From contig NZ_CP117452.1 in the NCBI RefSeq assembly GCF_030687895.1, positions 3,551,501 through 3,615,500 of the forward strand: a stretch of 64,000 bases of DNA, read 5' to 3'. Made by a program: the position numbers and the translations under genes. Numbering within the stretch: position 1 is the first letter of the stretch; every line of letters begins with the position of its first letter. Under the pieces are notes generated by a model. It made no database searches, was not told where the DNA came from, and saw only the letters and a list, made by a program, of their open reading frames with translations. Origin of the DNA: Pseudomonas sp. FP198. Its GTDB lineage: Bacteria > Pseudomonadota > Gammaproteobacteria > Pseudomonadales > Pseudomonadaceae. Positions 1-64,000 of the stretch are shown here, one piece after another.

Positions 1-1
1 C

Positions 2-442
2 CGTGGCGTGTGCGCGATTCTGTTGGGGGACGATCCGGACGCACTGGTGCGCGACCTGCAGGACAAATTCCGCCGCGCCAACCTCATCGGCGCCGACCGG
101 GAATTCGAGCAGTTGATTGCCCAGGTCGTGGGGTTCATTGAAGCGCCGGCCCTGGGCCTCGACTTGCCGTTGGACCTGCGCGGCACGGCCTTTCAGGAAC
201 GGGTCTGGCAAGCCCTGCGGGAGATTCCGCCGGGCAGCACCGCCAGCTACGCCGAGATCGCCCAGCGCATCGGCCTGCCCAAGGCCGTTCGCGCCGTGGC
301 CCAGGCCTGCGGCGCCAACAGCCTCGCCGTGGCGATCCCCTGCCACCGGGTGGTGCGCAGCGACGGCAACCTCTCGGGCTATCGCTGGGGCGTCGAGCGC
401 AAGCGTCAGTTGCTGGCGCTGGAACGCTCGTCTGCTGACTGA
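2..442 (+). CDS. ada: Ada-type O6-methylguanine-DNA methyltransferase, C-terminal part (5' partial)
   Basis: This is the 3' end of a gene that begins outside the window; the frame is open to the left edge (R-G-V-C-A-I-L-L). The visible part covers the linker and the whole methyltransferase domain, with the FQERVWQALREIPPG helix and the active-site IPCHRVV motif, whose Cys accepts the alkyl group from O6-alkylguanine. The GVCAILLGDDP stretch is typical of the full-length Ada protein, in which an AraC-type regulatory half precedes this domain, so a bifunctional Ada is more likely than a stand-alone Ogt. Its last 37 bases overlap the convergent gene that ends at 406. Confidence 0.85.
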   Translation, partial: RGVCAILLGDDPDALVRDLQDKFRRANLIGADREFEQLIAQVVGFIEAPALGLDLPLDLRGTAFQERVWQALREIPPGSTASYAEIAQRIGLPKAVRAVAQACGANSLAVAIPCHRVVRSDGNLSGYRWGVERKRQLLALERSSAD

Positions 443-894
443 ACGCCGATATAGATCGCCACCGAGTCGGGCGCGTTGTAGACCTCGAAATCGGTGGCGA
501 ACCGGCGTACGGTCTGCGGGTTATCGGCGAAGTACGCCCAGATCAGGCCCCAGGCCTGGATCACGCATTCGGGCATCGGCCCCTTGGCTGAAAACACCAG
601 GTAATCCCCGCCCTCGACGTCCACGGCGGGGTAACCTGCGCTCGTGGCATCGACCTGCACCCCGGCCGTCACCTTGAAGTAGCCGGTGGCATCGGACTCG
701 TAATCGGAATACACCCCATAGACGAACGACTCGGACTGCCGGGCCGGAACGTTGTCGAACAGCCCTTCGGTGAAGAACTGCTGCCACATCGGGCCGATCT
801 TTGCCGTGTCGCCTTGCTGCTCGTCGGCATTGCGGGTGCGCACCTGCAAACCGGCGACGGTGAAGGGTTCGACGGTCTTGAGTTTCACGTCCAT
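406..894 (-). CDS. GyrI-like / AraC effector-binding domain protein
   Basis: A 162-residue protein made only of the GyrI-like (AraC effector-binding) fold: an N-terminal strand (VKLKTVEPFTVAGLQVRT), a central WQQFF helix, the FVYGVYSDYESD strand and the C-terminal DFEVY segment. Proteins of this type bind small hydrophobic ligands and occur alone or fused to AraC or MerR DNA-binding domains. No DNA-binding domain is present here. An AAGGAG ribosome site lies just before the ATG. The gene converges on ada and overlaps its end by 37 bases. The ligand cannot be told from sequence. Confidence 0.75.
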   Translation of the reverse strand: MDVKLKTVEPFTVAGLQVRTRNADEQQGDTAKIGPMWQQFFTEGLFDNVPARQSESFVYGVYSDYESDATGYFKVTAGVQVDATSAGYPAVDVEGGDYLVFSAKGPMPECVIQAWGLIWAYFADNPQTVRRFATDFEVYNAPDSVAIYIGVQSADERSSASN

Positions 895-1043
895 GGATCA
901 AACTCCTTGATGGGGGAAGCCCGCATGGTACCCATCCCGTCGCCCGGATCAAACCCGGGCATCGATTGAAAAACTCGACTGGCCCTGGCCGGGCGACACC
1001 TGCTAAAAACACGCTTTCCTTCTGCCGTCGGAGACACCCGAAC

Positions 1044-2105
1044 ATGAGTCAGTGGCCAGACACCCGCATTCTCGACCTGCTCGGCATCGAGCTGCCCATC
1101 ATCCAGGGGCCTCTGGCCGGCGTAACCGGTCCGGCCATGGTAGTCGCCACTTGCAATGCCGGCGGGCTGGGCTCGATGCCGGCAGCGATGCTCGACGTGG
1201 AGCAACTGCGCCAGGCGCTGACGACTATCAGCGAACAGACCGACAAACCGTTCAACGTGAATTTTTTCTCGCACCAGCCACCAGCGTTCGATGCACAACG
1301 GGCCGAGGCCTGGAAACAGCGGCTCAAGCCTTATTACGAAGAACTGGGCGCCGACTTCGAAGCGCCGACGCCGGTGTCCAATCGCACCCCCTTCGATGAT
1401 GCGGCCTGCCGCGTGCTGGAGGAACTGCGGCCCAAGGTGGTCAGCTTCCACTTCGGCCTGCCGGAAAAATCCTTGCTGGATCGGGTCAAGGCCACCGGCG
1501 CGAAAATCCTCTCCTCGGCCACCACCGTCGAAGAAGCCATCTGGCTCGAACAGCACGGCTGCGACGCGATCATCGCCGTGGGCTATGAGGCCGGCGGCCA
1601 TCGCGGGATGTTCCTGAGTGAGGACCTCAACACCCAGGTGGGTCTCTTCGCCCTGCTGCCCCAAGTGGTGGATGCGGTGAAGGTGCCGGTGATCGCCACC
1701 GGCGGGATCGGCGACGCTCGCGGGATTGTCGCGGCGTTTGCCCTGGGCGCGTCGGCAGTGCAGTTGGGCAGTGCTTATCTGTTCACACCGGAAGCCAAGA
1801 TCACACCATCCCACCACCGGGCGCTACGCACGGCCAGGGAAAGCCAGACCGCCGTCACCAACCTGTTCACCGGCCGCCCGGCCCGGGGCATCGTCAACCG
1901 GGTGATGCGCGAGGTCGGCCCGATGAGCCCGCTCGCGCCGGCGTTCCCCCTGGCGGGCGGCGCCTTGATGCCGCTGCGGGCGAAAGACGAAGCGGACTTC
2001 GCCAACCTCTGGGCCGGCCAGGCGTTTCCCCTGGGGCGCGAGCTGCCGAGCGGCGAACTGACCCGGCGCTTGGCCGAAGAGGCGCTGGCGCGGTTCAAGG
2101 GCTGA
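1044..2105 (+). CDS. nitronate monooxygenase (2-nitropropane dioxygenase family)
   Basis: An FMN-dependent TIM-barrel oxidase of 353 residues that oxidises alkyl nitronates such as propionate-3-nitronate. Family signs are the N-terminal LGIELPIIQGPLAGVTG motif, the GYEAGGHRG flavin and substrate loop, VIATGGIGDARG, and ALGASAVQLGSAYL, which holds the phosphate of FMN. The frame is open further upstream to 966, but the ATG at 1044 places the IQGP motif at the usual distance from the N-terminus. It stands alone and is followed by a REP pair. Exact substrate is unknown. Confidence 0.85.
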   Translation: MSQWPDTRILDLLGIELPIIQGPLAGVTGPAMVVATCNAGGLGSMPAAMLDVEQLRQALTTISEQTDKPFNVNFFSHQPPAFDAQRAEAWKQRLKPYYEELGADFEAPTPVSNRTPFDDAACRVLEELRPKVVSFHFGLPEKSLLDRVKATGAKILSSATTVEEAIWLEQHGCDAIIAVGYEAGGHRGMFLSEDLNTQVGLFALLPQVVDAVKVPVIATGGIGDARGIVAAFALGASAVQLGSAYLFTPEAKITPSHHRALRTARESQTAVTNLFTGRPARGIVNRVMREVGPMSPLAPAFPLAGGALMPLRAKDEADFANLWAGQAFPLGRELPSGELTRRLAEEALARFKG

Positions 2106-2140
2106 TTTGGTCGACTGAGCGTGTGCGGCGCTTTCAAGGA

Positions 2141-3094
<954 letters not shown>

Positions 3095-3095
<1 letters not shown>

Positions 3096-3775
3096 TGCCG
3101 CTGACCGGCGCCGATTACGCGGCCATCTGGTTGACGCTGAAACTGGCGTCGCTGACCACGGTAATCCTGCTGCTCATCGGCACGCCCATCGCCTTGTGGC
3201 TGACGCGCACCCGATCCTGGCTGCGCGGGCCGGTGGGCGCGGTGGTGGCGCTGCCGCTGGTGTTGCCGCCCACGGTGATCGGCTTTTATCTGTTGCTGGC
3301 GCTGGGTCCGAACGGCTGGATCGGCCAGTTCACCCAGGCTCTCGGTCTGGGCACCCTCACCTTCAGCTTTACCGGGCTGGTGATCGGCTCGGTGATCTAT
3401 TCCATGCCGTTTGTTGTCCAGCCGTTGCAGAACGCGTTTTCGGCCATCGGCAATCGTCCACTGGAAGTCGCCGCCACGCTGCGAGCGGGCCCGTGGGACA
3501 CTTTTTTCCACGTCATCCTGCCCTTGGCCCGACCCGGTTTCATCACCGCGGCGATTCTCGGTTTCGCCCACACGGTCGGTGAATTCGGCGTGGTGCTGAT
3601 GATCGGCGGCAACATCCCGGAAAAGACCCGGGTGGTGTCGGTGCAGATCTACGACCATGTCGAAGCCCTCGAATATGCCCAGGCCCATTGGCTGGCGGCG
3701 GCGATGCTGGGGTTTTCCTTCCTGGTGTTGCTGGCGCTGTACTCCAGCCGCCGAACCCGTGCCGGCTGGAGCTGA
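3095..3775 (+). CDS. modB: molybdate ABC transporter, permease
   Basis: A 226-residue inner-membrane permease with about five to six hydrophobic segments. The cytoplasmic EAA loop that couples to the ATPase reads [25 protein letters not shown]. The family-typical [19 protein letters not shown] and [22 protein letters not shown] segments are intact. Its start overlaps the modA stop by one base, and only three bases separate its stop from modC, so the three genes are translationally coupled. Length is normal for ModB. Confidence 0.95.
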
Positions 3776-3778
3776 GCG

Positions 3779-4858
3779 ATGATCCAGGCAAGATTTCAAC
3801 TCGACCATGGCGACTTTTTCCTCGACCTGGACGTGCAATTGCCTGGCCGTGGGGTGACGGCGCTGTACGGCGAATCCGGCTCTGGCAAGACCACCTGCCT
3901 GCGCTGCATCGCCGGCCTGGAGCGACCCTCACAGGGCTTCATCGAGATCAATGGCGAGGTTTGGCAAGACAGTGAGCGCGGGGTATTCGTGCCACCTCAT
4001 CAGCGCGCGCTGGGCTATGTTTTCCAAGAGGCGAGCCTGTTTGATCACCTGTCGGTACGCGACAATCTGGCGTTCGGCCTCAAGCGCGTTGCACCGGCGC
4101 AACGGCGCGTGGACATGAACCACGCTACGGAACTGCTCGGCATCGGTCACCTCCTCGACAGGCAACCCCATAACCTCTCCGGCGGCGAACGCCAGCGCGT
4201 CGGCATTGCCCGCGCCTTGCTGACCAGTCCGCGACTGCTGCTGATGGACGAGCCACTGGCGGCCCTCGATACGCGGCGCAAAAACGAAATCCTGCCTTAC
4301 CTGCAACGACTCCACGATGAACTGGACATCCCGGTGCTGTACGTCAGCCATTCCCAGGACGAAGTCGCGCGCCTGGCTGATCACATCGTGCTGCTCGATG
4401 CCGGGCGCGCCCTGGCCAGCGGGCCGATCGCCGAGACCCTGGCGCGGCTCGACCTGCCACTGGCCCAGGGCGATGACGCGGGCGTGGTGATCCAGGGCAA
4501 AGTCAGCGCCCATGACCCGCAATACCAGCTACTTACCCTGACGTTGCCCGACAGCCAGCTGCAGGTGCGTGTCGCCCATCAGCCGATGGCTGTCGGCCGA
4601 CCGTTGCGCTTCAAGGTACAGGCGCGGGATGTCAGCCTGAGCCTGGCGAACGATACACAGACCAGCATTCTCAATCGCCTGCCGGTGACGGTCATCAGCG
4701 AACTGGCGGGCGACAACGCGGCTCATGTACTGATCCGGCTGGAGGCCGCCGGCACGCCGTTGCTGGCGCGGATTACCCGATATTCCCGGGATCAGTTGAA
4801 GCTGCATCCGGGGCAGATGTTGTGGGCGCAGATCAAGGCGGTGGCGGTGTTGGCGTAG
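3779..4858 (+). CDS. modC: molybdate ABC transporter, ATP-binding protein
   Basis: The 359-residue ATPase of the molybdate importer. Walker A is GESGSGKTT (residues 31-39), followed by the signature [16 protein letters not shown], Walker [13 protein letters not shown] and the switch His in LYVSHSQDE. The last 70 or so residues form a TOBE (Mop-like) domain that can bind oxyanion and modulate transport. Last gene of modABC; a family A REP pair follows the stop. Confidence 0.95.
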
Positions 4859-4870
4859 GTATCGACACAG

Positions 4871-4967
4871 CCCCTGTGGGAGCGAGCTTGCTCGCGATGG
4901 GGCCGGTACATCCAACATCCCCGTGTCAGACAAACCGCTATCGCGAGCAAGCTCGCTCCCACAGGGG
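4871..4967. repeat. REP/BIME inverted pair, family A
   Basis: A near-perfect palindromic pair whose arms read CCCCTGTGGGAGCGAGCTTG and its complement, separated by about 40 bases. It sits just after modC and could fold in the mRNA and serve as a 3' border or terminator. Confidence 0.85.
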
Positions 4968-5062
4968 ACTGGACTGCGCCGACGTAAGAAACTCGGCACG
5001 ACCGCAACGGGCGGCGGTCAATCAATTCACAGGCCATTCGAATTCATCGCCAAGGATCAAAC

Positions 5063-6100
5063 ATGCCCGACACCCTGCCGCCCGATGCACTCCCGGCTGA
5101 TCTGCACTACGTCGACGACACCGCCCCGGGCATCACCCGTCGCAAACTGCGGGGCAAGTTCTGTTACTTCGACCCGTCGGGCCAGCGCATTACCGATCCC
5201 GCCGAAATCCAGCGGATCAACGCCCTGGCCGTTCCGCCGGCCTACACCGACGTGTGGATCTGCACCGACCCGCGCGGCCACCTCCAGGCCACCGGGCGCG
5301 ACGCCCGAGGACGCAAGCAGTACCGCTACCATTCGCGCTGGCGCGAAGTGCGCGATGCGGACAAGTACTCACGCATGCTCGAATTCGGCCGCACCCTGCC
5401 GCGACTGCGCAAACGCCTCGAGGAAATCCTCGCCACGCCCGGTTTCAGCCGCGATAAAGTCCTGGCAACGGTCATTACGTTGCTCGACGTCACGCTGATC
5501 CGCGTCGGCAATAGCCAATACGCCCGGGACAATCGTTCCTACGGCCTGACCACGCTGCGCAACAAGCATGTCGCGGTCAACGGCAGCGCCATCGCTTTCC
5601 AGTTCCGTGGCAAGAGCGGCGTCGAACACCAGATCACCGTGAAGGACCGGCGCCTGGCGCGGATCATCAAGCGTTGCCAGGAAATTCCCGGGCAGAACCT
5701 GTTCCAGTACCTGGACGAACACGGCGAGCGCCACGCGGTCACCTCTTCGGACATCAACGCCTACCTCAAGACACTCACCGGCGCCGACTTCACCGCCAAG
5801 GACTACCGCACCTGGGCAGGCAGCGCGGCGGCGCTGGACGGGCTGCGCACATTGCAGTGGGAAACCGAGACCGAAGCCAAGCGACACGTTGCCGAAATGG
5901 TCAGGCAGGTCGCCCGGCAGTTGGGCAATACGCCTGCCGTCTGTCGCAAATGCTACATCCACCCCGCCGTGCTGGAAGGCTTCATGGGCGGCGTCCTGAG
6001 CGAACTGCCCAAGCCTCGCGTACGCAAAGGACTCAATGCGCAAGAAGCCGCGCTGACGATGTTTCTGCAACGCATGGCCCAAGCCGTCGAAGCCTGCTAA
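5063..6100 (+). CDS. type IB DNA topoisomerase
   Basis: A 345-residue eukaryote/poxvirus-like topoisomerase IB, which relaxes supercoils by a transient 3'-phosphotyrosine nick. An N-terminal domain (GITRRKLRGKFCYFDPSGQRI, IQRINALAVPPAYTDVWIC) precedes the catalytic domain, which carries IRVGNSQYARDNRSYGLTTL, FRGKSGVEH, the KDYRTWAGS segment and the nucleophile Tyr298 in CRKCYIHP. All the catalytic landmarks (the basic residues and the Tyr) are visible. It is monocistronic between a REP pair and the ClpP-like gene. Bacterial TopIB is common in Pseudomonas; its cellular role is poorly defined. Confidence 0.9.
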   Translation: MPDTLPPDALPADLHYVDDTAPGITRRKLRGKFCYFDPSGQRITDPAEIQRINALAVPPAYTDVWICTDPRGHLQATGRDARGRKQYRYHSRWREVRDADKYSRMLEFGRTLPRLRKRLEEILATPGFSRDKVLATVITLLDVTLIRVGNSQYARDNRSYGLTTLRNKHVAVNGSAIAFQFRGKSGVEHQITVKDRRLARIIKRCQEIPGQNLFQYLDEHGERHAVTSSDINAYLKTLTGADFTAKDYRTWAGSAAALDGLRTLQWETETEAKRHVAEMVRQVARQLGNTPAVCRKCYIHPAVLEGFMGGVLSELPKPRVRKGLNAQEAALTMFLQRMAQAVEAC

Positions 6101-6235
6101 GCGAAGCGACCGCTGTTAGCCGGACCTGAACAAGCGCGTGACGGAAGTGGAACATCCGACAGCCGGCGGACTCCCAACTGTACAGAGCCGCTGATCCGCA
6201 GACTCGTCAACGCGTGAAGTCGAGAGGAGTTTCAG

Positions 6236-6799
6236 ATGTCCGAACACATCGTCCATTTCCATTGCCAGATCGACCAGGGGACCACCGAGCGCTTCCGGGA
6301 CAATTGCCTGGAAGCCATTGAAAAAGGCGCCGACTCGCTGATGCTCAACCTCTCTACCGTCGGCGGCAGCACCAATTTCGGTTTCACCCTCTATACCTTT
6401 ATCAAGTCCCTTCCGGTGCCCGTGCGCGCGGTGAATGCCGGCAACATCGAGTCGATGGGCATCGTCATGTACCTGGCCGCCAGCGACCGCACCACCACCC
6501 CGCATTCACGCTTCCTGATCCACCCGATGAATTGGTATTTCGGCCAGAAATCGGTGGATCACTCGCGCTTGCGTGAATACCTCTCGAGCCTGGACAACGA
6601 CGTGGCGCGGTACGTGGAAATCTACGTCAAGGAAACCGCCGGCGCCGCCACGCAACTGGATATCTTCAAATGCCTGTGCGCCGAGGAGCGAGTGATACCG
6701 GCGGAAAATTCGCTGGCTTTCGGCATCGCGCACCGGGTTGAGCAGGTGGTGTTTGCGCCCGAGGCGAAACACTGGAAAGTCAGCGGCGGCGAGGATTGA
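6236..6799 (+). CDS. ClpP-like serine protease family protein
   Basis: A 187-residue protein with the ClpP/crotonase fold, distinct from housekeeping ClpP. The oxyanion strand (LNLSTVGGSTNFGFTLYTFI), the nucleophile region GNIESMGIVMYLAAS (Ser in ESMG) and the catalytic His in SRFLIHPMNW are present. The third member is shifted: where ClpP has Asp in RDxxMSAEEAxxYGLVD, this protein reads EERVIPAENSLAFGIAH, so Glu may take the acid role. No Clp-ATPase docking tail is obvious. The gene is single, with AGAGGAG just before the ATG. It could be an independent peptidase or a degenerate paralogue. Confidence 0.7.
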   Translation: MSEHIVHFHCQIDQGTTERFRDNCLEAIEKGADSLMLNLSTVGGSTNFGFTLYTFIKSLPVPVRAVNAGNIESMGIVMYLAASDRTTTPHSRFLIHPMNWYFGQKSVDHSRLREYLSSLDNDVARYVEIYVKETAGAATQLDIFKCLCAEERVIPAENSLAFGIAHRVEQVVFAPEAKHWKVSGGED

Positions 6800-7026
6800 A
6801 TATCCTCCGCTGATGAATAAATACAATTTGCCGCCGCTTGCCTTATTAATTAAATCGATGCGTACAAGTTCAAGCGAGACGGCTGTATAAGTTACCCAGG
6901 CGTTAATTGTTTAGTTGATACCGTTCGTCGCCAGCGAAACGTTTTTTTTAAACTTCCATCCGCAGATTTTTTTCACAGTACTGCGAGGCACGTTTTACTC
7001 GCTTAACCAAAATGAGGATTCTCGAA
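6800..7026. promoter_or_regulatory. AT-rich intergenic region upstream of the KGG stress-protein gene
   Basis: About 227 bases, clearly more AT-rich than the surroundings, with runs such as TTATTAATTAAAT and two T-tracts near 6944 and 6966. It most likely carries the promoter for the small KGG gene, but no convincing -35/-10 pair can be picked by eye. Confidence 0.4.
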
Positions 7027-7206
7027 ATGGCTAATAGCGGAAACAAAAACCCAGGCAACTTCGCAAACGACCGTGAGAAAGCATCCGAAGCCGGCAAGAA
7101 AGGCGGACATGCTTCCGGCGGAAACTTTGCCAACGACCGGGAAAAAGCCTCTGAAGCCGGTAAGAAAGGTGGCGAACGCAGCCATGGCGGCGGCAGAAAA
7201 TCGTAA
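7027..7206 (+). CDS. small KGG-repeat stress protein (YciG/con-10 family)
   Basis: A 59-residue, highly charged, glycine-rich protein. Two identical 18-residue units (GNFANDREKASEAGKKGG) lie in tandem and make up most of it; this is the KGG motif of YciG and the fungal con-10 family, linked to general stress and desiccation. The start at 7027 is chosen over 7012 because GAGG lies nine bases upstream of it. The repeat units differ at 10 of 18 codons, all silently, so the protein sequence is being conserved. It is followed after 62 bases by a 74-residue unknown. Confidence 0.85.
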   Translation: MANSGNKNPGNFANDREKASEAGKKGGHASGGNFANDREKASEAGKKGGERSHGGGRKS

Positions 7207-7268
7207 CCCGGAAAACCGTTGGGGCGTAGCGTTGCTGCGCCCTGGCGCTTAACCTGTCGAGGTCATGC

Positions 7269-7493
7269 ATGAGCCAGGACCGATTCATTGTCAGTTTCAT
7301 CGCCGACGGCCAGCCCGATAACCGGGTGCTGGCGGCTGACACCGAGACCCTGAGCACCGAAGAAGCCGAGGCACTCTTGAGAGTGACCTTCACCGAATTG
7401 AAAAGCGTCAGGATCAGTGACGTTCAAGTTCAGAAAAGAACCAAGCCAAACGAAACGGAACATGATGTTCCGGGGCACTTCAAACAGCCGTAA
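7269..7493 (+). CDS. small hypothetical protein (74 aa)
   Basis: I do not recognise this 74-residue protein. It starts with a strand-rich segment (MSQDRFIVSFIADGQPDNRVLAADTE) followed by an acidic helix (STEEAEALLRVTFTEL) and a charged tail, and has no signal peptide or membrane segment. It lies 62 bases after the KGG stress-protein gene on the same strand and may share its transcript. A REP pair follows. Confidence 0.55.
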   Translation: MSQDRFIVSFIADGQPDNRVLAADTETLSTEEAEALLRVTFTELKSVRISDVQVQKRTKPNETEHDVPGHFKQP

Positions 7494-7513
7494 TTAATCT
7501 ATCCCTGCCCCCC

Positions 7514-7639
7514 GTGGCGAGGGAGCTTGCTCCCGCTGGGCTGCAGAGCAGCCCTGATAATTATCCAATTGAACATAGTATCCAAGTTGATTGCCTTGGG
7601 GCTGCTGCGCAACCCAGCGGGAGCAAGCTCCCTCGCCAC
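7514..7639. repeat. REP/BIME inverted pair, family B
   Basis: Inverted copies of the GTGGCGAGGGAGCTTGCTCC core flank about 55 bases between the small 74-aa gene and the convergent DUF1264 lipoprotein gene. Confidence 0.85.
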
Positions 7640-7664
7640 AAAAGCATCCCCGGCAAATTCACTT

Positions 7665-8417
7665 TTAGTGAGCATGCCCCGTCGGGTCCTTGATCTGCCA
7701 CACCTGCCCCTTCTGCCAGGCATCCGCACCGGGATCGATCGCCGGCGCTTCGATTGCCGCGCGGGCGCGTTTTTTCTCCTCGCTGGAGATGCCCATCCGG
7801 CTGTCGCGCTCACGCACTAACCGTGGGTCGATCTGGCCGTCGGCGGTAAAGCCCATCATCAGTTGCGGAACACCGTAAGGCAGCGCGTTGCCTTGCTCGG
7901 TGTGCCAGGTGTGCCAGGTCTTGCCGTAGGTGCTGACGAGGTTTTTCATCAAACGGGTCTCCGCCACCTCGGGAATCCCCGGCGCGACCAATTGCCCGGA
8001 CTTCACCTCATGCACATGGCTGTGCCACAACTGTTTTTCACTGGCCGGCAGGCCTTCGAACAAGCGCTTGCTGATGATGTACTCCACGCCCATGAGCTTG
8101 GCATTGGCGGTGTTGGCATCGAAGATGGCGCACTGGAACACTTCTTCGTTCAGTGCCGTGCAGTAGTGATGCGCTTCCATTTGCCCGGACATCCGCCCGT
8201 TATAAAAATGAAAGCCATCCAGATAGGTATCCAACGCTTGCAACGGGGGTTTGTTCTGCATGAGCCCCGCCCCGGCTTCCAGCGTCGCGGTGGTCGGGCT
8301 CTTCGCGGCTCCTGGCGCGTCTACCGGTGAATGGCTGTTGCCACCGGCACAGCCTGCCAGCCCCACCGTTGCCACGCAAAGCATGGCCCAGGTTCCTTGA
8401 GTGATTTTTCCAGGCAT
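7665..8417 (-). CDS. DUF1264 / OBAP-family lipoprotein
   Basis: A 250-residue protein with a lipoprotein signal (lipobox VGLAGC near residue 22). The body matches the oil-body-associated protein family (DUF1264): DTYLDGFHFYNGRMSGQMEAHHYC, CAIFDANTANAKLMGVEYIIS, LWHSHVHEVKSGQLVAPGIP and a late YGVPQLMMGF segment. Bacterial members have no established function. ATG at 8417 is preferred over 8435 because AAAAGGAGA lies just upstream of it. DUF3087 is the next gene upstream on the same strand. Confidence 0.75.
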   Translation of the reverse strand: MPGKITQGTWAMLCVATVGLAGCAGGNSHSPVDAPGAAKSPTTATLEAGAGLMQNKPPLQALDTYLDGFHFYNGRMSGQMEAHHYCTALNEEVFQCAIFDANTANAKLMGVEYIISKRLFEGLPASEKQLWHSHVHEVKSGQLVAPGIPEVAETRLMKNLVSTYGKTWHTWHTEQGNALPYGVPQLMMGFTADGQIDPRLVRERDSRMGISSEEKKRARAAIEAPAIDPGADAWQKGQVWQIKDPTGHAH

Positions 8418-8504
8418 CTCGACTCTCCTTTTCATGACTGTTCATGAGAAAGGCACCCGTTCACCCGGGTTTGATTTTTCACCTGAGCAACCGACGAGCG
8501 GCCG

Positions 8505-9041
8505 CTAATCGCGGGCTTTATAGGCCTGTTTCACCGTGTCGATCCAGGCCGGGTCCAGGCGTGACTGCTCGGGGTCCAGGCCGAGCGTCTGCATGTTCTG
8601 CAGATGTTCGTCGGCCTCGCGACTCAACGAGGCCTGGTCGCTGGAGTTGGCATCCAGCAGGTGCATCTGGGCCAAGCCCAAGTGATAGAAGCGCAGCAGC
8701 TTCATCGCCGCCGGATCCTGGGCCTGCACGCCGGCCTTCACCTGGTGCATCACGTTGGTAACGCTCATCAGGCTGCGCTTGAGCTGCCAGCCGTACACCG
8801 CCGCGGCCATCCACGGCTGTTGCCAGAAGTACCCGCGCATGAGCGCGGCCATCAGCAGCACGGCGGCGAAAACCCCGCCCACGTTGAAGCGAAAATTATC
8901 GCCCCCAGGTGTGCCGAACAGCATCACCGCCAGGCTCGATAGCAGCATCGCCAAGGCCAGGAATACCACGGCGACGATGAGGGTGCTGCGGCGGGTCTGC
9001 TGCCGGTAGGTCACGGCGTCCCACGGTTTGATCTCGAACAT
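8505..9041 (-). CDS. DUF3087-family membrane protein
   Basis: A 178-residue protein with two transmembrane helices near the N-terminus (about residues 19-41 and 52-72) and a cytoplasmic, mostly helical C-terminal part. The opening MFEIKPWDAVTYRQQTRRST is characteristic of the DUF3087 family in Pseudomonas. Function unknown. The longer frame to 9155 was not used because family members start at this Met. Confidence 0.65.
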   Translation of the reverse strand: MFEIKPWDAVTYRQQTRRSTLIVAVVFLALAMLLSSLAVMLFGTPGGDNFRFNVGGVFAAVLLMAALMRGYFWQQPWMAAAVYGWQLKRSLMSVTNVMHQVKAGVQAQDPAAMKLLRFYHLGLAQMHLLDANSSDQASLSREADEHLQNMQTLGLDPEQSRLDPAWIDTVKQAYKARD

Positions 9042-9256
9042 CGCGTCGCATTTTCCTTGTGTGGCGTGAAAAGACTCGCGCATTATCGCCTCCCCGGTCG
9101 ATTTGGCTATGCTGGGGCTCATTTGTGTTGCACCGACCCGAAGGACCCGGATCAAAGTCCATGGCGATACCGCAAGGATCGTGCGATCTTCCTGCGTGGA
9201 CGTTTTTTCAAAGATGCCGCCGTCGTGCGCGCGGCATCGTTTTCAAGGAAAGCTGA

Positions 9257-10630
9257 ATGACTCAAAGACATGTAATCAACGCCTCGGTAAGCCCCAAGGG
9301 CAGCCTGGAGACCTTGTCCCAGCGCGAAGTCCAGCAACTGAGCGAAGCCGGTTCCGGCAGCATCTATGATCTTTTCCGCCAGTGCGCCCTGGCTATCCTC
9401 AACACCGGCGCCCATGTCGACAATGCCAAGACCATCCTCGAAGCCTACAAGGATTTCGAGATCCGCATTCACCAGCAGGACCGGGGCGTGCGCCTGGAGC
9501 TGCTGAACGCGCCGGCCGATGCGTTCGTCGACGGCGAGATGATCGCCAGCACCCGGGAAATGCTCTTCAGTGCCCTGCGCGACATCGTCTACACCGAGAA
9601 CGAACTGGACAGCCAGCGCATCGACCTGAGTTCATCCCAGGGCATCAGCGACTACGTCTTCCACCTGCTGCGCAACGCCCGCACCCTGCGTCCCGGCGTG
9701 GAACCGAAAATCGTCGTGTGCTGGGGTGGTCATTCGATCAACACCGAAGAATACAAATACACCAAGAAAGTCGGCCACGAACTCGGCTTGCGCAGCCTGG
9801 ACATCTGCACCGGCTGCGGCCCCGGCGTGATGAAAGGCCCTATGAAAGGCGCGACCATTGCCCACGCCAAGCAGCGTATCCATGGCGGGCGTTACCTGGG
9901 CCTGACGGAGCCGGGCATCATCGCCGCCGAGGCGCCGAACCCGATCGTCAACGAGCTGGTGATCCTGCCGGACATCGAGAAGCGCCTGGAAGCCTTCGTG
10001 CGCGTCGGCCACGGCATCATCATCTTCCCGGGCGGCGCCGGTACGGCGGAAGAGTTCCTCTACCTGCTGGGCATCCTCATGCACCCGGCCAACCAGGACC
10101 TGCCCTTCCCGGTCGTGCTCACCGGGCCGAAAAGCGCCGCGCCGTACCTGGACCAGTTGCACGCGTTTGTCGGCGCGACCCTGGGCGAAGCCGCGCAGAA
10201 GCACTACCAGATCATCATCGACGATCCGGCTGAAGTGGCGCGGCAGATGACCCAGGGCCTGAAAGAAGTGAAGCAGTTCCGCCGCGAGCGCAACGACGCG
10301 TTCCACTTCAACTGGCTGCTGAAGATCGACGAAGGTTTCCAGCGCCCGTTCGACCCGACCCACGCAAACATGGCCAGCCTGGGCCTGAGCCGCGACCTGC
10401 CGCCCCACGAACTCGCCGCCAACCTGCGCCGGGCGTTCTCCGGGATCGTCGCCGGTAACGTCAAGGACAAGGGCATCCGCCTGATCGAGGAACACGGCCC
10501 GTACGAGATCCACGGCGACTCCGCCATCATGGAACCGCTTGATCGCCTGCTGCAGGCCTTCGTCGCCCAGCACCGGATGAAACTGCCGGGTGGCGCGGCG
10601 TATGTGCCGTGCTATCGCGTGGTGACCTGA
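9257..10630 (+). CDS. ppnN: pyrimidine/purine 5'-nucleotide nucleosidase (LOG family)
   Basis: A 457-residue PpnN (YgdH) orthologue. This enzyme cleaves nucleoside 5'-monophosphates to the base and ribose 5-phosphate and, in E. coli, is stimulated by (p)ppGpp. The N-terminal domain is followed by the LOG catalytic domain, with GGHSINTEEYKYTKKVGHELGL, CTGCGPGVMKGPMKGA and the PGGAGTAEE motif near residue 258, then the conserved C-terminal domain ending in CYRVVT. Length fits PpnN rather than short plant-type LOG. Monocistronic, bounded by a REP pair. Confidence 0.9.
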   Translation: MTQRHVINASVSPKGSLETLSQREVQQLSEAGSGSIYDLFRQCALAILNTGAHVDNAKTILEAYKDFEIRIHQQDRGVRLELLNAPADAFVDGEMIASTREMLFSALRDIVYTENELDSQRIDLSSSQGISDYVFHLLRNARTLRPGVEPKIVVCWGGHSINTEEYKYTKKVGHELGLRSLDICTGCGPGVMKGPMKGATIAHAKQRIHGGRYLGLTEPGIIAAEAPNPIVNELVILPDIEKRLEAFVRVGHGIIIFPGGAGTAEEFLYLLGILMHPANQDLPFPVVLTGPKSAAPYLDQLHAFVGATLGEAAQKHYQIIIDDPAEVARQMTQGLKEVKQFRRERNDAFHFNWLLKIDEGFQRPFDPTHANMASLGLSRDLPPHELAANLRRAFSGIVAGNVKDKGIRLIEEHGPYEIHGDSAIMEPLDRLLQAFVAQHRMKLPGGAAYVPCYRVVT

Positions 10631-10654
10631 CTGATGGAATGACCGAAGATCCAA

Positions 10655-10745
10655 TGTGGGAGCGAGCTTGCTCGCGATAGCGCCAGCACATTCAACATCG
10701 ATGCAAGCTGACGATCCGCTATCGCGAGCAAGCTCGCTCCCACAG
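10655..10745. repeat. REP/BIME inverted pair, family A
   Basis: Inverted copies of TGTGGGAGCGAGCTTGCTCG between the convergent ends of ppnN and the HAD phosphatase gene. Confidence 0.85.
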
Positions 10746-10757
10746 GGTCGGCGGTGA

Positions 10758-11426
10758 CTATTGGATTGAAGTTAAGCGCATCATCCTTCTCTCATCTACT
10801 TCGATGCCAATGTCTTGGTAATCCTCGATCTGCGAGTGCAACGTCACCACCGGATGCGTGTGCGTGGCCGTCACCACCATCACGTCCATACCGGCCGCCT
10901 CGCCGGCCTTGATCCCGGCTTCGGCATCCTCGAACACCAGGCATTCCTGCGGCGCCACTTGCAAGCGCTGCGCCGCGAGTAGATAGCAATCGGGGTTTGG
11001 CTTGCCGGCGCTCACGTCTTCAGCCGTCACCATCACCGCCGGACGCACAATCCCGGCTGCTTCCATGCGGCGCAACGCCAAGGCCATGGGCGCCGAGGTG
11101 ACGATTGCCCATTGCGTCGGCGGCAGGCTTTTGAGAAAGGCCAGCGCACCGGGCACCTCGACCACTCCCTCCACGTCCTCGATTTCTTCGACGGTGAGCT
11201 GCGCGGCCTCGGCCTGGGCATCCACGCCCGGCAGGTTCTGGCGGGCGACGGTGTCGACAGCGCGCACGCCATGGATAGTCGGCAGGAATTTCGCCACATC
11301 CAAACCATGGCGCATGGCCCAGCGCGTCCAGATCCGCTCGGTGGCAGCGACGGAATTGAGCAGCGTGCCGTCCATGTCGAAGAGGAAGGCGCGGTAGGCA
11401 ATGGGGGTGGGGGGACTGACAGGCAT
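10758..11426 (-). CDS. HAD-superfamily sugar-phosphatase-like hydrolase
   Basis: A 222-residue HAD-IA phosphatase. Motif I is FDMDGTLLNS with the nucleophile Asp and the acid/base Asp two residues later; motif II is the Ser of IVTSAP; motif III is the Lys in SAGKPNPDCY; motif IV is VFEDAEAGIKAGEAAGM. The alpha-helical cap after motif I is that of the glycerol-3-phosphatase/2-deoxyglucose-6-phosphatase group, so a small sugar phosphate is the likely substrate. It lies between two REP pairs and appears monocistronic. Confidence 0.8.
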   Translation of the reverse strand: MPVSPPTPIAYRAFLFDMDGTLLNSVAATERIWTRWAMRHGLDVAKFLPTIHGVRAVDTVARQNLPGVDAQAEAAQLTVEEIEDVEGVVEVPGALAFLKSLPPTQWAIVTSAPMALALRRMEAAGIVRPAVMVTAEDVSAGKPNPDCYLLAAQRLQVAPQECLVFEDAEAGIKAGEAAGMDVMVVTATHTHPVVTLHSQIEDYQDIGIEVDERRMMRLTSIQ

Positions 11427-11483
11427 CGGATCCTCAATGATAAAGGGTGGATGACGGCCACTGTAACATCGTCGTGCCCCGAA

Positions 11484-11577
11484 CCTGTGGGAGCGAGCCT
11501 GCTCGCGAATACGTCGGGCCAGTCACATCAATGCTGGCTGAACCACCGCTTTCGCGAGCAGGCTCGCTCCCACAGGG
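11484..11577. repeat. REP/BIME inverted pair, family A
   Basis: Inverted copies of CTGTGGGAGCGAGCCTGCTC (C variant) between the MATE exporter and the HAD gene. Confidence 0.85.
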
Positions 11578-11594
11578 GTTCGGTGATGAGCCGG

Positions 11595-12941
11595 CTATAC
11601 CAACCGCTCGATCCGCTGATGCTGCCAGACCCGTTTGTAATACACCGCCTGTAGAATCAGCATGCTCAGGTAAGCCACCGGAAACGCCATCCACACCCCT
11701 TGCAGGCCGAAGTGCGCGTCCAGCAGGTAGGCCGCCGGCACTTGCACGCCGATGATGCAGAAGATCGAGATCGCCACCGGCACCAGCACCGTGCCGCTGG
11801 CGCGCATGATGCCGCCGATGATGGCCTGGAAGCCGAACACCAGCAGGCTCCAGAGCATGATGTGCAACAGGTGTTCGGCCTGGACCCGCGCCGCCGGGTC
11901 GGTGATGAACAGCCCCAGCAACCAGTGGGACAACAGATACCCCAGCAACACCAGGCCACCGGTCAGCCAGACGTTGATCAACAGCCCCGTGCGCAGGATC
12001 GGCCCGAGGCGTTCCAGGCGTCCGGCGCCAATCGCCTGGGCGCCGAGGATCGAGGCGGTGATGGCGATCGACAGCGCCGGGAACTGCACGTAATTGACGA
12101 TCTGCGTCACCGCCCCGTAGGCGGCCGTGGCCTGGGAACCGTGGTGATTGACCAGCGCCAGGACGACCAGCTCCGACAACGAAATCACCACCATCTGCAA
12201 CCCCGTCGGCAAGCCGATGCGCAGCACCTTGGCGAGGATATCCCGGTCCAGGCGCATCGCGGCGAACAGCGCGCGGTCCGGCGCCAAGGCATGCGCCCGC
12301 CGATTGAGGCGCCACGCCAGCATGGCCATGGCCGATGTGGTACCCACCATTCCCGCCCACGCCGCACTCTGGATACCCATCTGCGGCAACCCCAGCCAGC
12401 CACGTATCAACGCCGGCGTCAGCAGCATCCCGACACTCGTGGACACCAGCAACGCCAGCAGCGGCGAAACGGTATCACTCACACCGCGCAGCAGCTGGGT
12501 GAAGAGCACGAACACCAGTAGCATCGGCAGGATCCACATCATCACCCGGGCATAGGAAATGGCGTCTTCGAGCACATCGTCGGGCGTGCCGAGCCCTTGC
12601 AGGGCCTCGCGAGCGAAGACACTGCCCAACACCGCAGCGACCAACCCGATGATCGCCCCCAACAACAACGTCGAGCCGGCGATCGCCTTCACCGTTCCGG
12701 TCTCGCCGGCGCCATAGGCCTGCCCGATCAACACGCCCGCCCCCGCGCCCAGACCAATCACCAAAGCGATGAAGAAAAACACGATGGGAAACATCCCCGA
12801 CACCGCCGCCAATGCCTGGGTGCCGAGCATCTGGCCGATGTAGATGCTGTTGAGCGTACCGGACATCGACTGGAGGAAATTGGACAGGACCATGGGGGCC
12901 AGGAACAGCAGGTAGGTTTTCCAGAGCGGCTGGGCAGGCAT
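11595..12941 (-). CDS. MATE-family multidrug/cation exporter
   Basis: A 448-residue inner-membrane protein with about twelve hydrophobic segments in two similar halves. It is recognisable as MATE/NorM-like by the N-terminal LVLSNFLQSMSGTLNSIYIGQMLG, by GAGAGVLIGQAYGAG, and by the matching second-half segment GLPTGLQMVVISLSELVVLALVNHHGSQATAAYGA. Such proteins export cationic drugs or metabolites using sodium or proton gradients. No adjacent regulator. Substrate cannot be inferred. Confidence 0.85.
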   Translation of the reverse strand: MPAQPLWKTYLLFLAPMVLSNFLQSMSGTLNSIYIGQMLGTQALAAVSGMFPIVFFFIALVIGLGAGAGVLIGQAYGAGETGTVKAIAGSTLLLGAIIGLVAAVLGSVFAREALQGLGTPDDVLEDAISYARVMMWILPMLLVFVLFTQLLRGVSDTVSPLLALLVSTSVGMLLTPALIRGWLGLPQMGIQSAAWAGMVGTTSAMAMLAWRLNRRAHALAPDRALFAAMRLDRDILAKVLRIGLPTGLQMVVISLSELVVLALVNHHGSQATAAYGAVTQIVNYVQFPALSIAITASILGAQAIGAGRLERLGPILRTGLLINVWLTGGLVLLGYLLSHWLLGLFITDPAARVQAEHLLHIMLWSLLVFGFQAIIGGIMRASGTVLVPVAISIFCIIGVQVPAAYLLDAHFGLQGVWMAFPVAYLSMLILQAVYYKRVWQHQRIERLV

Positions 12942-13021
12942 GGGGGCTCGATGGCAGATTCGAAATCAATGCCGGGTAATTTAGCTCAATCCTTTCATTC
13001 TGTTGCAGAGATGTTGCTTTT

Positions 13022-13149
13022 GTGGCGAGGGAGCTTGCTCCCGCTGGACTGCGCAGCAGGCCCAAAATCCATAAGGCTGATTACTTCTGGCGAAACCCGA
13101 TAAAAACGGGGCCGCTGCGCGTCCCAGCGGGAGCAAGCTCCCTCGCCAC
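13022..13149. repeat. REP/BIME inverted pair, family B
   Basis: Inverted copies of GTGGCGAGGGAGCTTGCTCC in the 383-base gap between the MATE gene and the chemotaxis cluster. The rest of that gap (13150-13324) holds the likely promoter of the cluster. Confidence 0.85.
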
Positions 13150-13248
13150 GGGTTATCCGCAGGTCTGGCCTTCTCGACAATTCACGGATTTCGTCTATTC
13201 TTAGATATCAATGTGCCATTATTTTTATCGGAACCGGACGACTGGTCC

Positions 13249-13275
13249 TCAAGACTGCGTCGGCTTTGCAGATAA
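13249..13275 (+). promoter_or_regulatory. candidate FliA (sigma-28) promoter of the chemotaxis cluster
   Basis: TCAA, 15 bases, then GCAGATAA, resembling the FliA consensus TAAA-N15-GCCGATAA with one mismatch in each box. It lies 49 bases upstream of the first MCP start. The match is by eye and a chance fit is possible. Confidence 0.35.
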
Positions 13276-13324
13276 CCAGTCATTAGCAAATATCCTGTCG
13301 GCAACACTGTTCAAGGACCGAACC

Positions 13325-14542
13325 ATGACGTCGTATTCCCACGACCACTCCCCCGCCAAAACCCAACCACGCATTCTCTGGCACGCCTTGATCGTGGCCA
13401 TCGCCGCAAGCGTCGGCGTGCTGGCACTTAACGGTGCAAGCACACAGAACATCGGTTTGAGCATCGGGCTGGTGGTTCTTGGCGTGGCCGTCGGCATCTG
13501 GGGCGCGCGTTCACAACGTCTTCAACTCGACGAGGCGACGGCCGCGGCCATCACCCGCCACGAGTTGCAAGCCGCCGGTCATGTTTCCCATAAAACCACC
13601 GCGCAGCTCAACGAAGTGATCCTCGGCGCGATGCCGATCTGGGCCAAGCAAGTCGAAAGCTCACGCCAGCAGACTGAAACCGCAATCGTCTCGCTGACCA
13701 CCCGTTTCACCGGCATCTCTTCGCGCCTCGAAGAGACGGTGCAAGCCTCGCAACAGGCCGCCGGCGAGTTGGCCGGCAGCGGCGGTGGCGGTGCCGTCCA
13801 GGTACTGGCGCAGAGCGAAGGCGAACTGGTCAAGGTCATCGACTCGCTGAAAACCACCCAGGCCAGCCGTGATGAAACCCTGACCCAGGTCCGCAACCTG
13901 ACCGCCTACACCGGCGAGCTGCGGACCATGGCCGCCGATGTCGCGGCGATTGCTGCCCAGACCAACCTGCTGGCCCTGAACGCCGCCATTGAGGCCGCCC
14001 GGGCGGGCGAAGCCGGGCGCGGTTTTGCGGTAGTGGCCGATGCGGTGCGCGCACTGTCGAGCAAATCCAGCGAGACCGGCCAGCAGATGTCGGCCAAGGT
14101 CGACGTCATCAATACCGCCATCACCCAACTGGTCCAGGCCGCCTCCAGCGGCGCCGACCAGGATAGCCAGTCCGTGGCCGTGTCCGAAGGCAGCATCCAG
14201 CGCGTGCTGGAACGCTTCAAAAGCGTCACCGAGCGTCTCGCCGATTCGGCCGACATGCTGCAACGGGAAAGCTTCGGCATTCGCGACGAGCTCACCGAAG
14301 TGCTGGTCAATCTCCAATTCCAGGATCGGGTCAGCCAGATCCTCAGCCACGTGCGCGACAACATGGAGGACCTGCATGTGCACATACAGCAGGCCAACCA
14401 GTCGCCCGATCAGGCTATCTCCATCGACGCCCGCCAATGGCTGGCGCGCATGGAAACCACCTACGCCACCGACGAGCAACGCCGTAATCATCATGGCGAC
14501 TCGGCCGCGCAACAGACTTCACAGGAAATAACCTTCTTTTAG
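13325..14542 (+). CDS. methyl-accepting chemotaxis protein without periplasmic sensor
   Basis: A 405-residue chemoreceptor. Two adjacent transmembrane helices (about residues 16-34 and 40-58) leave almost nothing in the periplasm, so it must sense from the membrane or the cytoplasm. The signalling tip is intact: [44 protein letters not shown]. The C-terminus (QEITFF) lacks the aromatic spacing of a CheR-binding pentapeptide. ATG at 13325 follows AAGGA; the longer frame from 13211 was rejected. First gene of a nine-gene chemotaxis cluster whose order resembles the P. aeruginosa Che2 cluster (which also begins MCP-CheY-CheA). Confidence 0.85.
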
Positions 14543-14553
14543 GAGAGCCGTTC

Positions 14554-14922
14554 ATGGCTAAAAGTGTATTGGTTGTCGACGACTCCGCGAGCGTTCGGCA
14601 GGTGGTCGGCATCGCGTTGAAAAGTGCCGGCTACGACGTGATCGAAGCCAGCGATGGCAAGGACGCACTGGGCAAGCTCACCGGGCAGAAAGTGCACCTG
14701 ATCATCAGCGACGTGAACATGCCGAACATGGACGGCATCACCTTCGTCAAGGAGGTCAAGAAGCTCGCCAGCTACAAGTTCACGCCGATCATCATGCTCA
14801 CCACCGAATCCCAGGAATCGAAGAAGCAGGAAGGCCAGGCCGCAGGCGCCAAGGCCTGGGTGGTCAAGCCGTTCCAACCGGCGCAGATGCTGGCGGCGGT
14901 ATCCAAGCTGATTCTTCCTTGA
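14554..14922 (+). CDS. cheY: CheY-type response regulator
   Basis: A 122-residue single-domain receiver. The acidic pair is VVDDS (Asp9, Asp10), the phosphorylation site is Asp53 in IISDVNMPNMDG, the switch Thr lies in IIMLTTES and the conserved Lys is in WVVKPFQP. It has no output domain, so it signals by protein contact, either at the flagellar motor or as a phosphate sink for CheA. It starts 11 bases after the MCP stop and is followed by the STAS gene after 15 bases. Confidence 0.92.
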   Translation: MAKSVLVVDDSASVRQVVGIALKSAGYDVIEASDGKDALGKLTGQKVHLIISDVNMPNMDGITFVKEVKKLASYKFTPIIMLTTESQESKKQEGQAAGAKAWVVKPFQPAQMLAAVSKLILP

Positions 14923-14937
14923 TGGCCGGAGGCTTCG

Positions 14938-15222
14938 ATGCCGCTGCTGTACGAAACAGAAGATGACACCGCGCAGGTGCAGATCGACGGCGAGCTGACG
15001 ATCTACACCGCCGCCGACCTGGCCGCGCAATTGCTGCCACGGCTGGGGGCCACGCCGAACATGGCGCTGGACCTGTCGCAGATCACCGAGATGGACGGCG
15101 CCGGCCTGCAACTGCTGCTGATGATTCAGCGCGAGGCACCCAAGGCCGGGACCCAACTGACGGTGACCGGCCAGAGCAAAGCCGTTACGGAGACACTCGC
15201 CCTGTGCAACCTCGTTGCCTAG
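14938..15222 (+). CDS. STAS-domain protein in chemotaxis cluster
   Basis: A 94-residue protein with one STAS fold (VQIDGELTIYTAADLAAQLLP, then ALDLSQITEMDGAGLQLLLMIQREA). In anti-sigma-factor antagonists the loop before the key helix carries a phosphorylatable Ser (D-S-S-G); here it reads D-G-A-G, so that serine is missing and phosphorylation switching is unlikely. Its place between cheY and cheA suggests a scaffold or accessory role with CheA. The function is inferred from position only. Confidence 0.8.
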   Translation: MPLLYETEDDTAQVQIDGELTIYTAADLAAQLLPRLGATPNMALDLSQITEMDGAGLQLLLMIQREAPKAGTQLTVTGQSKAVTETLALCNLVA

Positions 15223-15255
15223 AGGCCCCGCGACACGTCGGACACGACAAAGGAT

Positions 15256-17361
15256 ATGAGCGTGAGCATCAATCTCGATCAGGCACAACAAACGTTTATC
15301 GTCGAGGCACGAGAGCAGTTGCAGGCGATGGAAGAATCGCTGCTGCAACTGGAAAACGACCCCGCCGACGATGACGCCATCGGCGCAATTTTTCGCGCGG
15401 CCCACACCATCAAGGGCTCGGCCGGGCTGTTCGGCCTGGAGCCGATCGTCAGCTTCACCCACATCGTCGAAGACGTGCTCGACCGCTTGCGTGAAGGCAG
15501 CGTCGCGGTGGACCCGGGCCTTATCGCAGTGCTGCTCAAGTCCGGCGATCACATGCTTGAACTGATCGACGTGGTCGCCAACCAGGGCTCGACATTGCAG
15601 CCCCCTGCCCTGGCTCGGGAAATGGAGTTGTGCCAGATCCTCCAGGAATACCAGGCGCCCCCGACCGCGCCCGAAACGACTGCGGCAGAGGCAACCGAAA
15701 CGAGCGAGTCAACCGATGCGCGCCTATGGCGCATCAGCCTGCGCTTTGGCCAGGAAGTGTTCCGCAATGGCATGGACCCACTGTCGTTCCTGCGCTATCT
15801 GCAGACCCTCGGTGAGATCGTCGACATTACCACGCTGACCGAAGCGATGCCGGCTATCGAAGCCTGGGATGCCGAATCCTGCTACCTGGGTTTTGATATC
15901 GGGTTTCGCTCCGCCGCCGGTAATGCCGCGATCAACGAAGTCTTCGATTTCGTCCGGGAAGATTGCGTCATCGACATCGTTGCCGTGCCAGAGGCAGAGC
16001 CCCAGGCGAGCACCGATTTGGTCACCACCGCGCAGACAGCCAGCGAAGAAAGCACCGCCATGGTCACCACCGGCGAGCTGCTGCCAGACCAGCGCAAGAC
16101 CCCGCGCATGCCGGCCCAGGTCGCGCCCGACAAACAGGCCGTGACCAGCGACGGCAAGAGCAAGGACGGCATGTACGTCCGGGTCAACGCCGACAAACTC
16201 GACGAACTGATCAACCTGGTCGGCGAGCTGGTGATCGCCAGTGCCGGCGCCAGCCTGCTGGCCCGCACGTGCCAGAACGACCCGTTGCAGGAAGCCACCT
16301 CATCGGTGTCCGGGCTGGTGGAGGAGATTCTCGACGGCGCCCTGCGCCTGCGGATGATCCCCATCGGCGAAACCTTCAACCGTTTTCGCCGGGTGGTGCG
16401 CGACGTCAGCCAGGAACTGGGCAAGGACATCGACCTGATCATCAGCGGCGCGGAAACCGAGCTGGACAAGACCGTCGTGGAAAAGATCGGCGACCCGCTC
16501 ATGCATTTGCTGCGCAACGCCATGGACCACGGCATCGAAACCGCCGAGGCGCGGCTGGCCGCCGGCAAACCAGCCAAGGGTCACCTGCACCTCAACGCCT
16601 ACCACGACTCGGGCAGCATCGTGCTGGAAATCGCCGACGATGGCGCCGGCCTGAACCGCGACCGCATCCTGGAAAAAGCCCATGAGCGCGGCCTGATCGC
16701 CGCCGGCGCGAACCTGAGCGACCAGGAAATCTACAACCTGATTTTCGAACCCGGCTTCTCCACCGCCCAGGCCGTCACCAACCTGTCCGGGCGCGGTGTG
16801 GGCATGGACGTGGTCAAGCGCAATATCACACTGCTGCGCGGCACCGTCGACTTGGACAGCCAGCCGGGCAAGGGCACCGTGGTGCGCATCCGCCTGCCGC
16901 TGACGCTGGCGATCATCAATGGCTTCCTCGTCGGCATCGGCCAGTCCACCTATGTGATTCCGCTGGACATGGTCCAGGAATGCATCGAACTGAGCGAAGA
17001 CGATGGCGTCGCCAGTCGCGAACAAGGCTACCTCGACCTGCGCGGCGAAGTGCTGCCGCTGGTGTACCTGCGCGATCATTTCCATCACGAAGGCCCGGCC
17101 TCGCGCCGGCAAAACGTGGTGGTGGTGCGCTACGCCGAACTCAAGGCCGGACTGGTGGTGGATGACCTGCTGGGTGAATTCCAGACCGTGATCAAACCCC
17201 TGGGCAAGCTGTTCGGCGCACTGCGCGGCATCAGCGGCTCGACCATCCTGGGCAGCGGTGCGGTGGCCTTGATCCTCGACGTTCCCGCCCTGCTCACCCA
17301 GATCGCACAAACAGAAAACCGCTACAACCCGACCCCATTACAACAAGCCAACGCTCGCTGA
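15256..17361 (+). CDS. cheA: chemotaxis histidine kinase CheA
   Basis: A 701-residue CheA. P1 (HPt) contains the phosphorylated His in IFRAAHTIKGSAGLFG (about residue 50). A CheY-binding-like P2 follows (about 155-250), then the P3 dimerisation helices starting LDELINLVGELVIASAG. P4 has N box HLLRNAMDHGIE (about 417-428), G1 IADDGAGL (about 458) and G2 GRGVGMDVVKRN, and a CheW-like P5 fills the last 150 residues. All domains are intact. It phosphorylates CheY and CheB in response to receptor state. The linker between P2 and P3 is long and low in complexity. Confidence 0.95.
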   Translation: MSVSINLDQAQQTFIVEAREQLQAMEESLLQLENDPADDDAIGAIFRAAHTIKGSAGLFGLEPIVSFTHIVEDVLDRLREGSVAVDPGLIAVLLKSGDHMLELIDVVANQGSTLQPPALAREMELCQILQEYQAPPTAPETTAAEATETSESTDARLWRISLRFGQEVFRNGMDPLSFLRYLQTLGEIVDITTLTEAMPAIEAWDAESCYLGFDIGFRSAAGNAAINEVFDFVREDCVIDIVAVPEAEPQASTDLVTTAQTASEESTAMVTTGELLPDQRKTPRMPAQVAPDKQAVTSDGKSKDGMYVRVNADKLDELINLVGELVIASAGASLLARTCQNDPLQEATSSVSGLVEEILDGALRLRMIPIGETFNRFRRVVRDVSQELGKDIDLIISGAETELDKTVVEKIGDPLMHLLRNAMDHGIETAEARLAAGKPAKGHLHLNAYHDSGSIVLEIADDGAGLNRDRILEKAHERGLIAAGANLSDQEIYNLIFEPGFSTAQAVTNLSGRGVGMDVVKRNITLLRGTVDLDSQPGKGTVVRIRLPLTLAIINGFLVGIGQSTYVIPLDMVQECIELSEDDGVASREQGYLDLRGEVLPLVYLRDHFHHEGPASRRQNVVVVRYAELKAGLVVDDLLGEFQTVIKPLGKLFGALRGISGSTILGSGAVALILDVPALLTQIAQTENRYNPTPLQQANAR

Positions 17362-17393
17362 CGCTTCAACACTCCATGGAGAGGTATTCCCCA

Positions 17394-19056
17394 ATGAAAT
17401 GGTTCTACGACCTTAGAATCGCCACCAAACTGATCACCTCGTTCCTCGTGGTGTTGGCGCTGACCGCCGTCATGGGCGTGTTCTCGATCATCCAGCTGGG
17501 CCAGGTGAACGGCACCACCACCGAGATCCGCGAAAACTGGATGCCGTCCATGCGCGCGGCCTCGGGCATGCGCTTCTTTGCCGCGAGCTTTCGACTCAAG
17601 GAAAACCGTCACATTTCCGCCGACTCCGAGCAAGAACGCGTAACGCTGGAGCAGGAAGCCGACGAAGCCAAAAAAGCTTTCGAAACACGCTTGGGCACTT
17701 ATGAAAAACTGCTCTCCAATGCCGAAGACCGTCAGCTGTTCGAAACCACTCGCAATGACTGGAACGCTTACCTGGTGGTCAGCAAGGATCTGTTCGCGCT
17801 GTCCCGTCAGAACCAGACCGAACAAGCCATGGCGCTGCTCAAGGGCGAGTCCAAGCGTCAGTTCGACCTGATCACCAGCGATCTGCAAAAACTCGTGGAA
17901 CTGAACGACGCCGGCGCCGGTGCCGCCAGTGAACACGGCACCGCGCTGTATGAAAAAGCGCGCCTGTCGATCATCGCCGTGCTGGCTGCCGCCTTGCTCG
18001 TGGGCCTGGGCCTGGCGCTGTTCATTTCGCGGATCATTTCCCGTCCGCTGAAGCAGGCCGCCGCTGTCGCCGAACAACTGGCCGAAGGCAACCTGAACGC
18101 GAAAATCGAAGCCGGCTCCAAGGACGAGACCGGCATGGTGCTCAACGCCATGCAGAACATGGTCGGCAAGCTTTCGCACATCATCGGTGAAGTACGCAAC
18201 GCGGCGGACAACCTTGCCAGCGCCTCCGAAGAAGTCAGCGCCACCGCGCAATCGATGAGCCAGGCCACCAGCGAACAGGCGGCCAGCGTCGAGGAAACCA
18301 GCGCCTCCATCGAACAGATGAGCGCCAGCATCAACCAGAACACCGAGAACGCCAAGGTTACCGACGGCATGGCCAGCAAGGCCGCCAAGGAAGCCACCGA
18401 CGGCGGCGAATCGGTGCAGCAGACCGTGGTGGCGATGAAAAAAATCGCCCAGCGCATCAGCATCATCGACGACATCGCCTACCAGACCAACCTGCTGGCG
18501 CTCAACGCGGCCATCGAAGCGGCCCGCGCCGGCCGGGGAACACGGCAAAGGCTTCGCGGTGGTCGCCGCCGAAGTGCGCAAACTGGCTGAGCGCAGCCAG
18601 GTTGCCGCCCAGGAAATCGGCGAGCTGTCGTCCAGCAGCGTCGACATGGCGGAGAAGGCCGGGAACCTGCTCAACGAAATGGTCCCGTCCATCAACAAGA
18701 CTTCGGACCTGGTGCAGGAAATCAGCGCCGCGTCCGAAGAACAGGCCGCCGGCGTGGCGCAGATCAACACCGCCATGACGCAGCTCAACCAGGTGACCCA
18801 GCAGAACGCCTCCAGCAGCGAAGAACTGGCCGCCACCGCTGAAGAGATGAGCAGCCAGGCCGAACAGCTGCAACAGGCCATGAGCTTCTTCACCCTGGAC
18901 ACGCCGGCCAAGTCCGCCATGCAGAGCGCCAGGGTCGATAACACCCCGGGTCCGTCCAGCCGCAAACCGGCGCGGGCACCGGCACCGGTGATGCCCAAGG
19001 CGTTTGCCTACAACATGGCCAGCGCGCCGGACGAATCGGAATTCACCCGGTTCTGA
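17394..19056 (+). pseudogene. methyl-accepting chemotaxis protein, frameshifted by a CCGG duplication
   Basis: Without the shift this would be a 552-residue MCP: a TM helix near the N-terminus, a four-helix-bundle ligand domain (MPSMRAASGMRFFAASFRLK onward), a second TM (about residues 192-213), HAMP, and a full signalling domain. The frame breaks at 18529-18536, where CCGG is duplicated. Removing one copy restores the invariant tip [27 protein letters not shown]. As written, translation ends at 18590 after about 398 residues, so the CheA/CheW contact tip's second arm and the C-terminal EFTRF (a possible CheR-tethering pentapeptide) are lost. ATG at 17394 follows GAGAGG. The break is real mutation or an assembly error; the sequence cannot say which. 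Confidence 0.85.
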
Positions 19057-19095
19057 TGGCCCGGTTCCACAGGCTTGCCTAAAGGAGAAAAAGCT

Positions 19096-19632
19096 ATGGG
19101 CGCCATCGCGACCACACGTCAGACCGTCAGCGCGGTCGAGGAAGAAGCGCAATACCTGACGTTCATGCTCGGCACGGAGATGTTCGCCATCGGCATCCTG
19201 TGCATCAAGGAAATCATCGAGTACGGCAACCTGACCGTCGTGCCGATGATGCCGGCCTTCGTGCGCGGGGTGATCAACCTGCGCGGCGCAGTGGTGCCGG
19301 TGGTGGACCTGTCGGCCCGCTTCGGCCGGCCAAATTCCGCCATCAGCCGGCGCAGCTGCGTGGTCATCATCGAGGCCGCCAGCGCCGACGGGCAAGCCCA
19401 AGACATCGGCCTGCTGGTGGACACGGTGTCGGCGGTGCTGGAGATCCCGGCCTCGCAGATCGAACCACCGCCCAGTTTCGGCGCGAAGATCCGCGCCGAC
19501 TTCATCAGCGGCATGGCCAAGGTCGATGGCAAGTTTGTCATCGTGCTGGAGGTCGACCGGGTGCTGTCCATCGACGAGATGTCCGAACTCGCCCAGGCCA
19601 GCCCCGCTGCGTTGGAAGCGCCAGCCTCATGA
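19096..19632 (+). CDS. cheW: chemotaxis coupling protein CheW
   Basis: A 178-residue CheW that links receptors to CheA. Core signs are YLTFMLGTEMFAIGILCIKEIIEYGNLTVVPMMPAFVRGVINLRGAVVPVVDLSARF, written here as one continuous stretch near residues 16-75 in the protein, and GLLVDTVSAVLEIPASQIEPPP. ATG at 19096 is preferred over 19075 because AAAGGAG lies eight bases upstream of it. Its stop overlaps the cheR start (ATGA). Confidence 0.93.
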   Translation: MGAIATTRQTVSAVEEEAQYLTFMLGTEMFAIGILCIKEIIEYGNLTVVPMMPAFVRGVINLRGAVVPVVDLSARFGRPNSAISRRSCVVIIEAASADGQAQDIGLLVDTVSAVLEIPASQIEPPPSFGAKIRADFISGMAKVDGKFVIVLEVDRVLSIDEMSELAQASPAALEAPAS

Positions 19633-20465
19633 GCACGGACATTTGCAAGGAACGCACAGTGAATTCAATGGCCCTCACCGACCGGGAGTTCAGCCAGTTC
19701 CAATCCTGGCTGTACCAGGCCGCCGGCATCAACCTGTCGCCGGCCAAGAAAGCCCTGGTGGCCGGGCGGCTGTTCAAGCGCCTCAAGCACTATGAGCTGG
19801 ACAGCTACGGCGAATATTTCAAGCTGATCATGAGCGGCCAGCGCAGCGACGAATTGCAGGTGGCGCTGGACCTGCTCACGACCAACGAGACCTATTTTTT
19901 CCGCGAGCCCAAGCACTTCGACTTTCTTCGCGACCATGTGCTGCCGCACGCGACGCCGGGCAAGACCTTCCGCCTGTGGAGCGCGGCCAGCTCCTCCGGC
20001 GAGGAACCCTACAGCCTCGCCATGACCCTGGCCGAAAGCCTGGGCACCACGCCTTGGGAAGTCATCGGTTCGGACATCAGCACCCAGGTGCTGGCCAAGG
20101 CCCGTTCCGGGCATTACCCGATGGAACGCGCGCGCAACCTGCCCCATCCGTTGCTGGTGAAATATTGCCTCAAGGGCACCGGCAGCCAGCAAGGCACGAT
20201 GCTCATCGATCGGGCCCTGCGCAACCGCGTCAACTTCATCCAGGTCAACCTCAACGACACACTGCCGGAGCTGGGGGAGTTCGACGTAATCTTTCTGCGC
20301 AACGTGATGATCTATTTCGACCAGCCGACCAAAAGTAAAGTGGTTGCCCGGTTGATCCCTCGGCTCAAGTCCGGCGGGTATTTCATCGTCAGCCATTCGG
20401 AGAGCCTCAATGGCGTATCCGATGCGCTGAAGTTGGTCGCCCCTTCGATTTATCGCAAGCCATGA
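19629..20465 (+). CDS. cheR: chemoreceptor glutamate methyltransferase CheR
   Basis: A 278-residue S-adenosylmethionine-dependent methyltransferase that methylates receptor glutamates. The N-terminal all-helical domain (FSQFQSWLYQAAGINLSPAKKALVAGRL) is followed by LTTNETYFFREPKHFDFLRD, the SAM-binding WSAASSSGEEPYSLAMTLAE and the FLRNVMIYFD motif. ATG at 19629 overlaps the cheW stop; a GTG at 19659-19661 with AAGGAA upstream is an alternative start. The frame is open back to 19200 inside cheW, but that extension is a shadow. It overlaps cheD by four bases. Confidence 0.93.
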   Translation: MSTDICKERTVNSMALTDREFSQFQSWLYQAAGINLSPAKKALVAGRLFKRLKHYELDSYGEYFKLIMSGQRSDELQVALDLLTTNETYFFREPKHFDFLRDHVLPHATPGKTFRLWSAASSSGEEPYSLAMTLAESLGTTPWEVIGSDISTQVLAKARSGHYPMERARNLPHPLLVKYCLKGTGSQQGTMLIDRALRNRVNFIQVNLNDTLPELGEFDVIFLRNVMIYFDQPTKSKVVARLIPRLKSGGYFIVSHSESLNGVSDALKLVAPSIYRKP

Positions 20466-20959
20466 GCGCCGCGATAAAGCAGGTGGCGGAGATCTACCTC
20501 GGTCCGGGAGAGTTTCGCTTCGCGACCTGCCCGACCCGGCTGCGGACGATCCTCGGTTCGTGCGTGGCGATCACGCTCTGGCACCCGCAACGCAAGATCG
20601 GCGGCATGTGCCACTTCATGTTGCCCAGCCGGGTGCGTTGCTCTACCGCGCTGAACGGGATGTACGCCGATGAAGCCATCGAACTGTTCGTCCGCCAGGC
20701 CCGGGCCCATCGCACCGAGCCTGAGGAATACCAGCTCAAGCTGTTCGGCGGCGGCGAGATGTTTCCCGAACTGCAACGCCATGTGCCGTACGGCGACGTG
20801 GCGCGGTCGAACGTCAACGCGGCGCTGGAAATGGCCGCGCTCTATCGCCTGGACCTGATCGCCCAGGACATGGGCAGCACCGGCCACCGCAGCATCATTT
20901 TCGACCTTTGCACGGGCGACGTCTGGGTCAGGCACCAACCGATAAGGACCCTGCACTAA
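20462..20959 (+). CDS. cheD: chemoreceptor glutamine deamidase CheD
   Basis: A 165-residue deamidase that converts receptor glutamines to glutamates. The catalytic Cys lies in [14 protein letters not shown], the His in GGMCHFMLP, and the conserved FGGGEMF loop follows. It overlaps cheR by four bases (ATGA) and is followed by cheB after two bases, so cheR-cheD-cheB form one adaptation unit. Length and motifs are standard. Confidence 0.93.
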
Positions 20960-20961
20960 CC

Positions 20962-22041
20962 ATGTCAGGCAAAAAGATAAACGTACTGCTGGTGGATGAT
21001 TCCGCCGTGGTCCGCCAGGTATTGCTGGCGATCCTGAGTGACACGCCGGACATCAACGTCATCGGTGCGGCTTCCGACCCGATCTTCGCCATGGACAAAC
21101 TGGCGAAGGAATGGCCCGACGTGATCGTGATGGACGTGGAGATGCCGCGCATGGACGGCATCACTTTCCTGAAAAAAATCATGAGCGAACGGCCCACCCC
21201 GGTGGTGATCTGCTCGTCGCTGACGCCCAAGGGCGCGGAAACCACCCTGCAAGCGATGGCCGCCGGGGCGGTGGAAATCATCACCAAACCCACCAGCGGC
21301 TTGAAGAACTTCCTCTTGGAATCGGCCCCGGAACTGGTGTCCGCCATCCGCGCCGCCGCCCAGGTCAACGTCCGCAACCTGGGCAAGCGCCCGGCTCCGG
21401 CAGTGCCGCTGACCCCGGCGACCAAACTCACCGCCGACGCCATGCTGCCCGCCGCCAACGGCCACGCCATGGCCCAGACCACCGAACGCATCGTCGCCAT
21501 GGGCACCTCCACCGGCGGCACCCAGGCGCTGGAAGCAGTGCTTACCGCCCTGCCACGGGTGTGTCCGGGCATTGTCATCGTCCAGCACATGCCGGAAAAA
21601 TTCACCGCGTCGTTCGCCGCGCGGCTCAACAGCCTCTGCCAGATCGAAGTGCGCGAAGCGAAAAACAACGACCGCATCCACCCGGGCCTGGCCCTCATCG
21701 CTCCCGGCGGCAAACACATGATGGTGACCCGCAGCGGCGCGTTTTATCACGTGCAGGTAGTGGACGGCCCGCTGGTGAACCGTCATCGCCCGTCGGTGGA
21801 CGTGCTGTTCCGCTCGGTGGCGAAGTTCGCCGGGCGCAATGCCACGGGCATCATCATGACCGGCATGGGCGACGACGGCGCCCGCGGCCTCAAGGAAATG
21901 CTCGACGCCGGCAGCGCCACCGTAGCCCAGGACGAGGCCAGCTGCGTGGTGTTCGGCATGCCCAAGGAAGCCATCAAACTCAACGCCGCGCAGCGGGTGA
22001 TGCCGTTGCAGGAGATTGCGCAAGTGATATTGCATCGCTGA
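20962..22041 (+). CDS. cheB: chemotaxis methylesterase/deamidase CheB
   Basis: A 359-residue protein with an N-terminal receiver (VDDSAVVRQ, phosphorylated Asp58 in [13 protein letters not shown]) and a C-terminal methylesterase domain with the catalytic Ser in [13 protein letters not shown], the His in [14 protein letters not shown] and the Asp in [14 protein letters not shown]. Phosphorylation by CheA activates removal of receptor methyl groups. The start at 20962 is two bases after cheD. Last gene of the cluster; a REP pair follows. Confidence 0.95.
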
Positions 22042-22055
22042 ACGACGCCTGCCCC

Positions 22056-22181
22056 GTGGCGAGGGAGCTTGCTCCCGCTGGGCTGCGCAGCGGCCCCACA
22101 TAATCGGAGGCGCCGTTGCAGATCGAGTTGCCAGGATTCAGGGCCGCTGCGCGCCCCAGCGGGAGCAAGCTCCCTCGCCAC
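22056..22181. repeat. REP/BIME inverted pair, family B
   Basis: Inverted copies of GTGGCGAGGGAGCTTGCTCC immediately downstream of cheB, ending 12 bases from the stop codon of a tiny reverse-strand ORF. Confidence 0.85.
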
Positions 22182-22193
22182 AGGGAAAGCGCT

Positions 22194-22277
22194 TCAAACA
22201 GGCGAGATCGTCGCCAGCACACCGATCAGCAGCGTCAACGCCAGGAAACCACCCAGAAAAATCGCCATCTTCGCCAT
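22194..22277 (-). CDS. putative 27-residue single-span membrane peptide
   Basis: A very short reading frame, start ATG at 22277 with GGGAGAA a few bases upstream. It encodes MAKMAIFLGGFLALTLLIGV plus seven more residues (LATISPV): a basic start followed by one hydrophobic span with no charged residue, as expected for a small inner-membrane peptide. It lies alone between cheB and an unknown secreted-protein gene, with a REP pair just past its stop. Nothing in the sequence gives a function; conservation in related genomes would be needed to confirm that it is expressed. Confidence 0.5.
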   Translation of the reverse strand: MAKMAIFLGGFLALTLLIGVLATISPV

Positions 22278-22489
22278 GAGCATTCTCCCAATAGAGTCAT
22301 TGCGGCACGACCGAATTGTGGAGCGGTAACTGATACCGTTACAGACGCACCTGCGACCAAAAAATGCGGATCAGCGCATAAAGCCAGAAACCCGCCAAGC
22401 CAGAACGGCAGAAGTACGCCATGATCCCGGCTATCATGCCGCACGCTCATTTGCCCGGCGTGCTGCTAGCCACCCTAAAGGATTCAGGT

Positions 22490-23029
22490 ATGCCCCTTCT
22501 GCCGTCACGCGCCACCCTCCTTGTCTCCAGTCTTTTGCTCAGCTCACTGTGCCTGGCCGAGGGCGAGCCGGCGGAAAGCGTCATCAAGGACTCCACCAAA
22601 TCCGCGGTCTCGTCGTTCATCACCGCAGGCAAGAACCTGTTGGGCGGTGTGAGCGAAGGCGTGCTCGACGGGCGCGAGTCGGTCCAGGGCACCGACGGCG
22701 CCGCGATCATCTCCTCCGGCGAGCAAATGAAAGACCGCATCACCATCGAAGTGCTGAAGCTTGAGCCCAGCGAAGAAAACGTCACCATCACCCTCGGCTT
22801 CAAGAACAGCACCGACACCCAACTGCGCCTGATCAACCTCGGACAAACCGGCACCCTGCTGGCCATCGACCAGGCCGGCTACGCCAACCGCCTCACCGGT
22901 CTGGACAACCCCGACGAAGTCACCGTCCCACCGAAGATCGCCGTGCGGCAGAAGTTCGTTTTCGAAGGCATGAACGAAGCGATCAGTGCCGTACGGGTCT
23001 GGGGGGCGGATTATTCGGTCAAGAAGTAA
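22490..23029 (+). CDS. secreted hypothetical protein (179 aa)
   Basis: I do not recognise a named family. The protein has a clear signal peptide (about residues 1-23, ending SLCLAEG) and a mature part of about 155 residues: an Ser/Lys/Gly-rich helix region (SVIKDSTKSAVSSFITAGKN) followed by a beta-rich half (ITIEVLKLEPSEENVTITLG, VRQKFVFEGMNEAISAVRVW). It is probably periplasmic. ATG at 22490 is chosen because AAAGGA precedes it. A single REP follows. Confidence 0.65.
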   Translation: MPLLPSRATLLVSSLLLSSLCLAEGEPAESVIKDSTKSAVSSFITAGKNLLGGVSEGVLDGRESVQGTDGAAIISSGEQMKDRITIEVLKLEPSEENVTITLGFKNSTDTQLRLINLGQTGTLLAIDQAGYANRLTGLDNPDEVTVPPKIAVRQKFVFEGMNEAISAVRVWGADYSVKK

Positions 23030-23038
23030 TCACGAAAC

Positions 23039-23080
23039 CGTGGCGAGGGAGCTTGCTCCCGCTGGGCTGCGCAGCAGCCC
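23039..23080. repeat. single REP, family B
   Basis: One unpaired CGTGGCGAGGGAGCTTGCTC element after the secreted hypothetical gene. It is the last REP seen before a REP-free stretch of about 16 kb. Confidence 0.8.
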
Positions 23081-23142
23081 CACCCCACCAGCCGCTCGGG
23101 AAGACCTTCAACCGATCGTGGAGAAACCGTTCATGCGGTCGT

Positions 23143-23817
23143 TCAAGAAGTCGCTGTTATCAGACCTCGCTCAAGCGCTGCAGCGATGATGTCGGCTGCA
23201 GGTACGTTGACCCAAGTAAAAATGTCTACGTCCTGCCTGGACGCAAGCCAACACCCCACCATCTGGTAGCCCAGCGAGTACCCCAGCCATTTGGGCTTGT
23301 TCCCACTACCAAAAAACCATTCGCTGTGATCGTAATAACTCGATTCAAGTGCTTGCAGCCCAACCGGAGAATTCAACAGTTCAGTTGAGCCAACTTCTCG
23401 CTCCCAACGCTCTGGATCGGTGTTGAGCAGATATCGGGCGAACTGCCCGGCAAGTCCTTCGCTCACCAAAGCCTCGCCCAACGTCCAGCCATAGCCCGGC
23501 CCTGCCATGCGCAGACAATGATGGACCTCATGGATAACCTGACGACGTAGCGCGCCAGCACGCAGGTTGGGAATGAAGTTGGGATTATCTGGATCAAGCG
23601 TCATGCTGAACATCGAGCTTCGATACGCTCGCCCTACCAGGCCCAATTCCGGAATGGTTTCGCCCGGCAACCGCTGGACCAGGACATCAAGTCGAGGCGG
23701 GACCATCCGAAAAGCCAAGGCCTCATAAGCGGTTTCGAACTCACCAACCAGCTCCTTGCGAAACTCAGCCAGACTCCCCGAGGCTTCTAGCCAGTGCAAC
23801 GTCCATGCGTCCATCAA
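23143..23817 (-). CDS. putative zinc-dependent protease (DUF2268-like)
   Basis: A 224-residue cytoplasmic protein with a gluzincin-type motif: VIHEVHHCLRMAG (HExxH) followed 20 or so residues later by GEALVSEGLAGQFA, whose Glu would be the third zinc ligand. This HEVHH...SEGLA arrangement is that of DUF2268 (YjaZ-like) predicted metalloproteases. The C-terminal half has YSLGYQMVGCWLA, also typical. No signal peptide. Substrate unknown. It converges with the secreted protein gene. Confidence 0.65.
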   Translation of the reverse strand: MMDAWTLHWLEASGSLAEFRKELVGEFETAYEALAFRMVPPRLDVLVQRLPGETIPELGLVGRAYRSSMFSMTLDPDNPNFIPNLRAGALRRQVIHEVHHCLRMAGPGYGWTLGEALVSEGLAGQFARYLLNTDPERWEREVGSTELLNSPVGLQALESSYYDHSEWFFGSGNKPKWLGYSLGYQMVGCWLASRQDVDIFTWVNVPAADIIAAALERGLITATS

Positions 23818-23950
23818 CTCTCCTTTATTTATTGGGTTTATGCTTTCTTTTCGTCCGATCAGTCATATCGTTGATTATCCTGAGGATCAATAGGTCCAGG
23901 TCCCCGGCGTCCCCCAGCTTGCGACAGCGAAGCTTACAGAAGGATTCGTA

Positions 23951-24574
23951 ATGACCATGCCTGATCAAAACATCAAGAACGATGCACACCCCCACAGCCT
24001 GCTAAACGGCTCATGGCTGAACGAACCGAAAATCCACTCCGCGCCCACAACAAACTCCCTGCACCTGGAAACCGACAACGCTACCGACTTCTGGCGCGAA
24101 ACCCACTACGGCTTCACCCATGACAGCGGCCATTTCCTAGGCGTCGAAGCCTCTCCCAGCTTCACCTGCCAGCTACGCATCCGCGGCAACTTCGAAGCCC
24201 TGTACGACCAGGCCGGCCTGATGGTCCGCATCAACGAACGCCAATGGGTCAAGGCCGGGATCGAACTGAGCGACGGCCAGGCGATGCTCGGCAGCGTCCT
24301 CACCGACGGACAATCCGACTGGGCGACCAGCCCGTACATCGCCGATCCCGGCGATTTCTGGATGCGCGCCACGGTCGCCAACGGCGTACTGCGCTTGCAG
24401 GTTTCCGCCGATGGACTTCGTTGGCCGCTGGTGCGCTTATGCCCGTTTCCCATCGCACCGACCTACCGCGTCGGCCCGATGGCGTGCAGCCCCAAGCGCG
24501 GCGGCTTGAAAGTCGCTTTTTCCGACTGGACGCTCGGACCCGCGCTGGGCAAGGACTTGCATGATCTGACCTGA
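23951..24574 (+). CDS. DUF1349 family protein (concanavalin-like fold)
   Basis: A 207-residue protein with the DUF1349 signature: FWRETHYGFTHDSGHFLGVE, then YDQAGLMVRINERQWVKAGIE, FWMRATVANGVLRLQVSADG and the closing RVGPMACSPKRGGLKVAFSDW. The fold is a beta-sandwich like concanavalin A lectins. Yeast and bacterial members have been described as enolase-regulation-like proteins, but the biochemical role is not established. No signal peptide is seen. It lies upstream of the RiPP locus but 231 bases away. Confidence 0.75.
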   Translation: MTMPDQNIKNDAHPHSLLNGSWLNEPKIHSAPTTNSLHLETDNATDFWRETHYGFTHDSGHFLGVEASPSFTCQLRIRGNFEALYDQAGLMVRINERQWVKAGIELSDGQAMLGSVLTDGQSDWATSPYIADPGDFWMRATVANGVLRLQVSADGLRWPLVRLCPFPIAPTYRVGPMACSPKRGGLKVAFSDWTLGPALGKDLHDLT

Positions 24575-24805
24575 GCGCGGCCCCTGTTGCAGCGCTCTGT
24601 ATCCGCGACACACAGCAATACAAACACACCGCCGCACGACACATCCCAGATACACGACAAGCGCCAAATGGCCCCGTCCGAACAGGCAGTCGCGCCTTGC
24701 TTCGACCCGACGTGCGCAGCACCGGGCAAGCAACGTGACGCCGCCACGGCACACGCCCCGCGCAACGTTGCCAGGGGCCACACAGCTCTTATCTGGAGAA
24801 ATCTC
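24575..24805. promoter_or_regulatory. leader region of the EGKCG RiPP operon
   Basis: 231 bases between the DUF1349 gene and the RiPP precursor. It presumably carries the operon promoter; GGAG precedes the precursor start. No clear CueR, CsoR or ECF-type box was found by eye. Confidence 0.35.
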
Positions 24806-25270
24806 ATGACCCGTACAAAAAACTCCAACACCGCTCGCCTCGCCCTTGCCGCACTTGCCTTGTCCGGCGGCTTGAGCCTCGCCCAGTCGGCTTTCGCGGT
24901 CGACGCCCTGCCCCAGGGTTATCAACTGGCCTCGGCGGAAAAAACCTCTGAAGGCAAGTGCGGCGAAGGCAAATGCGGCGCCGCCGAATCGGGCAAAAAA
25001 GTCACCCAGGCCGAAGGCAAATGCGGTGAAGGCAAATGTGGCGACGCGTCCTTCGCCCGCACCGACACCGACAAAGATGATCGCGTGTCGCTGAAGGAAT
25101 TCCTCAGCGTGGCGCCGACCGAAAAAGCCGAGTTCGAAAAGATGGACAGCAACCACGACGGTTACCTGTCCGAAGCGGAAACCTACAAATACCGCACCGG
25201 CCAGTACACCGCCAACGGCAAGAAAGTGCCCACCGAGCTGTTCACCCGCATGAGCCAAGCCAAGGAATAA
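24806..25270 (+). CDS. EGKCG-repeat RiPP precursor fused to EF-hands (HvfA/bufferin-like)
   Basis: A 154-residue secreted protein. Signal peptide to about Ala31 (AQSAFA), then four EGKCG motifs in two tandem pairs (residues 49-58 and 70-79), which hold the only four cysteines of the mature chain. After them come two EF-hand loops: D87-T-D-K-D-D-R-V-S-L-K-E98, which lacks the usual Gly6, and the fully canonical D114-S-N-H-D-G-Y-L-S-E-A-E125. EGKCG cysteines in HvfA-type precursors are known to be converted to oxazolone-thioamide groups that bind copper, by an MNIO enzyme with a partner protein; exactly those two genes follow here. The EF-hand half suggests calcium binding or an EF-hand-derived carrier. 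Start at 24806 follows GGAG. Modification and metal are inferred. Confidence 0.75.
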   Translation: MTRTKNSNTARLALAALALSGGLSLAQSAFAVDALPQGYQLASAEKTSEGKCGEGKCGAAESGKKVTQAEGKCGEGKCGDASFARTDTDKDDRVSLKEFLSVAPTEKAEFEKMDSNHDGYLSEAETYKYRTGQYTANGKKVPTELFTRMSQAKE

Positions 25271-25336
25271 AGCCCTTCGCCCGCACCCTCCCGGCGGTTC
25301 ACACCGGGAGGGTCTGGCCAGCCCTGGAGAATTGCG

Positions 25337-26188
25337 ATGAGCACCTTCACTTCACCCAACGGCGCCGGGCTCGGCCTGCGTCGCGCCATGCTTGGCGACT
25401 TGCTGAAAATGCCCCCGAACGCGGTGGATTTCCTCGAATGCGCGCCGGACAACTGGATCGGCGTCGGCGGCGTCTACGCCGAACAACTCGATCAACTGGC
25501 CGCAAAGCACCCCATCACCTGCCACGGTCTGTCCTTGTCCCTCGGCGGCCCACAGCCTCTCGACCTCGACCTGCTACGCGGCACCCGACGCTTTCTCGAT
25601 CGCTACGCCGTGGCGATCTACAGCGAGCACCTGAGCTATTGCTCCGCCAGCGGCCACCTCTACGACCTCCTGCCGATCCCCTTCACCGAAGAAGCCGTGC
25701 ACTACGTTGCCGCCCGCATACGCCAGACCCAGGACATTCTGGGCCAGCGCATCGCCGTGGAAAACATCTCCTACTACGCCGCGCCCTTCCAGGCCATGAG
25801 CGAAATCGACTTCATCACCGCGGTCCTCGAAGAAGCCGACTGCGACCTGCTGCTGGACGTCAACAACCTCTACGTCAACGCCATCAACCACCGCTACGAC
25901 GCCGAAAAGTTCCTCGCCGCCCTGCCCGCGCAGCGCGTCAGCTACCTGCACGTCGCCGGCCATTACGACGAAGCCGACGACCTGAAAATCGACACCCACG
26001 GCGCCGCCGTCAAGCAAGATGTCTGGACACTTCTGTACCAGACCTACCAACGATTCGGACCGGTGCCGACATTGCTGGAACGCGACTTCAACTTCCCGCC
26101 ATTGACCGAACTGCTCGCCGAAGTCGGGCAGGTCAAACAGCTGCAACAACTCGCCTGCCCGGCAACCCCGGAGGCCCGCCATGCCTGA
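25337..26188 (+). CDS. MNIO (DUF692) multinuclear iron oxidase of RiPP maturation
   Basis: A 283-residue TIM-barrel iron enzyme of the MNIO/DUF692 family (BufB/HvfB). Probable metal ligands are visible: His63 (ITCHG), Glu97-His98 (YSEHLSY), Glu142 (AVENIS), Asp174 and Asn176 (LLLDVNN), His205 and His209 (LHVAGH), Asp219 and His221 (DTHG), Glu249 (LLERD). Family members oxidise cysteines in precursor peptides. It lies 66 bases after the EGKCG precursor and overlaps the partner gene by eight bases, so the natural substrate is very likely the preceding precursor. Confidence 0.88.
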
Positions 26189-26921
26189 ACACCTGCTCGA
26201 TCAACTCAACTGCATGGCCAACTTCGTCCGCAACCCCCACCACCCGCCCCCACCCGGGCTGGAACCCCGACGCCTGGCCATCTACCGCCAACTGTTCATC
26301 GGCAACATCGAATCACTGCTCGCCGCCAGCTTCCCGGTCATCCACCAAACCCTGCCGCGCGCCGACTGGCAACGACTGGTCCACGACTTCTACGCCAACT
26401 ACCGCTGCCAGACGCCGCTGTTCACACAGCTGGCCGGCGAATTTGTCGCCTACCTGGAGCAACACGAGGATCTCCACGATTTCCCACCATGGCTGCCCGA
26501 ACTCGCCCAGCACGAATGGAGCGAAAGCGCCCTGCTGCTGAGCGATGCGGTGGAACCGTCACACAATCCCCACGGCGATCTGATCGAAGGCACGCCCGTG
26601 GTATCCCGACGCGCCCAGGCGCATGCCTATGAATGGCCGGTGTGCGACATCGGACCGGATCATCAGCCCACCGAAAAGCCTGCGGCCCCAACGTTGGTGC
26701 TGCTGCAGCGGCGCGAAGGGCACGTGACGTTTTCGCGGATGGCGCCAATGGCGTATGCGCTGTTGGTTTCGCTGATGGAGCATCGGCGCAGCGGGCGCGA
26801 GCATCTGGTGGCGTTGGCTGAGGTGGCTGGGGTGTCGGCGCGGGAGTTGATGCCAATGGGAGTGGCGGCGCTTGAGGGGTTCAAGGCGCGGGGGGTTGTG
26901 TTGGGGACGCGTTGGGGGTGA
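26181..26921 (+). CDS. DUF2063 partner protein (HvfC/BufC-like)
   Basis: A 246-residue protein with the DUF2063 domain in its first 95 or so residues ([30 protein letters not shown], then [20 protein letters not shown]). These proteins pair with MNIO enzymes and bind the precursor leader or core for modification. The second half (residues 100-246) is less conserved and includes a run resembling a winged-helix segment. It overlaps the MNIO gene by eight bases. No exporter or DoxX gene follows, so the operon appears limited to three genes. Confidence 0.82.
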
Positions 26922-27068
26922 GTTGTGATGATTCCTACGCGACTCTCGGAAATGGTCACCTATCCGGCACAGGTGCTTCAACCTATAGTCAATCGCGTCG
27001 CCCTAAACGGCGACCAGGTTTGGCGACCTGCGATCGGATCAGCCCATTAATCTGATCGGAGCAATCCC

Positions 27069-27341
27069 ATGGAAAGATACATCCCCATCACCGGCATCGA
27101 CTGCACCCCGGCTTCGCTGCTGATTGATAGCCAGGCACCGCTTGATGTTCTGCATGCTACGGCTGATTACCGGATTCGCGTTGTGACACAGGTTCTGGAA
27201 AACATTGCGTTTCGTGCCGAGATTGGTAGCGATACGGTAGTGCTTTCGGATTTCGCGCAGTTGCTGGCGATTCCGCTAAGGGATGGGTGTGATTTGTTGG
27301 AGGTGATTGGGCAGCGGCTTCAGGCACAGGTCGAAAGCTGA
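27069..27341 (+). CDS. small hypothetical protein (90 aa)
   Basis: I do not recognise the family with certainty; similar short proteins occur in Pseudomonas. It is soluble, mostly helical at the C-terminus (SDFAQLLAIPLRDGCDLLEV, then IGQRLQAQVES) with a short N-terminal beta part. A hairpin-like GATCAG/CTGATC inverted repeat sits just before its ribosome site (about 27037-27057). An intrinsic terminator follows at 27351, so it is a single-gene unit. Confidence 0.55.
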   Translation: MERYIPITGIDCTPASLLIDSQAPLDVLHATADYRIRVVTQVLENIAFRAEIGSDTVVLSDFAQLLAIPLRDGCDLLEVIGQRLQAQVES

Positions 27342-27350
27342 TGCAATGAT

Positions 27351-27375
27351 GGGCGCCTGACAGCGCCCGTTTTTT
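27351..27375 (+). terminator. rho-independent terminator
   Basis: Stem GGGCGC, loop CTGACA, stem GCGCCC, then GTTTTTT. It lies 10 bases after the stop codon of the 90-residue gene. Confidence 0.85.
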
Positions 27376-27564
27376 GCAGTCGAAATCGATCGACTCAACG
27401 CAGCCTATTGGTGCTATCAACGCCATTTACAACGCCTTCAGTTTGAAGCCGCCCTCCCCAGCTCCTCAGGTATGTGGATTGGACCCTGGCTCGGAATCTG
27501 CAAAATGAGAGTGCAAGTAAAGCAGTCAGCCCCTTGTCCCTGCATTCCACCGCTAGCTATCAGG

Positions 27565-27582
27565 TGTAGCCATATGGCTACA
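27565..27582. promoter_or_regulatory. 18-bp perfect palindrome at the toxin-antitoxin start
   Basis: TGTAGCCATATGGCTACA is a perfect palindrome that covers the first possible ATG of the toxin gene. Toxin-antitoxin operons are usually autorepressed through such sites, so it is a candidate operator. It also favours translation from the second ATG at 27592. Confidence 0.55.
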
Positions 27583-27591
27583 AACAGGACT

Positions 27592-27918
27592 ATGATCGAC
27601 AAGAAAATATATGAGGTCCAGCAGACACCCGATTTTGAGGATTGGCTTGCCGGTGTGAAGGATGCTCAAGGGAAAGCGGCTATTTTGGCGCGTCTGGATC
27701 GCGCCGGAAATGGAAATTTTGGTGATAGTGAGCCGGTTGGTGATGGAATCAGCGAAATGCGGGTTTTTAATGGACCGGGGTATAGGATTTATTTTGTACG
27801 CTCGGGGATCGTAGAGTACCTGATGCTCATCGGAAGCGATAAAACAGATCAAAAAAGAGGTATCAAGAGAGCCAAAATGATCCTTGATAGCCTGAGAGGT
27901 AAATGTAATGAGCGATAA
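27592..27918 (+). CDS. RelE/HigB-like toxin (addiction module killer protein)
   Basis: A 108-residue toxin of the RelE/ParE superfamily (COG3657 type), which usually cleaves mRNA on ribosomes. Landmarks are FEDWLAGVKDAQGKAAILARLDRAGNGNFGDSEPVGDGISEMRVFNGPGYRIYFV, spread over about residues 12-66, and the ending with GSDKTDQKRGIKRAKMIL. ATG at 27592 is chosen because the ATG at 27574 lies inside a perfect palindrome that looks like an operator; translation from 27574 would add six residues. It overlaps the antitoxin gene by 11 bases. The toxin-first order is typical of this HigBA-like family. Codon use is more AT-rich than in flanking genes, suggesting acquisition. Confidence 0.85.
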   Translation: MIDKKIYEVQQTPDFEDWLAGVKDAQGKAAILARLDRAGNGNFGDSEPVGDGISEMRVFNGPGYRIYFVRSGIVEYLMLIGSDKTDQKRGIKRAKMILDSLRGKCNER

Positions 27919-28492
27919 ATTCAACCCTGAGGACATGCCGGTTCTTAATCTCAACACAACCAGTACGACTCGTTACGAGGCTTCTCGCTTTCTCGATAAT
28001 CCAGAAGCTATAGCAGCTTATCTGGCTGAAAGTATGAAGGCCGCTGATACGGAGGGGCTAATCCATGCTTTGGCAGAGGTCGCCAAATCCAAGGGAATCA
28101 ATAAAGTTTCCAAGGATGCCGGGGTTAATCGTGAAAGCCTCTACAAGGCACTGAAATCCAGTGCAAAACCCAGGTTTGAAACTATCAGAAAACTGATGAC
28201 GGCGATGGGTGTAGAACTCACAGTACAACCGATTAAAGGACCAGAGGGGCCTTCGAAAGTTGTGGCTCAGAAAACTGACAAACCACCAGTAGCTGCTACA
28301 AAAAATTCGGCAAAAACCACTGCCAGGAAACCAATTGAGGCAAAAACTGAGCCAGACGCGACACGTACTCCGAGCAAACCAGCGGCGGCCAAGCCAGCCG
28401 CACCGGAGAGACGCCTAGGCGTACCCGGCCTTGACAATACAAATAACAAAAAGAGGCCCCACGAAGGGATGGAGTTATCAGCAAGCAAATAA
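27908..28492 (+). CDS. HigA-like antitoxin with long C-terminal tail
   Basis: A 194-residue antitoxin. Residues 18-105 match the helix-turn-helix antidote family paired with COG3657 toxins (EASRFLDNPEAIAAYLAESM, then GLIHALAEVAKSKGINKVSK and AGVNRESLYKALKSSAKPRFETIRKLMTAMG). Family members usually stop near residue 100, but here about 85 more residues follow that are Lys/Ala/Pro/Thr-rich and look disordered, ending RPHEGMELSASK. The function of the tail is unknown; it could bind DNA or nucleic acid non-specifically or expose a protease site. It overlaps the toxin gene by 11 bases. Confidence 0.82.
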   Translation: MSDKFNPEDMPVLNLNTTSTTRYEASRFLDNPEAIAAYLAESMKAADTEGLIHALAEVAKSKGINKVSKDAGVNRESLYKALKSSAKPRFETIRKLMTAMGVELTVQPIKGPEGPSKVVAQKTDKPPVAATKNSAKTTARKPIEAKTEPDATRTPSKPAAAKPAAPERRLGVPGLDNTNNKKRPHEGMELSASK

Positions 28493-28660
28493 ACCGCCCC
28501 TTTTTTCGTCCCTACGGATTTGCAGAATGACCGCCTTGGGTCGATAGCTGCCGGTCGCGAACGACCGCTTTCGCCCCAAAGGGGACACCAGTTGCCGGAA
28601 GAAATCGGCGCAAAAGCAGCTTCCGATCAACAATCGAATCTCAGCTTCTGTGATTCACAC

Positions 28661-29104
28661 CTACAAGCCGCATAGGAGTTCGCGCCTGACCTGAAGAGCA
28701 ATTGCTGCGAAGCCCTTTCCAGTGCCGCGCTTGCGGGGCGCGTAGTCCTGATTAGCAGAAACATCCTCCCATTGACTCACCGATTCCACGTACCTATGAG
28801 TGTTATCGGTATCAATTTCAAACGCTATGAACCGCTCTGCGTGAGTGAGCAAAAGACCATAAAGGTTGGGCATACCGGGAAAGTCGACTTCAAGATCTAG
28901 TACGACGGTTTCTGACCATCTAATGCCTTCGGACTCGCCATGGTTTTTTAAGGCGAGGGGAATCCCTCTGGCCAACCAAGCTTTGGCGGTTACCATGAGT
29001 CTGTGGGCCACAAGAGCATTTTGCTCTTGCACGTTCAGTTGCCGCTTTTTTAACAGACGCTCAATGTCCACTTCAATCTCCTCAAAATCGTCGCTTCCAG
29101 AGTG
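28661..29104 (-). CDS. hypothetical protein (about 147-152 aa)
   Basis: I do not recognise this protein. It is soluble, charged, with a helical N-terminal part (DDFEEIEVDIERLLKKRQLN) and a beta-rich centre (SETVVLDLEVDFPGMPNLYG, ERFIAFEIDTDNTHRYVESV). The start is uncertain: the frame is open to 29119. Its size, acidic character and place in a stretch with toxin and immunity genes would fit an orphan immunity protein, but that is only a guess from context. A 16-bp palindrome lies about 96 bases upstream. Confidence 0.45.
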   Translation of the reverse strand, partial: HSGSDDFEEIEVDIERLLKKRQLNVQEQNALVAHRLMVTAKAWLARGIPLALKNHGESEGIRWSETVVLDLEVDFPGMPNLYGLLLTHAERFIAFEIDTDNTHRYVESVSQWEDVSANQDYAPRKRGTGKGFAAIALQVRRELLCGL

Positions 29105-29199
29105 GCGATGACCTATCAAACGCGCAACGACTCAGGCGATTCCCATCTCCACGCTGCTACCCGGTCCGCGCGAGGCGTAGCGACGTCCCGATGTCTTAC

Positions 29200-29215
29200 C
29201 GAAAGACGTCTTTCG
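29200..29215. promoter_or_regulatory. 16-bp perfect palindrome, candidate operator
   Basis: CGAAAGACGTCTTTCG is a perfect palindrome in the gap between two reverse-strand unknown genes. It could be a repressor site for the gene starting near 29104 or simply a short hairpin. Confidence 0.3.
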
Positions 29216-29244
29216 ATCCAAAGCGGTCGTAACGCAGCTCCAAG

Positions 29245-29457
29245 TCAGGGCTTGAATGGATCAATCCAACCAGGCCGAAGTCCTGCCTCGTATTCTTTGC
29301 GTACGTAGGCGAGCGACTCTGCGCATCCCATTTTCGCCTCGATAGCGCCTATGCATCCCCAGCAATCTCCGCCGCAATTGTCTGATAGCGGATCTGCTGG
29401 GTTGTCGAGTAAGCGTCTGCAGATCGTGCAGTATTCCGGCTTATTGCTGTTCGTCAT
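29245..29457 (-). CDS. small cysteine-rich protein (70 aa)
   Basis: A 70-residue protein with six cysteines: CTICRRLLDNPADPLSDNCG gives a C-x2-C and a third Cys, and DCWGCIGAIEAKMGC gives C-x2-C plus one more. The spacing suggests a small zinc-binding finger. No signal peptide. I cannot assign a family. It lies downstream of the GlxA-type regulator gene on the same strand, 118 bases away. The start at 29457 is chosen because the upstream extension is low-complexity Gly/Arg. Confidence 0.5.
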   Translation of the reverse strand: MTNSNKPEYCTICRRLLDNPADPLSDNCGGDCWGCIGAIEAKMGCAESLAYVRKEYEAGLRPGWIDPFKP

Positions 29458-29575
29458 AATCCCACTTTCCAAACGTCCGATCTTGGCCGATTGCTGCCTA
29501 CCAGAAATGGGTGGCGTCTCCCCGAAGACCACCCCCTGTCTCCCGCGCCGTCCCCAGACGCGCCCTCCAATACCA

Positions 29576-30547
29576 TCAACCCTTCCGCCCCACCCCAAGA
29601 CAAAACATCTTCCGATAATCAGAAGGCGACGTCCCCAGATGCGCGCCAAAATGCTGCCTCAAAGACAGCGACGTCCCAAACCCCACCTCCCCCGCGATGC
29701 ATTCAATGGGCAGCTCAGTCGTTTCCAACAACGCCTGCGCTCTAGCCACTCGTTCAGCGGTCAACCATTTGGACACAGTCGTGCCGGTGGCTTCCTTGAA
29801 CCGACGGGTAAAAGTCCGTCTGCTCATTTTTGCCATGTCTGCCAGCACGTCGAGGGACAGGTCGCCGGACAGGTTCATTCGGGCCCAGGTCAGGACGTCG
29901 GACAAGTGAGTCTCGCCAGATAATTGCGGCACCGGGTGTTCAACATACTGCGCCTGGCCTCCAGGCCTGTGGGGTGGCGTCACGAGCATTTTCGCGGTGC
30001 GATTCGCCACGTCTGCGCCGAGTCGCTCGCGTACCAGGTGCAGGCAGCAATCGATTGCCGCCACCGTTCCGGCGGACGTCACGATGTTATCGGCGCTGAC
30101 GTAGAGCACTTCGGGCTTGAATCGAACCTTGGGAAAACGTTGCGCAAACTGGTCACGGACGGCCCAGTGGGTGGTTGCTTCCTTTCCATCGAGCAGCCCG
30201 GCATCGCCGAGGACGAACGCTCCCAAACACAATCCCACGATGAGCTTGCCTTGCACGTTGGCGAGCTGCAGCGCTTGCACGAGTTGGGGCGATGCAACGA
30301 GAGATTGGTCGCCCCACGCCGGGATAATGATGACATCGCAGCTTTCCATCAGCTCCAGGCCGAGGCTTACCGACAGGCCAATGTCCTGGTCGGTACTGAT
30401 CACTCCGGGCACTTCTGCGCAGTAATTGATTTCATACCGAGGCCCATCGGGCGCGGATTGGGCGGTTCCCAATACCATTCCCGGCACGGAAAGATGAAAA
30501 AGGCTGACGCCTTCGAAAGCTAGAACGGCAACGCGTATGGGGAGCAT
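29576..30547 (-). CDS. GlxA-family AraC transcriptional regulator with DJ-1/PfpI domain
   Basis: A 323-residue regulator. The N-terminal half is a DJ-1/PfpI-like (class I amidotransferase fold) sensor with the nucleophile-elbow Cys in VGLCLGAFVLGDAG, and it is followed by the family-typical THWAVRDQFAQRFP and TSAGTVAAIDCCLHLVRERLG. The C-terminal part holds two AraC helix-turn-helix motifs (LDVLADMAKMSRRTFTRRFK, then IECIAGEVGFGTSLSLRQHF). It is divergent from the metallo-hydrolase gene at 30698, which is the natural candidate target. The start at 30547 gives the usual N-terminus (MLPIRVAVLAFEGVS). Confidence 0.85.
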   Translation of the reverse strand: MLPIRVAVLAFEGVSLFHLSVPGMVLGTAQSAPDGPRYEINYCAEVPGVISTDQDIGLSVSLGLELMESCDVIIIPAWGDQSLVASPQLVQALQLANVQGKLIVGLCLGAFVLGDAGLLDGKEATTHWAVRDQFAQRFPKVRFKPEVLYVSADNIVTSAGTVAAIDCCLHLVRERLGADVANRTAKMLVTPPHRPGGQAQYVEHPVPQLSGETHLSDVLTWARMNLSGDLSLDVLADMAKMSRRTFTRRFKEATGTTVSKWLTAERVARAQALLETTELPIECIAGEVGFGTSLSLRQHFGAHLGTSPSDYRKMFCLGVGRKG

Positions 30548-30697
30548 GAGGAGGCCTCGATTCGCCCTGTGGGCCCAAGCCGAACCACGTCGAGCAGCTG
30601 GCCCGATTATAGCGAAATATGTCATTCGGGCCACTGTTGGCTCGCGAGACATTCGGCAAGAATGGATTCCTCGATGTAAACAACAGGACCGATTCTT

Positions 30698-31588
30698 ATG
30701 AAACTCAGAACTTTACCGCTTGCCGTCAGCATGGCTTGTGCCGTAGCCGCTGCCTCCTCGTTCGCCAGTTCGAATGTTCCCAACGCGCCGGACGCCTCTC
30801 ACAAGTTGGATTTGCAGCAGGTTCGTAACGCGACGGTGAAAATCACCTACGGTGACACCACTTTCCTGATTGATCCGATGCTGGCAAAAAAAGGCGCTTA
30901 TCCGGGTTTTGAAAATACCTATCGAAGCAACCTGCGCAACCCCTTGGTTGATCTGACGGAATCACCGGAGAAAGTTATCGCCGGAGTCGATGCCGTCATC
31001 GTCACCCATACGCACCTGGACCACTGGGACGATGCCGCGCAGAAAGCGTTGCCTAAAGACATTCCTTTGTTCGCCCAACATGAAGAAGATGCACAGCTGA
31101 TTCGTTCCCAGGGTTTCAAGAACGTACGCGTGCTGACCGATGAAGCCGAATTCGGCGGCGTCAAGATCACCAAGACCGGCGGCCAGCATGGCACTGACGA
31201 AATGTATGCCTTGCCAGCACTGGCAAAACCGCTAGGCGAAGCCATGGGCGTGGTTTTCCAGGCGCCGGGCTACAAGACGCTCTACCTTGCGGGGGACACG
31301 ATCTGGCGCAAAGAAGTAGACCAGGCCATCAACCAGTACCGGCCGGAAGTTATCGTGCTCAACGCCGGGAAGGCAAAAATGGCCGGATTCGACGGCTCGA
31401 TCATCATGGGTGAAGAAGATGTGCTTCGCGCCTCGAAAGCCGCGAAAAACGCACAGATTGTCGCGGTGCACATGGACGCGATCAACCATATGTCCCTGAC
31501 TCGTGAAGAGCTGCGCGCTTACGTCAAGAAGCAAGGGATTGAGGGGCGTGTGGACATTCCGGAGGACGGCGCTTCACTGGAGTTTTAA
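30698..31588 (+). CDS. secreted metallo-beta-lactamase-fold hydrolase
   Basis: A 296-residue hydrolase with a signal peptide (about residues 1-25). The metallo-beta-lactamase core has VTHTHLDHWDD as the HxHxDH zinc motif, a further His in GGQHGTDE, the Asp of YLAGDTIW and the terminal His of VAVHMDAINHMS. It belongs to the UPF0173/UlaG-like L-ascorbate-6-phosphate lactonase group by the early GDTTFLIDPML strand. It faces the GlxA-type regulator divergently across 150 bases. Substrate unknown; the signal peptide places it in the periplasm, which is unusual for the cytoplasmic UlaG-like enzymes. Confidence 0.8.
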   Translation: MKLRTLPLAVSMACAVAAASSFASSNVPNAPDASHKLDLQQVRNATVKITYGDTTFLIDPMLAKKGAYPGFENTYRSNLRNPLVDLTESPEKVIAGVDAVIVTHTHLDHWDDAAQKALPKDIPLFAQHEEDAQLIRSQGFKNVRVLTDEAEFGGVKITKTGGQHGTDEMYALPALAKPLGEAMGVVFQAPGYKTLYLAGDTIWRKEVDQAINQYRPEVIVLNAGKAKMAGFDGSIIMGEEDVLRASKAAKNAQIVAVHMDAINHMSLTREELRAYVKKQGIEGRVDIPEDGASLEF

Positions 31589-31597
31589 AAAGCGAAA

Positions 31598-31625
31598 GGG
31601 ACAGGTTTGATAAAAAATCTGTCCC
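31598..31625. terminator. hairpin between convergent genes
   Basis: GGGACAG and CTGTCCC form a 7-bp stem around an A/T-rich loop. It sits between the ends of the metallo-hydrolase gene and the convergent membrane-protein gene and could terminate either. The GGGACAG...CTGTCCC form recurs in many proteobacterial intergenic regions. Confidence 0.5.
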
Positions 31626-31649
31626 CTCCTCCAATATTTCCCCTCGCAG

Positions 31650-32105
31650 CTACCTGAATCGGTCAAAGTAATCCACTTTTTCAGGATATTGGGGCCGGCA
31701 TCCAAGTGCGGAAAATGCTGCAGCTGCTTTTTCGTCAGGTACGCCGTCGGCAAGAATTTTGGCCTGTATTACCAGGCATTGCGCATCATTTTTATTGCTC
31801 GCTCCAATCGCGTGGTGTGCACTAACTGCAATCGCGCCAAACCCAGCCAGGGCAGCGAAGCAGCCCAGTGCTAGAAACCCCCTGGCTGCTCCTAATACCA
31901 CGACCCTATATACCGACACTATGCCGAACCCAAGAAAAACCCCGCCGGTTCCGAGCACGGGTGGGTTTGCGAACTTGATCAAGGGCTGACAAGTATAAGC
32001 AGCTATTGAAGCAAAAATAACGTAGGCCAAGAACGTACCTTGGAACTGATTCTTTTTGTCCTCGACCGTTACCATTGCGGAGGTAGGCTTCAACACTTTA
32101 CTCAT
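31650..32105 (-). CDS. hypothetical membrane protein (151 aa)
   Basis: A 151-residue protein with about three transmembrane helices (residues 24-41, 51-75 and 77-97) and a C-terminal soluble domain of about 50 residues containing two Cys (AQCLVIQAKILADG, ALGCRPQYPEKVDYFDRF). A charged stretch (VEDKKNQF) precedes the first helix. I do not recognise the family. It lies 63 bases downstream of the 242-residue unknown gene on the same strand and may share its transcript. Confidence 0.5.
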   Translation of the reverse strand: MSKVLKPTSAMVTVEDKKNQFQGTFLAYVIFASIAAYTCQPLIKFANPPVLGTGGVFLGFGIVSVYRVVVLGAARGFLALGCFAALAGFGAIAVSAHHAIGASNKNDAQCLVIQAKILADGVPDEKAAAAFSALGCRPQYPEKVDYFDRFR

Positions 32106-32168
32106 TCATTTTTCCCGTATGTGAGAATTCACTAGCTGTCCATCGAAACCAAATGAATTGGCGCCTAC

Positions 32169-32897
32169 TCAAACCCGCACGGAAAACCGCTCCGCCGCCC
32201 GCCTCTCGAACATCGCCTGCTCCGTCTCCCGCGTCGCCCGCTCGCCCTTGTACGCCAACTGATTGAAAAACAACCCGTCGGAATATTCCTGTATGGACAC
32301 CGACCCACGGTCTTTCAGCAGCGGGGCCAGATCGATCGTGTTGGCGAAGTTTTCCTTGGTCAGGCTGTAGAGGCCCAGGTAGCTGCCGGACCATGGCGAG
32401 TCGGCGTCGACCAGGTCGATCGAGGCGTCGCGGACCGCGATGGCGGCGGCTTTCAGGTCCTTGGAGTCGTTGAGCAAGTCGGTCAGCCGCTGGATATCGG
32501 CGCTGCTGAGCTGGCCGGCGCTGTTGAGCACTTTCAGGCTGCCGTCGGCTTCGACGGTGAAGCCGTATTTCTTGCCGGCCAAGTCCGGGTGGGTCGTCGA
32601 GAGCGTGGATTGGAAATCCTCGAACGAGGACTTCAGCGTACTGGTTGCCCCTTTGAGGATCTCGGCGTATCGAGGAAAGTCCGGTGATTGCGAGCGCCCA
32701 ATCCAGGTCTCGATCGCCACAGGCATCGGCATCGTTGCCTGGGCTTCTTCGCTGGGATGGAAGATGGCCGCTGGGCTGGCGTTTGCCAGGAGTTCTTTCG
32801 CAGCGTCTGTCGGCGCCTTGGTCACGAGCGCCTGTTCGGAGCGCGTGAGGTTGGTATTGGCCGGCGGGATGTAAGCGGAACTGACGGTGAGTACCAT
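32169..32897 (-). CDS. hypothetical protein (242 aa)
   Basis: An unknown 242-residue soluble protein, rich in Ala, Ser and Thr. A central acidic segment (YAEILKGATSTLKSSFEDFQ, then LAGKKYGFTVEADGSLKVLN) leads into helical runs (IQRLTDLLNDSKDLKAAAIA) and a closing basic helix (ETEQAMFERRAAERFSVRV). No signal peptide is obvious. An overlapping frame from 32904 is a shadow. Relation to the neighbouring membrane protein is unclear. Confidence 0.5.
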   Translation of the reverse strand: MVLTVSSAYIPPANTNLTRSEQALVTKAPTDAAKELLANASPAAIFHPSEEAQATMPMPVAIETWIGRSQSPDFPRYAEILKGATSTLKSSFEDFQSTLSTTHPDLAGKKYGFTVEADGSLKVLNSAGQLSSADIQRLTDLLNDSKDLKAAAIAVRDASIDLVDADSPWSGSYLGLYSLTKENFANTIDLAPLLKDRGSVSIQEYSDGLFFNQLAYKGERATRETEQAMFERRAAERFSVRV

Positions 32898-33141
32898 TTT
32901 TCATCGGTCCATGATGGCGGGTTCGTACAGGTTATCGACGGTGCTGGATCCAACTTTAGAAATCGCTTCACGTCGCCAGCTTCGCAGCTTCTTGATGGGG
33001 TGCGGTCCGCGGGCCAGGCTGATGATCCAATCCGCGAAAAGAATGACCACAGATGATTGTTACCAGAGTATTTCATCGGCATTTCATCAACTTTTCTGAA
33101 CGGCAGTCGATGGACTTACAGATTCCAGGGAGCAGTTCAGA

Positions 33142-34707
33142 ATGAGAAACAATCAGCCGGTCACGCAACGTGAGATTTCGCTCGCACCTCAGCAGAAGCT
33201 GATTTCCACCACGGATACGCGAGGCGTCATCACGTATTGCAATGACGCCTTCGTCGAGATCAGCGGATTCGACAAGGTGGACCTGATCGGCGCACCACAG
33301 AATATCGTTCGTCATCCGGATGTGCCGCCCGCCGTGTTTGCGCACATGTGGGCCGCGCTCAAGCAAGGCAAGCCGTGGATGGGGATCGTCAAGAACCGCT
33401 CGAAAAACGGCGACCATTATTGGGTCAATGCCTACGTCACGCCTGTTTACGAAGGGAGCCAGGTCGTCGGTTACGAGTCGGTCCGAGTCAAGCCGACGGC
33501 CAGCCAGATCCGCCGCGCCGAAGCGCTCTACAAACGCATCAGGCTCGGCAAGGCAGCTGTCCCGGGGCTTGATCGGTGGTACCCCTTCCTGCTCAGTTGG
33601 GTACCGGTTCTGTTGATGGGTTTATTGGGCACAGTAGGCGGCGCCTTCCTCAATACCACCATGGCAATGCTGCTTGCTGTCGGAGTATCGATTCCGGTCG
33701 GGTTGATCATCTTGCGCCAGCAGAACAAAGGCGCGCTGCGTCTGTTGGAAATGGCCGAGGCCTCCACCTCGGATGCGTTGCTGGCGAAAATGTACAGCGA
33801 CGAGCGCGGCCTACAGGCTCGCCTTGAAACAGCTTTCGAGAGCCAGGCATCCCGGCTCAAGACGTGCCTCACTCGCCTGCAGGACACGGCCGAGCGACTG
33901 ACCGGTTTGGCCGGCAGGTCCGACGGCCTGGCCGCCGACAGTTCACGCGGGCTTGAACGCCAACGCGTCGAGACTGAGCAAGTGTCGGCGGCGGTAAATC
34001 AGATGTCGGCGACCACCCAAGAGGTCGCCAGTCATGTCCAGCGCACGGCTGACGCTACCCAGGAAGCCAATGTACTGACCGGGCGTGGACGCGACGTGGC
34101 CCGAGACACCCGCCAGGCGATTCAGCGTCTCTCCGAGGTGGTGGGCGAAACAGGGCTGACGGTCGCGCAGCTGGCCAAGGACAGCAACGAAATCGGGACG
34201 GTGGTCGATGTCATCAAGGGCATTGCCGACCAGACCAACCTGCTGGCGTTGAACGCCGCCATCGAAGCCGCGCGCGCGGGAGACATGGGCAGGGGGTTCG
34301 CGGTGGTTGCCGATGAAGTGCGCCAACTGGCGCAGCGCACGACTCAATCCACCACTCAGATTCATAGCCTGATTTCCAAGCTGCAGGTCTCCTCCAACAA
34401 CGCCGTGAAAACCATGGAAAGCGGCCATCGACAAGCTGAGGAAGGCGTCGCCTGGGTGCTTGAGGCAGACAAAGCACTGATCGGTATCAGCGAAGCCGTG
34501 GCACACATCACCGACATGACCACCCAGATTGCCGCGGCGACAGAAGAGCAAACCGCGGTAGCAGACGAAATCAGCCGCAATATCACCACCATCGCGAACC
34601 TGGCAGACCAGACCTCCGAACAGGCCAGGCACTCGGCGGAACTGAGCAAGGAACTGACGCAAACGGCCATGACCCAGTACTCGTTGGTGGAGCGATTTAA
34701 TCGCTAG
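33142..34707 (+). CDS. aer: Aer-like chemoreceptor with N-terminal PAS domain
   Basis: A 521-residue energy-taxis type receptor. A PAS domain comes first (residues 10-110: [52 protein letters not shown]), then a hydrophobic hairpin with two membrane helices (about 150-195), a HAMP-like linker and the MCP signalling domain ([40 protein letters not shown]). This is the layout of Aer, whose PAS binds FAD and reads redox state. GGAG lies eight bases before the ATG. It is not linked to a che operon here, although it sits 11 kb from one. No C-terminal pentapeptide tether. Confidence 0.85.
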
Positions 34708-34998
34708 TCAATCAACCGAATTGAATTCGCTTTGCCAAAGCTGGTGTGCGCCATTACGGATTTGATGGCCGGGTACCGGGTCAACCAGACCTGAGTCTGC
34801 AGGTGAATGCCAACAATTTTGGCAGCCGTCGACTACTGCCAATTCGGCGAGTTTGGAGGGGATGAACATGGTCATTCGAGAAACATGATGTTGAGTGCCA
34901 AGTACAGTTTCTAAAGAACCTCTGTCTAGCCCTGGAACAAGTGTGCATGTTTCAGGGCAAGACACAGCGCCTTAACGTCTCAGGAAATTATCCACGGA
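34708..34998. other. gap of about 290 bases without a supported gene
   Basis: Contains short open frames on both strands (for example a reverse frame 34708-34965) with no recognisable motif or ribosome site. The forward translation has fragments such as LQVNANNFGSRRLLP that look like a decayed gene end. It may be a remnant of a toxin gene tail, but this cannot be supported. Confidence 0.3.
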
Positions 34999-35292
34999 CT
35001 ATTCTCCAGTGGTGGTTAGATAAAGCAACAAGCCTCGCGGCAGCGCTATCGAGCAAAACTCTTCCAACGCCTTAGCTTGACACTCAGTCAACTCATAATC
35101 GTAAAAATAATTTTCCCTTCTTACCCAGCCCATGATTTCTGCCAGATCTGGGCTACCAATGCAGAGAGTTATCTCCCAACAAGCAAAATCGCTCCCTGCA
35201 ATCACTCCCATAATTCTGTGTTTCAAAGGACCGGCCCAAGTAATTGTTATGTTACCAAGCGGCTCGGTAACGAAATGAGATCTGGTAATCAA
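34999..35292 (-). CDS. DUF7683-like immunity-associated protein, second copy
   Basis: A protein of 70 to 97 residues depending on the start: the frame opens with TTG at 35292 inside the preceding gene, and ATG at 35211 is an alternative. Its core (DLAEIMGWVRRENYFYDYEL) matches the core of the 76-residue protein next to the toxin (QLSELMGWTQPEDPYDGYDL) and so is a paralogue. It follows the second E3-type immunity gene just as the other copy precedes the first. Function unknown; these proteins are seen with E3-type immunity genes, so a role in toxin neutralisation is inferred. Confidence 0.5.
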   Translation of the reverse strand: MITRSHFVTEPLGNITITWAGPLKHRIMGVIAGSDFACWEITLCIGSPDLAEIMGWVRRENYFYDYELTECQAKALEEFCSIALPRGLLLYLTTTGE

Positions 35293-35506
35293 ACTGTTCG
35301 GGAACGATCAGGTGGCTGAAGAAGGGTTGAAGAATCGGAATCCATTCTTCCAGCACATCAAAGCCACCGTCATAGATGTTTGGCTCGTTCTCTAGACCCA
35401 GTGCGGCGATAGCTGACTTATCTTCCCGTAAATCTTCCGTATATTCTTTACCTTCACCCCACTCCGTTTTCTGGTCATACCAGTCCATCCTTAACTTTAA
35501 GCCCAT
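35252..35506 (-). CDS. colicin E3-type immunity protein, second copy
   Basis: An 84-residue protein clearly of the E3/cloacin immunity family: MGLKLRMDWYDQKTEWGEGK, then KEYTEDLREDKSA and the closing FDYQISFRYRAAW. It is a divergent paralogue of the immunity protein at 35932-36186; the family's EEYSDDLGDD motif is altered to KEYTEDLRED, so it may recognise a different nuclease. It lies after an unknown 83-residue gene and overlaps the next frame. Orphan immunity copies like this can protect against toxins of other strains. Confidence 0.8.
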   Translation of the reverse strand: MGLKLRMDWYDQKTEWGEGKEYTEDLREDKSAIAALGLENEPNIYDGGFDVLEEWIPILQPFFSHLIVPEQFDYQISFRYRAAW

Positions 35507-35572
35507 TGAACCATCTCCATATCTGTACGCCGTCTTCTAGCGAAAGAGCTAATAAGCGCCGTAAAATTCTCG

Positions 35573-35824
35573 CTAGTCGGCTGTCGCCCCAATAAAATAT
35601 TCCAGTCCCACGGGGAGCTTCCTGCCCAGGATCGCTTCAACTCTCTTGAGCTGCTCTTCCGTAATTCCCTGCTCCCCTGGACCAATTTCGCTGAATGGTT
35701 TTGCTTCGACTATCTGAGCCAAGGCTTCTTTTTGTTCGGCGTCTTTTATATCAATCTCAAATTGTAATGAGTCGTCATTTTTTTCATCCGGGTAAAAACC
35801 AGCTATCGAGTAATAAGGCACCAT
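35573..35824 (-). CDS. small hypothetical protein in the immunity array (83 aa)
   Basis: An 83-residue acidic, soluble protein with an N-terminal strand part (MVPYYSIAGFYPDEKNDDSL, QFEIDIKD) and a helical C-terminal part (TEEQLKRVEAILGRKLPVGL). I do not recognise it. It lies between the two immunity modules on the same strand, so an immunity or accessory role is possible from context only. Confidence 0.5.
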   Translation of the reverse strand: MVPYYSIAGFYPDEKNDDSLQFEIDIKDAEQKEALAQIVEAKPFSEIGPGEQGITEEQLKRVEAILGRKLPVGLEYFIGATAD

Positions 35825-35931
35825 TCTCTCCCACTACTACGTTTTTGGACCAGCTCGGCAAGCATAGTCTTGCTAAGCACCCATCCTGCACAGCCCCCAG
35901 ACAAAAAATCCCAAGATGGGAATCCAAAGGA

Positions 35932-36186
35932 TTACCAGCTATCTCGATAATCGAAGGCTACTTGATAGTCATAAGAATCCCAGTCAATTGGATGTTGAAA
36001 ATAAGGCCGAAGAATTTCTACCCATTCCAAGGGAACATTAAATCCACCGTTATTTATATTATTCTCGAAAGGGATGCGCAAAGCGTCGATGACAGCACCG
36101 TCATCGCCGAGGTCGTCAGAGTACTCCTCCCCCTCGAAAAATTCGGTTTGTCTGCCATACCACTCGAGTCTCAGTTTGAGTCCCAT
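35932..36186 (-). CDS. colicin E3-type immunity protein
   Basis: An 84-residue protein that matches colicin E3/cloacin immunity protein almost throughout: MGLKLRLEWYGRQTEFFEGE, EEYSDDLGDDGAVIDAL, NNGGFNVPLEWVEILRPYF and the ending YDYQVAFDYRDSW. It should bind the rRNase domain of the toxin encoded just upstream and block it. ATG at 36186 is used; the longer frame to 36237 adds an unsupported leader. It follows the DUF7683-like gene after 93 bases on the same strand. Confidence 0.9.
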   Translation of the reverse strand: MGLKLRLEWYGRQTEFFEGEEYSDDLGDDGAVIDALRIPFENNINNGGFNVPLEWVEILRPYFQHPIDWDSYDYQVAFDYRDSW

Positions 36187-36279
36187 TTGATCCTCAAAAA
36201 TTTTTCTATGCAGCCCTTTCCTTGGGACACTCAACAAACCAAACTAAAATACCGTTCAACTCCTCCCCCCCCTCATGTT

Positions 36280-36510
36280 TTACTCAAGGCAGACAATTTG
36301 GATAATGACGTTATCCCCATTTAATGCGGTACTGGTCCACCTCTCTAATACCTCTACCTGTTCCGGCGAGAGGTCATAACCATCGTACGGGTCTTCAGGT
36401 TGCGTCCAGCCCATTAGTTCGCTCAATTGAGTCGAGTACGACTTTGGAATCTCCACGCTCTGCAGCAATTCCTCAGTTCCCGCGTCGAAAACCTCAATGA
36501 CGTGCCTCAT
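36280..36510 (-). CDS. DUF7683-like small protein coupled to the toxin gene
   Basis: A 76-residue acidic protein: a beta-strand start (MRHVIEVFDAGTEELLQSVE) and a helical end (SPEQVEVLERWTSTAL). The LMGWTQPEDPYDGYDL core is shared with the paralogue at 34999. Its ATG overlaps the toxin stop (ATGA), so it is translationally coupled to the toxin and precedes the E3 immunity gene. It may help immunity or be a separate protective factor; the function has not been shown to my knowledge. Confidence 0.6.
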   Translation of the reverse strand: MRHVIEVFDAGTEELLQSVEIPKSYSTQLSELMGWTQPEDPYDGYDLSPEQVEVLERWTSTALNGDNVIIQIVCLE

Positions 36511-37697
36511 TTTTCAACCCTCCTGGATGGATCAGCAGGTTTTGTTTGCTCCCCCGTTACGAAATCGAACTCGCCGAGGTGCTTACCTTGCTTTGTATAT
36601 ACTTCTAGCGCGCCATGTTGAGAGTCCCATTCATAGATTTTTCCCGCGCGATCCTTCCATCGTCGACGTTTTTTACCTCCGCCACGTACAGACGTTTTCA
36701 AGGGGGCGGACTTCGCGTCTGGAAAGGCGGGAAAGGACAGTGGAGATGGGTAATACTTATGATCCCCCGGAACACTCAAAACCACATAAACCGGCCGAAC
36801 CCCCGAGTCCACCGGAAACACCAGAATGAAATCCTTGTACTCCGGCGGATAGATCGGGTTGACGATAATGCTGTCCGCCACGGGCGTCGGCGGATAAATC
36901 CAGATGTGTGGCGTCTGAGGGGCGGCTTCCAAGGCCGGGATGCCGAGGGTGTCGGACGGGTCGATGGCTGGGGTCCAGATCAGTTCGATGCCGTCGCCAA
37001 GGTCGGCGACGTACTGGTCGGCACGCGGCGTGAGCTGGATGACGTCGACCATTTCCCAGGCGCGGTTCTGGCCGGTGTAGAAACCATAGCCCTTGAGGCT
37101 GCCATCGGCCTGCTGCTCGATGCTCAGGCGCATGCGGCTGCGGGCCTGTTTGAGATTGCGCAACTGGTCTTCGCTGTAGAGTGCGCTATCGCCGAGGCTG
37201 GAGGGCCAGAGCAAGGCGACGATACCGGTCAACAGCTCCGCGCCGACCGTGCCGCCGACGGCTCCGGCGCTTGATACTGCGGACCCGCCCAGTGCGAGCC
37301 TGCCCATTGCGGCGGGTATCGCGCTTGAGCCGATCTGCTTCAGCGGAAGGGTTCCCGACGCGTCGGGGCTCCTGGCGCCAAGCCACATCAGGTCGCCGTA
37401 CTGCTTGATCAGGTCCGGCGGAACAAAGCCGTTGGGGTTGCTGTAGTCAATGATTCCGTTGGGCAGCGCGCAGCTTTTGGCGAACACCGACCCGGTAAGG
37501 ACGAGGGGCGTTCGCTCAACCTTGGCCCAACGTTGTTTTTCATAAGCAGCCTGTCGGGCAAGCATGGCTTTGTGGCCACGCTGGAGTGCTTCGTACTCCG
37601 CCACCTCGCTGGAGGTCATGTCTCGATAGGAAACGCGGTGCCCTTCTCCAGAAGGTGGATTGCGAATTTTGGGCAGGTCTTGGGGGCGTGTGGTCAC
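36507..37697 (-). CDS. S-type pyocin/colicin-like toxin with E3-type rRNase domain
   Basis: A 396-residue toxin starting at GTG 37697. The C-terminal 55 residues are a colicin E3 ribonuclease: KKRRRWKDRAGKIYEWDSQH continuing GALEVYTKQG. The catalytic trio is intact as Asp358, His361 and Glu365 (D-S-Q-H-G-A-L-E), so it should cut 16S rRNA at the decoding site. Before it lies a pyocin S/colicin translocation-type domain (VADSIIVNPIYPPEYKDFIL, VDSGVRPVYVVLSVPG). The N-terminal 120 residues carry no TonB box or receptor-binding module; a VFAKSC motif appears instead, as in some Pseudomonas toxins thought to be delivered by other routes. The matching immunity gene is downstream. Delivery mode is uncertain. 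Confidence 0.88.
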   Translation of the reverse strand: MTTRPQDLPKIRNPPSGEGHRVSYRDMTSSEVAEYEALQRGHKAMLARQAAYEKQRWAKVERTPLVLTGSVFAKSCALPNGIIDYSNPNGFVPPDLIKQYGDLMWLGARSPDASGTLPLKQIGSSAIPAAMGRLALGGSAVSSAGAVGGTVGAELLTGIVALLWPSSLGDSALYSEDQLRNLKQARSRMRLSIEQQADGSLKGYGFYTGQNRAWEMVDVIQLTPRADQYVADLGDGIELIWTPAIDPSDTLGIPALEAAPQTPHIWIYPPTPVADSIIVNPIYPPEYKDFILVFPVDSGVRPVYVVLSVPGDHKYYPSPLSFPAFPDAKSAPLKTSVRGGGKKRRRWKDRAGKIYEWDSQHGALEVYTKQGKHLGEFDFVTGEQTKPADPSRRVEK

Positions 37698-37918
37698 GAG
37701 TCGCGAATCTCATCCTGAAAATCCAGGACGGACGCTAACGCAAGGGGTAAGCGCGGCGATGTAGGACGCGTCTTGAATTGGCTACTCCGTTTTCCTCAGA
37801 CGCCAGAGGGCCGGGGTCGAAATAATCAGCGGAACCGCACAAAGTTGCTGTAAGAGTCTTTCCCGATAGTTCGCGACTTCACTATCCTACGCATCCAACC
37901 CAAACGGACTTTGCCTAG

Positions 37919-38305
37919 ATGCATCTGCGTTCAAGCTTGTTGTGCCTGTGCCTGTTCAGCAGCCTTGGGCAGGCCGCCATCGACTGTTCTGCCCTGGCGG
38001 AAAAGCTCTCGGGAACGGTTCCTGAATTTCATCCGTCAGTGCAAGGCAAGGTCATTGGCACCGGGCGCCTGCATTTTCACGAAGCGCCGGACGGGGCCTG
38101 CGCCAACAAGAAGATTTTCGTGATACCCGGCGACTCCCTCACCGTTTACGCCAGCCTTGAAGACGAGTCCTGGCTGGAAGTGAACTACATCGCCAAGGAT
38201 GGCGAGGACTACACCGGTTGGGTGAAGGCAGACCGGGTACAGATTGGCGAACCTTACGGAGCTCAACCGGATACCGATGACGCGCCGGAGGCTGATGCCC
38301 AATAA
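37919..38305 (+). CDS. periplasmic SH3-like domain protein
   Basis: A 128-residue protein with a signal peptide (about residues 1-19, ending LGQAA). The mature part resembles a bacterial SH3 (SH3b) fold: KVIGTGRLHFHEAPDGACAN, then VIPGDSLTVYASLEDESWLE and DYTGWVKADRVQ, with two Cys that may pair. The tail is acidic. It is probably periplasmic. It is divergent from the toxin gene across 221 bases but nothing links the two. It precedes the membrane-protein gene by about 70-100 bases. Confidence 0.6.
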   Translation: MHLRSSLLCLCLFSSLGQAAIDCSALAEKLSGTVPEFHPSVQGKVIGTGRLHFHEAPDGACANKKIFVIPGDSLTVYASLEDESWLEVNYIAKDGEDYTGWVKADRVQIGEPYGAQPDTDDAPEADAQ

Positions 38306-38373
38306 TCGGTCAGGTTGCTGTCGACGAATCATTAGCCAGCGGTTGTTCCTCCCAGTTCAAATCCACCGCTACT

Positions 38374-39336
38374 TTGGGCGAGCGGCGTTCAGGAGATCTG
38401 CATTTGATTGGATATCGGTTCGAGCGCACCGCGCGGGGTGACTTGCACATCCACTCGCTCAACCGGGTGCAGAGCGTAGTCGTGTTGCTGACCAGTGCGC
38501 TGGCCTTGATCTTTCCCGTGGGAGCCGTGCTGGCGATTGCCACTGCAGACTCGTCGCTTGTGGGCATGGATCCGCTGACCTTGCTCCTCATGGTGCTCGG
38601 GCTGCTGCTGATTCCTGCCCTGGGCCTGGCGCTGCTGGTTTACACCGGCACCCGCGAGACCCTGCTGCTGTCGCGTGTCGACGCTGAAGGCAAGCGTCGC
38701 ACCCGAAACTTTTTTGGACGCCGTGAGCGGGTGCGATCGGTGTTCAGGATCGACGCCGTCAAATACCTCGAACTTCGCCGCCACCCGGAGGCCGAGCCAG
38801 CCCGCACCCAGCTATGGCTGGTGCTGCGCGATGGCACCGAGCACCGCCTGACGAGCGACAACGTTCCGGTAGTGCCGGGAAGCAAACGCACTGACCTGTG
38901 GCTGCGTGAACTGGCCGACTACCTGCAAGTGCCAAAGCCCAGCGAGGTGATGATCGGTTCGACTGCCGTTGCGAAGGCAGCCTACCGGCCTGCTCCAACC
39001 CCGGCGAAGATCGCCAGGCAGCGCAAAGCAAAGGCGCCGACACCTGCGGCTGAGACGACTGAGCAACTGGGCACTCCCGTCCGCGCCCTGCTCGCCCTGT
39101 TTGGCGCGTTCCTGGCTGTGTATGAGCTGACCCGAATCATCACCTGGGTGCCTTCGCTGTTTACCGGACGGTTGCGCATTGGCATCAGTCGCCCGACGAC
39201 CTTCTACTGGGCCGAGGAGCCGATGACCTTTTCCTTTCACATGCTTATCGGCGTCGCCGAGCTGCTGGTCATTGGCGTCATCGCCTGGGGTTGTTTGCGC
39301 GTGGCGATCGAGGGGCGGATGAAGTCCAATCCTTGA
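38374..39336 (+). CDS. hypothetical membrane protein (about 310-320 aa)
   Basis: A protein with two N-terminal transmembrane helices (about residues 32-58 and 65-89), a soluble middle region with a PH-like beta part (LRRHPEAEPARTQLWLVLRD, GTEHRLTSDNVPVVPGS), a Pro/Ala/Lys-rich linker, and two more membrane spans near the C-terminus. I do not recognise the family. There is no ATG start: the frame is open back to 38296, TTG at 38374 is the first usable codon, and TTG at 38404 has AGGAG eight bases upstream, which makes it a better start. Confidence 0.55.
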   Translation: MGERRSGDLHLIGYRFERTARGDLHIHSLNRVQSVVVLLTSALALIFPVGAVLAIATADSSLVGMDPLTLLLMVLGLLLIPALGLALLVYTGTRETLLLSRVDAEGKRRTRNFFGRRERVRSVFRIDAVKYLELRRHPEAEPARTQLWLVLRDGTEHRLTSDNVPVVPGSKRTDLWLRELADYLQVPKPSEVMIGSTAVAKAAYRPAPTPAKIARQRKAKAPTPAAETTEQLGTPVRALLALFGAFLAVYELTRIITWVPSLFTGRLRIGISRPTTFYWAEEPMTFSFHMLIGVAELLVIGVIAWGCLRVAIEGRMKSNP

Positions 39337-39381
39337 GGGCGGTTGCTTCCACTCGGTTGCGTAGCGGCCGCAAATATCTGG

Positions 39382-39421
39382 GGCCGCTACGCGACCCAGC
39401 GGGAGCAAGCTCCCTCGCCAC
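39382..39421. repeat. half REP, family B
   Basis: A single inverted arm GGGAGCAAGCTCCCTCGCCA preceded by a short GCGGCC hairpin; the mirror copy is missing. Confidence 0.7.
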
Positions 39422-39461
39422 GGGGGCTGGGTTGGATTGATTATTTCTGAGCGCCAGAAAA

Positions 39462-39527
39462 ACCTGTGGGAGCGAGCCTGCTCGCGAAAGCGGTCGTACA
39501 CTGCTGACCACCGCTATCGCGAGCAGG
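39462..39527. repeat. decayed REP pair, family A
   Basis: A complete left arm CTGTGGGAGCGAGCCTGCTC is followed by a right arm that breaks off after TATCGCGAGCAGGG. It adjoins the half family B element, so two damaged REPs of different families lie side by side here. Confidence 0.7.
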
Positions 39528-39541
39528 GCTAACGGTCCGCG

Positions 39542-40042
39542 CTATTCATCAACAAGCCGAAAACCGAATTCCCCCCGTAACACCGCCACGACCTGCTCAA
39601 CAGACGGCCCCTGTATCGGCGGAGGATCAGGACGCTCGCAAAATTCCCGCCAGACAAAGAGCGTCAATTCCGCACCATCGGTCTGAGGCAAACTGCTGTC
39701 GATCGAGCCGAAAGTCTGCAGCAGCCGGTACCTGTCGTCGTTCCAGAACAGCGCTTCGACCCAGTGATAAACCGGAATGAAATGGAAGTGGATGGAGTAA
39801 CCAGCGTCATGACCAAAACGGCCGATGTACAGTCGCCTTGGTTGCAGGCAGGTTTCGATGGCGTGCTGGATTCGCGCTTGCAATACACCCAACTCCGCCA
39901 GCGCTTCAGCCGACAGCGATGCCAAGGCATTCGTCATCTGTTTTGCGCTGAGCATCAGGTAGCCGGGCAGTGCACTGTCCACGCGGTGATTGATGAGCCA
40001 ATGCTCTGATTCATGAACGATAAAGCGAGGCGATATTTCCAT
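39542..40042 (-). CDS. HIT-family protein
   Basis: A 166-residue histidine-triad family protein. The motif appears as SIHFHFIPVYHW: the two later histidines of HxHxHxx are kept, while the first position is Ser. N-terminal strands (RFIVHESEHWLINHRVDSAL) and LPGYLMLSAKQ fit HIT nucleotide hydrolases of the diadenosine-polyphosphate or GalT-like group. Length is slightly greater than that of Hint proteins. Activity and substrate are not predictable. It converges on the degenerate REP region. Confidence 0.75.
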   Translation of the reverse strand: MEISPRFIVHESEHWLINHRVDSALPGYLMLSAKQMTNALASLSAEALAELGVLQARIQHAIETCLQPRRLYIGRFGHDAGYSIHFHFIPVYHWVEALFWNDDRYRLLQTFGSIDSSLPQTDGAELTLFVWREFCERPDPPPIQGPSVEQVVAVLRGEFGFRLVDE

Positions 40043-40085
40043 CGGATGACCTGGATGGGGTTTGGGGGCGGCGGATCAAGGCAAC

Positions 40086-41141
40086 TTACAACCCGCCTCC
40101 ACTGGACGCAGGCGTTCCCGCCAGGAAATCCGCTATCAACGATACGACCTCCTGTTGAATCACCCCACGATCACGCCCGTTTTCGCCGTCCCGGCAAATG
40201 ATGCCATCGCCGGGCACTTCTTCTTCGAGCATTGCCTGCGCATCAGGCTTGCAAATCGACATGAAACTGAAATGGCTGGCGTCGCTGATTTCCACATAAC
40301 GGCTGGACGCCGGCGGCAGGCGCCTGGCGAGGTTGGCGGACTCCAGCTCGGCGGGAAGTTCGCGCGAGGGCACGCCGGCGGCAATCACCAGGGTGGGCAC
40401 CGGCAGCACGGAGAGGCTTTCATCGGTCAGGCCTCGCGACAGGCCCAGATCCAGAGTGATCACGGCTGTGACGCGTTTGTCGCGCCAGTCGGCGGCCAGC
40501 GCGGCTTTCGAGTCTAGGCTGCTCGCCGGATTCATCTGCCCATAGACGGTGCAACTGGCTAGCTGCGGATGGGTTTTGCAATCGTCGGCGAAGCGGTCCG
40601 GGTCAAAACGGGCGCCAGCAATTTCCAAGGCGGTCCAGCCACCGAGTGAATGGCTCACGACGGCGACGCGATTGTTGGCAACCTGGCCGAATTTTTCCGG
40701 TTGAGTCGTGACTTCATCGATGGCTCGGCGCAGATCAACGGACCGCTGCCATAACTGCGCCGCTGCTTGCGGACTGCGGTCATGGGTGGTGGTGCCAGGA
40801 TGATTGACGGCCGCGACGATGTACCCCTTACGGGCCAGGGCACTGGCAAGCCAGACCTGATTGCTCCAGTTGCCCCTGTATCCATGAGAAAGCACCACCA
40901 GGGGATGGTCACCGGCAGACGGCGGCGCGTCACGAACGGCAGATGCGCCGACAAATACCGCGTTATCGGCGATCAGTTGCGGGGTGGCGGCAGTTGTGCC
41001 GGGATACCAGACGACCATTTCCAACGGCCGGTCATCCTGCGGATTCGAGACTGTCGAAGAGCGAAAGCCGACAGGGTATTCGTCAGCGAATACGGAGGTG
41101 GCCAGGCAGGCCAGAAACAGAGCCCCGAAAGCATTGTTCAA
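40086..41141 (-). CDS. secreted alpha/beta-hydrolase (dienelactone-hydrolase/PAF-AH-like)
   Basis: A 351-residue hydrolase with a short signal peptide ending SVFADE. The alpha/beta fold is shown by HPLVVLSHGYRGNWSNQVWL (oxyanion region), AVVSHSLGGWTALEIAG (nucleophile Ser in SHSLGG) and the C-terminal ISDASHFSFM (His). The layout is that of the platelet-activating-factor acetylhydrolase-like/dienelactone hydrolase group. No ATG opens the frame; TTG at 41141 with AAGGA upstream is the best start (TTG at 41165 is the other possibility). Substrate unknown. It is transcribed away from nothing obvious; the TetR gene lies 108 bases upstream on the same strand. Confidence 0.75.
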   Translation of the reverse strand: MNNAFGALFLACLATSVFADEYPVGFRSSTVSNPQDDRPLEMVVWYPGTTAATPQLIADNAVFVGASAVRDAPPSAGDHPLVVLSHGYRGNWSNQVWLASALARKGYIVAAVNHPGTTTHDRSPQAAAQLWQRSVDLRRAIDEVTTQPEKFGQVANNRVAVVSHSLGGWTALEIAGARFDPDRFADDCKTHPQLASCTVYGQMNPASSLDSKAALAADWRDKRVTAVITLDLGLSRGLTDESLSVLPVPTLVIAAGVPSRELPAELESANLARRLPPASSRYVEISDASHFSFMSICKPDAQAMLEEEVPGDGIICRDGENGRDRGVIQQEVVSLIADFLAGTPASSGGGL

Positions 41142-41248
41142 TGTCGTTCTTCCTTGATCGGACAAACAGTTGAGTTGCGCGGGGCATTAAAGCTTAATTC
41201 CGTATCGTCGTGCCCGATTTTCACTTTCAAAGAAACTCAGCCCACCAC

Positions 41249-41803
41249 TCAGCCTCTCCACGGCGCAATAACGCCCTCGACCAAGGCAAAAGCCCGGCTC
41301 ACGAAACCATTGAAGCGCGCCGCATCACGGCGTATCCCGGCCTGTTGCCCGCCAATCAGGCACAGATGGGCCATCTGCCCGATGACCTCCGCCTGACCGG
41401 GCGCCGGGGCCAAGCGACGGCACGCCTGTATCGCAAAGGCCAATCGTCTTGCGTCGACACGCTGCTGGAACTCGGCGACCAAGGGATCATGCAGCGACCA
41501 CGCGCGGATGGACACTTCCCGCCCAGGTTGTTTCTGCGCGGCGATTTCCAGGTAGCGCTGCAACGTCTCTCGCGCGCTCCGACCCTGGCCCGCATAAGCA
41601 AGCATGCGCCCCGTGTAGTCCTCTTCCCAGGCAGCCAGCAAAGCGCGGACAAAGTCTTCACGATTGCGAAAATGGTGATAGAACGAGCCACGGGTCACAT
41701 TCAATCGACGCGCCAGGCTTTCGGCCGAGACGCCTGTGTGGCCTGCCTGGTCGAGGGCCTCGAAGCCTGCCGCGATCCAACGGTGACGAGTCAGTTTTTC
41801 CAT
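41249..41803 (-). CDS. TetR-family transcriptional regulator
   Basis: A 184-residue repressor-type protein. The helix-turn-helix is GVSAESLARRLNVTRGSFYH, residues 25-44, and the C-terminal ligand domain spans the rest (ALLAAWEEDYTGRMLAYAGQ and beyond). ATG at 41803 follows GGGAG; the frame is open to 41824. It is divergent from the DJ-1 family gene and upstream of the secreted hydrolase gene on the same strand, either of which could be a target. Confidence 0.85.
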   Translation of the reverse strand: MEKLTRHRWIAAGFEALDQAGHTGVSAESLARRLNVTRGSFYHHFRNREDFVRALLAAWEEDYTGRMLAYAGQGRSARETLQRYLEIAAQKQPGREVSIRAWSLHDPLVAEFQQRVDARRLAFAIQACRRLAPAPGQAEVIGQMAHLCLIGGQQAGIRRDAARFNGFVSRAFALVEGVIAPWRG

Positions 41804-41928
41804 GGTTACTTCGCTCCCTCTCAATGCACCGTACAGACTGTGTAGGGTGCCAAACCGATTGATACGCTGCGAACACCTGCATAGAAGGCCGTTGCGTTTT
41901 GCACGCCAGCATTTTCATGGAGTTCGCC

Positions 41929-42558
41929 TTGAAGCAAATCGCCCTGATCGCTTTCGACCAGTTCACCGACATCGACCTGTTCCTGATGTGGGACATCTTA
42001 GGCCGCAATACGGAAGACTGGCACGTAAGAATTCTGGCCTCCAGTCCTGTCGTGACATCGGCGCACGGCTTGGCGGTTTCGGTGCACGGCCCGCTGTGCG
42101 AGGCCAATGGCGCGGACGCGGTGTTGTTCGTCAGTGGCAAACAAGGCATACCTGCCGCGCTTGCAGCTGCGGACTTCCTACCGTCGTTTGAACTCGATGC
42201 CGGACGCCAGCGAATAGGCTCGATCTGCGCCGGGGTGTTTATTCTCCAGCGGCTTGGGCTGCTGCCCGACGGCCGGGCAACTACCCACCCGGAGGCTCGC
42301 TCAGGCCTGCTGGCCCAGGGAATCGAGCCCGTGGATCAGCCGCTGGTCTGCCACGGGAATGTCGCCACGGCAGGCGGATGTCTTGCCGCGCTTTATCTGG
42401 TGGGATGGCTGGTTGAATCCTGGTTCGATGTCGAGAAGCGCCGCGCAACCCTGCTCCCCGTCCTGCCGGCCGGGCAGCAAGCGCTCTACGATATCCTGAT
42501 CGGGCTCAGCATCCGACAAGGTCAGATCCAGAGAATTGGGTCCAGGCCAGGCGCTTAA
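41929..42558 (+). CDS. DJ-1/PfpI family protein
   Basis: A protein of about 209 residues with the DJ-1/PfpI fold: QIALIAFDQFTDIDLFLMWD at the start, the nucleophile elbow IGSICAGVFILQRLGLLPDG with its Cys, and the later DGRATTHPEA and GNVATAGGCLAALYLVGWL segments. It is like the sensor half of GlxA regulators but without the DNA-binding half, as in isonitrile-hydratase (InhA)-type proteins. TTG at 41929 has GGAG six bases upstream and is preferred; ATG at 41917 and TTG at 41899 are alternatives. Divergent from the TetR gene. Confidence 0.78.
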   Translation: MKQIALIAFDQFTDIDLFLMWDILGRNTEDWHVRILASSPVVTSAHGLAVSVHGPLCEANGADAVLFVSGKQGIPAALAAADFLPSFELDAGRQRIGSICAGVFILQRLGLLPDGRATTHPEARSGLLAQGIEPVDQPLVCHGNVATAGGCLAALYLVGWLVESWFDVEKRRATLLPVLPAGQQALYDILIGLSIRQGQIQRIGSRPGA

Positions 42559-42567
42559 ACAGCAATC

Positions 42568-42993
42568 TCAACCGGCCTTGTTCCACTCACCCACCATCGC
42601 CTCATAAACCTCTTGGCAAGCGAACTCCGCAGAAACCTGCGCGTCGGCAAAAACCTGTTCGCCAGCCGTGGTCAGACAGGCGTAGCCCACGCGCGCATCT
42701 CGCGGATCGCTTTGTCGGGACACCAAGCCTATTTTTTCAAGCGGCAGCAGGGACTTGGTCACCGCCGACGCAGTCAGGCCCATGCAATCGGCCAGGTCAG
42801 CGCGTCGAAGCCGGGAGCTGTGGGCATGCTTGAGGTGGTAAAGAATCATGAAGTCGCTGAAGCTCAGGCCATGCACGGCGGAAAGCTTGGCATCGACCCG
42901 CCGCGCAGCCGAGGTGTAGGCGCGTGACAAGCGGATACAGCGATCAAGCATCGATCCGTTCGCGGTCGGTTCAGTAGGTGAATCTACAGACAT
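42568..42993 (-). CDS. MarR-family transcriptional regulator
   Basis: A 141-residue winged-helix regulator. After the dimer helices (LDRCIRLSRAYTSAARRVDA), the DNA-binding part reads LSFSDFMILYHLKHAHSSRL, then LADCMGLTASAVTKSLLPLE and the wing VSRQSDPRDARVGYACLTTAG. The R-x-D-x-R-D-x-R wing signature is present. The longer frame to 43104 is not used because the family starts near here. It converges on the DJ-1 family gene, so its target is not obvious. Confidence 0.85.
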   Translation of the reverse strand: MSVDSPTEPTANGSMLDRCIRLSRAYTSAARRVDAKLSAVHGLSFSDFMILYHLKHAHSSRLRRADLADCMGLTASAVTKSLLPLEKIGLVSRQSDPRDARVGYACLTTAGEQVFADAQVSAEFACQEVYEAMVGEWNKAG

Positions 42994-43167
42994 TGCAAAA
43001 TGCTCCAGCGCTAAGGGGAAAGACATCAGATCGACCCGGCTTCCAGTTACCGGGTGAACGTTGATTTGCCTGCACCCAGAGGGCCGAACGGCAACCCGTA
43101 CCAATTCAGGCCAGCCCTACCTTCCAGATACTTGACCACTACAGCATCTAGAAACCAGATCCAAGCG

Positions 43168-43917
43168 TCAAGCGTCTTTTTCCGCCCGCTCCCGACATGC
43201 CTCCCCGAACGCCCGAAAAATCGTCCGATAATCCGCGTTATCCATTACCTCCCACTCCGGATGCCATTGCACCCCCAAGGCAAATGCCCGGCTGCCCTCC
43301 ACCGAAAGGCCCTCCACCAACCCATCCTCGGCCACGGCCTCGACGCGCAAGCCCTGCCCCACCCGGGCAACGCCCTGGCCGTGGACCGAGTTGACCTCGA
43401 TCACGTCCTTCAGGCCCAGCCGCGCCAACACGCCACCGGGCCGCACCGTCAAGGCGTGGTTGCGGGCGTACTGTTGCTGGACCGGTTCATTGCTCGGCGG
43501 TTCGTGTTCGGCGCCGGGGCCGTCGAGTTGTTGATGGAGCGAGCCGCCAAAGGCGACGTTCATTTCCTGGAAGCCGCGGCAGATGCCGAGCACCGGGAGG
43601 CCGGCTTCGACGGCGGCGCGCCAGAGCGGCAGCGCCAGGTTGTCGCGGGCCGGGTCGTGCTCGGTGCCCGGCGGACTCGGTGGGCCGTCGTAGTGATGGG
43701 GTTCGATATTGGACGGCGATCCGGTGAAGAGCAGGCCGTCCAGGCCGGCGATGATGTGAGCCGGATCGAGCAACGCCGGAAACACCGGCAGGATGACCGG
43801 CAACGCCTCGGCGGCGGTGGCCACGGCTTGGGCATATTTGTCGTTGCTGAGCTGGACGGTGTGGGGGCCGATTTTGCCGGAGCAGGCGATGATTCCGATC
43901 ATGGGTGGACGAGACAT
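43168..43917 (-). CDS. puuD: gamma-glutamyl-gamma-aminobutyrate hydrolase-like class I amidotransferase
   Basis: A 249-residue glutamine-amidotransferase-fold hydrolase of the PuuD group. The nucleophile Cys lies in LPVLGICRGFQEMNVAFGGSL and the His-Glu pair in GVQWHPEWE; the early DGLLFTGSPSNIEPHHY segment is typical of PuuD. PuuD removes the glutamyl group from gamma-glutamyl-GABA in the putrescine pathway. No other puu gene is nearby, so the symbol reflects similarity only; a related isozyme is possible. Confidence 0.8.
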   Translation of the reverse strand: MSRPPMIGIIACSGKIGPHTVQLSNDKYAQAVATAAEALPVILPVFPALLDPAHIIAGLDGLLFTGSPSNIEPHHYDGPPSPPGTEHDPARDNLALPLWRAAVEAGLPVLGICRGFQEMNVAFGGSLHQQLDGPGAEHEPPSNEPVQQQYARNHALTVRPGGVLARLGLKDVIEVNSVHGQGVARVGQGLRVEAVAEDGLVEGLSVEGSRAFALGVQWHPEWEVMDNADYRTIFRAFGEACRERAEKDA

Positions 43918-44079
43918 GGGATCCCTCTTTTTCGAGTCTCAGACGTTTAAGAATCCGATTGCCGCGCGGGTCCGGTTGTTCCATTTCGATGACGACCGCC
44001 ACGGATCGAATCCCAGGGCTGAACGAAGCTCGCGACACAACGGTCGGAACAGCAATCCCCGACCAGGAAAACTCACCCC

Positions 44080-45846
44080 ATGCCCATACGACCCGCCGCC
44101 CTCGTCACGCTGTTCACCTTGTCTGCCAGCACCCTTGCAGTGGCGCAGGAACCGCTACGCCTGGAAGGCTTGAAACGTTGCGGCGACTTGCTGGAAAACC
44201 AGCGCCAGGAATGGTGCCTGACCGCGCGAGGGCTGGGTGACGCAACGCCACAACTGAAACTGGGCGAGAAAACGATTCCCGCCGGCAGCGTTGAGCGTGA
44301 CGGGAACAACCTGCGCCTGCGCCTGGACCGCGCCGACTACCAGAGCGGCCCGCTCTGGCTGGAGGATGGTCCGCGGGCCAGCAACGCCGCTTGGCTGACT
44401 TTACGCACCAGCCACGTAGTAGCCGCCGGGCCGAACGAAGTGGCTAAGAACATGGACGGCCTGACCACCTATGTGGATCTGGTGAGCGTGCTCATCGAGG
44501 AAAGTCACGACGGTCGCCGGGAGGCTGAACGTCTCGCCGCCAAATACGGGGCGAAGGTGGTCGGCAGCATCGCCCCGCTGAACGTCTATCAGCTGCGCCT
44601 GCCCGCCAAAAACCTGGTAGAGCGCGATGCGCTGGTGCTGCGCCTGGGCGGCGAGACCAGTGTCGATGCCGTGGTGATAGAGGAGTCCGCCGCCGAAGAG
44701 ACCGAGCAGGCGCCCGCCCGGCCAGAAGAGCCGAAGAAGCCGGCCAAGGACTCGGATGAATGGGCGGCGAATCGCTTCCTCGATGCGGTGCACTATTATC
44801 AGCGGCGCATCCCCGGGCAGCAGGCGCCGATCCGACCGCAGCCGGTGCGCATCGGCCTGATCGAGCGCGACGTGGATTTCGACACGGCGGATTTCGCCGA
44901 TTACCTCGGCGCCTGCGCAATGCCGCGAACCTGCGTCTACGCCCGCGATGCGGACAAGCCGGACAACCACGGCACGACGGTCGCCGGCATCCTTGCCGCG
45001 CGCTGGAACGATGGCGGCAACAGCGGGTTCCTGCGGGGCCTGGACAAGGCCAGCGGCGGCTTCGAGGTGATCGTCGAGCGCAATTCCGACGCCGGGATCA
45101 CCGCCAACATCGCCGCCTCGGTGAACCTCGTCGAGGACGGCGTGCGGGTGCTCAACTGGAGCTGGGGCATTCATCGCGTTGGCGCGAAAAACGTCAAGGG
45201 TGACGAGGTCGATTCGTTGCTGCGCTCGGGCATTGCCATGAGCGGCTACGAGGAGTTGCTGGAGGAGTTTTTCCTGTGGCTGCGCAAGGAGCATCCCGAC
45301 GTGGTGGTGGTGAATTCCGCCGGCAACGGCTCGTCATACTCGGGCACCGATGAATACCGCCTGCCCTCCTCGTTCATCACCGAACAATTGCTGGTGGTCG
45401 GCGGGCATCAGCGCAGCGAACGCGCCGGGATTGCGGTCGATGATCCGGCCTACGCAGTCAAGCGCGACTCCTCGAACGTCGACATGCGCGTCGACATCAC
45501 CGCCGCCGCGTGCACCCACGCCTCGACGGTCAATGCTGGCGAGGACGGCGCGGTACATTGCGGCACGTCCTACGCCACGCCCATGGTTACCGGGCTGCTG
45601 GCGGCGATGCTGTCGATCAATCCGCAACTTCACCCAGAGCAGTTGCGCATGCTCCTGCGCCGTAGCGCCATGACCATCGGCGACAATCATGATTTCGAGC
45701 AAATGGATGGCGAAGACCTCACTGCGCCCATCCTGCCGTCGGAGCGTAACTACCAGCTCAACGACAAGGACGTCGGTCGCTCGGCGCGGCTGGACATGCA
45801 AAAGGCCCTGGATCTGTCGGTACAGAGTCGCGATCGGGTGCGTTGA
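44080..45846 (+). CDS. secreted S8 (subtilisin-like) serine protease
   Basis: A 588-residue protein with a signal peptide (to about residue 23, AVAQE), a propeptide-like N-terminal region of about 230 residues, then the peptidase domain. The catalytic triad is visible: Asp in GLIERDVDFDTADF (about residue 262), His in DNHGTTVAGILAARW (about 297) and Ser in GTSYATPMVTGLLAAM (about 496). The acidic linker (EEPKKPAKDSDEWAANRF) marks the propeptide end. It has no obvious C-terminal autotransporter or sorting domain. Probably a periplasmic or exported protease; no partner gene. Confidence 0.88.
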   Translation: MPIRPAALVTLFTLSASTLAVAQEPLRLEGLKRCGDLLENQRQEWCLTARGLGDATPQLKLGEKTIPAGSVERDGNNLRLRLDRADYQSGPLWLEDGPRASNAAWLTLRTSHVVAAGPNEVAKNMDGLTTYVDLVSVLIEESHDGRREAERLAAKYGAKVVGSIAPLNVYQLRLPAKNLVERDALVLRLGGETSVDAVVIEESAAEETEQAPARPEEPKKPAKDSDEWAANRFLDAVHYYQRRIPGQQAPIRPQPVRIGLIERDVDFDTADFADYLGACAMPRTCVYARDADKPDNHGTTVAGILAARWNDGGNSGFLRGLDKASGGFEVIVERNSDAGITANIAASVNLVEDGVRVLNWSWGIHRVGAKNVKGDEVDSLLRSGIAMSGYEELLEEFFLWLRKEHPDVVVVNSAGNGSSYSGTDEYRLPSSFITEQLLVVGGHQRSERAGIAVDDPAYAVKRDSSNVDMRVDITAAACTHASTVNAGEDGAVHCGTSYATPMVTGLLAAMLSINPQLHPEQLRMLLRRSAMTIGDNHDFEQMDGEDLTAPILPSERNYQLNDKDVGRSARLDMQKALDLSVQSRDRVR

Positions 45847-45855
45847 TTCGTCGGG

Positions 45856-46392
45856 TCACGGAGCCAACCGATAGGTGCATTGCACCAACCCCGAGGGAAA
45901 ACAGCGGCTGGACACCAGCTGCAGATCGACATCCTGCTCAAGCCCGCCGAATAACGGCCGCCCCGAGCCGATCAGCACCGGTACAGTGGTGATTACCATG
46001 TCAGTGATCAATTTCTCGCGCAGAAAAGACTGCACCACCTGCCCGCCATCAACATAGACGCGATGCACACCTTGGCTCGCCAGCTCCTTCATCAGGTCTC
46101 TGGGGGCGAGACTGGAGAAACGCAGCTTGCCAATCAAGGCTTCCGGCACTGGCGTATCGGCCAGTTGTTCAGACAGCACCACCACAGGCCGATCGTAGAA
46201 CCAGGTATCGAAGGTTGAGACTTTTTCATAGCTGCCCCGGCCCATCACGATCACGTCTTTGTCAGCAATGAACGCCGAATAACCATGATCCTCGGTGGGA
46301 TCGTCGCGCTGCACCAGCCAATAGATATCGCCGTCGAGCCGGGAAATAAAACCGTCCAGGCTGCAGGCGATGAAAACGTGTGCGGTTATCAT
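45856..46392 (-). CDS. dihydrofolate reductase family protein (RibD C-terminal-like)
   Basis: A 178-residue protein with the DHFR/RibD-C fold: the N-terminal AHVFIACSLDGFISRLDGD, then VIVMGRGSYEKVSTF, VVVLSEQLADT, HRVYVDGGQVVQSFLRE and TTVPVLIGSGRPLFGGL. These NADPH-binding motifs are typical, but substrate-specific residues of true DHFR are absent, so it is likely a YwjB/YyaP-like reductase of unknown substrate. It lies next to the broken LysR gene, 30 bases apart on the same strand. Confidence 0.8.
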   Translation of the reverse strand: MITAHVFIACSLDGFISRLDGDIYWLVQRDDPTEDHGYSAFIADKDVIVMGRGSYEKVSTFDTWFYDRPVVVLSEQLADTPVPEALIGKLRFSSLAPRDLMKELASQGVHRVYVDGGQVVQSFLREKLITDMVITTVPVLIGSGRPLFGGLEQDVDLQLVSSRCFPSGLVQCTYRLAP

Positions 46393-46422
46393 TCAGGGTT
46401 CTCCTTGGTTTGGGGGGCATAG

Positions 46423-47350
46423 TCAAATGGCCCAAGGCGGGGCCGGGCTGAACTTCGCCTCGATCCACTGCTTGAAAGCGACCACCACGGCACTGGGGAA
46501 CTTGGCCGATGGCCTGACCAGATAAACCCCGCCGGCGGTGTCCAGGTGCCAATCGGGGAGCACATGCAAGAGCCTGCCAGCGGCGATTTCACGACTCATC
46601 AACCAGTCGCCGGCGCCAAGTATCCCGGCGTCGGCACAGGCCGCCGCCAGCAGTGATTCACTGTCGTTGGCGGTGAGGTTGCCTTTGGGCGTGACTGTCT
46701 GCAGTTCGTTGTTACGATGAAGCCGCCATTGAGGAAAAGACGCCAGGCCGCTGAAGCGCAGGCAGTTATGGCTGGCCAGGTCCTGCGGCACCCGGGGCAT
46801 GCCATGTTTTTCGAGATAGGCCGGTGAGGCGCAAAGGAATGCGCCGGTGATCGCTCAGTTTCCTGGCGATCAATCGGTTGTCATCCAGTTCGCCAATCCG
46901 GATCGCCGCGTCAAAACCTTCATCGATGATGTCGACCAGGCGCTCGCTGTAGTCCGCGATGATCGAAACATGCGGATATGCCTCGAGAAAGCCCGGCAAT
47001 ATCGGGCCGAGCCAACGCCTGCCCATGGCGGCGGGCAATGCCAGTCGCAACGTGCCGCGAACTTCGCTGGCGCCCTCGGCCGCTTGCGCCTGTGCTTCAT
47101 CCATCAGCTCGATGGCCGAGCGCAGGCGTTGTTCCAGCTTGGCCCCGACTTCGGTAATCCGCACCTGCCGGGTGGAGCGCTCCACCAGCCGCACGCCGAG
47201 GCGCTTTTCCATCGCCGCGAGCCGTTTCGAGATGATGGTCGGGTGCCGTTGCAACAGCCGGCCGGCCGCCACGAATGAGCCCTGCGCGGCCACGGCCAGG
47301 AACGCAGCGATTTCGTCGCTGTGCTGGTTATTCAAGACATCAAGATTCAT
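46423..47350 (-). pseudogene. LysR-family regulator, frameshifted
   Basis: The first part (from ATG 47350) carries the helix-turn-helix FLAVAAQGSFVAAGRLLQRH and the effector domain up to IARKLSDHRRI. One extra base near 46832-46837 (in the run CAAAGG on the + strand) then shifts the frame. Removing it restores ILCASPAYLEKHGMPRVPQD and joins the second part, which runs to 46423, giving a normal length of about 308 residues. As written the protein stops at 46766. The start codon overlaps the stop of the quinone oxidoreductase gene by four bases, so the regulator is co-transcribed with it. Real mutation or assembly error cannot be told apart. Confidence 0.85.
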
Positions 47351-48327
47351 GGTTTCAGGATGATCGCCCCCGATGAACGCCCCGACTCCAGATCGGCATG
47401 GGCCGATGCTGCGTCAGCCAGCGCATAGCTTGCCCAGATTCGCGGCTGGATGACAGCCGAATCGATCGCAGCCAGGACATCCTGGGCACGCGCCTGGTAT
47501 TCATCGACAGTCGCGGTATGCGCGGCCAGCGAGGGACGGGTCAGGAACAGCGAACCTTTGGCATTGAGTGTCGCCAGTTCCACGGCTGCCGGCGCACCCG
47601 ATGAAGCGCCGAACGACACCAGCAGGCCTCGGGGTCGCAGGCTGTCCAGGGAGGCCTGGAAAGAGACCCGCCCGATCGGGTCGTAGACGACGTCGACTTT
47701 CTGCCCACCGGTGATACGTGCGACATCCGCAGCCAGGCTGTCGGCGTCGAACACCAGAACCTCGTCGCAGCCCAATGCCTTGGCTTTTTCGACGCTGGCC
47801 TGCCTGGAGACCACGCCGATCACAAACGCGCCCAAGTGCTTGGCCCACGGCACCATGATCGCCCCCAGCCCGCCTGCCACTCCGTAAAGCAGAAGGGTGC
47901 TGCCCGGCCCGACGGGATAGGTGCTTTTCAGCAGGTACTGCGCCGTGATGCCCTTGAACATCAGCGCCGCCGCATCATCGAACGACAGCGCATCGGGAAT
48001 CCTGACCAGCCGCTGCGCCGGATAAAGCCGGGCCGACGCATACGCGCCTATCGGGCCCGTGGCGTAGGCCACGCGATCGCCCACTTTTACCTGACTGACA
48101 TCGGCACCCACGGCCGCCACACGCCCTGCACCTTCAAGCCCAAGGCCGGAAGGCAAGGGAATCGGCATCGCGCCCTTGCGCTGGGTAATGTCGAGAAAAT
48201 TCACCCCGATCGCTTCCTGCTCGAGCCAGACCTCGCCCGGCCCTGGCGACTGTCCGGGCACTGCTTGCAACGTCAATACATCGGGGCTGCCGAATTGGTT
48301 GAAGCGGATCGCAGCTGCCATGTTCAT
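47347..48327 (-). CDS. quinone oxidoreductase (zinc-independent MDR family)
   Basis: A 326-residue NADPH-dependent quinone reductase-like protein (QOR). The N-terminal GroES part includes VWLEQEAIGVNFLDITQRKG and LPSGLGLEGAGRVAAVGADV; the Rossmann part includes LLYGVAGGLGAIMVPWAKHL and the VDVVYDPIGRVSFQASLDSL segment. No zinc-binding cysteines are present. It precedes the LysR gene with a four-base overlap. Confidence 0.88.
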   Translation of the reverse strand: MNMAAAIRFNQFGSPDVLTLQAVPGQSPGPGEVWLEQEAIGVNFLDITQRKGAMPIPLPSGLGLEGAGRVAAVGADVSQVKVGDRVAYATGPIGAYASARLYPAQRLVRIPDALSFDDAAALMFKGITAQYLLKSTYPVGPGSTLLLYGVAGGLGAIMVPWAKHLGAFVIGVVSRQASVEKAKALGCDEVLVFDADSLAADVARITGGQKVDVVYDPIGRVSFQASLDSLRPRGLLVSFGASSGAPAAVELATLNAKGSLFLTRPSLAAHTATVDEYQARAQDVLAAIDSAVIQPRIWASYALADAASAHADLESGRSSGAIILKP

Positions 48328-48455
48328 TTCTCCTTTGTTTGGAAATCACTTCACCAGACGGAGCCAGTGTGAGAAGCGATCCCGAGATGAACAAGACCGG
48401 CGGATTGCAGATCATTGCTGCACAGCATGCAGCAATGATCCTTTGCCCAAGCGGC

Positions 48456-49322
48456 TTACTCCCCGGCAACCGCCTCACGAACAAACGCCTCATAGCTGCG
48501 CAGCGGACGGCCGAGGATGGCCTGCAACCGGTCGCCGGCGCCTTCGCTGGTCATGCCGAACTGCTGGATGCCGGCCATCATCAGGCGCATGTCATAAGCC
48601 AACCAGGCGGGACCGAACGAAGCCATTTGCGCTTCGAAGGCGGCCACATCGTCACCGCCGTAGGCAATCTCGCGCCCCAGCGCGGCGCTCCAGATCTTCG
48701 CCACCGACGCCCCGGTCAGCGCTTGCGGGCCGACCAGGTCCAGGATGATCCGCTCCAGCGCTGCAGAAGCCCTGTCACGGCGCAGCAACTCGGCCACAGC
48801 GACATCGGCGATATCGCGCGCATCGATCATCGAGACGCCCGCCGAGCCGATCGGCATCGGGTACACCGAGTAGTCCTGGATCGTTTGCTGGACCATGCGT
48901 TCGTTCTGCATGAAGTAGGCCGGGCGCAGGATCGTCGCGGCGATGCCGTGGCTTTCGATCATGCGTTCAACCGTGTGCTTGCCGGTGAAATGCGGGACGT
49001 TGGTGAACCGGTCGGCGTGGATCACCGAGAGGTAGACGACGCGCTCGATGCCTGCCTCTTGGGCGAGGTTCAGGGTGATCAGGGCTTGGGTGACCTCATC
49101 GGGCGTCACGGCGTTGAGCAGGAACAGCGTCCGTACCGACGACAGCGCAGCGCGCAGCGACGGGACGTCGGTGAGGTCCGCGACAACTTCCGTGACACCG
49201 GCCGGAATGGCGCGTTTACCGGTTTGGCGCACCAGGGCTTTTACCTCGGCGCCCGCGTCGGCGAGGCCTTGCGTGACGAGTGAACCGATGGTGCCGGTGG
49301 CGCCGATGACGAGAATGCTCAT
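48456..49322 (-). CDS. NmrA-like NAD(P)-binding protein
   Basis: A 288-residue atypical short-chain dehydrogenase. The nucleotide-binding start is SILVIGATGTIGSLVTQGLA, followed by VVADLTDVPSLRAALSSVRT and the later RVVYLSVIHADRFTNVPHFT and ILRPAYFMQNE. This is the pattern of NmrA/QorB-like proteins that act as redox sensors or quinone reductases. It is divergent from a LysR gene across 122 bases, the usual arrangement for regulator and target. Confidence 0.82.
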   Translation of the reverse strand: MSILVIGATGTIGSLVTQGLADAGAEVKALVRQTGKRAIPAGVTEVVADLTDVPSLRAALSSVRTLFLLNAVTPDEVTQALITLNLAQEAGIERVVYLSVIHADRFTNVPHFTGKHTVERMIESHGIAATILRPAYFMQNERMVQQTIQDYSVYPMPIGSAGVSMIDARDIADVAVAELLRRDRASAALERIILDLVGPQALTGASVAKIWSAALGREIAYGGDDVAAFEAQMASFGPAWLAYDMRLMMAGIQQFGMTSEGAGDRLQAILGRPLRSYEAFVREAVAGE

Positions 49323-49444
49323 GTAAATCTCCAGAAGTGGATGCAAGTGGATGAATCGAACCGCGTTGGAAAAAAGATAAGCCGTTGCATCCGCAAAACG
49401 AAGACCACAATATGTAGACGCCATGTCTCAAATCTGGAACAGCG

Positions 49445-50320
49445 ATGAACCTGAACGCACTGATCGATTTCACCCTCGTCGCCAGCAGCGAGGGATTGGG
49501 AAAGGCAAGCAGAGCAAGCGGCCGGTCCAAGGCGACGTTGTCGCGGCGCATCTCCGAGCTCGAAGAGCAATTGGGGGTGAGGCTGATCGAGCGCAGCGCG
49601 CGAGGCCTGAAGCTGACTGAAGCCGGCGAAACACTGCTGGCCCGGGCCGAGGGGCCGCTGGCCGAGGTTGCGGAGGCGTTGGCGGCCGCGCGTGACGGAG
49701 GGTCGACGCCACGAGGACGCCTGCGTGTCGCCTCCCCGGTGCTGTTCTCGCAGTTGGCGATGGGTCGGATCGGTGCCGAGTTTTGTGCGGCCTACCCGCA
49801 AGTCACCCTCGAAGTGGTGGCGGAAGATCGGCTGGTGGACCTCGTCGAGGATCAATTCGACGTCGCCATCCGGATCAATCCGAGCCCGGACAGCAGCCTG
49901 GTCGGGCGTTGCTTCGCCAAGGACCGGCTGGTGGTCGTGGCCGCCCCAGGCATACCCAGGCCAGAACCCGGGGCGATCCGCCCGGTTCCCGCCATCGTGA
50001 TGCCGGGCTTCCAGCCCACCCACTGGACGCTCGATGGAGGGGAACTGGTGCTGGAGCCCATCCCCAACCTGCGGTTTTCTTCATTCCTGATGATCCGCGA
50101 CGCCGCCATCGCCGACGGCGGTGCTGCGCTCATTCCCCAATCGATCGCGTGGGACCAGCTGGCCCGCGGTGAGTTGGTCCGGTGGGGCAGCGTGACCGGC
50201 GTCGAACCACAACTCTGGGTCTTGCACACATCCAGGCGCCTGGCGGCGCCGAAGGTCCGCGCCTTCGTCGACTTCCTCTGCGCCAGGTACCCGGACATGT
50301 CGTTGGTGCTCAAGGGATAG
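49445..50320 (+). CDS. LysR-family transcriptional regulator
   Basis: A 291-residue LysR regulator. The N-terminal helix-turn-helix is LGKASRASGRSKATLSRRIS (residues 18-37), followed by the linker and effector domain (GRLRVASPVLFSQLAMGRIG, FDVAIRINPSPDSSLVGRCF). It is divergent from the NmrA-like gene, its likely target. A frame shadow on the other strand is ignored. Confidence 0.88.
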   Translation: MNLNALIDFTLVASSEGLGKASRASGRSKATLSRRISELEEQLGVRLIERSARGLKLTEAGETLLARAEGPLAEVAEALAAARDGGSTPRGRLRVASPVLFSQLAMGRIGAEFCAAYPQVTLEVVAEDRLVDLVEDQFDVAIRINPSPDSSLVGRCFAKDRLVVVAAPGIPRPEPGAIRPVPAIVMPGFQPTHWTLDGGELVLEPIPNLRFSSFLMIRDAAIADGGAALIPQSIAWDQLARGELVRWGSVTGVEPQLWVLHTSRRLAAPKVRAFVDFLCARYPDMSLVLKG

Positions 50321-50434
50321 TTGCAGCCGTTCACAAAAGACGACGCGGGGACCCGAACCCTAGCCACCGCCCCCTTTCACACTTACGATACGTCACCGCA
50401 GCCGCTTCCCAATCGGACAAGCCGAGTAGAAAAC

Positions 50435-50593
50435 ATGAATCGCCGTAAAAAGATCAACCAGCTACTCAAGGCCAACGCAAAGAAGGCCAGTGCCAAGCTG
50501 GCGCCGAAGAGCAAGGACCGCTACATCAGCAAAGCCGACCGACTCAAGGCGGCTGAAGCCGATCCAGAGATGACCGTTTCCCCTGAAAGCTGA
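50435..50593 (+). CDS. DUF2986 family small basic protein (52 aa)
   Basis: A 52-residue, strongly basic protein: MNRRKKINQLLKANAKKASA followed by KLAPKSKDRYISKADRLKAA and an acidic tail. This is the DUF2986 pattern, seen as a short lone gene in gamma-proteobacteria. It has no known function; its charge suggests RNA or ribosome association, which is a guess. ATG at 50435 is used; the frame is open further upstream without support. Confidence 0.75.
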   Translation: MNRRKKINQLLKANAKKASAKLAPKSKDRYISKADRLKAAEADPEMTVSPES

Positions 50594-50658
50594 TCCTTGC
50601 CTGTGACAGGATCAGTACCCTGTCAGGCCTCCCTCAAATGGACTTCTTGGAGACACCC

Positions 50659-51405
50659 GTGCAACGTCTTATCCTTGGCATCGCCTGCATCGCACTGGCC
50701 GCTTGCGCCAGCCAGCAGTCCCGGACAGCTCCGGTCAATGCGCCGGCATTCACGTTCCGCAGCGTACCGCTAGCGGCCGATGGTCTTCCGGTCATCAACC
50801 CGGACGTGCTGAAAAGTATCGAACAACTCGGCATGCCCACGCCGGTCAAGACGCTGAGCTACGTGGAACTGGCCGGCACCGTCAACTACCCCAAGGAAAG
50901 CCGGCCGGAACGTACCGAATACTTCCTGTCCAGCGACCCTGCCACCCGCCAGCTGCGCATCACTCACAAAAGCGAAAACCTCGACGGCCGCATAATCAGC
51001 TGGCGTGGCCTGCTTACGTTGTCAGGCCTGGAGCAGGCCAAGGCGTCTCGGAACACCGCAGTGATCGACAGCCTGAGTTTTCGGGGTGACTGGCAACACA
51101 TGCCGGTGGGCGGTCAATTGGGTTTCACCCGACAAGGCAGTCTCACCAGCAACATCATCGGCACGTTGGGCACGGAGCCGAAAGTCGTCGACTGTCGCAT
51201 CGATCGCGAATTGCCGGCCAAACAACTGAACCCGGCGCTGAGCGGCCAGGCCAAGGCCATGAGTTGCCAGGAACAACGCCCGAGCCTCCGCCCCGTTCCC
51301 TTCGATCACTATTACTATCTGGTCGACTACGGCTTCTTTTTCCATGCCAGTACCGACAAAAGCGACTCCACTTCCATCGACATGCACATCAAGAGTGTGA
51401 AGTAG
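50659..51405 (+). CDS. hypothetical lipoprotein (248 aa)
   Basis: A 248-residue protein with a lipoprotein signal peptide; the lipobox is IALAAC. GTG at 50659 follows TTGGAG and gives the natural signal peptide start (MQRLILGIACIALAACAS). The mature part is beta-rich (ESRPERTEYFLSSDPATRQL, QLRITHKSENLDGRIISWRG) and includes a Cys near 179 and 209. I do not recognise a family. The next gene starts directly after its stop, so the two are one operon. Confidence 0.65.
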   Translation: MQRLILGIACIALAACASQQSRTAPVNAPAFTFRSVPLAADGLPVINPDVLKSIEQLGMPTPVKTLSYVELAGTVNYPKESRPERTEYFLSSDPATRQLRITHKSENLDGRIISWRGLLTLSGLEQAKASRNTAVIDSLSFRGDWQHMPVGGQLGFTRQGSLTSNIIGTLGTEPKVVDCRIDRELPAKQLNPALSGQAKAMSCQEQRPSLRPVPFDHYYYLVDYGFFFHASTDKSDSTSIDMHIKSVK

Positions 51406-52212
51406 ATGACCACCAACCCCATCGATCCGCTGGCGCTTCAGCGCATCACCGACGCCCACGGCACCCTTGAGGGCGCGACGTATTTCGACGCGGAAGAAAG
51501 CCTGGTCCATGACCTGTTTCCCGATCACATCGTTTTCCAGACCAACTACCTGGACCACAGCAGTTATGCCGTGGATGTCGTCGAAGGCGCGGTCCGGGTG
51601 CGCAAGACGCGGCTGGACAATTACCATCGGGGCCACAAGGCCCAGGTGATCGATGACGACATGGACGATGACGACTGGGCAGAACTTGGCAGTCTCTGGC
51701 AGCGTTTGAGCCACGACCTCGACACCCAAGGCAACGGGCCGCCCGTGGATCTGGCCGATACGCTGGCCGACCTGTTCGATGGACTTTTCGACGAGGCGCA
51801 GGCGCAAACGCTGATCGACAACATGCCGGCCCCTACCGGCGAGTGGAATTGGGCGTGGACGCAAGTGCAATCGGCGCTTTCCGAGGCCGGGCAGCTGGCT
51901 GAGTTCGAGTGGAAGGAGTGGTCGTCCTCGGGAGTCTACGCCATCAATGTCCTTGCCCCGTTAAAGCAACTGGGCATTAAAATCCCTGCCCCGGACAGCA
52001 AGACCGTTGACGCCGTCAACCGCGCCGACGATTGGGAGCGCGCACTGCTGCAGTACTTCAACGCGCAGCTGGAAACCCGAGAGTTGAAACTGCTGGCCAT
52101 CGGCACGCATTTCGATGAATACCAGGCATTTGCCTGCCTGCCCATGAACGGCCTGGGCCTGGTCAATGCCTTGGAAATCCTCGGCAGGCTAGGCATCGTC
52201 TATAAATACTAA
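51406..52212 (+). CDS. hypothetical protein (268 aa)
   Basis: A 268-residue acidic, soluble protein. Its ATG directly follows the stop of the lipoprotein gene. It contains an Asp-rich run (IDDDMDDDDWAELGSLWQRL) and later helical parts (WERALLQYFNAQLETRELKL). No signal peptide or known motif is visible. A zinc-ribbon membrane protein gene follows after 58 bases. Function unknown. Confidence 0.6.
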   Translation: MTTNPIDPLALQRITDAHGTLEGATYFDAEESLVHDLFPDHIVFQTNYLDHSSYAVDVVEGAVRVRKTRLDNYHRGHKAQVIDDDMDDDDWAELGSLWQRLSHDLDTQGNGPPVDLADTLADLFDGLFDEAQAQTLIDNMPAPTGEWNWAWTQVQSALSEAGQLAEFEWKEWSSSGVYAINVLAPLKQLGIKIPAPDSKTVDAVNRADDWERALLQYFNAQLETRELKLLAIGTHFDEYQAFACLPMNGLGLVNALEILGRLGIVYKY

Positions 52213-52270
52213 GCCTCTGATGCGGCGATATTTCGTCGCTGCACGAACGTCCTCGAGCCTCGGATATACC

Positions 52271-52507
52271 ATGAAAAATTGTGTTTACTGCGGAGCCCTT
52301 ATTCTCGCTGACAACGGTGAGTGCAAACGCTGCTCCGAGTCGATGAGGCAGGCGGCGGCCGAAGCGCTCCCGCCGAGCTCCGGGACGCCGAGGTGGGTGA
52401 AAGTCGTCAAGTGGCTGTTTATCGGGCTGCTGGCAGCGGTGCTGATTGCCGCAGCGGTGATCGCCTGGGTGATCAAATCGTTGGGGCCGATGCCTTCGTT
52501 TGGGTGA
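52271..52507 (+). CDS. zinc-ribbon single-span membrane protein (78 aa)
   Basis: A 78-residue protein with an N-terminal zinc-ribbon-like part (MKNCVYCGALILADNGECKR CSE split: CVYCG and CKRCSE give two C-x2-C pairs) and one transmembrane helix (about residues 47-69, VVKWLFIGLLAAVLIAAAVI). It resembles small zinc-ribbon membrane proteins of unknown role. Start at 52271 is preferred because the upstream extension has no support. A REP pair follows. Confidence 0.6.
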   Translation: MKNCVYCGALILADNGECKRCSESMRQAAAEALPPSSGTPRWVKVVKWLFIGLLAAVLIAAAVIAWVIKSLGPMPSFG

Positions 52508-52534
52508 TCCCCGTCAGCAACTGCAATCGCTTTT

Positions 52535-52663
52535 GTGGCGAGGGAGCTTGCTCCCGCTCGGCGGCGCAGCCGTCGTAATACCGAACACGCGGTATACCTG
52601 CAAAACCGCATCCAGCCCATTGGGACTGCTACGCAGTCCAGCGGGAGCAAGCTCCCTCGCCAC
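52535..52663. repeat. REP/BIME inverted pair, family B
   Basis: Inverted copies of GTGGCGAGGGAGCTTGCTCC, with slightly changed loop arms (CGGCGGC), between the zinc-ribbon gene and the hydrolase gene. Confidence 0.85.
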
Positions 52664-52842
52664 GGTGATCATGCAGGTATCTGGAACCTTCAGGTCTCCG
52701 AGATCCTGCAGGTATCTGAAATCCCCATAGTTGCTATCGACGTCAGCGCCGTTCTCGTTGCGCTGCGCTCTCTCTAATCTGCCCACCAACGCGATCGATG
52801 ACGATCCCGGCAGATCAAACACCCCTTATGGAGAGAGAAACG

Positions 52843-53796
52843 ATGAACACCTTCAACCGCACCCTGGCTGTCGCAACCCTGGCCCTGGCCACCCTCGGCG
52901 CCGAGGCGGCGACGCCTGTGCAGGCCGGTGCCAGTGCTTCCGCAATCGGCAGCGTGGTGCAGTCGTCCAGCTACATCACCACCAAGGATGGCGTCCAGCT
53001 CTACTACAAGGATTGGGGCCCGCGTAACGGCCAGGTCGTCACCTTCAGCCACGGCTGGCCGCTGGACTCCGACAGCTGGGAAGGCCAGATGATGTTCCTC
53101 GCCTCCAAGGGCTACCGCGTGATTGCCCACGACCGTCGCGGCCATGGTCGCTCCAGCCAGCCGTGGGAAGGCAACGACATGGACCACTACGCCGATGACC
53201 TGGCGGCGGTCATCGAAGCGCTGGACCTGAAGGACGTGACCCTGGTGGGTTTCTCGACGGGCGGCGGCGAAGTGGCGCGTTACATCGGTCGCCACGGCAC
53301 CGGTCGAGTCAAGAAAGCCGTGCTGGTGTCCTCGGTGCCGCCGCTGATGCTCAAGACCGACACCAACCCCGGCGGCTTGCCGCTCGAAGTCTTCGATGGC
53401 TTGCGCAAGGCGTCCCTGGAGAACCGCTCGCAGCTGTACCTGGACATCGCCTCCGGCCCGTTCTATGGCTACAACCGCAAGGGTGCCAAGCCATCCCAAG
53501 GCTTGATCCAGTCGTTCTGGGCGCAGGGCATGCAAGGCGGCAGCAAGAACACCTATGACTCGATCGCGGCGTTTTCGGCGACTGATTTCCGCAGTGACTT
53601 GAAGAAGTTCGACGTGCCGACGCTGGTGATCCACGGTGACGACGACCAGATCGTGCCCATCGATGCCTCAGGCCGAGCCTCGGCGGCGCTGATCAAGGGC
53701 GCTCGACTGATCGTCTACCCAGGCGCGCCGCACGGCTTGACCGAGACACACAAGGATCGCCTGAACCAGGACCTGCTGACTTTCCTCAAGGAATAA
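52843..53796 (+). CDS. secreted alpha/beta-hydrolase (non-haem chloroperoxidase-like esterase)
   Basis: A 317-residue hydrolase with a signal peptide (ending near GAEAAT, residue 23). The fold is that of bacterial cofactor-free haloperoxidases/esterases: [40 protein letters not shown], the nucleophile Ser in [19 protein letters not shown], the Asp in [11 protein letters not shown] and the His in [10 protein letters not shown]. Most cytoplasmic relatives lack a signal peptide, so export is a notable trait. GGAGAGAG precedes the ATG. Monocistronic between REP pairs. Confidence 0.85.
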
Positions 53797-53820
53797 ACCC
53801 GAGTAGCTGTGTGAAACAAC

Positions 53821-53914
53821 CCCCTGTGGGAGCGAGCTTGCTCGCGATGGCGGTGGATCAGTTTGCCAATGTGTTAGCTGACACACCGTCATCGCGAGCA
53901 AGCTCGCTCCCACA
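53821..53914. repeat. REP/BIME inverted pair, family A
   Basis: Inverted copies of CTGTGGGAGCGAGCTTGCTC between the convergent hydrolase and SnoaL-like genes. Confidence 0.85.
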
Positions 53915-53925
53915 CTGTTTGATGT

Positions 53926-54333
53926 TCAAAGCCCTTCTCCGGAAGGGCTTTCGCGTTGGAGCGCCGCTTCCACCGCCGCCTTGTCGATGACCGACCACAC
54001 GCGAGCGATTTTTCCGCCATCGAAGGCGTAGAACACATTCTCGGAAAAGCGAATCCGCCGGCCATCGGTCTCAAGCCCGAGAAACCGGCCGCGCGGCGAG
54101 CAATCGAACAGCAGTCGGGCCGCGACATTCGGCGGTTCGACCACCAGCAGGTCGATAGTGAAACGCAAGTCGGCAATGGTCCTCACGTCGTTTTCCAGCA
54201 TCGCCCGATAGCCCGCCAAACCCACCGGTTCACCGTTGTATTGCACGTTGTCATCAACAAAGCTGCCCAGTTCCTGCCAACGACGGGCATTCAGGCAGAC
54301 GATGTAATTGCGGTATTGCTCGGCCAGGTCCAT
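53926..54333 (-). CDS. SnoaL-like ester cyclase / NTF2-fold protein
   Basis: A 135-residue NTF2-like protein of the SnoaL ester-cyclase group: MDLAEQYRNYIVCLNARRWQ, then DDNVQYNGEPVGLAGYRAML and the closing VFYAFDGGKIARVWSVIDKAA. The start at 54333 is preferred because GAGG lies eight bases upstream; ATG at 54339 would be too close to it. Such proteins act on small cyclic ligands; the substrate is unknown. Confidence 0.75.
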   Translation of the reverse strand: MDLAEQYRNYIVCLNARRWQELGSFVDDNVQYNGEPVGLAGYRAMLENDVRTIADLRFTIDLLVVEPPNVAARLLFDCSPRGRFLGLETDGRRIRFSENVFYAFDGGKIARVWSVIDKAAVEAALQRESPSGEGL

Positions 54334-54402
54334 GTCCATGTCCTCGGTTCCCAGGGCGTATTTTGAGGACCGCACCGGGAGACCAAGGTTCTGGTTCGCA
54401 CC

Positions 54403-54795
54403 CTACCCCTCGAACCGCCCCGTGCCCTCGCGATCATGTTCATAGCGCCGTGAGAGTGGAAACGCCGGCAGCCAGGATTCGCGGCGCACGGTCCAGCTTT
54501 CGTAGGTGGGCATCAGTTGGTCGGGCGCATCCAGTGTGCCCAGGTTGACTTCGACCTCGTCGCCGCTGCGGGCGAAGACGGACGAGCCGCAGTGGGGGCA
54601 GAAAAAACGTCCGGCGTAATCCCGGGTTTCACCGCGGACGGTCACCGCGTCCCCGGGGAACACGGCGGCGGCGAAAAACAGCGCGCCATGGTGCTTGCGG
54701 CAATCCAGGCAGTGGCACAGGCCAACCCGGTATGGGCGCCCCGAAGCTTCAATGCGAACGTTGCCGCACAGGCAACCGCCAGTGAATCGGTCCAT
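54403..54795 (-). CDS. GFA-family protein (glutathione-dependent formaldehyde-activating-like)
   Basis: A 130-residue zinc-binding protein with the GFA domain. Metal-binding cysteines appear in GGCLCGNVRIEA, LCHCLDCRKHHGA and FFCPHCGSSVFA. Some family members help form S-hydroxymethylglutathione; most, like this one, have no tested role. ATG at 54795 follows AGGAG. It is on the same strand as, and upstream of, the SnoaL-like gene. Confidence 0.8.
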   Translation of the reverse strand: MDRFTGGCLCGNVRIEASGRPYRVGLCHCLDCRKHHGALFFAAAVFPGDAVTVRGETRDYAGRFFCPHCGSSVFARSGDEVEVNLGTLDAPDQLMPTYESWTVRRESWLPAFPLSRRYEHDREGTGRFEG

Positions 54796-54825
54796 CGTCG
54801 ATCTCCTCTGCATTCGAGAGAATTT

Positions 54826-55752
54826 TCATGACACAGGCCGATCAATAATAGGCGCATGTTGCGCCATCAGCTCCACCACCCAGTCGATGAATACCCGCAG
54901 TTTGGCGCTGATGTGCCGGTTCGGCGGGTAAGCCACGTAAAGCGGCATCGACTCCAGATGCCAGCCTTCGAACAGCGGCACCAGTGCGCCTTGCGCCTCG
55001 TGGAGGCGGGACATGTACTGGGGCAGCCATAACACGCCCAGTCCCGCCAGGCCGGCGGCGAGGTAAGCGTTGCCATCGTCGACAGCAAGCACATGGCGGC
55101 CCTTGATATGAAGGTATTCGTCATCCTTGTGCATGGCATAAGGCAGGGCCTTGCCGGTGCGCGCCCACAGGAAACCGACGATGCGGTGCGCGGAATCTTC
55201 CAGCTCCCGGGGATGAAGGGGGATACCCTCGCGCGCCAGGTAACTCGGCGCCGCAAAGACGCCCAGGGCCAGGTCGCCGACGCGCCGGGCGATCAGCGAC
55301 TGGTCCGTCAGTTCACCGCCGCGCACCACGCAATCGACGTTTTCGTCGAGCATGTTGACGATGCGATCGCTGACGCCCAAGTCGATCTGGATGTCCGGGT
55401 ATCGCTGAAAGAAACCCGGCAATGCCGGTACCAGGATCATCGCGGCCAGCGGACTCGGCACGTCAACCCGTAGCCGTCCACGGGGCAGCGACTGGGCAGT
55501 GGACAGGCTGGTTTCGGCATCGTCCAGGTCGGCCAGCAGGCGAGTCGCCCGCTCGTAGAAAACCGCGCCGTCCGCGGTGACATTGACCTTGCGGGTGGTG
55601 CGGTTGAGCAGCCTGACGCGCAGCCGCGCCTCCAGCTGCTGCACCAGTTGGGTCACAGTGGTCTTGCTCATGTGCAGGGTCTCGGCGGCCTTGGTGAAGC
55701 TGCCCGCCTCCACGACACGTACGAACGCCTGCATCGCATCGAAACGATCCAT
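54826..55752 (-). CDS. LysR-family transcriptional regulator
   Basis: A 308-residue LysR protein. The helix-turn-helix is SFTKAAETLHMSKTTVTQLV (residues 18-37), followed by an effector domain (GRLRVDVPSPLAAMILVPAL onward). The start is at 55752; the open frame that continues to 56433 on this strand crosses the divergent RidA gene and is a shadow. It faces the RidA gene divergently, its probable target. Confidence 0.87.
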   Translation of the reverse strand: MDRFDAMQAFVRVVEAGSFTKAAETLHMSKTTVTQLVQQLEARLRVRLLNRTTRKVNVTADGAVFYERATRLLADLDDAETSLSTAQSLPRGRLRVDVPSPLAAMILVPALPGFFQRYPDIQIDLGVSDRIVNMLDENVDCVVRGGELTDQSLIARRVGDLALGVFAAPSYLAREGIPLHPRELEDSAHRIVGFLWARTGKALPYAMHKDDEYLHIKGRHVLAVDDGNAYLAAGLAGLGVLWLPQYMSRLHEAQGALVPLFEGWHLESMPLYVAYPPNRHISAKLRVFIDWVVELMAQHAPIIDRPVS

Positions 55753-55884
55753 GGGTGCCTCGGATTGTTTGGGTTCTACAAACAGTGATCGCCAAGGTTG
55801 CTCGTTTATCGCCGCGACACAAGCCCCTAGAGTGACTTCATCGTTGATTTCCCGCCGCTTGCGGCTCATTTGATGGAGACACCC

Positions 55885-56289
55885 ATGACACAGCGCGACG
55901 TTGTTTTCCCACCCGGCCGCCAGGCGCTCTACGAGCGCAACCGTTACTCGCCGGCGATTCGTTCCAATGGTTTCCTGTTCGTCTCCGGGCAGGTCGGCAG
56001 CACCGAGGACGGTTCCCCGGAGCCGCACCTGGAGGATCAGGTCCGGCGTGCGTTCAACAATCTGAAGGCGATCCTGGCGGCTGCCGATTGCAGCTTTGAC
56101 GATGTGGTTGACGTGACGGTCTTCATGGTCGATCCGCAGTCGATATTCGAGCGAGTCTGGAGCGTCGTGCCGGAGTTCTGGGGCAACGCGCCGCACCCCA
56201 CGCTGACGGCGGTGGGCGTGACGTGGTTGTATGGTTTCCAGTTCGAGATCAAGGTGATTGCCCGGTTGCCGGAAACCACCGGGAGCTGA
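55885..56289 (+). CDS. RidA-family protein
   Basis: A 134-residue RidA/YjgF-type protein, a trimeric enamine/imine deaminase fold. The core is YSPAIRSNGFLFVSGQVGST, then EDQVRRAFNNLKAILAAADC, DVVDVTVFMVDPQ and the closing PHPTLTAVGVTWLYGFQFEI. The C-terminal Arg of canonical RidA (in the P-x-R-A-x-V motif) is not present; TLTAVGVTW stands in its place, so this is a divergent member. GGAG precedes the ATG at 55885. Divergent from the LysR gene. Confidence 0.83.
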   Translation: MTQRDVVFPPGRQALYERNRYSPAIRSNGFLFVSGQVGSTEDGSPEPHLEDQVRRAFNNLKAILAAADCSFDDVVDVTVFMVDPQSIFERVWSVVPEFWGNAPHPTLTAVGVTWLYGFQFEIKVIARLPETTGS

Positions 56290-56310
56290 CTTTGGTTTCA
56301 GCTCTGCTGC

Positions 56311-56410
56311 CGCTTTCGCGAGCAGGCTCGCTCCCACAAGGAATGGGGTTGTCGGAAAGTCGAGGGCACACTCAAATCCAATGTGGGAGCGAGCCTGCTC
56401 GCGAAGGCGG
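56311..56410. repeat. REP/BIME inverted pair, family A
   Basis: Inverted copies of GTGGGAGCGAGCCTGCTCGC (C variant), here with the outward arm order, between the RidA gene and the convergent VOC gene. Confidence 0.8.
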
Positions 56411-56445
56411 CGGTACATCCAACACCTCTGCAAGCTGTGCCGCCG

Positions 56446-56925
56446 TCAGCCCCTCACCGCCGCCTCAATCGCCGCAATATCGATCCTGGTCATGTTCATC
56501 ATGGTCTCGAAGGCGCGCCTGGCGGCGGCTTTGTCGGAACTGGTGACCGCTTCGATCAGCACCCGCGGACTGATCTGCCACGACACGCCCCACTTGTCCT
56601 TGCACCATCCGCAGGCGCTCGCCTGGCCGCCATTGTCGATGATTGCGTTCCACAAGCGGTCGGTTTCGGCCTGGTCATCGGTGGCCACCTGGAAAGAAAA
56701 CGCTTCGTTGTGCTTGAACATCGCCCCGCCATTCAGGCCGATACAGGGGATGCCGATCACCGTGAAATCCACGGTGAGCACGTCGCCCTCCTGGCCCGCC
56801 GGGTAGTCGCCGGGCGCGTAGTGGATGGCGTTCACCGCACTGTCGGGAAAGGTAGCCGCGTAGAACTGCGCAGCTTCCTGAGCGGTGCCGTCATACCAGA
56901 GACAGATCCTGTTCTTGTTGTTCAT
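56446..56925 (-). CDS. VOC-family protein (PhnB/3-demethylubiquinone methyltransferase-like)
   Basis: A 159-residue vicinal-oxygen-chelate protein: ICLWYDGTAQEAAQFYAATF and DFTVIGIPCIGLNGGAMFKH fit the PhnB-type group often mislabelled as a 3-demethylubiquinone methyltransferase. The later GWCKDKWGVSWQISPRVLIE is also typical. It has no methyltransferase motifs. ATG at 56925 follows GGAG. The role is unknown. Confidence 0.82.
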   Translation of the reverse strand: MNNKNRICLWYDGTAQEAAQFYAATFPDSAVNAIHYAPGDYPAGQEGDVLTVDFTVIGIPCIGLNGGAMFKHNEAFSFQVATDDQAETDRLWNAIIDNGGQASACGWCKDKWGVSWQISPRVLIEAVTSSDKAAARRAFETMMNMTRIDIAAIEAAVRG

Positions 56926-56991
56926 CCGGATTCTCCGCAAGGGGCTGGACCGTGAAGTCTAGCAGCCCCTCCAGAGGTGAATGAGCAGACC

Positions 56992-58293
56992 TCAGGTAAA
57001 CAGATCGACGCCCAGCTGGAACGCGACCCACAACGCCAGGCCAGTGGCAAATACCAGCGCGATGTTTTCGAACAGGTTGTTGCGGTATTCCTTGCTCAGC
57101 AGCGACTTCTGGTTGGACATGATCAACAGGCCCAGGGAGATCACCGGCAGGCCGATGATGTTCAGGGCGTTGACACCGATGGTCAGGGTCACGAAGTCTG
57201 GCATGCCGGGCAACGACCAGATCAGCGGCGTCACCAGGATGAACAGCATGAACCATTTGTGCATCGGGTCACGGTGGAACTCTTTGCCATAGCGCTCGCG
57301 ACGTTCGGGCCGCACGTGCTGGAAGGCGTCGGTGATGAGCATCGGGAACGCCGTGGTCTTGCCGGAAATGCTGGCGAACAGCGTGGCGAAGACACCGATG
57401 AAGAACACATACCAGCCAATTGGGCCAAAGAAGATTTCCAGGGCCTTGCCCAGGTCGCCCAGGGTTTTGACTTCGATGCCGTTGGGCCGCAGGATTTCCG
57501 CGCCGACGATCCAGATCGCCAGGTTGATGATGATCCCGACGAACACCGCAAACAGCAGGTCGTTGCGCTGGATACGCTTGTGCTCAGGACCCACCCAGCC
57601 TTTCTGGCGCATAACGTAGGGGTGAACGAAGTTGGCGATGGAACCCGCCACTGCGCCGATCACCGAGACCGCCACCAGCAGCGCACCGTGCACGCCTTCA
57701 TCCGGCGGAATGCTGAAGCCGATGGTGCCTTTGACGATGCCGGCGACATCCGGGCCGGACATCATCGCCAGGGCCAGGAACGCCAAGGTCATGATCGCCA
57801 GCAGCGCCTTCATCACGCCTTCGATCATCGAATAGATATTGCGCCCGACCAGCATCCACACCGCCAGCACCACCGCCACCGAACAGAGCAGCGGATAATC
57901 GGTCTTGAGCAGCATCGCCAAGGCCTCGCCGGCACCCTTGATCATGTAGGCATTCATCAGGTGCCCCATGAGCAGCGCGTACACCAGCAGGAACCAGGCA
58001 AAAAACGGATTGAGTTGCGCGTAGCCCTGCAGGATGGTCATGCCCTGGTTATTGCAAAGCTGGAAGCGCGCGATGATGTTGACGATCAGATAGCGCAGCA
58101 GCAGAGACACCGCCAGCACCCACATCATGGCGTAGCCGTAGTTGGCCCCCGCCACGGAAGAAGTGATGAGGTCGCCTGCGCCCAGCCAGGAAAGTACCGC
58201 AATGATGCCCGGGCCCAGAAGCTTCAACAGGCGTACGAAGCGGCTTTGCGCGGGGGCTGCAGCCTGCCCTTCGGCGGAAGGTATGCTCGACAT
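56992..58293 (-). CDS. Nramp-family divalent metal transporter, atypical
   Basis: A 433-residue membrane protein with about eleven transmembrane segments. It fits the Nramp superfamily in length and topology, but the signature motifs differ: TM1 reads GAGDLITSS where canonical transporters have DPGN, and TM6 reads NFVHPYVM where they have MPHN. Such changes imply a different ion preference from Mn/Fe Nramp. The later FASISGKTTAFPMLITDAFQ segment is typical of this divergent branch. An inverted repeat (GTACGA-CA-TCGTAC) lies 55 bases upstream of the start, a possible operator. No partner gene in the window. Confidence 0.78.
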   Translation of the reverse strand: MSSIPSAEGQAAAPAQSRFVRLLKLLGPGIIAVLSWLGAGDLITSSVAGANYGYAMMWVLAVSLLLRYLIVNIIARFQLCNNQGMTILQGYAQLNPFFAWFLLVYALLMGHLMNAYMIKGAGEALAMLLKTDYPLLCSVAVVLAVWMLVGRNIYSMIEGVMKALLAIMTLAFLALAMMSGPDVAGIVKGTIGFSIPPDEGVHGALLVAVSVIGAVAGSIANFVHPYVMRQKGWVGPEHKRIQRNDLLFAVFVGIIINLAIWIVGAEILRPNGIEVKTLGDLGKALEIFFGPIGWYVFFIGVFATLFASISGKTTAFPMLITDAFQHVRPERRERYGKEFHRDPMHKWFMLFILVTPLIWSLPGMPDFVTLTIGVNALNIIGLPVISLGLLIMSNQKSLLSKEYRNNLFENIALVFATGLALWVAFQLGVDLFT

Positions 58294-58348
58294 GGATGGA
58301 GTCTCCGTTGTTTTTTTTGTGAGAAACGGACACAGTCGACCATATTTC

Positions 58349-58362
58349 GTACGACATCGTAC
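58349..58362. promoter_or_regulatory. inverted repeat upstream of the Nramp-like gene
   Basis: GTACGA, CA, TCGTAC form a 14-bp inverted repeat 55 bases before the start codon. Dyads of this kind are bound by GntR-type regulators, so this may be an operator. It does not look like a Fur or MntR box. Confidence 0.4.
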
Positions 58363-58438
58363 AACTCTAATTTATCGAGAGTATGTAAAAATGTTTCGTC
58401 GCTGCCCGGGCGGCAAACAGCCATTATTGAACGCGCTG

Positions 58439-58678
58439 TCAGTGGCCCTCCCCTCGTTCGCCGTTATTGATCATCCACCGAATCATGCTCGCCAGCGGCA
58501 CGCGATAGTGCTGGGCGGCGCACAAGCCGGCTTGTTCGGGGTCGTACCATTCGACGTAGCGGCTGAGCAGCACATGCCGGCCATCCTCGGCGAGCCGCAA
58601 CTCGACTTCGCGGCAATGCAACGCACCCTGGTCGAGTGTCTTCACTCGCCGATGCAGCACCAGCGCCTGGCTATTCAT
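58439..58678 (-). CDS. small hypothetical protein downstream of mlaA-like gene (79 aa)
   Basis: A 79-residue soluble protein: MNSQALVLHRRVKTLDQGAL, then EVELRLAEDGRHVLLSRYVE and HYRVPLASMIRWMINNGERG. I do not recognise the family. Its start overlaps the end of the MlaA-type gene by eight bases on the same strand, so it is probably translated from the same mRNA. Confidence 0.6.
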   Translation of the reverse strand: MNSQALVLHRRVKTLDQGALHCREVELRLAEDGRHVLLSRYVEWYDPEQAGLCAAQHYRVPLASMIRWMINNGERGEGH

Positions 58679-59453
58679 CCTCGGCACCCTGTTCCCGACA
58701 TTGCGGGTTGTCCTGGACGGCACCCAGTTTCCCGTCGGCGACAAAATCGGCGCGCCGCTGGGCGACCGCGTCTCGCAGGGCCACGTAGTAATCGGCCTGG
58801 GTCTGCAATTTGTCGGTGAGCGGCAGCGCCTCGGCGCGGCCATCGACGACGCCGCCCACGGTCTTGATCGTGCCCAGGGTTTCGACGGTATCGCTGTTGC
58901 TGCCGAACGGGTCCACCGCGAAGCTCACCACCTTGCCGGTCGCGTCCCTGAGGTTGCCAGTGCCGAACAATGGCAGCTCGACGATCGGCCCCGGAGCGAT
59001 ATTCCAGACGCCGAAAGTCTGGCCGAAATCGGATTCGTGACGGGCGATGCCCATCTTGCCCGACACGTCGATCAGCCCGACGATGCCCACCGTGGTGTTG
59101 ATGACGAAACGGCCCAGGGTAGTGACCGAACGCTCGCCGTTGCCTTGCAGCAAATCGTTGATGAAGACCTTGGGCTCGCCGAAGTTGGCGACGAAGTTGT
59201 GCACGCCGCTCTGGAACATCTCCGGCAGTTTGCGATAACCACGGGCGATGGGGGCCAGGGCATAGTCGTCCACGGTACGGTTGAAGGCGAAGATGCCGCG
59301 GTTCACCGGTTCCGCCGGATCATGCACGGCATAGGGCATATTCTCGCAGCTGCCCGGTGTTGCGGGCGGCGTGCTGCTGCAACCGCTGGCAAACGCCGCC
59401 AGCGCAACGACGACGGTGGATCGAACAAGCAGCGCGGGTCTGGCGATCGGCAT
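58671..59453 (-). CDS. mlaA: MlaA (VacJ) family lipoprotein
   Basis: A 260-residue outer-membrane lipoprotein of the Mla phospholipid-retrieval system. A signal peptide with lipobox FASGC precedes the mature protein; the MlaA core is DPAEPVNRGIFAFNRTVDDY, then VANFGEPKVFINDLLQGNGE, RFVINTTVGIVGLIDVSGKM and FGVWNIAPGPIVELPLFG. Other mla genes are elsewhere, as is usual for this gene. The next gene downstream overlaps it by eight bases. Confidence 0.88.
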   Translation of the reverse strand: MPIARPALLVRSTVVVALAAFASGCSSTPPATPGSCENMPYAVHDPAEPVNRGIFAFNRTVDDYALAPIARGYRKLPEMFQSGVHNFVANFGEPKVFINDLLQGNGERSVTTLGRFVINTTVGIVGLIDVSGKMGIARHESDFGQTFGVWNIAPGPIVELPLFGTGNLRDATGKVVSFAVDPFGSNSDTVETLGTIKTVGGVVDGRAEALPLTDKLQTQADYYVALRDAVAQRRADFVADGKLGAVQDNPQCREQGAEDE

Positions 59454-59514
59454 ACAGAATTATCTCGGCGAGGAATGAGGGGTGCCTGACAGTTGAAAGC
59501 CGAACACCCAACCC

Positions 59515-59606
59515 GTGGCGAGGGAGCTTGCTCCCGCTGGGTCGCGAAGCGGCCCCAAAAATCCATGAGCGCTTCGCACTCAAGCGGGAGCAAGCTCCCT
59601 CGCCAC
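59515..59606. repeat. REP/BIME inverted pair, family B
   Basis: Inverted copies of GTGGCGAGGGAGCTTGCTCC between the divergent mlaA and response-regulator genes. Confidence 0.85.
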
Positions 59607-59765
59607 AGGGTTCAATGCACAACTTCACTGGCTGACATCGAGGCAATCCTGCCGCGGTTTTCTTGCCCGAAGATTTCCGCAATGTTGCGTGCCGGTCGCT
59701 TTGTTTCCGGATTGAAATATATGACGCAAGCGGCGGATTGACCCTAGTATCGCCTCCTGTATCCA

Positions 59766-60494
59766 TTGCCCGACGTGACCCCTGTGAGCCATCTACTCCT
59801 GGTGGACGACGACCTCGAAGTCCTCGCCCTCCTGCGCAAATTCCTCGAACAACATGGCTACAGCGTCGAAGTGGCCGCCGACGGCGTGGCGCTGTGGCAA
59901 GCGGTCGAGCGGCGGATGCCCGACCTGATCATCCTCGACGTCATGCTGCCGGGCGACAACGGCCTGGTGCTTTGCCAGCGACTGCGGGCCGAACACCGGG
60001 TCGGGATCATCATGCTCACCGCCATGGGCGAACTGAGCGACCGCGTCGTCGGCCTGGAAATGGGCGCCGACGATTACCTGACCAAACCCTTCGACGCCCG
60101 CGAACTGCTGGCCCGGGTCCGCGCCGTCCTGCGGCGTACTGGCGAAGCCAGGGGCAGCCTGGGCGATATCTCCCGACCCGTGCTGGAATTCGAAGGCTGG
60201 CAACTGGACGTCACCCGTCGCGAGTTGCGCTCCCCCGACAAGGTCATGATTCCGCTGTCCACCGGCGAGTTCGAACTGCTGCTGGTCTTCGCCGAACATC
60301 CGCGCCGCGTCCTCACCCGCCAGCAATTGCTGGACCTGGCCCGGGGCGAAACCTTCGACGCGTTCGACCGCAGCATCGACGTCCAGGTCAGCCGCCTGCG
60401 GCGCAAATTGGAGACCGACGTCACGGGTCCGTCAATGATCCGTACCATCCGCAACAGCGGGTACCTGTTCAGCCCTCACGTGGTAAAGCGATGA
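59766..60494 (+). CDS. OmpR-family response regulator
   Basis: A protein of about 236-242 residues with a receiver (VDDDLEVLALL, phosphorylated Asp in LIILDVMLPGDNG, Lys in YLTKPFDARE) and a C-terminal winged helix (LSTGEFELLLVFAEHPRRVL, DVQVSRLRRKLE, IRTIRNSGYLF). The start is TTG at 59766 or, more likely, GTG at 59775 or 59784. It overlaps the sensor kinase gene by four bases. The pair resembles OmpR/EnvZ-like systems, but the signal is unknown. Confidence 0.88.
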   Translation: MPDVTPVSHLLLVDDDLEVLALLRKFLEQHGYSVEVAADGVALWQAVERRMPDLIILDVMLPGDNGLVLCQRLRAEHRVGIIMLTAMGELSDRVVGLEMGADDYLTKPFDARELLARVRAVLRRTGEARGSLGDISRPVLEFEGWQLDVTRRELRSPDKVMIPLSTGEFELLLVFAEHPRRVLTRQQLLDLARGETFDAFDRSIDVQVSRLRRKLETDVTGPSMIRTIRNSGYLFSPHVVKR

Positions 60495-61840
60495 CCGCCA
60501 AACCCTCGAAGATGCCTCGCCCCAGGGACACCGTGGCGCGCTGGATCGCCCTGACCACCATGGTCTCGATGCTGACGCTGCTGGCCCTCAACGAACTGTT
60601 CAGCCTGGTGGCCGGTGCGTGGGCGCGCCCTCCCCTGATGGAAACCGGCCTGATGGACAAGGCCGCGGCGATCACCCGCATCATCGACTCGGCCGATCCC
60701 GGCCAACGGCACGCCATTGCCCGTGTCGCCAGTGATCCCGGAATCAATGTGCAGTGGCTGCAGCGCTATGAGGAGGCGCAGCTGCCGGTGATCGGGGATC
60801 CGGAGTTCAGCGAAGGCTCGACGTTCCTGCGCCAGCAACTGAACAGGCCCGACGCCCGGATCGAGGCCTACGAGCCCAACGACTGGCCGGCCGCTGATGA
60901 CCCGAGCAGACGCTACGCGGTGATCATCGAGCTGTCTGACCATACCTGGGTCATCTTCTCGGTGGGCTCGCGCAGCTGGGGGCTGGGGGAATGGCAGCGC
61001 AACCTGATCATCATCGCGTTGATCCTGCTGTCGACCTTCATCGTCGCCCTGATTGCCACGCGGCACCTGGCAACCCCGCTGGAGCGCTTCGCCGAGGGTG
61101 CCCGGCGCTTCGGCGTGGACTTCCGGGCGCCGCCGATCCCGGTCGTCGGCCCCTTCGAGATCCGCCAGGCGATCCTGGCGTTCAATGCCATGCAGGCCCA
61201 GCTCAAGCATTTCGTCCAGGACCGCACGCAGATGCTCGCGGCGATCTCCCATGACCTGCGGGCACCGTTGACCCGCATGCGCCTGCGCGGCGAATTCATC
61301 GAGGATGCCGATCAGCAATCGCGCTTGTTCCGGGACGTCGACGAGATGCAGGCGATGGTCAACGCCGCGCTGGAATTCTTCCGCGACGAAGCGCGCCTCG
61401 AACACGCCACCGCGTTCGACCTGGCGGAGCTGCTGCACACCATCGTCGATGATTTCAGGGACGGCGGCATCGAAGTGTCTTTCGAAGGCGCCCAGCGGCT
61501 GGTCTACGTAGGCCGTCCCATCGGGATCAAGCGCGCGCTGACCAACCTGATCGACAACGCGGTCAAGTACGCCAGCGAACCGGGTGTCCAACTCAAGACC
61601 TTCATCGATCGCATCGAAATCCGCATCCAGGATCGCGGCCCGGGCATTGCCCCGGAATACCATGAGCAGGTCTTCGCACCGTTCTTTCGCATCGAGGGTT
61701 CACGCAACAAAAATACCGGTGGCGTCGGCCTGGGCCTGTCGGCCGCTCGGGCGACGGTGCTGGAGCACGGCGGCACACTGACGCTCAGGAACCGCCGGGG
61801 CGGCGGCCTGGAGGCCAGGGTCTCGCTGCCGCTCAATTGA
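60491..61840 (+). CDS. sensor histidine kinase of the OmpR-type pair
   Basis: A 449-residue membrane kinase: TM1 (about residues 17-41), a periplasmic sensor of about 120 residues, TM2 (about 169-187), HAMP, then the phospho-acceptor His in MLAAISHDLRAPLTRMRLRG and the ATPase boxes N (LTNLIDNAVKYA), G1 (QDRGPGIAP) and G2 (GGVGLGLS). All motifs are intact. ATGA overlap with the response-regulator gene. The longer frame from 59663 is a shadow. Confidence 0.9.
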   Translation: MTAKPSKMPRPRDTVARWIALTTMVSMLTLLALNELFSLVAGAWARPPLMETGLMDKAAAITRIIDSADPGQRHAIARVASDPGINVQWLQRYEEAQLPVIGDPEFSEGSTFLRQQLNRPDARIEAYEPNDWPAADDPSRRYAVIIELSDHTWVIFSVGSRSWGLGEWQRNLIIIALILLSTFIVALIATRHLATPLERFAEGARRFGVDFRAPPIPVVGPFEIRQAILAFNAMQAQLKHFVQDRTQMLAAISHDLRAPLTRMRLRGEFIEDADQQSRLFRDVDEMQAMVNAALEFFRDEARLEHATAFDLAELLHTIVDDFRDGGIEVSFEGAQRLVYVGRPIGIKRALTNLIDNAVKYASEPGVQLKTFIDRIEIRIQDRGPGIAPEYHEQVFAPFFRIEGSRNKNTGGVGLGLSAARATVLEHGGTLTLRNRRGGGLEARVSLPLN

Positions 61841-61943
61841 TGCTGGCAAGGCTCGCCCGGGAACAATCTCCTAAACATCGCGCGCCTTCCCCGGTAGGAT
61901 GTCCGGCCTTTTGACCCGGACCCAGCCGCCTGGAATTGCCCCG

Positions 61944-62465
61944 ATGATCCTGATCGTTTATGCCCATCCCTACCCCGACCAGTCGCGGGTCAACCAGCAG
62001 ATGCTCAAGCGCGCCGGCGCCAATCCGGACGTGGTCATACGCTCGCTCTACGATCTCTACCCGGATTTCGACATCGACGTCGAGGCGGAACAGCGCGCCG
62101 TCGAACAGGCACAGCTGGTCGTCCTGCAGCACCCGATGTACTGGTACAGCATGCCGCCCCTGCTCAAATTGTGGATCGACAAAGTCTTCACCCATGGCTG
62201 GGCGTACGGCAAAGGCGCCACGGCCCTGAACGGCAAAAGCCTGCTGTGGGCCGTCACCACGGGTGGCGAACACGATCATTTCCAGATGGGCGCCTACCCC
62301 GGCTTTGCCGTGCTGGCGCAGCCGCTCCAGGCCACGGCGCTCTACTGTCATATGCGCTGGCTGGAACCGCTGGTCGTGCATGGTGCGTTTGCCGGCGACG
62401 CCGAGGCCCAACGTGAACAGATCGAACACTATGGCGAACGCCTGGCCGCCTGGAAGGAAGCTTGA
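61944..62465 (+). CDS. kefF: KefF-like NAD(P)H quinone oxidoreductase, ancillary to KefC
   Basis: A 173-residue flavodoxin-fold oxidoreductase: [20 protein letters not shown], then [20 protein letters not shown] and [20 protein letters not shown]. This is KefF, which binds KefC and is needed for full activity of the glutathione-gated potassium channel. It ends one base before the kefC start, so the two are one unit. Confidence 0.9.
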
Positions 62466-62466
62466 T

Positions 62467-64000
62467 ATGGAAACTCACAGCCTGATCGAAATGCTCATCT
62501 ACCTGGCCTCGGCGACACTGATCGTACCGATTGCCGTCCGGCTGGGCCTGGGCCCGGTGCTGGGTTATCTGTTGGCCGGGTGCGTGATCGGCCCGTGGGG
62601 GCTCAAGCTTATAACCGACGTCAAGGCCATCCTCGAATTCGCCGAGATCGGCGTCGTGCTGATGCTGTTCATCATCGGCCTTGAGCTCGACCCCAAGCGC
62701 CTCTGGGCGCTGCGCCGGATGGTATTCGGTGGCGGCGCGCTGCAGATGCTCGCGTGCGGCGCCGCCATTGCCGCGTTCTGCGCGGCGCTCGGCCTGGGCT
62801 GGACGGCGGCGTTGCTGGTCGGCCTGACCCTGAGCCTGTCGTCCACGGCGATCGCCATGCAAGCCATGAGTGAACGCAACCTGAACGCTACCGCCGTGGG
62901 CCGCAGCAGTTTTGCCGTCCTGCTGTTCCAGGACATCGCGGCCATTCCCCTGGTCGCCATGATTCCGTTGCTCTCGGCCCATGGCGACACCCCCTCGGGC
63001 ATGGCCCTGGCGTTGTCGATCGTCAAGATCGTTGCCGCCATCAGCGTCGTCGTGCTGCTCGGGCGCTACGTGACACGGCCGCTGCTGCGCTTCGCCGCGC
63101 GCTCGGGCCTGCGTGAAATCTTCAGCGCCGTGGCGCTGTTCCTGGTATTCGGCTTCGGCTTTCTGCTGGAAGAAGCCGGCCTGTCGATGGCCATGGGCGC
63201 GTTCCTCGCCGGCGTGTTGCTGGCGAGTTCCGAATACCGCCATGCCCTGGAAAGCGACATCGAACCGTTCAAGGGCCTGCTGCTGGGGCTGTTTTTCATC
63301 GGCGTCGGCATGTCGATCGACTTCGGCACGCTGATCGACGCACCGCTGAAAGTCATCACCCTGACCCTGGGTTTCATCCTGATCAAACTGCTGGTGATCA
63401 AGGCCGTCAGCCGCTTCCTCAATGTCCCCGCCGGCCAGCGTTCCTGGCAGGCGGTATTGCTCGGCCAGGGCAGCGAGTTCGCCTTCGTGGTGTTCGGCGC
63501 CGCGACGTTGGCGGGCATCCTGACCGACCAGTGGGGCAAAAGCCTGACCCTGGCGGTGGCCCTGTCGATGTGCGTGACGCCGCTGCTCATTCTGCTGTTG
63601 GAGCGAATCGAGTCGGGCAGCAAGAAAGACCGCCAGGAATCCGACCTCGTCGACCAGCAGAACCCGCGGGTGATCATTGCCGGCTTCGGCCGTTTCGGGC
63701 AGATCGCCGGGCGTTTGCTGATGTCCTGCGGCGTCGAGGTGGTGGTCCTGGATCACGACCCCGACAACATCGAGACGCTGCGCAAATTCGGCGTGAAAGT
63801 GTTCTACGGCGACGCCACGCGCCTCGACCTTTTGCATGCGGCCGGCGCGGCCCAGGCGGCGGTGCTGATCAACGCGATCGACGATCAGCAAGACAACCTG
63901 ACGCTGACCCGGTTGGCCCAGGAGCACTTCCCCAGGTTGAAACTGGTCGTCCGCGCGCGGGACATGGGCCACCTGATCAACCTGCGGCAGATGGGTGTCG
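62467..64000 (+). CDS. kefC: glutathione-regulated potassium efflux antiporter KefC (3' partial)
   Basis: The first 511 codons of a CPA2 potassium/proton exchanger. About twelve membrane spans come first, including [30 protein letters not shown] (the inhibitory loop Glu/Asp region), [20 protein letters not shown] and [12 protein letters not shown]. The Rossmann KTN domain begins with [20 protein letters not shown] and [18 protein letters not shown]. In E. coli KefC is shut by glutathione and opened by glutathione adducts of electrophiles, giving protection by cytoplasmic acidification. The gene runs off the window. Confidence 0.92.

Follow-up and report, generated by a model that had tools for sequence, protein, structure and literature searches.

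Does a gene that joins EGKCG motifs to a pair of EF-hands, and that is followed by genes for a DUF692 (MNIO) enzyme and a DUF2063 protein, represent a new kind of modified precursor, and what would its product do? Such a triad lies in a 64,000-nucleotide stretch of the Pseudomonas sp. FP198 genome (hereafter the window), and a first-pass annotation of that stretch had taken the fusion for a new variant. The first gene (24806..25270, + strand), identified as an ORF with family matches and homologues, encodes an EfhP-like precursor of the HvfA family, 154 residues long, in which a Sec signal peptide was read by eye at residues 1-31 (24806..24898, +; basic start, hydrophobic stretch, AFA-V). EGKCG motifs start at residues 49, 54, 70 and 75 and make up two EGKCGEGKCG pairs within residues 49-79 (24950..25042, +; motif model and alignment), the expected modification sites; the only cysteines, at 52, 57, 73 and 78, all lie inside them. 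Pfam matches and homologues place the first EF-hand loop, DTDKDDRVSLKE, at residues 87-98 (25064..25099, +), with D rather than G at position 6, and the second, DSNHDGYLSEAE, which is canonical and also seen in the structure model, at residues 114-125 (25145..25180, +). The first-pass description of a secreted protein with four motifs in two pairs, a near-canonical loop at D87-E98 and a canonical one at D114-E125 therefore holds to the residue, with secretion judged from the signal peptide seen by eye.

The precursor passed the Pfam cut-offs of EF-hand_7, EF-hand_1 and EF-hand_6 and scored 41.5 bits against NCBIfam NF050137 (KCGExKCG_twice, HvfA family; cut-off 19.5). Against the full HvfA equivalog model, NF050188, it reached 27.5 bits, under the cut-off of 95, with the match confined to the motif part, so that only the motif domain passes. 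Pfam and NCBIfam searches of the precursor gave no DUF2282 match. Kinship with lanmodulin was considered and rejected (NF053806, 18.1 bits versus a cut-off of 135; a weak PDB sequence match, E 0.0019). In a structure model, residues 1-83 had pLDDT below 50 and the remainder, EF-hand-like, 60 to 83 in blocks, which suggests a disordered N-terminal arm and an ordered EF pair.

The assignment of the next two genes to DUF692 (MNIO) and DUF2063 was borne out. The second gene (25337..26188, +) encodes a peptide maturase that matched PF05114 (351.5 bits) and the HvfB family NF003818 (434.4 bits versus 360) and failed the BufB bufferin maturase model NF050167 (275.4 bits versus 310). The third (26181..26921, +) starts before the second ends (26181 versus 26188) on the same strand and encodes an HvfC-family partner with a DUF2063 domain (PF09836) and an NGO1945 C-terminal domain (NGO1945_C), scoring 235 bits against NF050145 (cut-off 142). 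By sequence the nearest solved MNIO is 3bww, a close relative of HvfB (PMC13419390). The site-3 ligands of HvfB are N175, D242 and H244 (PMC13419390), and by reading we took the DVNN and DTHG stretches of the window MNIO to hold its site-3 ligands. In an HvfB tree the window enzyme groups, among linked triads, with that of Pseudomonas frederiksbergensis SI8 (92% identity).

The genome is a single 5.86-Mb contig, and a search of it returned one precursor match and one MNIO. As the first-pass annotation had stated, no DoxX gene follows: a family search of the three ORFs downstream of the triad found none, and the first of these, of 90 aa, has no family match. The other two form an HI1419/HI1420-type toxin-antitoxin pair (27592-28492; NCBIfam TIGR02683, TIGR02684). 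Upstream of the precursor are a DUF1349 protein (23951-24574, +), a predicted DUF2268 protease on the opposite strand (23143-23817, -) and, at 17376-22041, ORFs that resemble a cluster of chemotaxis genes (for a receptor, a coupling protein, a methyltransferase, a deamidase and a methylesterase).

Conservation of the EF loops in orthologues had been named as a condition for the claim to stand, and the loops proved to be conserved. Among the best 120 of 1706 homologous proteins, each of the 120 has a pair of EF-type loops together with 2 to 8 EGKCG motifs, and since both are present in every one the anatomy is more than chance. Neither loop varies at positions 1, 5 or 12 within these best 120 of 1706, 95 of the 120 have G at position 6 of loop 1, most rows that name an organism name Pseudomonas, and many had already been labelled HvfA family oxazolone/thioamide-modified RiPP metallophore by their source. 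The EGKCG pairs and most EF ligands are likewise invariant across 19 aligned relatives. A survey of named genomes covered the best 80 of 333 loci found by scanning for EGKCGEGK, so that these loci were chosen for the motif. Among these best 80 of 333, EGKCG is joined to EF-hands in Pseudomonas, Stenotrophomonas, Lysobacter, Luteimonas, Pseudoxanthomonas and further taxa; EF loops are missing from seven EGKCG loci, and L029 has just one. EF-hands are described only C-terminal to the EGKCG motif in the parts of PMC12452194 at hand; three loci (L106, L107, L119) encode a rearranged chimaera in which EGKCG flanks the EF-hand pair on both sides, with one or two motifs before it and two after.

The claim of a new variant fails, because the EGKCG/EF-hand fusion, EfhP and the operon are already in print. 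An EGKCG domain with two EF-hands is the second type of Buf_EGKCG proteins, EfhP being named among them and a role for Ca2+ suggested (PMC12452194, 2025), and an efhP-DUF692-DUF2063 operon was published in 2014, when homologues without such neighbours were also noted (PMC4053335). The window protein has a signal or membrane helix (read by eye) followed by the short N-terminal EGKCG domain, two C-terminal EF-hands, and MNIO and DUF2063 (PME-type 1) partners encoded by adjacent genes. With the Buf_EGKCG/EF-hand_5 chimaeras it has in common the EGKCG-then-two-EF-hands build, an unstructured N-terminal part and MNIO and DUF2063 neighbours (PMC12452194); we see no difference in kind, and the window holds one member. 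It resembles EfhP (PA4107) of Pseudomonas aeruginosa in carrying EGKCG four times (PMC11559002) along with a pair of EF-hands, in the order of the operon with DUF692 and DUF2063 (PMC4053335), and in location, EfhP being predicted to be periplasmic (PMC9132961) and the window protein being putatively so. Unlike EfhP, taken from its published description, it has D and not G at position 6 of loop 1. We conclude that the window locus is real and conserved, and an ordinary example of a class that was described in 2025 and has been under study, as EfhP, since 2014.

Placement of the precursor in the HvfA-like EGKCG class stands; the oxazolone-thioamide product that the first-pass annotation expected needs amending, since the product of HvfBC, like that of FonBC, is now assigned as a 5-thiooxazole (PMC12668002, PMC13419390), and a change of -4 Da per Cys is the better expectation. 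An absorbance near 305 nm is published for the class (PMC12668002). The HvfB and HvfC families and the EGKCG substrate motif are common to the window, the HvfABC oxazolin system of Haemophilus influenzae and the fontiphorin system FonABC (captophorins). In a comparison of two substrate lengths, modification was seen only with the two-repeat substrate (PMC12668002). EF-hands go unmentioned in the available parts of the papers on FonA (PMC12668002) and HvfA (PMC13419390), whereas the window precursor has two. Bufferins (BufA/BufB) also combine an MNIO, a DUF2063 partner and a Sec-exported precursor, as in the window, but differ in that the window MNIO falls under the BufB cut-off and the window precursor is without DUF2282.

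Linkage was surveyed across 119 genomes drawn evenly from the same genus as the window. The precursor model matched in 53 of these, PF05114 in at least 96, and HvfC exceeded its cut-off in 52. A precursor match was present in 52/52 genomes with HvfC and absent from 66/67 without it, the single match without HvfC being a frameshifted gene (in G040); the association has a Fisher p of 3e-33 with kinship not corrected for. The HvfC genomes comprise 44 with an EF-type match and 8 with only a short EGKCG protein of 2 to 5 motifs and no EF loop.

The search of relatives for the triad with EF-hands, which the first-pass annotation had proposed, showed the precursor beside HvfBC in 19 of the 45 genomes with an EF-type precursor and apart from it in 26, as sorted by reading the coordinates of the precursor, MNIO and HvfC matches, again without correction for kinship. 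Separation is certain in the 11 of these 26 that are single contigs, and contig breaks could hide a neighbour in the rest; G136 (HvfC near a contig end, precursor near a contig start) and G050 are doubtful cases, and G040 and G075, whose EF precursors are frameshifted, are counted among the 26. Among the matches listed, G117 combines three EF precursors with a single MNIO. Many loci in the survey of the best 80 of 333 had no MNIO within 5 kb, and an MNIO was found elsewhere in 29/29 searched genomes of this kind, that of G017 being only a fragment (65 profile positions) near a contig start; the 29-genome and 119-genome sets partly overlap (G117/G013, G143/G012 and G031/G004 share MNIO places). 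At 30 unlinked EF-type loci, no MNIO or partner was found within ~2 kb in either direction, or as far as the contig extended, and the EGKCG pair was in one frame in 29/30. A tblastn search with both window enzymes against L120-L149 gave no match. Conversely, 20 of 22 distinct lone HvfBC operons had no EGKCG gene beside them and two (L093, L156) had a short one; a search of the 1500 bases upstream of 16 lone operons, with no start-codon filter, recovered an EGKCG precursor only at L093, and a candidate at L090 was rejected as a chance GKC. Most unlinked enzymes fall into a single lineage of the HvfB tree, next to relatives ordered HvfB-HvfC-precursor, and the unlinked state takes 4 changes on that tree, at least 3 of them forced. 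Judged from these sequences, a single HvfBC in many Pseudomonas appears to act on EF-hand precursors, one or several, whose genes lie elsewhere. Bufferin precursors far from an MNIO have been suggested to be modified from another locus or to be unmodified, and precursors of the EF-hand type without an MNIO were reported in few genomes, 67/2583 (PMC12452194).

The window precursor is preceded by a promoter signature (24619..24673, +) of TACAAA (24619-24624), GACACA (24638-24643), N5, GATACA (24649-24654) and AAATGGCC (24666-24673), which resembles the tandem site of BfmR, an OmpR-family regulator. The 5.86-Mb genome contains two exact copies of GAYACA-N5-GATACA, one before the precursor and one (L157) inside an ORF; we take the latter as chance. 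We collected upstream stretches for 47 of 48 precursor loci (L122 was dropped) plus the window's own, and for 23 lone MNIO loci less L093 and L156. With up to 2 mismatches, the tandem site was present upstream of 19/19 linked precursors, 28/29 unlinked precursors and 21/21 lone MNIO operons (20 distinct), and in 1.4 to 1.7% of first-order shuffles. A stricter tandem pattern was found at 15/19 linked precursors, 26/29 unlinked precursors and 1/20 lone MNIO operons, L151, which repeats L090, being left out here. In the genus of G170 (25 genomes, of which 5 have no precursor match and hence no promoter), the site occurred with up to 1 mismatch at 20/20 precursor loci. Farther afield it occurred with up to 2 mismatches at 26/37 loci, with the upstream stretch taken from before the match start, a point that falls within the gene at some distant loci; the other 11 are from Xanthomonadales, Steroidobacter and Nitrosomonas. 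Thus, in many relatives precursor and enzymes lie apart yet have a similar promoter signature, which we add to the published account; as evidence for modification in trans and for common control of precursor and enzymes it is circumstantial.

EfhP is BfmR-controlled (PMC8025907, PMC4148453), whereas the site in the window promoter is only BfmR-like: it reads GATACAnnAC, versus GATACAnnGC in the published BfmR box (PMC4148453), and the published 14-mer has no exact match anywhere in the window genome. One surveyed locus (L197) encodes EF loops one residue off the published EfhP loops. This near-EfhP locus has an exact tandem GATACA site upstream, including GATACAnnGC, and pa4107 ranks in the top three of the regions recovered by BfmR ChIP (PMC8025907); with the shared sites above, these observations make control by a BfmR-like regulator likely in the lineage. 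A crude motif scan for BfmRS next to the precursors of L001-L081 turned up a single sensor-kinase-like ORF (L063) and a single regulator-like ORF (L072). Within the collection of papers that we searched, none joined BfmR with MNIO or with DUF692.

The reading that we favour, with a probability of roughly 0.68, is that the triad makes an EfhP-type periplasmic protein that binds copper as well as calcium and is under BfmR control, with HvfBC-modified cysteines and a Ca2+-folded EF pair. By analogy with the HvfBC/FonBC class, HvfB and HvfC would oxidise the four cysteines of both EGKCGEGKCG pairs to 5-thiooxazoles in the cytoplasm, without HvfBC having to be encoded beside its substrate. The modified precursor, still unfolded, would be exported via Sec and lose its signal peptide; in the periplasm the C-terminal EF-hand pair would fold upon Ca2+, and the disordered modified arm would bind excess copper while held on the calcium-loaded domain. 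Transcription would probably be switched by a BfmR-type regulator of the OmpR family. What the sequences show directly is the anatomy, its conservation, the co-occurrence with HvfBC and the common promoter sites; modification, copper binding, action in trans, the regulator and the sequence of export and Ca2+-dependent folding are inferences. The EF-hands may instead have no sensing role and form a folding and anchoring domain that keeps the copper arm periplasmic and, once Ca2+-bound, blocks back-slipping through Sec, a possibility to which we give tentative weight. With a Kd of 13.7 uM, EfhP would be largely empty at cytosolic Ca2+ and filled at periplasmic Ca2+. A folding role fits such a cytosol-empty, periplasm-filled state given the Kd reported for Ca2+ binding by EfhP (PMC9132961), as well as the modelled contrast between an N-terminal arm without confident structure and an ordered EF pair, and the existence of short EGKCG precursors without EF-hands in genomes that have the same enzyme families. 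However, deletion of efhP alters Ca2+ homeostasis and gene expression in Pseudomonas aeruginosa (PMC4053335, PMC11559002), which is more than a passive tag would predict.

A more ambitious version of the favoured reading strikes us as rather unlikely: one HvfBC would act in trans on scattered co-regulated EF precursors (three in G117), a BfmR-type switch would lead to Ca2+-dependent periplasmic copper capture, and Ca2+ on the EF-hands would control copper binding or presentation by the thiooxazole arm, giving a two-metal sensor-buffer and making EfhP a modified copper protein. It is quite unlikely that the protein is purely a calcium sensor whose cysteine motifs stay unmodified and serve, for example, in iron or redox sensing. 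Recombinant EfhP does bind Ca2+ and change shape, with no mention of PA4106/DUF692 in the available parts of that paper (PMC9132961), an iron-sensing role has been proposed for it (PMC11559002), and some precursors sit away from the enzymes; but a motif protein accompanies HvfC in every one of the 52 genomes and the sole match without HvfC is a broken gene, and EGKCG is enzymatically modified in HvfA and FonA (PMC12668002). We regard as very improbable a scheme in which the EGKCG arm is cleaved and released as a short copper-binding peptide, leaving the EF-hand half as a follower. Whether the mature EGKCG product is a single polypeptide or smaller peptides is left undecided in PMC12668002, but Pfam and NCBIfam detect no protease family in the three triad genes, and the three chimaeras in which EGKCG flanks the EF pair (L106, L107, L119) also speak against it.

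If the favoured reading is right, EfhP, treated as a calcium sensor since 2014, carries an enzymatic copper-binding modification that is not considered in the EfhP papers as available to us, and the phenotypes of the efhP mutant and of recombinant EfhP may need rereading. EfhP is linked to a copper-binding modification in PMC12452194; the literature that we examined, part of it in extract, contained no test of this link. Where precursor and enzymes sit in separate operons, nature provides a test of modification in trans, and mining genomes only around MNIO genes will overlook such substrates.

Several smaller observations concern variation at these loci. The precursors of P0003, the window and P0001 have 133, 154 and 175 residues and 2, 4 and 6 EGKCG motifs, in steps of whole 21-residue blocks, and from these sequences the EGKCG module seems to vary in copy number. 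The two frameshifted EF-type precursors (L122 in G040, L129 in G075) differ in context, HvfC being over its cut-off in G075 and not in G040. Three loci (L096, L098, L099) pair a bufferin-like MNIO with small secreted Cys proteins (MEKC...GKNDC), and G011 and G012 each carry an HvfB-type locus as well, distinct from the bufferin-like one.
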